Virus record (IMG/VR): IMGVR_UViG_3300025853_005465
Coordinates: 1 to 34,067 of that record
Reading direction: 5' to 3' (one strand)
Origin: a virus
Length of the DNA: 34,067 nucleotides
Numbering within the stretch: the first letter of the stretch is position 1; each line of letters starts with the position of its first letter. This document shows positions 1 to 34,067 of the stretch, piece after piece. The position numbers were made by a program, and so were the translations under genes. The notes below the pieces were generated by a model. It did not search any database and was not told the DNA's origin. It saw only the letters and a program-made list of their open reading frames with translations.

Positions 1-2
1 TG

Positions 3-2336
3 TCTGTAGATGCTTCTCAGACGCAGATAACAGCGGTAGGTACAATTGCTACAGGTACTTGGCAAGGCACAGCCATTGCAGATGCTTACGTTGCTGACAA
101 CCTGACTATCTCTGGTGGCACTGTAGATAACAGCGTTATTGGTGGTACTACAGCGGCGGCTGGTACGTTTACGGATCTGACAGCATCAGGCACGTTGACT
201 CTTGGCGGTACGGCAGTAACTTCTACAGCGGCAGAACTGAACATTTTAGACGGTGTTACAGCAACCACAGCAGAACTTAACTACACAGACGGTGTTACAT
301 CAAACATCCAAACACAGCTAGATTCTAAATTAGGCGCTAACTACACAGGTGACGTAGACATTACAGGTGAATTGCTGGTTGATAGTTACAACGAGACTTT
401 TAAGAAGGTTTCTAGTGTTTCTGCTGTTTCTGGTTATCAGCTTGGTAGCTTTGCGTATGACTCTAAAAGTCTAAGTGTTACATCACAACTTACTAGCCCA
501 TCTTCTTTAGAATTTAACGATGATGGTACTATTTTGTATGTGGTTGGTTATGGCAACGATACTATTTATCAGTACACCTTAACCACTCCGTATGATGTTT
601 CTACAGGGTCGTATGCTTCTAAAAGTTTTAGTATAGCTTCTGAAGAAGCAACCCCTTTTGCTCTTACGTTTAAAAGCGACGGGACTAAGTTTTATCTAGC
701 GGGATTTACTAATGACACTGTTTATCAGTACAGTTTAAGTACAGCTTGGGACATTTCTACGGCTTCTTATGATTCTGTAAGTTTTTCCGTTTCATCTCAA
801 GCACCTGATCCTGCTGATATTAGGTTTAAAAGTGACGGAACCAAAATGTATGTTTTGTCTTTTGCTAACGATGCTGTGTATCAATACAGTTTAAGTACAG
901 CTTGGGATATTTCTACAGCTTCTTACGACTCAAAAACTTTTAGTGTTAATAGCCAAGCTATTAATCCAAGAGGTTTATTCTTAAGCCCTGACGGAACAAC
1001 TATGATCATTTTGAACGATGATTCTAATCCAAACCCTGATTTGTTTAGATACACACTAAGTACTGCTTATGATATTTCAACAGCGTCTTATGATTCTGTA
1101 AGCGCTGTTTCTACAGTTAATGAAACAAACCCTTACGCAATGATTTTAAAGCCAGACGGTTCCAAAATATATGTCGCAGGAAATCAATCTAAGACTGTAT
1201 TTCAATATTCAATATCTGCAACAACCTACACCTCAACCTTTGACTGCGAAAACGCTAACGTCTTTGAAACCGTACTAGACGCAAACACCACTGTAGTCTT
1301 TAGCAATCCTCCTGCGAGTGGGACGCCTGTTGTTACTGGGTATCTTTTGTCTAGTGCATCTTACGACTCCAAAAGTTTTAGTGTAGCTACCCAAGACTCT
1401 TCGGCTACTGAAGGGTTTACGTTTAGTTATGACGGAACAAAAATGTATGCCGTTGGTACTACTAACCGTACTGTTTATCAATATGATTTAAGTACTGCTT
1501 TTGATGTGTCTACTGCAAGCTACGCTTCTAAAAGTTTTAGTGTAGCTACTCAAGAAACAGGGCCAAGAGGAATTAGATTTAAATCTGACGGAACCAAAAT
1601 GTATATTGTTGGAAGCACTGCCGATACGGTGTTTCAGTATTCATTAAGCACGGCTTGGGATGTTTCAACAGCGTCATATGATTCAGTTTCATTAAGTGTT
1701 GCTTCTGAAGATACTTTGCCTATGGGACTAGCGTTTTCTGCTGACGGTACAGAGATGTATATGGTAGGCGGCACAAACAATAGTGTGTATCAATATACCC
1801 TTAGCACTGCTTGGGATTTAAGTACTGGAAGCTATGCAAGTAAAAGTTTGAGTGTAGCCTCCCAAGATACTTCTCCCGGTGGCGTAGTAATAAATAGTGA
1901 CGGAACAAAATTATTTGTAGTAGGGTTTATTAGTAACGCCGTGTATCAATATAACCTGTCTACTGCTTATGATTTATCTACGGCGTCTTATGCCTCTATT
2001 AGTTTTAGTGTTGCTACTCAAGCGACCGTTGCTAAAGACCTATCGTTTAGCACTGACGGAACTAAGATGTATACGGGAAGTGTCGGCACTGTTTACCAAT
2101 ACACAACAGGCACATCAACCCTCAACGACAGCACAGCCTACGCAATGTCACTCAAGGTTGTCCAAGACTCTGGAGCCTCTGGGTACACTGTAACGTGGCC
2201 TACGTCTGTTGATTGGCCTAGTGCTACAGCGCCCACTCTTACGGCTACAGCGTCTGCTGTGGATCAATTCGTGTTCTACACATATGACGGTGGAACAACT
2301 TGGTACGGCTTTACAGCGGGGCAAGCACTAGGATGA
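3..2336 (+). CDS. Tail fibre protein with propeller-like repeats (5' end outside window)
   Basis: The frame is open from base 3 to the TGA at 2334-2336, so the true start lies left of the window. The first part carries low-complexity fibre motifs such as GTIATGTWQGTAIAD and TAAELNILDGVTATTAELN, which are common in phage fibre/collar proteins. Then come two blocks of five repeats, about 52 residues each, with the pattern VYQYSLSTAWDISTASYD followed by SFSV and SDGTKMYV; the regular SDGTKMY beta-strand signature suggests beta-propeller blades. The C-terminus (VVQDSGASGYTVTWP, then DGGTTWYGFTAGQALG) is a module I remember from marine phage fibres. It probably acts in receptor binding or as a side fibre. 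The family is inferred from repeat style; the host receptor cannot be read from the sequence. Confidence 0.85.
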   Translation, partial: SVDASQTQITAVGTIATGTWQGTAIADAYVADNLTISGGTVDNSVIGGTTAAAGTFTDLTASGTLTLGGTAVTSTAAELNILDGVTATTAELNYTDGVTSNIQTQLDSKLGANYTGDVDITGELLVDSYNETFKKVSSVSAVSGYQLGSFAYDSKSLSVTSQLTSPSSLEFNDDGTILYVVGYGNDTIYQYTLTTPYDVSTGSYASKSFSIASEEATPFALTFKSDGTKFYLAGFTNDTVYQYSLSTAWDISTASYDSVSFSVSSQAPDPADIRFKSDGTKMYVLSFANDAVYQYSLSTAWDISTASYDSKTFSVNSQAINPRGLFLSPDGTTMIILNDDSNPNPDLFRYTLSTAYDISTASYDSVSAVSTVNETNPYAMILKPDGSKIYVAGNQSKTVFQYSISATTYTSTFDCENANVFETVLDANTTVVFSNPPASGTPVVTGYLLSSASYDSKSFSVATQDSSATEGFTFSYDGTKMYAVGTTNRTVYQYDLSTAFDVSTASYASKSFSVATQETGPRGIRFKSDGTKMYIVGSTADTVFQYSLSTAWDVSTASYDSVSLSVASEDTLPMGLAFSADGTEMYMVGGTNNSVYQYTLSTAWDLSTGSYASKSLSVASQDTSPGGVVINSDGTKLFVVGFISNAVYQYNLSTAYDLSTASYASISFSVATQATVAKDLSFSTDGTKMYTGSVGTVYQYTTGTSTLNDSTAYAMSLKVVQDSGASGYTVTWPTSVDWPSATAPTLTATASAVDQFVFYTYDGGTTWYGFTAGQALG
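447..1214 (+). repeat. Propeller-like repeat array 1 (five units)
   Basis: Five tandem coding repeats of about 52 codons, each ending in a Y/F-Q-Y or F-R-Y strand. The consensus runs STAWDISTASYDS, SFSVSSQ, FKSDGTKMYV, then NDTVYQYSL. Unit four is the most diverged (LFRYTL, with DDSNPNPD in place of the usual turn). Confidence 0.85.
1350..2108 (+). repeat. Propeller-like repeat array 2 (five units)
   Basis: A second set of five units with the same consensus as array 1 (for example STAWDVSTASYDSVSLSV). It is separated from array 1 by a 45-residue segment of different character (STFDCENANVFETVLDAN). The last unit is slightly shortened, and the array stops just before the conserved fibre C-terminal half. 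Confidence 0.85.
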
Positions 2337-4945
2337 GTATAGGTCGGTTTTTACAACAGGCGGCGGCTGGTAACGCTGGCGAAGCTGTTTACGTTGACGA
2401 TGTGTTTTCAACGTATTTGTACGAGGGTAACAGTTCTACTCAAACCATAACCAATAATATTGTATTAGGCGACGGGCTTAGCGGAGGCGACTATACAAAT
2501 GTAAATGGCACTCACTATTTAACTAAATCTGGTGATTTAACAGGAAACACTGACGGTAAATCTTGTACTGTAAGTTGCTGGATAAACACTACAGATACAA
2601 GCGGTACGATCATAAGCAACACGAACAGCCGATTTGTAGTCAGAGTTAGTTCTGGAAAATTAAACGTCTACGCTAAAAACACTTCAGATGTAAATGTACT
2701 TTATTTTACTACTAACCTTACTATAGCTATCGGAAAGTGGGTTAATGTTTTATTTTCTTTTGATTTATCTTCTTCCTCAAATAGAAGTGTGTATATAAAC
2801 GATGTAGAAGATACTTCTGTAACTTGGTCTACTTACAATAACGAAAATATAGACAGGGCTTCCACGGGGACTTGGTATGCTGGTCTTAGTCTGACTGCTG
2901 ATTTGGCACATATCTTTCAAAGCAACAGTTACACCGATTTGAGTGTTGAAGCAAATAGAAGGAATTTTATTACCAGCGATAAATTACCAACCTCAGTTAG
3001 CGCTGTTTCAGCCTTGAGTCCTATTTTGTATTTGCCTTTAACATCAGATTATACAATAGGCAAAAATTTAGGGACAGGCGGCGATTTCACAACCAGCGGT
3101 GCTGGAGTCACTAGCGTTAATAACGGTGTTTTTACAGCAGTAGAAGGTAAAGGCGGTCTTGTTTGGATTAAGCAAAGAAATGCCAATAACAACCATCTCT
3201 TAATTGATACCGAGCGAGGCGCTACTAAAACATTATTTTCAAATAGCTACTTTCAAGAAGTTACTTATTCTACTGGCCTTACGTCGTTCAACAGCGATGG
3301 GTTTACGCTAGGAACAGAATCCTCTCACAATTCAAGCGGAATAAATTACGCCTCTTGGACATTCCGCAAGCAACCGGGGTTTTTTGATGTTGTAACGTAT
3401 ACGGGAACAGGATCAAATCAATCAATAGCTCATAATTTGGGCAGTGTCCCCGGAATGATAATAATAAAGCAAAGGAGCGGAACAGAAAGCGGGTTTGTTT
3501 GGCACAGAAGTTTGGGGTACACAAAGTTTTTTTATATAAATAGTCCAGATGGATCGGTTGGTAATACTACTGATTTATTTACAGCCAACCCGGACAGCAG
3601 TAATTTTTACGTTGGCGGTTCACAGGCTTACGCTACCAATCAAAACGGTCAAACCTATGTAGCCTACCTATTCGCCCACGACGCCCAAGAATTTGGCACA
3701 AACTCCGACGAGTCAATTATTAAGTGTGGGAGTTACACGGGAAATGGAAACTCAACAACAGGCCAAGAAATAAATCTTGGGTTTGAGCCTCAATTTGTAA
3801 TGATTAAAGGATCAGATCCTTTTCCTGCAACTAATTGGTTTATGCTGGATACGATGCGTGGGTTTCCTGTAAGCACTAGCGGTGCTGATGATCCGTCTTT
3901 GTTTGCTAATTCAACAGCGGCTGAGGCGTCTTATCAAGTAGGGAACCCTACATCAACAGGTTTTAAAGTACACGGTAGCAGCGACGACACTAACGGATCC
4001 CAAAAGCTATATATCTACATGGCAATCCGCAGACCCCACAAGCCAGCATCAGAGTTTGCGGCTACTGATTTGTTTTCTATGGATGCGGCAGGGCAAACAT
4101 CAAACCCAGCGTTTGTTTCAAATGGTCATGTTGTTGATATGGCGTTTGAAAAAACCCCATCAAGCATTGGAGCGCCTTTGTTTTTTTCAAGACTTACTGG
4201 AGATAAATATTTAAATAGCACTAGCACTGCCGCAGAAGCAACGGGAAGCTCAATTTTTTGGGATTACATGAGTGGCTGTCTAGATGGTTTTGGCGGCGCA
4301 AGTAGCTATCAAGCATGGATGTTCCGCAGAGCGCCGGGGTTCTTTGATGTTGTGGCTTATACGGGGACGGGAAGCACTAGAACCGTTAGCCATAATCTTG
4401 GCGTTGCCCCAGAAATGATGATATTCAAATGCAGAACAAACACAAATGGCTGGGCTGTTTATCACTCCTATTTAGGAAATACAAAAGTAATAATATTACA
4501 AAGCAACGGCACACCTATAACAAACTCTGCTTGGTTTAATAATACAACTCCTACTGACTCTGTGTTTACTGTTGGTTCTGGTTCTGCTGTCAATCAAAAT
4601 ACTATCCCCATTATAAGTTATCACTTTGCATCAGTTTCTGGAATATCAAAGGTTGGTAGCTACAGCGGCACAGGTTCCAACGTAGACGTTAATTGCGGCT
4701 TTACCTCTGGCGCTAGGTTTGTGCTAGTGAAGCGTACAGACTCTACGGGTGATTGGTACTTGTGGGATTCTGAGCGTGGAATTGTGGCTGGCAATGATCC
4801 GTACCTGTTCCTTAATTCAACAGCCGCTCAAGTCACATCAACAGACTACATCGACCCACTATCAAGTGGATTCACGATTACATCATCAGCACCAGCGGCA
4901 CTCAACGCTTCTGGTGGCACTTACATCTTTTTAGCAATCGCATAG
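2333..4945 (+). CDS. Tail fibre/adhesin-like protein with LamG-type and duplicated fibre domains
   Basis: The ATG at 2333 overlaps the upstream stop (ATGA) and gives MSIGRFLQQAAAGNAGEAVY; the longer upstream frame has no reason to be used. The product is 870 aa. Residues about 40-240 resemble a concanavalin/LamG jelly roll (SCTVSCWINTTDTSG, KWVNVLFSFDLSS). The rest holds two diverged copies of a module common in marine phage structural proteins. Its landmarks are FRKQPGFFDVVTYTGTGSNQ with HNLGSVPGMIIIKQR in copy one and FRRAPGFFDVVAYTGTGSTR with HNLGVAPEMMIFKCR in copy two. It is likely a carbohydrate-binding tail component, translated together with the preceding fibre. The domain family is a recollection; the role follows from location and composition. 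Confidence 0.8.
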   Translation: MSIGRFLQQAAAGNAGEAVYVDDVFSTYLYEGNSSTQTITNNIVLGDGLSGGDYTNVNGTHYLTKSGDLTGNTDGKSCTVSCWINTTDTSGTIISNTNSRFVVRVSSGKLNVYAKNTSDVNVLYFTTNLTIAIGKWVNVLFSFDLSSSSNRSVYINDVEDTSVTWSTYNNENIDRASTGTWYAGLSLTADLAHIFQSNSYTDLSVEANRRNFITSDKLPTSVSAVSALSPILYLPLTSDYTIGKNLGTGGDFTTSGAGVTSVNNGVFTAVEGKGGLVWIKQRNANNNHLLIDTERGATKTLFSNSYFQEVTYSTGLTSFNSDGFTLGTESSHNSSGINYASWTFRKQPGFFDVVTYTGTGSNQSIAHNLGSVPGMIIIKQRSGTESGFVWHRSLGYTKFFYINSPDGSVGNTTDLFTANPDSSNFYVGGSQAYATNQNGQTYVAYLFAHDAQEFGTNSDESIIKCGSYTGNGNSTTGQEINLGFEPQFVMIKGSDPFPATNWFMLDTMRGFPVSTSGADDPSLFANSTAAEASYQVGNPTSTGFKVHGSSDDTNGSQKLYIYMAIRRPHKPASEFAATDLFSMDAAGQTSNPAFVSNGHVVDMAFEKTPSSIGAPLFFSRLTGDKYLNSTSTAAEATGSSIFWDYMSGCLDGFGGASSYQAWMFRRAPGFFDVVAYTGTGSTRTVSHNLGVAPEMMIFKCRTNTNGWAVYHSYLGNTKVIILQSNGTPITNSAWFNNTTPTDSVFTVGSGSAVNQNTIPIISYHFASVSGISKVGSYSGTGSNVDVNCGFTSGARFVLVKRTDSTGDWYLWDSERGIVAGNDPYLFLNSTAAQVTSTDYIDPLSSGFTITSSAPAALNASGGTYIFLAIA

Positions 4946-4956
4946 GAGAATCAACT

Positions 4957-5457
4957 ATGTCGGAATATCGCATCAGATCAACGGGGGAGGTCAAAACTCA
5001 AGGCCAAATCCGTAGTATGCACCCCAATGTTTCACTGCCTAAAGTGTGGAACGCAAACGTCAACGAGACACTTGGGATTGACCCTGTAATGGCGTCACCT
5101 AAGCCTGACCCGTCTGGAGACTACAAGGTTGTTGTACGCAACGGTGTAGAGCAAGACGCCAACGGCAACTGGGTATGGGCTTGGACAGAAAACGATATGT
5201 TCCAAGAGTACACGGATGACGATGACAACGTAGTAACCGTACAGGATCAGATAGACGCCAAGGTAGCCGCTGACAATGCCGCCCTAGAGGCTACAGAACG
5301 AGCTACACGGGACGATCTGTTGAAGGCTACAGACCACTACGGGTTGTCTGATGTAGCCATGACAGACGCTATGACGGCCTACAGACAGGCTCTTAGAGAT
5401 GTGCCACAGCAAGCAGGGTTTCCACAGACTATCACATGGCCTACAAAGCCAGAGTAA
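4957..5457 (+). CDS. Tail fibre assembly-type protein
   Basis: A 166-aa protein with a good ribosome site (AGGAGA upstream of ATG 4957). The N-terminal half is mixed, with MSEYRIRSTGEVKTQGQIRS and a stretch around WVWAWTENDMFQEY. A helical segment at about residues 85-125 is rich in Ala, Asp and Glu. The C-terminus reads YRQALRDVPQQAGFPQTITW then PTKPE, a signature I know from tail fibre assembly/chaperone proteins of many tailed phages. The position directly after two fibre genes fits a chaperone that helps fold or attach the fibre. It could also be a small structural fibre subunit. Confidence 0.65.
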   Translation: MSEYRIRSTGEVKTQGQIRSMHPNVSLPKVWNANVNETLGIDPVMASPKPDPSGDYKVVVRNGVEQDANGNWVWAWTENDMFQEYTDDDDNVVTVQDQIDAKVAADNAALEATERATRDDLLKATDHYGLSDVAMTDAMTAYRQALRDVPQQAGFPQTITWPTKPE

Positions 5458-5460
5458 CCC

Positions 5461-5934
5461 GTGGATCCGTTGTCTCTGGTAGCGATGGCGTCTACTACGT
5501 TCAAGGGGTTACAGATACTTGTATCCAAGGGCGCAGAGATTGAACACGTAGCTCAGAAGTTAGGACACTGGTACGGCCTAGTTTCTGACCTACGAGAAGC
5601 AGAGAAGGAAGCAGAAAACCCACCGTTGTTCAAAAAGTTGTTTGACGGTGAATCTGTAGAGGCACAGGCACTTAACGCTGTCATAGCTAAGAAGAAGATA
5701 GAAGAACAAGAAAAGCAGATCAGAGAGTTAATCATGTACTCTTACGGTCAGGACACGTACAAAGAAATGATGCAGATGCGTAAGGACATTAAAGCCAAAC
5801 GTGAACGCATGATCTACAAACAAAGACGTAGACAAAAAAGAATGTTAGATGTATCAGCCATTATTATAGCTCTAATGGTTTCTGGTGGGGTTGTATGGAC
5901 AACCATAAGTATTATAAAAAATGTTGGAGCATAA
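5461..5934 (+). CDS. Coiled-coil protein with C-terminal membrane anchor, lysis-region
   Basis: A 157-aa protein starting at GTG 5461, three bases after the previous stop, so translation is probably coupled; the ribosome site is poor. Residues about 75-130 are charged and helical (IAKKKIEEQEKQIREL, then KAKRERMIYKQRRRQKRM). They are followed by one hydrophobic segment at about 131-151 (SAIIIALMVSGGVVWTTISI) and a short tail. By the positive-inside rule the long N-terminal domain is cytoplasmic. It sits at the head of the lysis cassette, so a role in holin control or membrane attachment is possible. I do not recognise a named family. Confidence 0.7.
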   Translation: MDPLSLVAMASTTFKGLQILVSKGAEIEHVAQKLGHWYGLVSDLREAEKEAENPPLFKKLFDGESVEAQALNAVIAKKKIEEQEKQIRELIMYSYGQDTYKEMMQMRKDIKAKRERMIYKQRRRQKRMLDVSAIIIALMVSGGVVWTTISIIKNVGA

Positions 5935-5938
5935 TAAC

Positions 5939-6214
5939 ATGGCTGTAGCTAACGATTTGCGTTTAGAGCGCATTGAAGAAAAATTAGATAAATTATCTAG
6001 TACAGTTTCTGATTTAGCGCGTATTGAAGAACGTATGTTGTCTGTGTTCAAAAGACTAGACAGGCACGAAAAAAGACTTGACGATCAAGAGGATGATTTA
6101 AGATCCATAGGTAATGATGTACTTTTAAACTCTAAATCTGTTAAGGGTGCAGAAAGATTGATGTGGGTTGCCGTATCAGCAGGCGCTTCAATATTTGTGT
6201 ATATGATGAGGTAA
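5939..6214 (+). CDS. XhlA-like small coiled-coil membrane protein
   Basis: A 91-aa protein. An in-frame ATG at 5921 lies inside the upstream gene, but GGAG at 5925-5928 is correctly placed for ATG 5939, so the latter is chosen. Residues 1-60 form a charged coiled coil (LRLERIEEKLDKLSSTVSDL). They are followed by one hydrophobic helix at the C-terminus (MWVAVSAGASIFVYMM) ending in Arg. This layout, and the RIEEKLDKL style, match haemolysin XhlA-type proteins that work with holins in Bacillus phages. Placed immediately before the holin, it may be a co-holin or lysis regulator. The homology is by architecture only. Confidence 0.65.
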   Translation: MAVANDLRLERIEEKLDKLSSTVSDLARIEERMLSVFKRLDRHEKRLDDQEDDLRSIGNDVLLNSKSVKGAERLMWVAVSAGASIFVYMMR

Positions 6215-6216
6215 TT

Positions 6217-6612
6217 ATGATAGAGATGTTGATTGGCCCTGTCACGGGCTTGTTAGATAAATTTATTCCTGATGCAGATGAAAAAGCGAGGCTCGCACAT
6301 GAAATTTCTACAATGGCTACAAGACACGCCCATGAATTGGCTAAAGAACAAATATCAATTAATCGTGAAGAAGCTAAACACACTAGCGTCTTTGTTAGCG
6401 GATGGCGTCCAGCGACAGGTTGGATTTGTGTTGCCGGTATGGGGTTTAATTTTATTGCTGTGCCTATTGGGAACTTTGCTTGTGCTTTGGCTGGTATAGA
6501 TGTTATCATGCCTAATTTAGATCTTGGTGAAATGATGCCAGTACTTTTAGGTATGTTAGGTTTAGGAGCTATGCGAACTGTAGAAAAAACTAAAAAGGTC
6601 GCAAGAGACTAA
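6217..6612 (+). CDS. Holin, three-transmembrane-type superfamily
   Basis: A 131-aa protein from ATG 6217, with the upstream stop two bases before and ATGAGG upstream as ribosome site. The N-terminal half is amphipathic and charged (DADEKARLAHEISTMATRHA). The C-terminal half carries FVSGWRPATGWICVAGMGFN (about residues 59-78), further hydrophobic stretches to about residue 95, and MMPVLLGMLGLGAMRTVEK near the end. The GWRP-x-x-GW plus LLGMLGLGAxRTVEK combination is the hallmark I know for 3TM holins of Gram-negative phages. It should permeabilise the inner membrane so the M15 peptidase downstream reaches the cell wall. A second frame inside this gene is described separately. Confidence 0.85.
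   Translation: MIEMLIGPVTGLLDKFIPDADEKARLAHEISTMATRHAHELAKEQISINREEAKHTSVFVSGWRPATGWICVAGMGFNFIAVPIGNFACALAGIDVIMPNLDLGEMMPVLLGMLGLGAMRTVEKTKKVARD
6299..6499 (+). CDS. Possible embedded membrane peptide inside the holin gene
   Basis: A different frame within the holin gene encodes 66 residues from ATG 6299, with GAGG seven bases upstream. It has an amphipathic, Trp/Lys-containing first half (MKFLQWLQDTPMNWLKNKYQ). A purely hydrophobic C-terminal segment (VGFVLPVWGLILLLCLLGTL and onward) runs to the very end of the protein. That is the shape of a tail-anchored membrane peptide, like an embedded holin regulator. However, hydrophobic codons of the holin read in another frame can produce such a stretch by chance, so this is only a candidate. 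Confidence 0.25.
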   Translation: MKFLQWLQDTPMNWLKNKYQLIVKKLNTLASLLADGVQRQVGFVLPVWGLILLLCLLGTLLVLWLV

Positions 6613-6614
6613 GA

Positions 6615-6974
6615 ATGAGTTACTTTACAAAAGAAGAGTTGAGTTGTCAACACTGTGGTGAATATAAGTTCGATGAAGAATTTTTAAATCTTTTAAATAA
6701 CATTAGAGAAGAATGTGGTTTTCCTTTTGTTATTAGCTCTGGTTACAGATGTGTTGAACATCCTATAGAGGCTTCTAAGGGTCGTGTAGGCGCACATACA
6801 ACAGGATGTGCAGTTGATATAGCTGTTAGCGGGGATAAAGCTTTAAAAGTTCTTAAAGTTGCTATGAAGCATGGTATAAAAAGAATAGGTATTAATCAAA
6901 AAGGAAAGGGACGATTTATACATTTAGATATAGCAGAAGATGCTTATCCTTCTCCTGCAATCTGGTCGTACTGA
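6615..6974 (+). CDS. Endolysin, M15-type zinc peptidase
   Basis: A 119-aa protein that starts three bases after the holin. It matches the M15A (D-Ala-D-Ala carboxypeptidase/L,D-endopeptidase) family, which cleaves peptide cross-links or side chains of peptidoglycan. Visible features are SSGYRC (residues 41-46, with the conserved Ser and Arg region), GAHTTGCAVDIAV (zinc ligands H61 and D68), and RFIHLDIA with the third ligand H103 and D105. The length is normal for single-domain phage enzymes. There is no signal peptide or wall-binding domain, so export depends on the holin. No classical spanin pair is recognisable beside it. Confidence 0.85.
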   Translation: MSYFTKEELSCQHCGEYKFDEEFLNLLNNIREECGFPFVISSGYRCVEHPIEASKGRVGAHTTGCAVDIAVSGDKALKVLKVAMKHGIKRIGINQKGKGRFIHLDIAEDAYPSPAIWSY

Positions 6975-6985
6975 GGAATATATAA

Positions 6986-9900
6986 ATGGCTAAAAAGCAA
7001 AGAGCAAAAAGGGTCGCTAGGTACAAGAAGCCTCAAAGAATTAAAGCATTTTCAGGTTTGCCTAATGTTAAGCTTGATGAGAATGGTAAGCCCTATATAA
7101 TAATAAATGGCGAACCTTTTTACTTAAACATAAGTGGCGCTGGAAATAATATTAAACTTGGTACTGGCTCAACCGGAACAGTAACTGGGGCAGGGCAGGG
7201 CGAAGAAGGCGAGCTTTATGTTCCGTTTAGGGATCCTGCAAGAAAGGCTCCCGGCTCTTCTGTGTGGGATAGTTTTAAATACCCGGAGCCAGCCTCAGTA
7301 GATGATCTTCCAAAAGCAGAAGACCTTCCTGAAAGCTTGCGGTACACGCCAGAAACAACAGATGTAAATGCCCCTGAAGTATATTCTACACCCGTTACAG
7401 AAATGAAAGAACCAACTAAAGTAAACCCACCTAATCTTGGTAAAGATGATGATGAGGACGATGAAGATAAAGATCCCCGTGGTGGGGCTAGGCGTGGTGG
7501 TGGTATTCGTCGTAAAAAGGCTCAACGTGGTGGTAAAACAAAACAAGGGCAGGCAACAAGCTCAAGTGGCTCTGAAACAACGGCTTCTAATTTATTAAAT
7601 ACGGTAACACGAACAACGAGGCCAGAGCCTATTCGTCCAGATGTTCCTGAAACAACAGCTACCAACCTTCTTGCAACCATTCAAGGCGTAAAAGACCCTA
7701 AATCGTCTGGCTCTGGGGCGGCTGTAATGGGCGACACGCGGGATGTTGCGGCAACTCAAATACAAGGTGGAAGCGCAGTACCTTCTTCTAGTGCTACTTA
7801 TAGTGCGCCTACTGCTGGACAAGCCGCAAGTGCTACAGCGGCTCAAGTTTCTGCGCCTACTCCTATTCAAGCCGCTACATATCAACCAGACCTTATTGCT
7901 ATGGAAGATGTTCCTCAAGTCCAAGCGGCTCAAGGAACAGTAAGCGATGAAGCGGTGGCTAAGTTTGAAGCTCAAGACCTTACTGAAAGGGCTATAGCGG
8001 CTGAAAGAGATGCCACACAAGAACAGGCCGCATTAACTAAACAGGCCGCACAGTATGAAATTTCTGACGGTGCTTACGTTGATAAAGTCACAGGTACTGT
8101 TACAGATGTTGCCCCTACAAAAGAAGCAGAAGTTGCTCAACGTACAGCAATCTTAGGTTCTGCCGCTGAAGACGGTAAGGCCGCTCAAATTTTAGAAAAA
8201 TTAAACTATGATGTTGCACAAGTACGTCAAGTAAAAGGTACTGCGGCTAAAGGTGCGGCGGCTGAAATGGTTGCAGAGGTTGGACAGCTTCCTCCAGAGT
8301 TAAGTGCAACCATCGTAGAAGATCCTCAAACTGTTGAAGCTCAAATAGACGATCAACCAATAGAAGTTAAGGCGGCTGTTGCGGCTTTGCCTACAGAGGC
8401 CCTTGTATCTTCACAGATGGAAACGCTTCTTGGTGGTATTGAAGACGGTGAAGTTCCTGTATGGGCTAGACCAGCAGTAGAACAAGTAAATAGAATGTTA
8501 GAGCAAAGAGGTTTAACGGCGTCTACCGTAGGTCGTGATGCACTTTTAAATTCTATTATTCAAAGTGCTATGCCAATTGCTCAGTCTAATGCACAAGCAT
8601 TACAGCAAAGGGCCGCTCAGAACCTTTCAAACGAGCAACAGGCCAATGTACAGCAAGCTAACCTAGATGCACAGCGAAGGCTACAAAACACCGCTAATCG
8701 TCAAACAGCGGCTTCTCAGACGGCTCAGATGGCACAGCAAATGTCAGTGCTTCAAAGCCAGTTTGCACAAGACGCTATGATTACTTCTGCGGCTCAAGCA
8801 CAGCAGACAAGATTAGCCAACCTTCAAAACCGTCAACAAACAGCAATTCAAAATGTTCAAAACCAGCAGTCTATTAATGCTCAGAACTTAGGTAACGAAC
8901 AGCAGACTGAACTAGCAAATCTTCAGTTTGAGTTCCAAACCAATGCGGCAAATATGTCTGCTGAGAATCAGTCACGGCTTGTTGAAATGCAAACTGCCGC
9001 AGACTTTCTTGCTAAGAATGCTGGCTTTAAACAACAGATGGAGTTGGCAAACCTAAGCAACGAACAGCAAATGGAGCTTGCAAACTTAACTGCTTTAAAT
9101 CAAGCAGGCTCAGAAAATCTTACGGCTGAACAACAGACAAGGCTTGCAAATCTTGATGCCCGTATGAAGACTAATATGCTTCAAGCTGAAATTGCAAATC
9201 GCATGAATGTTGCACAATTGAATGCAGATCAACAACGTGCTGTTACGAATGCTTCAATGGTTGCCAATATGGATATGGCTCAGTTTAGTGCAGAGCAACA
9301 AGTAATCTTATCCAACAGTAAATTTATGCAGACCATGACTATGAAGGATTTGGATAATCGTCAGCAGGCTGTTATTCAAAATGCTACAGCTATGGCACAA
9401 ATGGATATTACAAACGCCAATAACCAAACAAGAATTGCTGTTGAAAATGCTAAGTCATTCTTGGCTATGGACATGGCAAACTTAAACAATCGTCAACAGG
9501 CGGCAGTTGTTAATGCACAGATGCAACAACAAACAATGTTGTCAAATCAATCTATGGCTAATGCCGCAAAGCAGTTTAATGCTCAAAGCGAAAACCAAGT
9601 AAATCAATTTAATGCAAGCCTAGCAACACAAATTGAACAATATAATGTTAGTCAAGCAAATGCAATGGCACAGTTCAATGCAAGTGAAGCTAATAGGCAA
9701 GCCCAAGCTGAATTGTCAGCCAGTACTGCAATTACTACAGCAAACATTGGTGCTGATGCTACAGTTAAAACTGCACAGCTACGCAACGACAGTGCAGAAC
9801 GAATTGCAAATGCTCAAATGACTTTGCAGGCCGAACAGTTTAATTCTGACCAAGACTTTAGACGAGATCAGTTTAATGCCGCTAATGCTAATGCTATTGC

Positions 9901-10210
9901 TCAAGCAGACATTGCTTGGAGGCGTCAGGTTGCTTTGGCTGAGACAGCCGCACAGAATGAAGCAAATAGGCAAAATGCTCAAAATGCTTTTGCGCTTACT
10001 ATGCAACAGCAACAAAATGCTTGGCTGGCGGCTAGAGACGAAGCTAATTATTTAAATCAACAGTATGAAAATGCAGAAACTAGAAAGACTCAATTGTTAG
10101 CAGTGGCCCTTGGTAACGAAGCGGCGGCTGGAAAAGATAGTGCTACATCTACTAATTCTATGATTACAATGATTGAACAAATGTTTACTGACACAGGAGG
10201 GGGCGGCTGA
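6986..10210 (+). CDS. Large Gln/Asn-rich coiled-coil virion protein (putative internal/ejection protein)
   Basis: A 1074-aa protein. It starts with a basic segment (MAKKQRAKRVARYKKPQR), then a short folded-looking region. Around residues 155-190 an acidic run (DDDEDDEDKD) meets a Gly/Arg/Lys run (RGGARRGGGIRRKKAQRGG). Next come about 300 residues of Ala/Thr/Val/Glu-rich sequence. From about residue 530 to 1035 the chain is helical and extremely rich in Gln, Asn, Ala and Met, with an 11-residue period. There is almost no Cys or Trp. The protein ends with a Ser/Thr-rich segment and GGGG. It heads a run of genes that resembles the ejection (internal core) module of short-tailed phages. I recognise similar proteins from marine phage genomes, but no function is proven; a tape-measure-like role is an alternative. 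Confidence 0.7.
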   Translation: MAKKQRAKRVARYKKPQRIKAFSGLPNVKLDENGKPYIIINGEPFYLNISGAGNNIKLGTGSTGTVTGAGQGEEGELYVPFRDPARKAPGSSVWDSFKYPEPASVDDLPKAEDLPESLRYTPETTDVNAPEVYSTPVTEMKEPTKVNPPNLGKDDDEDDEDKDPRGGARRGGGIRRKKAQRGGKTKQGQATSSSGSETTASNLLNTVTRTTRPEPIRPDVPETTATNLLATIQGVKDPKSSGSGAAVMGDTRDVAATQIQGGSAVPSSSATYSAPTAGQAASATAAQVSAPTPIQAATYQPDLIAMEDVPQVQAAQGTVSDEAVAKFEAQDLTERAIAAERDATQEQAALTKQAAQYEISDGAYVDKVTGTVTDVAPTKEAEVAQRTAILGSAAEDGKAAQILEKLNYDVAQVRQVKGTAAKGAAAEMVAEVGQLPPELSATIVEDPQTVEAQIDDQPIEVKAAVAALPTEALVSSQMETLLGGIEDGEVPVWARPAVEQVNRMLEQRGLTASTVGRDALLNSIIQSAMPIAQSNAQALQQRAAQNLSNEQQANVQQANLDAQRRLQNTANRQTAASQTAQMAQQMSVLQSQFAQDAMITSAAQAQQTRLANLQNRQQTAIQNVQNQQSINAQNLGNEQQTELANLQFEFQTNAANMSAENQSRLVEMQTAADFLAKNAGFKQQMELANLSNEQQMELANLTALNQAGSENLTAEQQTRLANLDARMKTNMLQAEIANRMNVAQLNADQQRAVTNASMVANMDMAQFSAEQQVILSNSKFMQTMTMKDLDNRQQAVIQNATAMAQMDITNANNQTRIAVENAKSFLAMDMANLNNRQQAAVVNAQMQQQTMLSNQSMANAAKQFNAQSENQVNQFNASLATQIEQYNVSQANAMAQFNASEANRQAQAELSASTAITTANIGADATVKTAQLRNDSAERIANAQMTLQAEQFNSDQDFRRDQFNAANANAIAQADIAWRRQVALAETAAQNEANRQNAQNAFALTMQQQQNAWLAARDEANYLNQQYENAETRKTQLLAVALGNEAAAGKDSATSTNSMITMIEQMFTDTGGGG
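8573..10095 (+). repeat. Hendecad (11/22-residue) coding repeat
   Basis: Within the 1074-aa protein the motif L-x-N-x-QQ recurs at steps of 22 or 33 residues (LQNRQQTAI, LGNEQQTEL, LSNEQQMEL, LTAEQQTRL, LNADQQRAV, LDNRQQAVI, LNNRQQAAV). Further on, QFNAQ, QFNAS, QYNVS and QFNAS follow at exactly 11-residue steps (nt about 9570-9700). An 11-residue period predicts long straight or slightly right-handed helical bundles. Confidence 0.8.
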
Positions 10211-10211
10211 T

Positions 10212-11396
10212 ATGGGCTTCTTTAAAAAAGTATTTAAAGGCATCAAAAAAGTCTTTAAGAAAATCGGCAAAGGAATTAAAAGCGCCTTTAAAAAAATTGG
10301 AAAATTTATGGGCAAGATTGGCATCATTGGTCAAATTGGTCTTGCACTTATCCTGCCGGGGGTCGGGCAAATGTTATCGGGCTTATTAGTTGGCACAGGT
10401 AGTACTGTTGGTGGCCTTGCAGGAGCTTTGCAGGGCATGGGTGCTGTTGGTCAAGCCGCCTCTAGTTTTATCCAAGGAGCTGTAAAGGTTGCAGGGCGTG
10501 TAGGAAACTTTTTTAGTTCTGTTACAGATGGCGTTACAAAGGTTGTGGGTGATACAATTGGTGCGATGGCACAAAACCTTGGTATCACGGCTGACAGCGC
10601 ACTTGGTCAAGGATTAAGTAAGTTTGGTATTAATATGGATGTTGATGGCTGGGGAGGAGTTTTTACAAACGCTCAAGAGTCTTTAAGCTCTATAGGGCAG
10701 GCCGGTAAAAACATATTTAGTGTTGATCCACTGCAAGAAATTTCAGTACCTCAAAGAGCTTTAAAAGAAATCCCACAGGATTCGCTTCTTAATGAGGCCC
10801 CACTACGAGAGGCCATTGATAGTGAAGGTGCGCTAAATGCTTTGACTCAAGACAGACTCCAGACCGAAGCGGCTATGGCGCGAGTTGGAGGAGAACCATT
10901 GTTAGGCGGCGACCCCTTTGGCCCTGTAGGTACTATAGATGGTGTAACATATATGAAAGGGCCACCCCCTCAGTCTTTATTAAGTCCAACACAAGCGACC
11001 ACTGCACCTATAACTACAGGAAAGCCCGTTTATGTAGCTCCAGAGACATTTACTGAAAAGGTCATGGCTAAGGGGCAAGAGCTTTATTCAGAAGGCGTTA
11101 AGCTTGCCCAAGAAGAAATAGCACAGGCTCCAGCACGACTAGTGCAGGCAGGCACAACTAAAGTTATGCAAGCTGTAGGCCTAGAAGATGTTCCTGAGTA
11201 TCAATACAATCAATATGCTATTGCTGTACCGGCTATTGATATGGGTTCAACAACGGGTATTGGAGAGGCATTTAATACTGGTCAAGCACAAGAATACTAC
11301 AAGGCTTATAGTAGTGATCTTCAATCAAAACCTTACGGGGATCTTTCAAGTCTCTACGCTTACTTTGACTTTATGAGACAGCGGGGCTACGCATAA
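10212..11396 (+). CDS. Putative membrane-active internal virion protein with cationic N-terminus
   Basis: A 394-aa protein starting at ATG 10212, directly after GGAGGGGG in the end of the previous gene. The first 35 residues are a repeated Lys/Phe/Ile/Gly amphipathic helix (MGFFKKVFKGIKKVFKKIGK, then SAFKKIGKFMGKIG), like a cationic membrane-disrupting peptide. Hydrophobic Gly-rich stretches follow (IGQIGLALILPGVGQMLSGL and GAVGQAASSFIQGAVK). Residues beyond about 150 are mixed and soluble-looking. The setting between large coiled-coil virion genes suggests a protein ejected into, or placed at, the cell envelope, comparable in role to T7 gp14. That equivalence is inference from position and composition, not visible homology. 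Confidence 0.65.
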   Translation: MGFFKKVFKGIKKVFKKIGKGIKSAFKKIGKFMGKIGIIGQIGLALILPGVGQMLSGLLVGTGSTVGGLAGALQGMGAVGQAASSFIQGAVKVAGRVGNFFSSVTDGVTKVVGDTIGAMAQNLGITADSALGQGLSKFGINMDVDGWGGVFTNAQESLSSIGQAGKNIFSVDPLQEISVPQRALKEIPQDSLLNEAPLREAIDSEGALNALTQDRLQTEAAMARVGGEPLLGGDPFGPVGTIDGVTYMKGPPPQSLLSPTQATTAPITTGKPVYVAPETFTEKVMAKGQELYSEGVKLAQEEIAQAPARLVQAGTTKVMQAVGLEDVPEYQYNQYAIAVPAIDMGSTTGIGEAFNTGQAQEYYKAYSSDLQSKPYGDLSSLYAYFDFMRQRGYA

Positions 11397-11968
11397 TGAA
11401 TCAACAATATTATGATGTACTTATAAATGGGGGTCGAGCTATACCGGGATCTAGTTTAACTCGTGATCCTAACGACCCCGCGCCTTATGAAAGGCCACCA
11501 GAGTATGTAAATATACATGAAGCGTCTGAATGGATTTTTAGTCAGCTTATAAACGAAGATAATTATGAGCAACTAATTCAAACTCTGCTTGATGATATAC
11601 CAGTAATGGATATTGCCCAAGTGTTATTGTTTAAAGGTTTTACAGAAGGTAAGTGGACTGTAGATTTAATGATGCTTCTTGCGGAGCCAACGGCCTATAT
11701 GATTTTGGCGCTTGCAGAAAGAGCGGGTGTTGATCCTGTTATTTTTAGGGGTGAAGACGAAGATGATTTACAAGATGAAATATTTTTTGGAACTAAATTA
11801 ACTCGTGAAAAAGTTGAGGCCTTACAAAAAATTTCAGCTTCTGATATTCCCCTTCCTTTTGTGGATCAAAAAGAAAAAGCCAAACTAGAATCTTTGCCTA
11901 CAGCAGAAGATATGGAACTTAAACCAACTAGTTTATTACAGGCTCCTGAAGAAGAGGTACAACAATAA
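11396..11968 (+). CDS. Conserved-looking late protein, unknown function
   Basis: A 190-aa acidic protein whose ATG overlaps the preceding stop (TAATG), so translation is coupled. The N-terminal motif AIPGSSLTRDP followed by PYERPPEYVN resembles an IPG-x-SLT / PWERPP signature I remember from proteins of marine phages, with unknown role. The middle (SQLINEDNYEQLIQTLLDDI, then VDLMMLLAEPTAYMILALAE) is helical. The C-terminus is acidic, with a stretch rich in Pro and Glu. The gene lies between putative internal-virion genes, so a structural or chaperone role in the same assembly is the simplest guess. Confidence 0.6.
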   Translation: MNQQYYDVLINGGRAIPGSSLTRDPNDPAPYERPPEYVNIHEASEWIFSQLINEDNYEQLIQTLLDDIPVMDIAQVLLFKGFTEGKWTVDLMMLLAEPTAYMILALAERAGVDPVIFRGEDEDDLQDEIFFGTKLTREKVEALQKISASDIPLPFVDQKEKAKLESLPTAEDMELKPTSLLQAPEEEVQQ

Positions 11969-13335
11969 TGTCTATTGAAGAGTTTGGACAATCCCTACTT
12001 AATCGACAAAGGGATATAAACAGGCGTAGAGAAAGGGACGCTAAAAAACAAGCTTATCTTGGTTTAGGTTTAACCGTAGCCAAAAAGTTTGCTAATACTT
12101 TTTTAGAAGAACAAACTAGAAAGTTTATGGAGCGTGAAGACTATCAGTCAGCTAGACAAGTTGCTAGGGGGGCTGATAGGGCGAGGGCTTTTGAATTAGA
12201 TTATACAAAGCGAGTAAAAGATTCAGGAAAGACTGAGTATCAATATGAACTTGAATTAGCAAAGCCCATAGCCCAGCAATTTATACAGCAACAAAATCCC
12301 CTTGCTGTGGGTAAAGAATATGATGCTCTTGTTAATGAAATGGCGGCTACAGTAGCTAAGAAAAAGCTAGGCTTAATTTCAGAAATGAGGAATATTGTTC
12401 AACAAGGGCCTGAAAGTTATAGTAATCGTCTCGACTTAATTCAAAAGCGTTTAAGGCCTTCTAATATTGAGCAGGGCGTCACATCTTTCTTGCGTGGTAT
12501 GGTAGATGGTATGTCTAATGAAGACATGGAGCTACGACAGCTTGCGGCATTAAAGGAATATAGTACTCCTGAGATTGAAGGCCCTACTGGAACCATAACT
12601 CTTTCAGAGGCAGAACAGGCCAAGAGACTTAACTCACTCATGGATATGTACGGAAGGACTAGAAATCTAACCCTGTCTACAAACTATGCTGATAATGAAG
12701 CGGCGGCTGAAGCAATAAATAAAAGAATAAAAGAATTGCCTGATGGCTCAAAAACCGAAGAGGGTACAGTTACTGCAAATGTTAATGGGCAACAAGTTAC
12801 TTTCATTGTCAAAAAGAAGACGATGGTTGACGGATCTTCTATGTTTGTTGGTGAACCAAGAGAGTTTAACCCCAGAAGCGAAAAGGATTTAAGTGTTCTT
12901 CAAAAAGAAACCATTGATAAAATGGTTTACGTAGCAGAAAATTATTTTGATACACCTACTAAGAACTCTTTCTTTGCTGGTTTAAGCCAAGAAAGAAAAA
13001 TTGAAAACCCTGACGGTGGGGAGCCTATAGTTATGAAAGCTATAACTGGATTAAATCCTCAGACCCCCGCAGATTTTGCCAGAATGCAATATGATTTTGC
13101 TCTTATTGCAGGAAATAAAGACAATTATAAAGAAGATGATTCCATAGCAGACAATCAAGCCGCCCTATTAAAAATTGTGGCTCAACTAGCGGCTAATGAA
13201 ATGTTTAAAAATTTTGCGGCAACAATAAACGGCAAAGATCCTGATGCGATATCAAACTTAGCTACTGGCATGGCTATGTTTATGAACGACTTTCAAATAG
13301 AATTAATGAAGGTTGGTGGAACTACTGAATTTTGA
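11968..13335 (+). CDS. Putative internal virion protein
   Basis: A 455-aa protein with a coupled start (TAATG overlap). The first about 110 residues are strongly charged and helical (RQRDINRRRERDAKKQ, EEQTRKFMEREDYQSARQVA). They are followed by a central helical part, a short beta-rich stretch (TVTANVNGQQVTFIVKKKTM at about 265-285), and a helical C-terminus. I see no enzyme motif. The size, helical content and position between the 394-aa and 1864-aa genes match the order small/medium/giant of podovirus ejection proteins. This is inference; it could instead be a scaffold-like or tail component. Confidence 0.6.
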   Translation: MSIEEFGQSLLNRQRDINRRRERDAKKQAYLGLGLTVAKKFANTFLEEQTRKFMEREDYQSARQVARGADRARAFELDYTKRVKDSGKTEYQYELELAKPIAQQFIQQQNPLAVGKEYDALVNEMAATVAKKKLGLISEMRNIVQQGPESYSNRLDLIQKRLRPSNIEQGVTSFLRGMVDGMSNEDMELRQLAALKEYSTPEIEGPTGTITLSEAEQAKRLNSLMDMYGRTRNLTLSTNYADNEAAAEAINKRIKELPDGSKTEEGTVTANVNGQQVTFIVKKKTMVDGSSMFVGEPREFNPRSEKDLSVLQKETIDKMVYVAENYFDTPTKNSFFAGLSQERKIENPDGGEPIVMKAITGLNPQTPADFARMQYDFALIAGNKDNYKEDDSIADNQAALLKIVAQLAANEMFKNFAATINGKDPDAISNLATGMAMFMNDFQIELMKVGGTTEF

Positions 13336-13358
13336 TGATGGAACTTGAGAGACTTTAA

Positions 13359-16300
13359 ATGGCTAAAAGATATCGAACAGAAGTTACGCTTGCCAGTGGT
13401 CGTGTAGTTTATGTTGTGCATGACGGCACCCTGTCTGATGATGAAATCAAGGCAAGGGCTAAAGAGCAGGGTCTTTTAGAAGCCTTTAAAAAAGAACCTG
13501 AAGAAGCACCAGAGCCTGTACAAGAGCCTTCTGAGCCTCCAGAAGAAAACCTTGCGGCTGACCTTACTCAAACGCTTACTCGCACGGCTATGGGGCCAGT
13601 AGAGCTAGGCCAAGATATTCTCAATGCCGCGTGGAAAAATCCTCTAGGTATTGCAGGCAATATGCTGGGCGTCAAAAACGAAGAGGGTGAGCTAGTACCT
13701 GAAGAAACAATTACTAAATTTAAAAATCTATTAGTTGATAATCTTTCTCAAGGTATGCAAGCATACGGCGCTGATGTAGAAAAAGAAGACATCATAGAAC
13801 CAGAAACAGGCGACTATAAAGAGTACTCTACTCTTGCTGGTGGAGCGTCTATGATTCTACCGTACTTTGTGGTTGGTGCGGGTGCGTATAAAACCGCAAA
13901 GCCTTTTGTCGAGAGTGTAAGTAAGTTGCCTCAACTTGCTCAAACTCTTATGGCTGGCGGTATGGCGTCTGTAATTACTGAGAACGCTTTGTATTCTGAC
14001 GATCCTTCTGAGACTATTGCTGGTTTTGTTTCTGATCTTGACGAAGAAGGCGTTATTCAATTAAAGCAAAACACAAAAGACTTTGTTGAGTTTTTTCAAA
14101 TCAAAGAAGATGATGATGCTTTGGACAAAAGAATCAAGCTGAGTCTAGAAGCAATGTTTTTATCTGGCGCTTTTGATTTAGGTTTAGAAGGTCTAAAGCT
14201 AACTGCTAAGGGCGGTACGGCTTTAGGCGCTAGAATGCTTGAAGTCTTTGGCGTATTGAAAGGACAAAAACTAAGTCCCGAAGAACAAGCAGAACAAGCA
14301 CTCAAGATGCTAAAAGAAGCTAGAGAAGAAATACAAATTTCTAGAATAGAGCCTACAGATACTATGAAGTTTTCAGAAACTCCTGAAGGCTTGGCTCAAG
14401 TTGAGATGCAACAGTCTAGCTTTATAAACAGATTTTTAGGTAGTTTGTTTACGTCGAGAGGATACTTTACTCCATTAGCATTTAATATGCACAGGGATAA
14501 AGAGTACGCGACTAGACAAATTATTCAAGAATCTGAAAACATAGCTATGCGTTTGCAACGCTCATTGAATAGTCTTGAAGAGAAGGGCGAAGTAACAGAT
14601 AAAGTTCGTCAGGCTCTGACAACTGCATATGATTTTGATCCAAAAGCCACACTACAGTTTAAAGCTAATAAGATGGGACTGCCTGTTGAAGTAGCTGAAA
14701 ATGTTTTAGAGGCTAGAGAATTAATTGATTCGCTATCTTCTAGGATTGTTAATTCTAATATCCCAGACAGTAATGTTAAAAAGACAATTGAAGATAATGT
14801 TGGTCAGTATTTGAGACAATCGTACAGGATGTTTGAGGATGCTGGTTATACTCCTGATGATGCTGTTGTCAAAAGATTTGTTCAGCAGATTCAGAACATG
14901 AAGATGAAGACAGCTATGGAGGCTGGGCCTATAACTCCTGATGAAATAAAGAGGATGGGCGAAGAGGCACAAGGCATAGTCGATTCAATTCTAGACGGTG
15001 TAAAAGGATCTAGAGGCGATGTTTTAAAATTCTTTAGAAATACGACTGCTGAAAATAGAAAAATACTTTTAGAAAGACAAGACCTTTCAAAAACAGCCAA
15101 GGAGTTTTTTGGTGAGATTGAAAATCCATCTGAAGATGTAATCTTAACCGTCACGAAGATGGCAAGGCTTGTAGAAAACAACAGGTTTAATGAGAATTTA
15201 AAGAGCGCGGCCCTTGGTAAATATCTTTTTGAAAAAGAAGTTATTGATCCAAAGACGGGGAATGTTATAAGTGGTGGGCCAGTAACCAGAACAAGCGAAA
15301 GAACTGGTAGGTCTATAAAATATAATGCTAAGTTAGATATTCCCGGTAGTCCTTTAGATGGGATGTACACTACACCACAAGTTAAGGCGGCTTTAGAAGG
15401 GTTGCAAGATGATTTTCTTGCTGGTAGTGATGGTATGGTTGCTACAGCTTTACGTATTTTTTCTCGCTTAAAGGGTGAAACTCAAAAATCTAAAACTGTA
15501 CGCAGTATAGGTACTCATATGCGTAACATTTTTGGTGGAGCACAGTTTGGATTGGCGAACGGGATGATTTATCCTTTCCATAGCGGTTCAAATTCTTTGA
15601 AAGCTATTGCTAATCAGCAGGGTTGGTTTTTTGACGATAAGTCCTTAACTGACTCCTATCAGAGATACACCCGATTGGGCGTAATCAACACCAGTGTAAA
15701 GGTAAATGAATATAGAAGAGCTTTAAGAGATTTCAATATAGACCCAAAGGGGTTTATAGATCGGTTGCCAATTAAGAATCTCAAGAAAATAGATGAAGGT
15801 GCTGAAGCCGTCTATATGGGAACAGACGATTTCTACAAAATGAATGCCTTTGAGTATGAACTTAAAACTTTGAAGAAGGCTTTTCCTGATGAAAGCGAAG
15901 AAGTTTTAGAAATGAGGGCGGCTCAAATTATTAGAAATACTTTCCCAAACTATGACTTGGTTCCTCCCTTTGTTAAAAATCTGCGATATTTGTTTGTAGG
16001 AAACTTCCCAGCCTTCCCATCAGAAATTATCAGGACAAGTATCAATATTGTTAAGCAGGCCGCAGAAGAAATAAATTCTGGTAATCGTGTAATAGCGGCA
16101 AGAGGTGCAAAAAGACTGACGGGCTTTACGCTTCTCCCGACAGTAGGGTTTGAGGGCGCATCAACGGCAAGTGAATATCTCATGGGTTTTGATGAGGCTG
16201 AAGCAGAAGCGGCACAAGCCAATAGCGAAACGCCTTGGTCTAAAGCCACCAGAATCCATGCGATGGTTGATGGTAAGCCTGCGACAATAGACACACGCTT

Positions 16301-18953
16301 TATTGATTCTTACAATACTATAAAAGAACCTATCCAAAGAATATATGGCGAAATAATTTCTGGAGAACGGCAAGGTAAAGAACTAGATGAAGTCCTTTCT
16401 AGTGCCGCAGAGCAAGCTTTAATATCTTTAGGCGCTCCTTATGCTGAACAGTCCATTCTAACAGAAGCTATTGTTGATATAGGCAGGGGTGTTATAGGAA
16501 GATTTGAAGATACAACAGTTAGAGCCGCAGATGGTACTGTACTAACAGAACCGGAAATGCCTTTGGGTGAATTCTGGGGGAACGCGGCGATAGAGCTATT
16601 AAAGACCTTTGAGCCGGGAACAATGACAGGCATAAGAAATATTTTTTCTGATGAAAAGAAAGCCGCCTTTGACAGACCTAGAAAAGATCCTTATTTAGAA
16701 ACGCTCGCTCTTGCTGGATTCAGAATAACACCAAGGAATGATGATGAGACTGTTTATTCTGCCGCCAGAAATTATCTAGGTAGAAGGGGTAATCAGTCTT
16801 CAACTACGCCCAGCTTTAATAAAGATGAAGCAGAAATCCTAGAGTCTTTTCAAAGAAGGCTTGCTGGTGATTACAAGGCCCAACAAGACTTGTATGACAC
16901 AGTTCGTAGATCTAGGCTTTTGATTGGGGATGTGGCTACTGAATATGAATTAAGAAGGGCGGGTATTGGAACCGATCAAAGGGTAGCTTTGTTTAACAAT
17001 CGTCCTTACTTTACAGACTACGTAAAAAATAACTATCTTGATCTTGTAAGAAAGACAGGAATTACAGACCAAGAAAAATACTCTGCTTATGTACAAAACC
17101 TATACAGCATTCAAAATGCTTATGAGCAAACACCGCTTACGAAAGTTGAGGAGCGTCCAAGACCTCCTTTGAGATCTGCTTATGGTAAAGGCGGTGAAGT
17201 CTACAACGTCCCTCAAGTCCCTGTAGAGCCTGATGAGCGCATAGACAAGATGACAGGACGGCCCTACAACCAGCAGGCTGGTGGGGCTTTCATAGATGAA
17301 GAAGATCGTTCAGGCTTTGCGGCTGGTGCGCTTGTTAAGCAACTGTCTAGGGTACTGTCTAAGGCCGGTACTGAGCCAGCAGTCAATCGTGAGTTAGTTA
17401 AAGAAGACTATGTAGATTTTAGATCTGCTTTTGAGTCTATCGACAACCCTGAAGAGTGGCAGGCTCAGGTAAAAGAAGCCGTAAAACAAAATCGGGCTGT
17501 TGATCCGGTTGTAATTACTCCTGAACTAGAAGAGTCTGCAAAACAATTTGAGGCTGGCTTGATTACTCGTGGTGAACACCTTGAAAATATTGAGATGTTT
17601 AAGCCTATTAGCGAGTATACAAACCTACCTGTAGATCCTACAAATAAAGAACTTGTTTTTTCTCTCAAGCCTGACCAAAGAGAGAACGGTAAGTTTGTTT
17701 TGAATACAAAAGCCGCCGAAGACTTTGGAGTTTCTAAAGCAGAGCTTGCAAAAGGCGACAAATTTAACGGCAGGCTAGACATTCCTGCCTATAAAGCCTA
17801 CGACACTTGGATTGTTGCTGGTACTTCTAAGCCGGGGCAAGGTACAACTTACGCAAAGGCTGTTCACTATGAAGGAAAAGATGGTAAACCCGTAAGATTT
17901 CTTGCTAGTGAAGCAAAGGGTATGCGTATTTTAAAGGGCGAGGATGAAAAGACAGGCTATGCAACAGTCTCTGGCTGGGTAAAAGACCTAGATGCAGAAA
18001 AGATACGGATGCAGGCAGAGCTATATCTAAATGATCCTGATTGGACGCAAGTAGGTTTTGATCCGCGTAGACAAACTCCGTTCTATGTTCGCGAAGAGGG
18101 TAAGTTGAAGGGGGTTCCGGTTACAGAAGCAGACGAGGTTATTCAAATAGGCCCGTTGGTTCTTGCTAAAAATGTTGTAATGGATTTAGAAAGAACTAGC
18201 TTGGCTAGTGGCGGTAGTTTATTAACCAAAGTTTCTCGTTTGATGGAAGAAGGCGCAGAAAAGTTTTTTGGTATTGGAACAGAAGATCTACGACGAAATG
18301 AAGCAGAAGCTATAGCTCTTGTAAATCGTCTTGTTGATGAAGGCGCTTTGCACGAAAGAGAAAGGGTGAAGGTTGAAGATGGGCGTGTGATGGCTGGAGA
18401 TGTATTTAACGCCGCTAATCATATGCTATTGGCTAAGATGGCAGGCGATAACAGTTTAGCCAGAGCCGCTTTACAGGGTAAAGAATATGTCCAGCAGGCT
18501 TTTGGAGACACAGGCTTTCATGGCGCAGTAGGTGATAGACAAAACAACGCTATGGGCTTTGATCTATATGACAAGGCTCAAGGAGATCCTGCTGTATTTG
18601 AAAGTTTTGTAGCAGAGAATTTAGTAGAAAGGTTTGGTAAAAGCAAAGGAGGCATTACAAGACGCTTTGCAGTTGCCAAGGGTGGCAAGATCGACAAGAA
18701 GAAGATGGCCTGTAACAAGCCTAAGCGCACACCTAGCCATCCTAAGAAGTCTCACGTTGTCAAAGCCTGCGAAGGCGGTAAAGAAAAAATAATTCGTTTT
18801 GGTGAGCAGGGCGCTAAGACTGCTGGCAAACCAAAGGCTGGTGAATCTGCACGTATGAAGGCCAAGCGCAAGAGCTTCAAAGCCCGTCATGCTAGAAACA
18901 TCAAGCGCGGAAAGATGTCTGCGGCTTATTGGGCTGATAAGGTCAAGTGGTAA
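13359..18953 (+). CDS. Giant virion protein (1864 aa), putative ejection protein with basic C-terminal module
   Basis: The start is ATG 13359, with GAGAG upstream. Residues 1-45 form a small charged domain (VTLASGRVVYVVHDGTLSDD), then a Pro/Glu linker (EPEEAPEPVQEPSEPPEEN). Residues about 160-205 contain hydrophobic helices (GGASMILPYFVVGAGAYK). The regions THMRNIFGGAQFGLANG (about 718-735) and VGNFPAFPSEIIRTSINIV (about 876-895) are signatures I recall from giant proteins of marine podoviruses. Residues about 1468-1605 form a further conserved-looking domain (DIPAYKAYDTWIVAG, WVKDLDAEKIRM). From about 1772 onward the protein is a Lys/Arg-rich module with four Cys-containing motifs ending SAAYWADKVKW. 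It is most likely the largest internal/ejection protein, analogous to T7 gp16. No lytic transglycosylase motif is obvious. Confidence 0.75.
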   Translation: MAKRYRTEVTLASGRVVYVVHDGTLSDDEIKARAKEQGLLEAFKKEPEEAPEPVQEPSEPPEENLAADLTQTLTRTAMGPVELGQDILNAAWKNPLGIAGNMLGVKNEEGELVPEETITKFKNLLVDNLSQGMQAYGADVEKEDIIEPETGDYKEYSTLAGGASMILPYFVVGAGAYKTAKPFVESVSKLPQLAQTLMAGGMASVITENALYSDDPSETIAGFVSDLDEEGVIQLKQNTKDFVEFFQIKEDDDALDKRIKLSLEAMFLSGAFDLGLEGLKLTAKGGTALGARMLEVFGVLKGQKLSPEEQAEQALKMLKEAREEIQISRIEPTDTMKFSETPEGLAQVEMQQSSFINRFLGSLFTSRGYFTPLAFNMHRDKEYATRQIIQESENIAMRLQRSLNSLEEKGEVTDKVRQALTTAYDFDPKATLQFKANKMGLPVEVAENVLEARELIDSLSSRIVNSNIPDSNVKKTIEDNVGQYLRQSYRMFEDAGYTPDDAVVKRFVQQIQNMKMKTAMEAGPITPDEIKRMGEEAQGIVDSILDGVKGSRGDVLKFFRNTTAENRKILLERQDLSKTAKEFFGEIENPSEDVILTVTKMARLVENNRFNENLKSAALGKYLFEKEVIDPKTGNVISGGPVTRTSERTGRSIKYNAKLDIPGSPLDGMYTTPQVKAALEGLQDDFLAGSDGMVATALRIFSRLKGETQKSKTVRSIGTHMRNIFGGAQFGLANGMIYPFHSGSNSLKAIANQQGWFFDDKSLTDSYQRYTRLGVINTSVKVNEYRRALRDFNIDPKGFIDRLPIKNLKKIDEGAEAVYMGTDDFYKMNAFEYELKTLKKAFPDESEEVLEMRAAQIIRNTFPNYDLVPPFVKNLRYLFVGNFPAFPSEIIRTSINIVKQAAEEINSGNRVIAARGAKRLTGFTLLPTVGFEGASTASEYLMGFDEAEAEAAQANSETPWSKATRIHAMVDGKPATIDTRFIDSYNTIKEPIQRIYGEIISGERQGKELDEVLSSAAEQALISLGAPYAEQSILTEAIVDIGRGVIGRFEDTTVRAADGTVLTEPEMPLGEFWGNAAIELLKTFEPGTMTGIRNIFSDEKKAAFDRPRKDPYLETLALAGFRITPRNDDETVYSAARNYLGRRGNQSSTTPSFNKDEAEILESFQRRLAGDYKAQQDLYDTVRRSRLLIGDVATEYELRRAGIGTDQRVALFNNRPYFTDYVKNNYLDLVRKTGITDQEKYSAYVQNLYSIQNAYEQTPLTKVEERPRPPLRSAYGKGGEVYNVPQVPVEPDERIDKMTGRPYNQQAGGAFIDEEDRSGFAAGALVKQLSRVLSKAGTEPAVNRELVKEDYVDFRSAFESIDNPEEWQAQVKEAVKQNRAVDPVVITPELEESAKQFEAGLITRGEHLENIEMFKPISEYTNLPVDPTNKELVFSLKPDQRENGKFVLNTKAAEDFGVSKAELAKGDKFNGRLDIPAYKAYDTWIVAGTSKPGQGTTYAKAVHYEGKDGKPVRFLASEAKGMRILKGEDEKTGYATVSGWVKDLDAEKIRMQAELYLNDPDWTQVGFDPRRQTPFYVREEGKLKGVPVTEADEVIQIGPLVLAKNVVMDLERTSLASGGSLLTKVSRLMEEGAEKFFGIGTEDLRRNEAEAIALVNRLVDEGALHERERVKVEDGRVMAGDVFNAANHMLLAKMAGDNSLARAALQGKEYVQQAFGDTGFHGAVGDRQNNAMGFDLYDKAQGDPAVFESFVAENLVERFGKSKGGITRRFAVAKGGKIDKKKMACNKPKRTPSHPKKSHVVKACEGGKEKIIRFGEQGAKTAGKPKAGESARMKAKRKSFKARHARNIKRGKMSAAYWADKVKW

Positions 18954-19213
18954 CGCTCAGTAAGATTGTGTGGCACGATGCCTCTGGAGGCTCTAACATG
19001 GGCTGGAGAGACATCAACGAACTCAAACAAATCACAGCGGCTGTTGCAGTCTCTTGTGGTATGATAATCCATGAGGACGATGACCTTATAATTATATGTC
19101 CTCATATGTTGCTTGAGGATGGTAAAGCCATACAAGGTGATGCAGAGATAGCCATTCCAAAGGCTTGGATAATTTCAAACGAAAAACTATTGGCGCTACC
19201 GCCGGGAGATTAA
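18947..19213 (+). CDS. Small conserved phage protein, unknown function
   Basis: An 88-aa acidic protein. GTG 18947 overlaps the last codons of the giant gene. An internal GTG at 18968 would cut into the conserved-looking start VWHDASGGSNMGWRDI, so the upstream start is preferred. The pattern W-x-D-x-x-GG-x-x-x-GWR, followed by a strand-rich body (GMIIHEDDDLIIIC, AEIAIPKAWIIS), is one I recall from small proteins in many tailed phages, usually without a function. It is probably a compact beta-barrel-like fold. The position after the virion genes may reflect a regulatory or morphogenetic role; nothing stronger can be said. Confidence 0.6.
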   Translation: MVTLSKIVWHDASGGSNMGWRDINELKQITAAVAVSCGMIIHEDDDLIIICPHMLLEDGKAIQGDAEIAIPKAWIISNEKLLALPPGD

Positions 19214-19216
19214 GTT

Positions 19217-19570
19217 ATGGCAGTTTTTAAAAGTGTAAAAGATATGGAAAATTTTGCTAATACCGCACAGACGGCTATAAAGCTTGGGGGCTATGCAAGA
19301 TTAGCATTAAACCCCACACCGCTAGGGGTTGGAATGGCTGTTGCCGACGCAATATCCAAAGAGGCGACAGGTAAGTCTTTGGCAGGCCATGTTTTTGGTG
19401 GCTCTAAAACAAAGAAGCCGACTTCTGCTGTTACGCCAAGTTTAAGGGCAATGAACGAAGCTGAACAAGCAATGGCAAAGCAAGAAATGAAACAGCGAAA
19501 AACTGTTGCTAAGGGTGGGGCTATCTATTATAAGTCTATATCAGATATGGAGTCCAAGGGTGGTCGCTAA
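19217..19570 (+). CDS. Small late basic protein, unknown
   Basis: A 117-aa protein with GGGAG upstream of ATG 19217. A helical/hydrophobic middle (LGGYARLALNPTPLGVGMAV) is followed by a basic C-terminal half. The motif VFKSVKDMEN near the start is echoed by YYKSISDMES near the end, a small internal repeat. The segment VAKGGAIYY resembles VAKGGKIDK in the C-terminal module of the 1864-aa protein. No family is recognised. It overlaps the next gene by 11 bases, consistent with one transcript. Confidence 0.6.
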   Translation: MAVFKSVKDMENFANTAQTAIKLGGYARLALNPTPLGVGMAVADAISKEATGKSLAGHVFGGSKTKKPTSAVTPSLRAMNEAEQAMAKQEMKQRKTVAKGGAIYYKSISDMESKGGR

Positions 19571-19742
19571 AAAGAGTAGAGTAAATGAAGCAGGAAACTA
19601 CACTAAGCCAGCGTTACGCAAGCGTCTGTTTGAAAAGATTAAGGCGGGTAGCAAAGGCGGTAAGGCAGGCCAGTGGTCAGCACGTAAAGCTCAGATGCTT
19701 GCTAAAGCCTACAAAGAAGCAGGCGGTGGCTACAAAGGCTAA
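19560..19742 (+). CDS. Small basic conserved marine-phage protein (60 aa)
   Basis: The best start is GTG 19560, with GGAG at 19550-19553. It yields a 60-aa Lys/Arg/Gly-rich protein: VAKKSRVNEAGNYTKPALRK, then FEKIKAGSKGGKAGQWSARK and QMLAKAYKEAGGGYKG. The motifs NYTKPALRKRLF and GQWSARKAQMLAK form a compact family I recall in marine phages and some bacteria; its role is not known to me. High basicity and small size suggest binding to DNA or RNA. The upstream extension of the frame is an antiphase shadow of the previous gene and is excluded. Confidence 0.65.
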   Translation: MVAKKSRVNEAGNYTKPALRKRLFEKIKAGSKGGKAGQWSARKAQMLAKAYKEAGGGYKG

Positions 19743-19774
19743 GTTTTATATCAAACTGTATAAGAGGAATTTGT

Positions 19775-20083
19775 ATGGCACTTAAAAAGTCTCAGCAATC
19801 TTTAGAGAACTGGACAAAAGAAGATTGGGGAACTAAGTCTGGTAAGCCTTCTACGCAAGGCCCAAAGGCTACAGGTGAACGCTATCTTCCTAGAAGTGCT
19901 AGAGAATCACTAAGCTCTTCTGAGTATGCCGCAACGTCTGCCAAAAAGAGGGCTGATACTGCGGCAGGCAAACAGTTTTCTCAACAGCCTAAGAAGATTG
20001 CTCAGAAAACTAAGCGCCATAGATCTACTGCAAAGCATGGTGGGCTAATGAAGAACGCTATGCCCAGAGGAAAGCCCTGCTAG
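19775..20083 (+). CDS. Small basic conserved marine-phage protein (102 aa)
   Basis: A 102-aa, very basic protein with AGAGGAA six bases before ATG 19775. The motifs LKKSQQSLENWTKEDWGTKS, GKPSTQGPKATGERYLP and SLSSSEYAATSAKKRADT are typical of a small protein family I remember from marine viruses, with unknown biochemical role. The C-terminus (RHRSTAKHGGLMKNAMPRGK) is Lys/Arg/Gly rich. It may condense or package DNA, given its charge and its place at the end of the late operon. Its TAG stop lies inside a CTAG shared with the stop of the convergent protease gene. Confidence 0.65.
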   Translation: MALKKSQQSLENWTKEDWGTKSGKPSTQGPKATGERYLPRSARESLSSSEYAATSAKKRADTAAGKQFSQQPKKIAQKTKRHRSTAKHGGLMKNAMPRGKPC

Positions 20084-21369
20084 TCTATAACTTCTATACC
20101 AATACGCCTAGCTCTAGACATCACAGGCCGTAGCCTAGCGTCTGGATCTACGTACTTGTTCTCGTCGTGAATCAACGACACATTATATCTAACTCTATTG
20201 AGCGCATGAGCAGTGTCTGACCACTCTATGCCGCCTGCTAATACGTCTGTATACCACACATCAAAGATTTCATCGCAGTATAATTTAGAATTAGAATGAA
20301 ACCATCCTTCGTAACCATACGACATTAGATCATCTTTAGTCCCGCAGATATCATTCCAGCCGTGTCCAAAGTCAGGGAAGATATAGCCCCTTGCCTGCCA
20401 TGATTGATTCTCAGGGCCGTGTGCAAGCCCTACTGAATGTCCAATCTCATGGAGATCTGTATAAATATTACAGCGGCTCATAGAATAGGGCGGCTTGCCC
20501 TCAGAAAAATAGGTTGTTACTTTAGCAACGCCGCAAGTATCTGGATAAGATATACCATAGGCTAACACTACATCAACAGGAAGACCCGTTGTTATACTTG
20601 ATATGCTTCGCAAGTCATGGTAGTGCGTTGACCATACTTTACTAAGTTTATATCTTATATGGACGCCAGATCTTTCATAAACTTTATTATACTTTTCTAC
20701 GCGGCCTTGCCACTTGTCCCATTGATTGTTAGTTTCATCTAACTCTTCAAGAATACCAACAGCAAGATCTTCTCCATGCTTGGAGTGGGAAGCATATACA
20801 AGTATACCTAACTCCCACGTTACAATTCTATCGTCATCTTCCCCATAGTAAATAAGTTCTTGACCGCCCTTTTGTGTATGGCCTTCGCAATCAATGCGAG
20901 TACTACTACCATACCATCTAGGCTCGTCTACAAACTCACAGATAGGTTCTTCTTCTATACGGAATTGTATTTCTTGTCTACCTAGCGTAAAGATACCATC
21001 GCCTGTACGACCATCTCCATAGATCTTTACAGTGCAACAGCCTTCACGCTCTGCATAACCCATAGATGTTTTATGGTGTACCATGCCCCAGCCTTCTTCG
21101 CGGCCCAGCATATCTTTATAATCTACGTTGACTATGGCAGGATCAAACCTGTCTCCAGCATCTTTAACCATCGACAGGTTTAGATAGCGACGATAGCCAC
21201 ACCTCCAAGATCTAGGATTTTTTGTTGTGTAGCGATTGCCGTCAGCGTCTTCGTAGATAAACCACTCTACCCCCAGATAATCTTTAGAACAACCAGAGTT
21301 TATTAAGGTATCAGTATTCGCCATCGGCGCAGATACCAGCATAAACGCAAATAGAATATATTTAAACAT
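20080..21369 (-). CDS. Secreted metzincin-type zinc metalloprotease
   Basis: A 429-aa protein. An N-terminal signal peptide (MFKYILFAFMLVSAPMA, cleavage near residue 17) has no convincing lipobox, so soluble export is expected. Residues 307-317 read HEIGHSVGLAH, the full metzincin HExxHxxGxxH motif: zinc ligands H307, H311 and H317, catalytic E308. A Met-turn candidate LMSYG follows with M349, 32 residues later. Ten cysteines (27, 57, 111, 112, 144, 161, 279, 300, 342, 365) suggest disulfides outside the cytoplasm. The N-terminal about 190 residues are beta-rich with no family I recognise and may be a prodomain or binding domain. The start is coupled to the upstream gene (TGATG). It is the last gene of the replication strand. 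The target is unknown: an envelope protein, superinfection receptor or extracellular substrate are all possible. Confidence 0.8.
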   Translation of the reverse strand: MFKYILFAFMLVSAPMANTDTLINSGCSKDYLGVEWFIYEDADGNRYTTKNPRSWRCGYRRYLNLSMVKDAGDRFDPAIVNVDYKDMLGREEGWGMVHHKTSMGYAEREGCCTVKIYGDGRTGDGIFTLGRQEIQFRIEEEPICEFVDEPRWYGSSTRIDCEGHTQKGGQELIYYGEDDDRIVTWELGILVYASHSKHGEDLAVGILEELDETNNQWDKWQGRVEKYNKVYERSGVHIRYKLSKVWSTHYHDLRSISSITTGLPVDVVLAYGISYPDTCGVAKVTTYFSEGKPPYSMSRCNIYTDLHEIGHSVGLAHGPENQSWQARGYIFPDFGHGWNDICGTKDDLMSYGYEGWFHSNSKLYCDEIFDVWYTDVLAGGIEWSDTAHALNRVRYNVSLIHDENKYVDPDARLRPVMSRARRIGIEVID

Positions 21370-21596
21370 CAGAGTATTCTATTGATGGCGTCTATGTCTG
21401 TCTCAATCTTTGAGTGCATATCTCCGGTATGTTCTTTAAAGGACTTTATTGCCGCACGAACCAGTATCTGAGTTTCTTCCTCACGAAATATCTTAGCGAT
21501 ATGTTCGTCAGGAAGTTCAGTAGCTTCGGTGACAAAAAGCCCTTCTGAATCTATCAGGATGCGGAAGCCTATTATTGTTGCATCCTTCTGAGCCAT
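21369..21596 (-). CDS. Small acidic protein between reductase and protease
   Basis: A 75-aa protein starting at ATG 21596, which overlaps the reductase stop (TAATG); its own stop overlaps the protease start (TGATG). A beta-rich start (DATIIGFRILIDSEGLFVTE) is followed by helices (DEHIAKIFREEETQILVRAA). No family is recognised. Strict coupling on both sides implies coordinated synthesis with the reductase and the protease. Confidence 0.6.
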   Translation of the reverse strand: MAQKDATIIGFRILIDSEGLFVTEATELPDEHIAKIFREEETQILVRAAIKSFKEHTGDMHSKIETDIDAINRIL

Positions 21597-23479
21597 TAGA
21601 GTTCGCAAGCACCGCCAACACAAGCTAGTGTCTGAGCGCCCTCAGTAAAATCATCTGACTCATTAAGATCCCAATTAAATTCTTCTGGGAATCCCTTCAT
21701 CATCTGATTGTATTCTTTCTCTGTGATCTGCTCGTATGGTGCTTGAGCATATGTGTGTTCATCATACGGTAAGAAACTAATACCAGATACTGTATCAAAG
21801 TTATTGTACACCCAATTACCAATCTCAAGGAAATCAGAGTCCCGATAGTATACAGTAATGCTGGGCTTATGCTCACACCAATGTTCTTGATATGCGGCCC
21901 ATAGTTCTAACTGCTCCATACCAGACTGCTCTGAGGCGAACACAGCGCCCTCTGGAGCCTTCTTAGGGAAGGAGAATACCTTAGTACTCGGTGACAAGTT
22001 ATCAAGCTCACAAGGCACACCAGCGTCTTCTAAGACCTTGCACAGTGGATCTCTTACATCAGCCCTGACCCGACGAATATAATAAGGTGCATAGCGTCCG
22101 TGGATGCCTGATGCAGAATCTACCATCTGTGAAACCGTGCCGCTAGGTTTAATACAAGTTATAGCCGCGCTCTGAGGAATACCTAATCTTTCTGCCCAGA
22201 TTTTATTAGTCTCGATAGCCTCATCACGCAGAGTTGTCAGAAGCTTATCAAGATTCTTATTCTCTAAAGTCATAAGAGGATTGTCAAGTATACCAGTAAG
22301 GCTAACGCCCAGCAAAGATTCTTCTTCTGTATTAGTTTTCCAAATACTTCTTAGGTAGCGGAAGTCCGTGAGCGTGGCTTGGAGAGTACCCAAGATAGTC
22401 GCAATTCGTACTTTTCTCCGAAGAGTGTTAAGTGTATCTTTCGGTCTGACGACAACTTCTGAAAGGTTGCAGAATTGATTTGGTCTAAGGATGATTTCAC
22501 TGCATGGGTTCGTTCCGAAATCTCTGTCACTATCTCGTCTACCGTTTCTTGAAGCTTGTTTTTTACTAGCCGCACGGCTGAATATTCCTCGTTCTCCACT
22601 TTGTGATTCATGTAAGCTACTCCATTCGTTAGAAAATAAATTAAAAGAAGGCTTGCTAGTATAGCAGGCACTGTTATTTGCAAGGCCACGCTGTGGTTCT
22701 GTATTGTACCAAGCACCGTGCTTTGCTTGACGGATATCATCATCCGATAAATCAGAGAGGCTGATAAGCGCAGAGCGCCTAACCCCACCTACAACAACTA
22801 TTTGAGCGATTTTACAGCAAAGATCGTGGCATTCAAGGGGCGTAAGCTTTCGTCCAGCCGCTCCTTTAAATAATCTAACTGCAAATTTGAAGAGTTCAAC
22901 AAGAGGTTCTGGGCCACTTGCTCGACCTCCAAAAGTTTTAAGGCTGGAACCCGCAGGTCGAACTCTAGATGTATCCCATTCTGGTATTTGACCTGAATAC
23001 AGCAACGAAACCAATTCCCTAAACGATTTCGCCCATCCAATTTTTGAATCTGGTATATGTATGACTGTATCTGTTGCATGGAAATCCTCTGCAATTTCTG
23101 GAAGCTTAGAAACATACTGCTCTTCAACACTGAAGCCAACGCCTGTACCACACATAAGTACATACATCATCTCGTCAAAAGCACGAGGGCTATCAATAGC
23201 AAGATAACTACAATTAAAGCCTGCTACATTGTCACGATCTAAAGCTTCGCCAGCGGTCATCAAGGCTCGCATGGATGGCATAACTTCCAAGCCATGAATA
23301 GCTTTGTAGATTTCTTTTTGTTCGTCTACATTAAGCTTGTCGCCCCAATAATTTACATAACGATTAACTGTTTCTTCCCATGTCTCGCGGCGTTCTTCGT
23401 GTGGAAGATATCTAGCGTAACGACTCTTGTGAATATAAGACTCATACGAACCAAGTTCATTTGTTTCAAAGGTACTCAT
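21596..23479 (-). CDS. nrdJ: Adenosylcobalamin-dependent ribonucleotide reductase (class II, monomeric)
   Basis: A 627-aa enzyme that reduces ribonucleotides, probably triphosphates, to deoxyribonucleotides using a B12 cofactor. Catalytic landmarks are GFNCSYLAID with C90 (first redox Cys), FGTNPCSEIIL with N324, thiyl-radical C326 and E328, and C337 eleven residues later as second redox Cys. C620 and C625 lie in the C-terminal tail (CVGGACEL) and re-reduce the active site. These spacings match Lactobacillus RTPR (C408/C419; C731/C736). PSGTVSQMVDSASGIHGRYA fits the phosphate-binding region. At 627 aa it is somewhat shorter than RTPR (739 aa). The start has GAGG six bases upstream. It supplies dNTPs for phage DNA synthesis and works without oxygen or an R2 partner. 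Confidence 0.95.
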   Translation of the reverse strand: MSTFETNELGSYESYIHKSRYARYLPHEERRETWEETVNRYVNYWGDKLNVDEQKEIYKAIHGLEVMPSMRALMTAGEALDRDNVAGFNCSYLAIDSPRAFDEMMYVLMCGTGVGFSVEEQYVSKLPEIAEDFHATDTVIHIPDSKIGWAKSFRELVSLLYSGQIPEWDTSRVRPAGSSLKTFGGRASGPEPLVELFKFAVRLFKGAAGRKLTPLECHDLCCKIAQIVVVGGVRRSALISLSDLSDDDIRQAKHGAWYNTEPQRGLANNSACYTSKPSFNLFSNEWSSLHESQSGERGIFSRAASKKQASRNGRRDSDRDFGTNPCSEIILRPNQFCNLSEVVVRPKDTLNTLRRKVRIATILGTLQATLTDFRYLRSIWKTNTEEESLLGVSLTGILDNPLMTLENKNLDKLLTTLRDEAIETNKIWAERLGIPQSAAITCIKPSGTVSQMVDSASGIHGRYAPYYIRRVRADVRDPLCKVLEDAGVPCELDNLSPSTKVFSFPKKAPEGAVFASEQSGMEQLELWAAYQEHWCEHKPSITVYYRDSDFLEIGNWVYNNFDTVSGISFLPYDEHTYAQAPYEQITEKEYNQMMKGFPEEFNWDLNESDDFTEGAQTLACVGGACEL

Positions 23480-23487
23480 CTTTAGCC

Positions 23488-23814
23488 TCAGTTATCAAGT
23501 GGAAGTGATGTGTGCATTTCTTTTGCAAAGTCATAGGCTTCGTCAGCCGTAGCAAAAATCATTTTCTTGCTGGCCCAATCACCATCTTCAGAGCGCCCAG
23601 AAATCTCTACCATATAGCCATTTGAATAACGATAGACCTCAAGACGTTCATTAATTTTAGCAAGGCTTGCTTCACTCATAATAATTCTCCTCATTATAAT
23701 ATCACGTTCATCATCAGTGTAATTAGACCAGAAAATAATTTCTGCTAGTGTCCGATGACAACCAACACAAACATCATTCTCTGTTTTACATACAGAAATA
23801 CAGGGTGTTTTCAT
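23488..23814 (-). CDS. DUF1289-like Cys protein with a second domain (possible nested start)
   Basis: A 108-aa frame. Residues 1-45 match the DUF1289 pattern: MKTPCISVCKTENDVCVGCH with C5, C9, C16 and C19, then RTLAEIIFWSNYTDDERD. Such small proteins are thought to bind metal or Fe-S, but the function is unknown. Met46 (ATG at 23679) has GAGGAG eight to nine bases upstream, so the last 63 residues (MSEASLAKINERLEVYRYSN onward) may also be made as a separate protein. The ATG at 23814 overlaps the upstream stop (ATGA). The C-terminus contains KEMHTSLP, shared with the gene at 33736-33957. Confidence 0.7.
   Translation of the reverse strand: MKTPCISVCKTENDVCVGCHRTLAEIIFWSNYTDDERDIIMRRIIMSEASLAKINERLEVYRYSNGYMVEISGRSEDGDWASKKMIFATADEAYDFAKEMHTSLPLDN
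23504..23524. repeat. Copy 1 of a 21-bp exact direct repeat
   Basis: The 21 bases at 23504-23524 are identical to 33818-33838 on the same strand, about 10 kb apart. In both places they lie near or inside the end of a minus-strand gene in the same frame and encode the core KEMHTSL. Confidence 0.85.
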
Positions 23815-23969
23815 TCCATATCATCAATAACATTTAGGTCATTAATATTTAATTTGTATTTGTTTCTTTTCTTTAGCGGTTTCAATCGGGCTTCATCTTT
23901 TTCCTCATGCTTTTTTCTTTTATGGCGACTGAATTTTTCTAATCTCTCTCGCTTACGGTCATTCATCAT
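23811..23969 (-). CDS. Short, very basic protein (52 aa)
   Basis: A small frame from ATG 23969 (or the adjacent ATG 23966) to TGA 23811-23813. The product is highly charged (MMNDRKRERLEKFSRHKRKK, then HEEKDEARLKPLKKRNKYK) and ends in NVIDDME. It overlaps the stop of the endonuclease-like gene by a few bases, and its own stop overlaps the next start (ATGA), which supports its being a real gene. It could bind nucleic acid; no family is recognised. Confidence 0.6.
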   Translation of the reverse strand: MMNDRKRERLEKFSRHKRKKHEEKDEARLKPLKKRNKYKLNINDLNVIDDME

Positions 23970-24438
23970 CGCTTAGGCTCTCTCTTTTTGAAGCATCTAT
24001 CCAAGAGGCTGGGATGCTATCTTCAGAAAACCAACGAAACCCTTTGGAAGAAGCCCACTCAGCATGGTTACGCTTTGTGCCATCCTTCCTGCGCTTTGCT
24101 TGGGGCATAGGTGCATTGGGATCAGCAAACAAGAACACCAACTCAATATCTTTTGGAAGGGCCTTAGCTATCCAAACATATTTGTTGTATTCATTGTGAT
24201 CCCAGAAGCGGCCCTTCGCCTCTAGATAGATCTTTCTGCCCTCTATCTCACGGATAAAGTCTGGATGATAGGTGTGTTCAACAATATAGGCGGCTTGTTC
24301 AGAATGAATCTTCCATTCGTTTAAGATGCCTGAGTGAAGCTCATACTCCCAATTAGAATCGTATCCACGAACAGGTGCTTTTTCGATGGGCCGCTTAACG
24401 CGAGCCTTCCTGTATCCTTTTTTTATTTTAGGCTTCAA
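23959..24438 (-). CDS. T7 endonuclease I-like Holliday junction resolvase
   Basis: A 159-aa protein. The frame has no ATG or GTG near its beginning, and TTG 24438 (overlapping the upstream stop) is the best start. The nuclease core is YHPDFIREIEGRKIYLEAKG with D60, E73 and K75 (PD...ExK), plus upstream acidic residues E31/E33. The C-terminal FRWFSEDSIPASWIDASKRE parallels the end of T7 endonuclease I. The length agrees with T7 gp3 (149 aa). The enzyme should cleave branched replication or recombination intermediates and may also help degrade host DNA. A basic N-terminus (MKPKIKKGYRKARVKRP) favours DNA binding. Confidence 0.85.
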   Translation of the reverse strand: MKPKIKKGYRKARVKRPIEKAPVRGYDSNWEYELHSGILNEWKIHSEQAAYIVEHTYHPDFIREIEGRKIYLEAKGRFWDHNEYNKYVWIAKALPKDIELVFLFADPNAPMPQAKRRKDGTKRNHAEWASSKGFRWFSEDSIPASWIDASKRESLSDDE

Positions 24439-24575
24439 TGTATTGTAGGTATCCCTTCAAAATGAATCTTTAATATAACATATAACTCAAACAATAAGTC
24501 TTCATCTATTGTTTCTTCTTCTGCTAATTGCTTGGCGCAATAAAACACCAACGCCTCCAAGCTTAAAGCTTTCAT
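24435..24575 (-). CDS. Short acidic protein (46 aa)
   Basis: ATG 24575 overlaps the stop of the 84-aa gene (ATGA). The TGA at 24435-24437 overlaps the TTG start of the endonuclease gene. The product begins MKALSLEALVFYCAKQLAEE and ends HFEGIPTIH; it is helical and acidic with no known family. The tight overlaps on both sides argue for a translated gene rather than a spacer. Confidence 0.55.
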   Translation of the reverse strand: MKALSLEALVFYCAKQLAEEETIDEDLLFELYVILKIHFEGIPTIH

Positions 24576-24826
24576 TTTAAATCGGCAACGGTATAGCTGT
24601 CAATGGGTTTATATGGATTTTTGTTATAAAAATCTTTCAGTTTATTCCTTGTCCACCTTTCAGTAAAAGCAGAGTTAAAGAACTGCTTATCTTTAAAGTA
24701 ATGAGATGTTTGGTTTAGATACTGCCTAAAGTTTTTCAGATTTATTTTATCTGCTTCTCCTTCAGGCATGATACTTTGCAACCACTCAACAGAAATAATC
24801 CTAACCTGTCTGTTGATCTTCTTCAT
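24572..24826 (-). CDS. Small basic protein, unknown (84 aa)
   Basis: ATG 24826 has GGAAG six bases upstream. The frame continues further upstream inside the exonuclease gene, but that part is a shadow. The 84 residues include RQVRIISVEWLQSIMPEGEA, KINLKNFRQYLNQTSHYFKD and NKLKDFYNKNPYKPIDSYTV. They are rich in Lys, Asn, Tyr and Phe, suggesting a nucleic-acid-binding fold. No family is recognised. It sits between two nuclease genes in the replication operon. Confidence 0.6.
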   Translation of the reverse strand: MKKINRQVRIISVEWLQSIMPEGEADKINLKNFRQYLNQTSHYFKDKQFFNSAFTERWTRNKLKDFYNKNPYKPIDSYTVADLK

Positions 24827-24837
24827 TGTCTTCCGGT

Positions 24838-25692
24838 TCACACAACCTCCTCGACTCTTGGTGCAACTTCGACATGAGTTAGGTAAGTTGGCCCATGAGA
24901 ATATTTGAATACTCTCAAACCCTGCCCATTGTTTGCATCTTTGTAGCACTCAAACTTGTACGGACAATACGTACAATTACGATGCAGTTTCATGTTGCCT
25001 TTCTTCCCCTCCGGTACAGACTCATAACAGCGTGGAGGTGGAGTAGCCATCTTCAGGGCTTTCTTCACATCCTGTATCTGAGTGTTGATACTAGGCTTGT
25101 CAAGCTCCTCTGGGCGATATAAACACAACTCGCCGCTCTCTTTATTGATTACAAGAAAGCCGCCCTCAGAGGACTTCTCAGCCTCCTCGTAGCCTGCAAG
25201 CTGTGACATATATCCGAAAGGATCATCTTCTCGTAGCCGTCCCTCACGAAACTTATTGAACGAGAACTTAGATGCGGTCTTAATATCAACCACTTCTCCA
25301 TCAATCTTGCAATCAATGTGTCCCTTCACGCCCTTAACAGTAACCTCTTTCTGTTCGTCAGTGACTTCATGACCTGAAGCCCTGACAAGCATAAGCAGGA
25401 TCTCTTCTAGGAGATGACCATAAAGAAATTTTATTTGTAGGTATGGTGGGGGTACTGACGGCTCAGACTCACGGTGCTGTTCGTACCAAAGCTGTCGAGC
25501 GGGGCGACCAACATTAGACATACGCAGAGAGAACTCTGAGTTTCTTTCTGATGGCCTAGCCCAAGCTAGAAGCGAGTCCTTGATACGGGCCAGCGTGAAG
25601 TCCAGATCTTCATCACTTAAATTAAATTCACGGCCTTCGGATAGCTCTGAAAGCTGTCCATAAATATCGTCAATTAATGTGTCAAGTTTCAT
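24838..25692 (-). CDS. PD-(D/E)XK exonuclease with Cys cluster (Cas4/RecB-like)
   Basis: A 284-aa protein. The nuclease core runs from GHLLEEIL (E96/E97 region), through GHIDCKIDGEVVDIKTA with D127, D136 and K138, to the QxxxY motif QLAGY (164-168). This is the arrangement of RecB/AddB/Cas4-type nucleases. Near the C-terminus four cysteines (C222, C240, C243, C249; NCTYCPYKFEC) look like a Fe-S cluster site, as in AddB and Cas4, though here all four are C-terminal. It probably degrades linear DNA with 5' or 3' ends in recombination or host DNA breakdown. The polarity cannot be told from sequence. Its start overlaps the upstream stop (ATGA). Confidence 0.85.
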   Translation of the reverse strand: MKLDTLIDDIYGQLSELSEGREFNLSDEDLDFTLARIKDSLLAWARPSERNSEFSLRMSNVGRPARQLWYEQHRESEPSVPPPYLQIKFLYGHLLEEILLMLVRASGHEVTDEQKEVTVKGVKGHIDCKIDGEVVDIKTASKFSFNKFREGRLREDDPFGYMSQLAGYEEAEKSSEGGFLVINKESGELCLYRPEELDKPSINTQIQDVKKALKMATPPPRCYESVPEGKKGNMKLHRNCTYCPYKFECYKDANNGQGLRVFKYSHGPTYLTHVEVAPRVEEVV

Positions 25693-25973
25693 TTCCTATG
25701 CCTTACGAATCGACACTTCCGTGTCTTTGAATTGTAGTGTAAGTATTGTACACCAAGCTCTTTCTGAAGTGGAGTCTTTGCAGAAAGCCTACCGTCTTTA
25801 TAAGACTTTACATCTATCAAAGTAATCTCACCTTCTGGGTTCATGGCAACAATGTCCACTGGCCCTGTGCATCCACAGTTCTTGAACACATGATAGCCAT
25901 TGTCCCATAACCATGTAACGGCATAGTGTTCTGCTAAGTCACCGACTCTGTTAGGCTCGTGCTGTATTTTCAT
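25689..25973 (-). CDS. Small PD-(D/E)XK nuclease, Holliday-resolvase-like fold
   Basis: A 94-aa protein. The minimal restriction-endonuclease fold is visible: E15 in the first helix (GDLAEHYAVTWLWDNGYHVF), then GPVDIVAMNPEG with D40 and ITLIDVKSYK with D54 and K56. The pattern resembles small Hjc/VRR/UPF0102-type nucleases that act on branched DNA. The length is at the lower limit for such a fold, and the C-terminus is basic (KTRKCRFVRHRK). It lies between the winged-helix gene, which it overlaps by 23 bases, and the exonuclease. It could also be a homing-type or nicking nuclease; substrate unknown. Confidence 0.7.
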   Translation of the reverse strand: MKIQHEPNRVGDLAEHYAVTWLWDNGYHVFKNCGCTGPVDIVAMNPEGEITLIDVKSYKDGRLSAKTPLQKELGVQYLHYNSKTRKCRFVRHRK

Positions 25974-26547
25974 TTTTTTCTTCCTTGTATTTTGTAAGCC
26001 GCATAACTCTAGCTCTTCCTATCTTATCACCTCTATAAAATATAAGTCCTTTTAGCTCAAGCTGTCTGGGAATCCAGCCTACCCTTTCTTCGCCCCACTC
26101 TCCAGCATGGTCATCTTTTAGTTGTCTTGAGGTTAGGCCCAGTTCTCCCCGTTCTTCCAAAATATTTAAAATATGTTGCTCTATTTTTTCATCTTCTTTT
26201 GCTTTAGCCTCTACTGCATTTTGATATGTAGCTTCTTGTTCCTTTAGATATTCATCATTATCAATATACCTATCTAAAAAATCTTTTATACCCATAGCCT
26301 GATAATGTTTTTTTCTATTATTTTTATAGGTAGACCATTTTCCTGTAGTCCAATAATATGAAAACGTATCATTGTTTTTATTGGTAATCCACAACATACC
26401 GCCCCCAGCGATCTCATAATAAAAGCCACGCTCATCTAAATAATCTACAACATCTTCTATATCTTCTTGTGTGTAATGTCTGAATATTTTTTTACCTTTA
26501 GAGTTTGTGCGGTGATAATGCCACTTATATTCTTCAGTGTGTTTCAC
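25951..26547 (-). CDS. Winged-helix-like DNA-binding protein, unknown
   Basis: A 198-aa protein from GTG 26547 with GGAG upstream, overlapping the polymerase stop by 14 bases. The N-terminal about 100 residues (YKWHYHRTNSKGKKIFRHY, YYEIAGGGMLWITNK) are Tyr/Trp/Lys-rich with no family I know. The C-terminal region (EQHILNILEERGELGLTSRQ, then GWIPRQLELKGLIFYRGDK) reads like a winged helix-turn-helix ending in a basic wing. It might recruit the polymerase to DNA or regulate transcription. The function is a guess. Confidence 0.6.
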   Translation of the reverse strand: MKHTEEYKWHYHRTNSKGKKIFRHYTQEDIEDVVDYLDERGFYYEIAGGGMLWITNKNNDTFSYYWTTGKWSTYKNNRKKHYQAMGIKDFLDRYIDNDEYLKEQEATYQNAVEAKAKEDEKIEQHILNILEERGELGLTSRQLKDDHAGEWGEERVGWIPRQLELKGLIFYRGDKIGRARVMRLTKYKEEKNENTARA

Positions 26548-28288
26548 TCCAGTTATCTCCTATTTTGTACTCACCATCAAGAGGGCAGAATAATTCTAGC
26601 TCCTCACCCGACTGCTTTATTGCATCAACCCCCAGCATTCCTGTTGCATCAGCCACAGCTTCTTTTACCTCTAACTGCCACTCATCATGCACGTTACAAA
26701 CAAAGTGTGCGTCCAGTGTGTTGAGCTTGATTAGCTGATTAAGATTTATCATCGCCTGCTTCATGATGATAGCGCCAGCACTTTGAAGTAATGTGTTCAG
26801 TGCGGCGTGTTCAGATCGGACATATAGCTTGCGACCATCTAGCCCTTTCAAGAAACCTTTTGAAGCCGCTCGTCCAACTGAGTCTTTAAGATGTTTAAAT
26901 GCAGGGAGATTATCGAAGAAACGCTTTCTAAGTTCCGCACCATCTCTTTTGTTTCCTCCAACCACACTGCCAAGTTTTTCATCTCCTGCTCCGTATAAGA
27001 GTGCATAGATAAATGTCTTTGCCTGATTTCTTGATTCAAGCCCTGCAAGTCTTTGGTTAGCTGAGTGTATGTCTCCGTGCAATATTTCATCTTTGAACCC
27101 CTCATCCTTCATGTAGTGTGCAAGCATACGCAACTCAAGGCCGCTGGCGTCAATACCAACCAGCTTGTAGCCGTCTGCCACAGTCCAACAGGCCCGACAC
27201 TCTTTGCCGTAGGGCGCTGAGAGGTTGGGAACCTGTGCCATGTTGGGGCTGTTGTGTGTCATGCGACCTGTGATAGTTCCGTTTGGATTAACAAAACCGC
27301 GAACACGATCATCGTCGTGACAAGCCTCAAGCCAAGAGGACACCTGTGCTATTCGCTTCTGAAGCAGAAGGTACTCAGCAATCAGTGTGGCCTCTGGAAT
27401 ATCTTTAATCTTACTGAGCGTAGACTCATCAACGATTGGCTGACCTGTGGGTGTGAACCGCTTGGGCTTCCAACCAAAATCAATCAGATACTCACCAATC
27501 TGTTTACGTGATCCAAGGTTGAAAGGAGTTTCTTCAATACGTACAGCCTTACGCTTTATTGCAATCTCTTCATATTCCTCTTGAGTCAAGCGGCTTTTCT
27601 TTTCTGAGCCTTGGATGAGGCCCATCTTAGATAGTGCGCCTGTCTTGGTAAAGTGTGGTAGAAGAATAGTTTTTAGTTGCTTAGGTCTGAAGGTCTTCTG
27701 CACCTCACGTTCTACTTCCTTGAGGCGATCAGTCAGTTCAGCGACAAGCAGTGTTGCGGCCTGTACATTCAGAAGAAAACCATGCTCTCTTTGATCTGCA
27801 ATAATCTTTAGTGCTTCATGTTCTAGCACTACAGACTGTCGGCTGAAGCCCCGTGATTCTGCTTTAAGATTATTAAACATCTTGGCGTTGAGTACTGCAT
27901 CGTTGCGACAGTAGTTCAGCATCTCTGGAGAGTACTCGCCAAACTCTTTGTGATCTATTTTCTGAAGACCAATGCGATAGCCCCAAGACTCAAGGCTGTG
28001 CCCACCCTCGCGTGTTGGGTTAAAGAGGCGAGACAATACTAGCGTGTCTACGATGGCGCGGTTCTCAGTCAGATCAATATTGTGTATCTTCTTGATGGCT
28101 GGTAAGTCATAACCAATGATGTTGTGACCTATCAGTTTGTCTGCACTGGAGAGGTGAGCCAAACCCTGAACAATCTCAGTAGGCCCAAAGGTCTTTGTCT
28201 CTCCAGAGTCAGGATCGACAGCCGCAATACACCATATCTTTGTAGGCTCTAGGCTGTCTGCTTCTATGTCAAAGACAATACTTTTCAT
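26534..28288 (-). CDS. DNA polymerase, family A, with 3'-5' exonuclease
   Basis: A 584-aa replicative polymerase, T7 gp5-like. Exonuclease motifs are FDIEADSL (D7, E9), HNIIGYDLPAI (D61) and YCRND (Y126, D130). Polymerase motif A is LVGIDASGLELRMLAHY with D380. Motif B is RNQAKTFIYALLYGAG (R420, K424, Y428, Y432). Motif C is CNVHDEWQLEV (H534, D535, E536). The residue corresponding to E. coli F762 is Tyr (Y428), as in T7. The protein is shorter than T7 gp5 (704 aa), so the thioredoxin-binding thumb loop is probably reduced or absent. It copies the phage genome with the adjacent primase-helicase; ATGA overlaps couple the two genes. Confidence 0.95.
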   Translation of the reverse strand: MKSIVFDIEADSLEPTKIWCIAAVDPDSGETKTFGPTEIVQGLAHLSSADKLIGHNIIGYDLPAIKKIHNIDLTENRAIVDTLVLSRLFNPTREGGHSLESWGYRIGLQKIDHKEFGEYSPEMLNYCRNDAVLNAKMFNNLKAESRGFSRQSVVLEHEALKIIADQREHGFLLNVQAATLLVAELTDRLKEVEREVQKTFRPKQLKTILLPHFTKTGALSKMGLIQGSEKKSRLTQEEYEEIAIKRKAVRIEETPFNLGSRKQIGEYLIDFGWKPKRFTPTGQPIVDESTLSKIKDIPEATLIAEYLLLQKRIAQVSSWLEACHDDDRVRGFVNPNGTITGRMTHNSPNMAQVPNLSAPYGKECRACWTVADGYKLVGIDASGLELRMLAHYMKDEGFKDEILHGDIHSANQRLAGLESRNQAKTFIYALLYGAGDEKLGSVVGGNKRDGAELRKRFFDNLPAFKHLKDSVGRAASKGFLKGLDGRKLYVRSEHAALNTLLQSAGAIIMKQAMINLNQLIKLNTLDAHFVCNVHDEWQLEVKEAVADATGMLGVDAIKQSGEELELFCPLDGEYKIGDNWSETH

Positions 28289-29946
28289 AGTTCTATTTCT
28301 TCTTGCTGTTCTACTTCCATTGATATCTCACTGAGCCTACCACTGTCCTTGTCGTAAAACAAGTGTGTCGCTAAACCGACATCGCCCGTGTATCTGGACT
28401 TGAGTACACGGACTCGTGTGGTGCTGGCTTCAATGGGATCTTCTGATTGCTGGTTACGCTCCAAAGATATCACACAGTCTGACAACTGAGCGATACTCTG
28501 TGAGCCACGTAGATGGTTGAGTCCTGTCTCAATACCATTCTCGTGACCGCGATTGCCATCAATCCTTCTGAGGTGCGACACAAGTATGAGGCCCACGCCC
28601 GTCTCTTCCACCAGCGTTCTGAAGTTGTGCATTATAGAATCTATATTGCGGCGTTCATCACCGTCCGTTGTCATGGACAAGAGCATATGCAAGTGGTCAA
28701 AAACTATCCACTTACACTCAAGGCCCATTGCCATGAAGCGCAGTTTAGAAAACACACTATCAACATCGTTCATCCCAAGATGGGCATGGACAAAGACGCG
28801 GTTCTTGTTCTGCCCGTCATAAAGAACATTGAAGAAATTATCTATTTCTTCCTCACTGTACTTAGCTCTGACGCTATCAATGTGCAGGCGAGCATTAGCC
28901 TCAATAGATAAGATACCATCAACAGTCCTACGCCAGTCCTCTTCAAGAGCAATGACGCCTACCTTGTCGTTGGTGTTGGTGATGAGCCAGTGTTCAAGCT
29001 CACGAGTAACACTAGATTTACCTAAGCCTGTGCCGCCTGTCAGTGTGATTAGCTCACCCTGCCGCAAGCCCTCAAGCTTTTCGTTTAGTCCCTGCCACGG
29101 GTAGGCAACGGATTCTTTTCGCTCCCGCTTCTTATAGTTCTCACGCTCTTCACTGACATTTAGAATCCCAGACGGCGTGTAAAGTTTTGAAGCCCACCAT
29201 GCAGTAACGTAAGCTTTGTGATGACCCAGCTTGAGCATTTCGTTAGGGTCTTTGAAGTCGGTAGGAAGCGTAAGTATCTTCGCCTTTCCGGGCTTGATAA
29301 TACGCGCCACTTTCTTTGAGGCTTCTCTTCCGGGCTTGTCGTTGTCGAAAGAAATAACCACCGTATCAAACGATTCAAGGAATTCAAGATTTTCTTGAAT
29401 ATCTTTGACTGCACCTTGCGCTCCATTCTTAACAGATACAACCGGCCATTTACTCCCCAAAAGTTCGTATGCCGCCATAGCATCACACTCACCTTCAGTG
29501 ACCGTAATATATTTGCCGCCCGCCTGTGCAATTTGCTGACCAAAAAGGCCAGTTCCCTTGGCAGAACCGACCCAATTAAATACTTTATTTTCTCTACGGA
29601 TTTTAGTAGCGACTTCTTCATTGTTTATGTACGCAGGGTAGTGGTGTTCAATGATCTTGCCCGACTCGTCTTTGACTGAGCGAACTCCGTATTTCTTTGC
29701 AGTCTCTAGTGAGATTGAACGGTCTGTTAATGCGTGATAGAAGGTTTGATTTTGAGAGAAGGGTGCGTTGTCGTTTGATCTTTTGAAGCTATTAAAGTCT
29801 GCCACGTTGCCTCCTATTGCAGATTCATAGTCCTTGAAAAAGGTTCCACAACTAAAACATTTAGCAGTGCCATCTGAATTTATGGAGACAGGATCACTGC
29901 CTCCACATTCAGGACAGGGCTTGTGGTACTCCACAAAGTCGCCCAT
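28285..29946 (-). CDS. Bifunctional primase-helicase (T7 gp4-like)
   Basis: A 553-aa protein. The N-terminal zinc ribbon has C11/C14 (CPECGG) and C30/C33 (CFSCG). TOPRIM primase motifs are VTEGECDAMAA (E151) and VISFDNDKPG (D201, D203). The C-terminal RecA/DnaB-type helicase has Walker A GGTGLGKSS (304-312), Walker B WIVFDHLHML (D417), and HLRGSQSIAQLSD close to the T7 gp4 sequence. Its length is close to T7 gp4A (566 aa). It synthesises RNA primers and unwinds the fork as a ring hexamer. GAGGA lies seven bases upstream of ATG 29946. The C-terminus is acidic (EVEQQEEIEL), like the T7 helicase tail that contacts the polymerase. Confidence 0.95.
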   Translation of the reverse strand: MGDFVEYHKPCPECGGSDPVSINSDGTAKCFSCGTFFKDYESAIGGNVADFNSFKRSNDNAPFSQNQTFYHALTDRSISLETAKKYGVRSVKDESGKIIEHHYPAYINNEEVATKIRRENKVFNWVGSAKGTGLFGQQIAQAGGKYITVTEGECDAMAAYELLGSKWPVVSVKNGAQGAVKDIQENLEFLESFDTVVISFDNDKPGREASKKVARIIKPGKAKILTLPTDFKDPNEMLKLGHHKAYVTAWWASKLYTPSGILNVSEERENYKKRERKESVAYPWQGLNEKLEGLRQGELITLTGGTGLGKSSVTRELEHWLITNTNDKVGVIALEEDWRRTVDGILSIEANARLHIDSVRAKYSEEEIDNFFNVLYDGQNKNRVFVHAHLGMNDVDSVFSKLRFMAMGLECKWIVFDHLHMLLSMTTDGDERRNIDSIMHNFRTLVEETGVGLILVSHLRRIDGNRGHENGIETGLNHLRGSQSIAQLSDCVISLERNQQSEDPIEASTTRVRVLKSRYTGDVGLATHLFYDKDSGRLSEISMEVEQQEEIEL

Positions 29947-29949
29947 TGT

Positions 29950-30168
29950 TTAGTCCTCCGTTTCATTGTCCTCTACGATTGCCTCGTCAACAAGAAGCTG
30001 TTGCATCTTCTGGTGCAATGCAACTGCCGCCGCCTGATTGATGGTCATGTTTGTTTCAAGATCTTCAATTCTCTTTTGAACATCAGCGATCAGCATAAAT
30101 GTCGCCTGACCCTCTGGAGAGATCTTTTCTACATCATAGGTTTTATCTTCGTGGGTATATCTCCACAT
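29950..30168 (-). CDS. Small helical acidic protein beside SSB
   Basis: A 72-aa protein whose ATG 30168 overlaps the SSB stop (TGATG). The start MWRYTHEDKTYDVEKISPEG and a helix (ADVQKRIEDLETNMTINQAA) with an acidic C-terminus resemble, in layout, short phage helical-hairpin proteins I have seen annotated as unknown (DUF6447-like). This likeness is weak. It is encoded between SSB and primase-helicase, so it may assist replication. Confidence 0.65.
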   Translation of the reverse strand: MWRYTHEDKTYDVEKISPEGQATFMLIADVQKRIEDLETNMTINQAAAVALHQKMQQLLVDEAIVEDNETED

Positions 30169-30599
30169 CAGAACTCACTCCCAGCATCGCCATCATCCAG
30201 CGCCTCAAACTCAGCACCATCAGGGCTGGCATATTCAACAAGCTCTAGCACTTGCATAGCTTGAAAGTCCAAGCCACGATAGACAGTACCATTCCAAGTT
30301 GACTCCCACTCCTTGTACTGCACTCGCACCTTGGAGCCATTACCTACGCTGGTATTCAGAGGCGCTTTATTGCGATCCATCAGTTTGGGTGCGGAGTTAG
30401 GCTGACCATTCTTACCAGTAACTTTGCGCTTGATAACAAGGGCTGGCCCCTCTTCCATGTCCTTGACCTTAAACCCGCGTGAGCGGAAGTCATTAGCAAC
30501 GTCATCAGATACTATCAGGTTCACGGTATACACCGGAGTGTACGTTGTGTTGGGTGTGGTAACGGATGCCCACATTGCTACGCCATCAACAATAGCCAT
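30168..30599 (-). CDS. ssDNA-binding protein, T7 gp2.5-like
   Basis: A 143-aa protein from ATG 30599, with AGGAGA well placed upstream; the longer frame lacks a ribosome site. It begins MAIVDGVAMWASVTTPNTTY and shows the beta-rich OB-like pattern of marine gp2.5-type proteins (PVYTVNLIVSDDVANDF, VRVQYKEWESTWNG). The C-terminal tail is acidic and ends in Phe (FEALDDGDAGSEF), the feature by which T7 gp2.5 contacts polymerase and helicase. It protects ssDNA and coordinates the replisome. It is shorter than T7 gp2.5 (232 aa), so the fold assignment rests mainly on tail, size and context. Confidence 0.8.
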   Translation of the reverse strand: MAIVDGVAMWASVTTPNTTYTPVYTVNLIVSDDVANDFRSRGFKVKDMEEGPALVIKRKVTGKNGQPNSAPKLMDRNKAPLNTSVGNGSKVRVQYKEWESTWNGTVYRGLDFQAMQVLELVEYASPDGAEFEALDDGDAGSEF

Positions 30600-30612
30600 A
30601 GTATATTTTCTC

Positions 30613-30813
30613 CTAAGCTTTATTAAAAAGAAAGTTAATGTACAACGGGATACAGCCATAGATATAATCTTCGGTCAGACGCTCACCCTCTAGTTGGGCT
30701 TGTCGCTTGATCCAACCAATCATATCGCTCACTGTTCTGTAGTTGGGCATACCACTACCCAACGTCAAGACAAAAGCCTTGCATAAAGTATCTTCAATAT
30801 CATAATCAGACAT
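30613..30813 (-). CDS. Small protein upstream of SSB, unknown
   Basis: A 66-aa protein with AGGAG upstream of ATG 30813. The helical sequence includes DIEDTLCKAFVLTLGSGMPN and GERLTEDYIYGCIPLYINFL. It lies between the first gene after the promoter and SSB, so it is expressed early. No family is recognised. Confidence 0.6.
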   Translation of the reverse strand: MSDYDIEDTLCKAFVLTLGSGMPNYRTVSDMIGWIKRQAQLEGERLTEDYIYGCIPLYINFLFNKA

Positions 30814-30815
30814 TA

Positions 30816-31049
30816 TTAATAATCTCCTGTGAGAATGGTATGCTTTACTAAGTCTAATAAAAGATTAAACTTTTCCATCTCTACATCAGATACTACCTTC
30901 AACTCCTCACCAGTGTCAACAATAAGAATAAAGGGGTATCTAATTTCTTCATCGTTTGATTGATCTCTAAGATTTTGAAGACCTTCTAAGACTTTATCAC
31001 TTAAAGTTTTTTTATTACTTTTATCAAAGTTTCCTTGTATGATTTTCAA
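30816..31049 (-). CDS. First gene after the early promoter, unknown small acidic protein
   Basis: TTG 31049 is preferred because TTGGAG stands seven bases upstream; a TTG at 31067 would place that ribosome site inside the gene. The 77-residue product begins MKIIQGNFDKSNKKTLSDKV and continues with helices and strands (RYPFILIVDTGEELKVVSDV, FNLLLDLVKHTIL). I have seen similar short proteins next to SSB in marine phages but know no function. Its leader carries a small hairpin. Confidence 0.65.
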   Translation of the reverse strand: MKIIQGNFDKSNKKTLSDKVLEGLQNLRDQSNDEEIRYPFILIVDTGEELKVVSDVEMEKFNLLLDLVKHTILTGDY

Positions 31050-31060
31050 TTTGTATCTCC

Positions 31061-31074
31061 AAGTCAAAAGACTT
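31061..31074 (-). promoter_or_regulatory. Leader hairpin in front of the replication operon
   Basis: On the minus strand AAGTC-TTTT-GACTT forms a five-base-pair stem with a four-base loop, ending just before the GGAG ribosome site (31056-31059). It falls within the first about 15 bases expected after the promoter at 31084-31112. A 5'-end stem can protect mRNA or tune translation. Confidence 0.4.
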
Positions 31075-31083
31075 TAAAGGTTG

Positions 31084-31112
31084 ATTTTAGCATGGATCGA
31101 GGCAGATGTCAA
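31084..31112 (-). promoter_or_regulatory. Strong sigma70-type promoter for the replication operon
   Basis: The minus strand reads TTGACA (31112-31107), a 17-base spacer, then TAAAAT (31089-31084), with TGC directly before the -10 (extended -10). This is one base from full consensus. The start point should be near 31077, about 28 bases before the first ORF. It overlaps the end of the DUF3310 gene and would drive SSB, primase-helicase, polymerase, nucleases, reductase and protease. Confidence 0.85.
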
Positions 31113-31414
31113 CCCCCCTCTAACTCCTTGATTAACCAGCCTAAATAGACCTGTGCTTTCTTCAGATCTTCTACACCGTTCTTGTACTCGTACCTCCAAA
31201 GGTATTTGAGGCAGTTGCCTTTGAGATAACCCTTGAATTCTTGTGGGTGCATTGAAGCACTGATTGCTTCGATAGCTTCAATCGCTCCCTTGTTATAATG
31301 ATCTGGTTTATTTACCACATCATGCTTATCTTCCGGGTGATAAAGTTTTCCATAAACTGTTTTACTTTTTGAAACACTATCCCATTCTTGTGGTGTTACA
31401 TCATCAATGCTCAT
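31109..31414 (-). CDS. DUF3310 protein (T7 gp1.7-like)
   Basis: A 101-aa protein. The C-terminal two thirds are a textbook DUF3310: NKPDHYNKGAIEAIEAI, then EFKGYLKGNCLKYLWRYEYK and GVEDLKKAQVYLGWLIKELE. The domain occurs in T7 gp1.7, which has been reported as an unusual nucleotide kinase acting on dGMP/dTMP. Whether this shorter protein has kinase activity is unknown. Its ATG overlaps the upstream stop (ATGA), and its last codon overlaps the -35 box of the downstream promoter. Confidence 0.85.
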   Translation of the reverse strand: MSIDDVTPQEWDSVSKSKTVYGKLYHPEDKHDVVNKPDHYNKGAIEAIEAISASMHPQEFKGYLKGNCLKYLWRYEYKNGVEDLKKAQVYLGWLIKELEGG

Positions 31415-31548
31415 AGGTATCCTCCGTCTTTAAGATACTGCCCGATTATAGTACCAATAGAAAAGAAAGTCACTATCACCAGCGCATACAAATACTCAGG
31501 TGAGTGACGCAGAAGAATAAAGAATTCTTTTATACGGCTTTTGTCCAT
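31411..31548 (-). CDS. Single-pass membrane peptide (45 aa)
   Basis: ATG 31548 has GGAG nine bases upstream, inside the end of the preceding gene; its TGA overlaps the DUF3310 start (ATGA). The product MDKSRIKEFFILLRHSPEYL continues with a hydrophobic helix (YALVIVTFFSIGTIIGQYL) and a short tail KDGGYL. The short basic N-terminus suggests N-in topology. It may modify the host membrane early in infection, for example in superinfection exclusion; this is speculation. Confidence 0.6.
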   Translation of the reverse strand: MDKSRIKEFFILLRHSPEYLYALVIVTFFSIGTIIGQYLKDGGYL

Positions 31549-31552
31549 CGCA

Positions 31553-31795
31553 TCAGTCTCCATGATCTGACCAATGGTAGTCGGCTTCGTCTATGTAATC
31601 ACGAACAAGATCAAACATATAATCAATGTTGACCCAGCTAGTGATGTCAACTCCGTGCGATTTAACTGAAACAATTTCAACTAAGTTCTCCTCGTCACCA
31701 TGATGTACAAACTCAATCAAAACATCCGTTGTCATCCAAGGGCAGTCAAGCTCTGCTTCCATGACTTGATTGCCATACATACTAGCTGTCCCCAT
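31553..31795 (-). CDS. Small acidic early protein, unknown
   Basis: ATG 31795 has AGGAGG six bases upstream; the longer frame only shadows the neighbouring gene. The 80 residues are strongly acidic (MEAELDCPWMTTDVLIEFVH, HGDEENLVEIVSVKSHGVDI) and predicted beta-rich, ending YHWSDHGD. Very acidic small early proteins often mimic DNA or bind host enzymes, but nothing here proves that. Confidence 0.65.
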   Translation of the reverse strand: MGTASMYGNQVMEAELDCPWMTTDVLIEFVHHGDEENLVEIVSVKSHGVDITSWVNIDYMFDLVRDYIDEADYHWSDHGD

Positions 31796-32003
31796 GATAG
31801 ACCTCCTGATATTCAACCATGTATTCTAATATTCTGATGGCCTGTCTAGTCGCTGACTCTTTACCCTCAAAATAATTTGCAAGAGCAGAGTTTTCGCCAT
31901 ACCTCTTTGCGTATCTGCGCCGTGCTTTTATTGAATCCGCACAGTTATTTCTAAGATGACCGCGCCAATGATTAGCCAACTCAATACTATTCAATACGCT
32001 CAT
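31782..32003 (-). CDS. Small helical early protein, unknown
   Basis: A 73-aa protein with GGAG before ATG 32003. The sequence is helical, with a basic middle (CADSIKARRRYAKRYGENSA) and an acidic end (ILEYMVEYQEVYHGDS). It overlaps both neighbours by a few bases. No family is recognised; it may bind nucleic acid through the Arg-rich helix. Confidence 0.6.
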   Translation of the reverse strand: MSVLNSIELANHWRGHLRNNCADSIKARRRYAKRYGENSALANYFEGKESATRQAIRILEYMVEYQEVYHGDS

Positions 32004-32199
32004 TTTTAATCTCCTTTAGTCCAATAGAAAAAATACCATAAATCAAGAAGTCCATTTCCGCAGGGGAAAGTTGGGGCATTGCTACCCCAATATCCTTGCG
32101 ACCTTTCTGCCAATCATCAAGCTCCTCAAGGGATGCGGGTAACTCCACAACCTTTGGATGATCGTCAGTCAAGCAACAAACAAACCTAGTATATGACAC
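31987..32199 (-). CDS. Small early protein, unknown
   Basis: A 70-aa protein starting at GTG 32199, with AAGGA eight bases upstream. The N-terminus MSYTRFVCCLTDDHPKVVEL is strand-like. The part LSPAEMDFLIYGIFSIGLKE resembles a short motif (LS-x-x-E-x-x-FL-x-x-GI) that I recall from other marine phage early proteins without assigned function. The stop lies inside the next gene. Confidence 0.6.
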   Translation of the reverse strand: MSYTRFVCCLTDDHPKVVELPASLEELDDWQKGRKDIGVAMPQLSPAEMDFLIYGIFSIGLKEIKNERIE

Positions 32200-32210
32200 C
32201 TTTTGTTTCC

Positions 32211-32459
32211 TTATCGAATTTTAATTAAGCAATAGTCGTGGCGGTCATTAATCTTATAGAGGCTATAACGGCCTTTCAAATATGTTGAAGCCGCCGCTGA
32301 TGTCTTAGCAAAATCTTTCTTTGGAATAACAAACCAATCGTTGCGCTTCATAGACTCAAAAAGATCTCTCCACTTTGATGCCCTGCCCCTGAAATTCATA
32401 GGGTTGGGAGGTGTGCCAGCATTAACTTCAAGATACTTTATTTTTGCCTTGCTCATCAT
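32211..32459 (-). CDS. Small basic early protein, unknown
   Basis: An 82-aa protein from ATG 32459 (or the adjacent ATG 32456), with GGAG upstream. It is Lys/Arg-rich: SKAKIKYLEVNAGTPPNPMN, RGRASKWRDLFESMKRNDWF, KKDFAKTSAAASTYLKGRYS. The ordered part around RDLFESMKRNDWFVIPKKD looks like a small helix-turn-strand fold; AASTYLKGRYSLYKI may be a DNA-contacting helix. No family is recognised. Confidence 0.6.
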   Translation of the reverse strand: MMSKAKIKYLEVNAGTPPNPMNFRGRASKWRDLFESMKRNDWFVIPKKDFAKTSAAASTYLKGRYSLYKINDRHDYCLIKIR

Positions 32460-32475
32460 ATTTCTCCGTAATTGA

Positions 32476-33090
32476 TTAAAGGTTTACCGCACTTTGAAGA
32501 AAGTCATAATGTACTTTTGATACATGAAAACCATCCTCAAATTTCTTGGACTTGGTAGCCAGAAAACTGCACCAAGTATCCCATAAATTCTCTGTGCCAA
32601 TGGTGTGACAGACTGACACATAATTAGAAATCTTCTTATCCTTCAATGTCTTAGACTTGATAGACTTAGAGAAGGACAAATCCTTTTTAGGTATGTTGTA
32701 CATCCGAATGTTATGCACATCAATGCAACCGACCAGCCCCGCTGTTAGCTGGCAGACAAAGCCAGCCTTGGCTAGACCAAGCCCGTCGATCTGAAGGAAT
32801 ACATTCATCAAGGACAGCGCCTTGTCATCATCAGACTTAGATGAGTTGAGGACTGCCAGATACTGTGAATAAATAAAATCTTTCTTAGACTGTAGCGAGT
32901 CAAAGCACTTGATCTTATTACCCCAGATAAATCTAGAGTCGCGCCCAAGTTTCTTCACATCTTTTAGCTGTTCGCCCACACTGTACCAAGGCTGTTGGAT
33001 ACTCAGCACTACCATCAGAATCACATCAGAAAGATTGTCGCTAGATAATCTAGAGTAATCTTGCACAGCTTTTGCATGAATTTTGTACAT
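32476..33090 (-). CDS. HhH-GPD DNA-glycosylase-like protein
   Basis: A 204-aa protein with AAGGAG before ATG 33090. Residues about 95-130 read VFLQIDGLGLAKAGFVCQL then GLVGCIDVHNIRMY. This matches a helix-hairpin-helix (GLGLAKAG) followed by the conserved Asp (D124 in IDVHNIR) of HhH-GPD DNA glycosylases such as EndoIII/MutY/OGG1. There is no four-Cys Fe-S loop, and the rest is diverged. It could repair or remove modified bases, or be a catalytically altered DNA binder. The family is recognised by motif only. Confidence 0.6.
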   Translation of the reverse strand: MYKIHAKAVQDYSRLSSDNLSDVILMVVLSIQQPWYSVGEQLKDVKKLGRDSRFIWGNKIKCFDSLQSKKDFIYSQYLAVLNSSKSDDDKALSLMNVFLQIDGLGLAKAGFVCQLTAGLVGCIDVHNIRMYNIPKKDLSFSKSIKSKTLKDKKISNYVSVCHTIGTENLWDTWCSFLATKSKKFEDGFHVSKVHYDFLQSAVNL

Positions 33091-33099
33091 AAAAAACTC

Positions 33100-33116
33100 C
33101 TTATAGAATCTATAAG
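33100..33116. promoter_or_regulatory. Perfect 8-bp dyad in the only gap of the early block
   Basis: CTTATAGA and its inverse TCTATAAG flank a single central base and fill most of the 26-base gap between two minus-strand genes. The last bases overlap the AAGGAG ribosome site of the HhH gene. It may be an operator, or an RNA stem (7 bp, 3-base loop) that hides the ribosome site. Confidence 0.45.
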
Positions 33117-33509
33117 CTATATAATTTTGAAACGTGGCGAGTTATTATATTGTTCAACATCCACCCGCAAGTCTCTGATTTCACTATCTAAATTCCATTC
33201 CAGATCCCAGAAGCCTGCATCTTGCAAGCGCCTCTTGAGTTCGATGAGTTGGTTACGAGCGATACCAGACCCCGGAAAGTCATAAGCAAATTTAGAGTGG
33301 TGTGAAATGGAACGCTCAATCCACGCACAATCCCAACTACTTCTGTATTCATCGCCACGATTACCATAGCGCAGACAAAATTCATAGTGACCTTTGTAAA
33401 ACTCTTGGTCATCTTTCTGCACTACCCAAACGTCACAGTTCTCGCCCTCAATCTTCATAGAAAACAAATAGTTTTCTTCTGGGTGATGGCACTCATTGTT
33501 GAACAACAT
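33117..33509 (-). CDS. Early protein of unknown function (130 aa)
   Basis: ATG 33509 has AAGGAG about nine bases upstream; the longer frame overlaps the neighbouring gene and lacks such a site. The protein mixes strands and helices (YLFSMKIEGENCDVWVVQKD, YKGHYEFCLRYGNRGDEY, LKRRLQDAGFWDLEWNLD), with many Trp, Cys and His residues. No enzyme motif or family is recognised. Confidence 0.6.
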   Translation of the reverse strand: MLFNNECHHPEENYLFSMKIEGENCDVWVVQKDDQEFYKGHYEFCLRYGNRGDEYRSSWDCAWIERSISHHSKFAYDFPGSGIARNQLIELKRRLQDAGFWDLEWNLDSEIRDLRVDVEQYNNSPRFKII

Positions 33510-33726
33510 CGGCTGTACTCCTTTTGTATTTTGTACAACAACACTCGACAGGATCAAATGCTATATGCTCCCAACCTTCAATTGTTTCGGGCTTAACGTG
33601 ACAGTAAATAGCAATAAGCTCCACAAGCTTTTCTATTTCTATACCGTCCAACCGAAGGTGGTGACAAGATATAACATCCGTTAATAGACTAGCTAAAATA
33701 GCTTTATCTTTTTTTGAAGTACGCAT
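33493..33726 (-). CDS. Small Cys-rich early protein, unknown
   Basis: A 77-aa protein from ATG 33726 with AGGAG upstream. It has a helical start (SKKDKAILASLLTDVISCHH) and a CCC triplet near the end (DPVECCCTKYKRS). His and Cys residues (CHH, YCHV, CCC) could bind a metal. It overlaps the next gene by 17 bases. No family is recognised. Confidence 0.6.
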   Translation of the reverse strand: MRTSKKDKAILASLLTDVISCHHLRLDGIEIEKLVELIAIYCHVKPETIEGWEHIAFDPVECCCTKYKRSTADVVQQ

Positions 33727-33735
33727 AACTATCTC

Positions 33736-33957
33736 CTATCGAAAGAAGGCATCAAGCCAATTGATTTCATAGCAACCAGTTCTCACAAGCTTGTCACCTA
33801 CACCAATATAGATTGGCAGTGATGTGTGCATTTCTTTTTTACTTTTAGCCACGATATATTCAACGCCATCAGTAGCCTTGAAAGACTTTAATCTTTTGAT
33901 GTGTCGCCAGATAATCATATCGTTGGCACGTTGACTGCGAGATGCTACGTAATACAT
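33736..33957 (-). CDS. Small basic early protein containing the shared KEMHTSLP motif
   Basis: A 73-aa protein from ATG 33957, with AGAGGAAA upstream. It begins MYYVASRSQRANDMIIWRHI and is basic up to the motif KSKKEMHTSLP, then ends in GVGDKLVRTGCYEINWLDAF. The motif and its coding DNA recur in the DUF1289-like gene (23504-23524). No family is recognised. Confidence 0.6.
   Translation of the reverse strand: MYYVASRSQRANDMIIWRHIKRLKSFKATDGVEYIVAKSKKEMHTSLPIYIGVGDKLVRTGCYEINWLDAFFR
33818..33838. repeat. Copy 2 of the 21-bp exact direct repeat
   Basis: Identical to 23504-23524, in the same orientation. The flanking bases differ apart from a shared GG two bases further left. It codes for part of KKEMHTSLP in the minus-strand gene. 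Confidence 0.85.
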
Positions 33958-33958
33958 A

Positions 33959-34067
33959 TTACTTTCCTCTGTGGTTGTTGATCCATTCTTCAACGGTGTC
34001 ACCAGACTTGGAGGCATCGTCCCAGAATTTATATAAGTCCTTTACAGACCATTCGCTCTGCTCTTTG
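33959..34067 (-). CDS. C-terminal end of a protein cut by the right window edge
   Basis: An open minus-strand frame enters from the right edge and stops at TAA 33959-33961. The visible 35 residues include EQSEWSVKDLYKFWDDASKS and GDTVEEWINNHRGK, a helical, charged C-terminus. The ribosome site of the next gene (GAGGAAA) lies in its last codons. The function cannot be judged. Confidence 0.55.
   Translation of the reverse strand, partial: KEQSEWSVKDLYKFWDDASKSGDTVEEWINNHRGK

Follow-up and report, generated by a model that had tools for sequence, protein, structure and literature searches.

Organization of the Locus

The window considered here is a virus record of 34,067 bases, with its ends classed by the IMG/VR rules; its source is a marine virus that infects bacteria. 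On the plus strand, the ORF at 6986–10210 encodes a protein of 1074 residues with relatives in both phage and IMG/VR records. Composition and pN/pS define a variable N-terminal part (aa 1–429, nucleotides 6986–8272), Gly/Pro/Lys-rich at first and then Ala-rich, followed by a strongly conserved non-repeat segment (aa 430–540, nucleotides 8273–8605), recognized by invariant alignment columns and by pN/pS. Next comes an array of 33 in-register hendecads (aa 541–903, nucleotides 8606–9694), delimited by autocorrelation, indels, a register table and pN/pS. A variable linker or hinge (aa 904–936, nucleotides 9695–9793), marked by indels, pN/pS and a break in the AF2 model, separates this array from a second, weakly hendecad helical block at the C-terminus (aa 937–1048, nucleotides 9794–10129), which is predicted as helix by AF2 and covered by the family profile up to aa 985.

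In PHROG (E up to 0.1) and in Pfam (at each family's cut-off) the repeat protein had no match, and the whole window had none in Rfam. Upstream, positions 3–2336 encode a tail-side protein that resembles a tail fiber at its C-terminus and has beta-propeller-like matches (Lactonase, SGL).

The 11-Residue Repeat

An earlier note on this DNA had described about 500 residues of exact hendecad repeat at nucleotides 8573–10095, corresponding to aa 530–1037 of the ORF. Identity autocorrelation over that segment, with 500 shuffles of the same residues as the null, gave z values of 9.9, 8.3, 8.1, 8.1, 7.0 and 6.6 at lags 22, 11, 66, 44, 55 and 33, respectively, and 2.3 at the best lag that is not a multiple of 11. 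The exactness of the period was thus borne out, as were the spacings reported for particular motifs (L-x-N-x-QQ at 22 and 33 steps, QFN/QYN at 11). The extent needs qualification: the period runs from about aa 541 to 985 and is uninterrupted over the 33 turns of aa 541–903, but the variable break at aa 904–936 then intervenes and the periodicity of the C-terminal block is weaker.

The turns are degenerate in sequence. The consensus of aa 541–903 reads Q(1) M/A/T(2) A/R/E(3) L/M(4) A/Q(5) N(6) A/L(7) Q/S(8) N/A(9) E/A(10) Q/N(11), and position 11 is invariant in 19 of the 33 turns, meaning that conservation depends on register. Over aa 530–1037 the composition is 19.7% Ala, 17.9% Gln, 13.2% Asn, 7.1% Leu and 5.1% Met, with VILMFYW totaling 22% and a single Pro; of the two residues said earlier to dominate, Ala indeed does, whereas Met is less frequent than Leu. 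In the power spectrum, the 11/3 periodicity for which a Fourier check had been proposed is found for Gln (peak of 20.8) but not for hydrophobicity, whose power is 1.1 at 11/3 and which peaks instead at 11/4 (33.2) and 11/5 (23.1).

At nucleotides 9140–9535 (aa 719–850) identity is higher at lag 22 (about 0.27) than at lag 11 (0.09–0.18), which makes this part of the array a super-repeat of double hendecads. The HMO-2011 and HTVC104P counterparts likewise have higher identity at lag 22 than at lag 11. No 33-base tandem array is left in the coding region, and a recent DNA tandem duplication was accordingly rejected as the origin of the repeat.

Conservation and Array Length among Relatives

A tblastn search with the ORF retrieved 26 phage records, none of which reached 60% identity: two of Puniceispirillum phage HMO-2011, roseophages (ten), pelagiphages (four), Vibrio phage CHOED (two), Pseudoalteromonas phage Slicky01, Aeromonas phages (two), Rhizobium phages (three), Sinorhizobium phage phiM6 and one Caudoviricetes record. 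Relatives were also present in 80 IMG/VR loci, and a scan of genome contigs yielded three loci only, in environmental MAGs. The counterparts in the seven phages examined (HMO-2011, CRP, HTVC, CHOED, Slicky01, MQM1 and phiM6) are all annotated as hypothetical, that of HMO-2011 being hypothetical protein phage1322_25.

We compared the protein with 52 non-redundant relatives, taken as stop-to-stop ORFs (one of them truncated by a frame change), and counted only gaps flanked on both sides by at least 30% identity. The stretch aa 541–901 is free of gaps in 49 of the 52; the other three contribute four gaps, of 55, 55, 110 and 4 residues. Among gaps of at least four residues, 20 of 41 within aa 541–1030 are multiples of 11, vs 4 of 122 elsewhere in the protein. 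Those within aa 541–1030 that are not multiples of 11 all fall at 902–950, except for one of four residues, and indels of all sizes cluster in that same interval. Frame changes near query aa 715–740 interrupt the repeat ORF in two relatives (L043, 12300–12800; L065, 10750–10950) and most likely represent sequence errors.

In five pairs of sequences, pN/pS was 0.10–0.25 for the 33 hendecads and 0.06–0.27 for aa 430–540, vs 0.58–0.69 for aa 1–429 and 0.40–0.75 for aa 904–936. The repeat is under strong purifying selection.

The length of the array is another matter. At one threshold for nine proteins, the spans covered by the profile were 101 (CHOED), 130, 161, 196, 221, 237, 326, 463 (the window) and 584 residues (L044), an approximately six-fold variation, part of which may reflect divergence shortening the spans seen; in the seven annotated phages the range is 101–326. 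Arrays running from about 100 to 580 residues make a fixed-length ruler unlikely, and the earlier idea that the repeat sets a length is weakened to that extent. The estimate of a helix of about 75 nm also has to be reduced: the array is helical in prediction, but with a hinge at aa 904–936 the longest unbroken block is 363 residues, equivalent by arithmetic (0.15 nm per residue) to a straight helix of about 54 nm.

Helix Geometry and Structure Prediction

The layout of the repeat was analyzed on a helical wheel at 98.18° per residue (11/3), an angle that is assumed rather than measured, using 49 sequences (the window and 48 of the 52 relatives) and, as the null, shuffling of positions inside each hendecad. 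Hydrophobicity showed no first-order component (p 0.55) but a strong second-order one, with axes at 71° and 251° (p < 1/3000). Charge points to 161° and Gln to 329° (p < 1/3000 for each). These directions place a charged face opposite a Gln-rich face, with hydrophobic flanks on both sides, an arrangement suited to a helix that forms part of a wall or barrel, as opposed to a two- or three-stranded coil. A classical right-handed hendecad coiled coil with one hydrophobic core stripe at 11/3 was rejected on the hydrophobic power and first-order result given above. Hydrophobicity also has an order-5 component, its strongest harmonic, corresponding to the 11/4 peak, and packing in a wall leaves this peak unexplained.

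Six divergent relatives, for which the register was chosen with the profile so that the agreement is partly circular, gave hydrophobic axes of 59–77° and Gln directions of 297–338°. With the same partial circularity, charge fell at 159–184° in five of them, the sixth (phiM6) giving 326° with negligible amplitude.

AF2, run on aa 400–1074 with an alignment of 49 sequences, did predict the helix on which the earlier reading depended, at low confidence. The long helices include aa 515–652, 660–763, 813–925 and 934–1048, with a break at aa 926–933; pLDDT is mostly 74–80 over aa 934–1048. The model backs helix weakly, and its mean pLDDT of 56 and pTM of 0.21 carry no evidence on fold or assembly. 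Foldseek searches of PDB and BFVD with the models of aa 400–1074 and of the 455-residue product of a neighboring gene returned nothing informative beyond a 43%-identical protein of an uncultured virus, and a PDB profile search with the repeat family and three of its neighbors gave no match below E 0.1.

A Conserved Five-Gene Block

The repeat gene opens a conserved block of five genes, all on the plus strand, that ends in a giant ORF and is common with HMO-2011-type phages. The second gene (10212–11396) encodes 394 residues with a cationic amphipathic start and then a Gly-rich hydrophobic stretch; the third (11396–11968, 190 residues) is the most constant in size (164–248 residues); the fourth (11968–13335, 455 residues) is predicted by AF2 as mixed helix and strand; and the fifth (13359–18953, 1864 residues) resembles a gp16-like ejection protein in its size and position. 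A search of 87 loci, many of them truncated at the end of a contig or flank, found relatives of these four genes in 69, 80, 47 and 45, respectively. Complete relatives of the fifth gene product have 1136–2030 residues. In seven annotated phages, a repeat gene of 459–706 codons is followed by zero to four extra annotated genes, and the block then continues with genes for 164–188, 365–652 and 817–1638 residues.

The 1864-residue protein matches phrog_22602, annotated as virion structural protein (E 6.5e-23); its last 86 residues (18693–18953), a basic tail, match phrog_7595 (E 1.4e-36). The 394-residue protein has weak matches to tape-measure PHROGs and a single hydrophobic stretch (aa 33–62, mean hydropathy just above 1.6), the gp14-like feature being several transmembrane helices. 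The mechanical ORF opens at a TTG (10173), but conservation places the start of this gene at the ATG at 10212, and the strongly cationic amphipathic stretch in its start region is common to the relatives. In two pelagiphage relatives (L089, 6166–8280; L002, 22873–23292), two 2OG-Fe(II) oxygenase genes, a putative ferrochelatase and an Hsp20 lie in or beside the structural block.

The ejection proteins of T7 (gp14/gp15/gp16), P22 (gp7/gp20/gp16) and N4/DEV are also encoded by an operon of large genes with the giant one last, and passages of PMC8954989 describe known podovirus ejection genes as clustered, with a large last gene. By this analogy, the genes of the block may encode ejection proteins. 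Sequence comparison with the known members was negative: the repeat protein showed no similarity to comparators from T7, P22, N4 and lambda (hhalign probability at most 1.7% with H included, and at most 0.3% for the T7, P22 and N4 members), three of the neighboring genes gave hhalign probabilities below 1% against T7, P22 and N4 members, and no similarity to solved structures was found for the second, third and fourth genes. According to the same passages, known ejection proteins often lack mutual sequence similarity too, and gp15-like proteins are recognized via size and synteny more than via sequence (PMC8954989). No comparable hendecad array occurs in the T7, P22 and N4 gp51/gp52 proteins, whose z at lag 11 does not exceed 1.9; N4 gp50 reaches 3.8 at one place.

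HMO-2011-type phages are defined, in the relevant part of PMC9038755, by a family A polymerase into which a partial DnaJ domain bearing two CXXCXGXG motifs is inserted. The window has a family A DNA polymerase on the minus strand (26534–28288), in which no such DnaJ-type motif was found; for this reason we limit the claim to a structural block in common and do not assign the virus to the HMO-2011 type. It would seem that an HMO-like structural block is combined in this virus with a different type of replication.

Comparison with the phiX174 H Tube

The pilot protein H of phiX174, as presented in portions of PMC7354561 (tube structure, PDB 4JPP), has 328 residues, with three hendecads each beginning with Gln and then 11 heptads. 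The lumen of the tube carries Asn, Gln or Arg at 18 of 23 inward positions, with Gln acting as drag, and the text of Table 1, taken without its colors, suggests that Q1 and Q8 face the lumen. The hendecads of the repeat protein likewise open with Gln, in the same register, and the Gln at positions 1 and 8 with an uncharged inner stripe would match this feature of microvirus H. Placed on the 11/3 wheel, nine H-tube hendecads gave charge at 147°, Gln at 341° and a hydrophobic axis at 68°, each direction within about 15° of the corresponding one in the repeat protein. The differences are also clear. The repeat protein has 33 hendecads in 1074 residues and no heptad section (hydrophobicity power of 0.0 at 7/2, lag 7 not among the top lags), and it belongs to a dsDNA phage, whereas H belongs to an ssDNA phage. 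Hydrophobic membrane-spanning ends are a feature of H, whereas no strongly hydrophobic 19-residue segment (mean hydropathy at least 1.6) occurs in the repeat protein.

When the register profile of the family was scanned along full-length H, the best window was residues 141–173, in the register that aligns Gln with Gln. Its score of 21.9 was reached by none of 1000 shuffles of H and by 7 of 498 control ORFs, all seven being family members (five divergent phage homologs and two fragments of broken ORFs); none of the remaining 491 scored above 12.1. We also shuffled within 33-residue blocks, which preserves local composition, for 14 proteins with no correction for their number. H and G4 H were not equaled in 2000 shuffles each, and alpha3 H scored 10.1 (p 0.027), the three H proteins being mutually related; P22 gp20 (p 0.0055), N4 gp52 (p 0.02) and T7 gp14 (p 0.037) followed, and the other eight were not significant. 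The microvirus phiMH2K VP2 did not match the profile (score 0.8, p 0.59). Under permutation of whole columns, the register match to H was borderline over the 11 phases (p 0.061) and had p 0.006 at fixed phase; with a profile made from the window alone, p was 0.080.

Homology to H is not supported by BLASTP (E 0.034) or hhalign (probability 1.7%). In the database search, H came top without composition correction, with shuffled and reversed decoys close behind, and was gone once the correction was applied. We conclude that the repeat protein and the H tube are similar in design, whether by common ancestry or by convergence. The suggestion in the earlier note that the helix lines a tube would fit this resemblance as well as the wheel geometry.

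A Candidate DNA-Conduit Protein

From the repeat, the conservation of its register, the wheel layout and the gene neighborhood, we infer, with a probability of roughly 0.5, that the 1074-residue protein is carried inside the virion of a short-tailed phage and ejected, and that its helices line a conduit for DNA. After adsorption, it would exit the head along with the other products of the block, and several copies would come to lie side by side, their hendecad helices forming the wall of a channel across the cell envelope. The charged stripe (positions 3 and 10) would then face outward, the Gln/Asn stripe (positions 1 and 8) would face the DNA, and the hydrophobic positions (4 and 7; 2, 5 and 9) would contact neighboring helices. 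The amide lining might guide or brake DNA in transit, a role already proposed for the H tube of phiX174. In the openly accessible literature we found no virion proteomics that would bear out, for the protein or its relatives, the placement in the virion made in the earlier note, and no description of a Gln-rich helical phage ejection protein; judged by title, the phiX174 paper is alone among those there on hendecads in bacteriophage in dealing with a phage tube.

The protein might instead be an internal core or scaffold component, its helices stacking or sheathing around the portal or the packaged DNA and never forming a trans-envelope channel. We regard this as rather unlikely, even though the wall-like wheel is equally compatible with a ring or a sheath, and the T7 and DEV ejection proteins and a crAss cargo protein form helical rings at the portal before ejection, as set out in parts of PMC8954989 and PMC10925440. 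The amide stripe opposite a charged stripe resembles the H tube, and known core proteins are usually ejected too, so that this reading overlaps with that of an ejected protein.

That the array is the long coiled-coil stalk of a tail fiber or spike, giving reach, appears improbable: its length would be suitable and tail-fiber-like genes lie upstream, but a parallel dimer or trimer needs one hydrophobic stripe, and the first-order component is absent, as is hydrophobic power at 11/3. Furthermore, no receptor or trimerization domain was recognized in the protein, and the gene is followed by the block with the giant ORF and not by a fiber chaperone, a chaperone-like gene being located at 4957–5457 instead.

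True kinship with microvirus H, through an ancestral DNA-conduit module in ssDNA microviruses and dsDNA tailed phages, is doubtful to the same degree. The profile does pick out the hendecads of H in the same register, just after an AGF motif that also precedes hendecads of the repeat protein (aa 679–681). However, the pairwise scores given above are poor, hendecads converge easily, H passes from three hendecads to heptads that the repeat protein lacks, and phiMH2K VP2 is unmatched. A tape-measure-like ruler, in which helix length sets the size of a structure, is very improbable given the spread of array lengths and the short tails of cultured relatives (PMC6918029 and PMC9038755, in the portions concerned), even if whole hendecads account for about half of the larger indels across the repeat region and the second gene has its weak tape-measure matches.

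Going one step beyond the ejected conduit protein, we tentatively raise a broader proposition, to which we would give less credence: marine dsDNA podoviruses related to HMO-2011 and ssDNA microviruses may use the same conduit design, a multi-helix barrel of Gln-first hendecads with an amide lining, whether as an inherited module or by convergence, grown to tens of turns in the podoviruses.

The rule for the lining is readable, with Gln on the inside, charge on the outside and hydrophobic residues on the flanks, and makes a candidate conduit of this kind testable. If the conduit reading is true, the amide-lined helical conduit of an ssDNA phage of 5 kb would have its counterpart in dsDNA phages, and this would bear on whether such conduits are a general way of moving nucleic acid.
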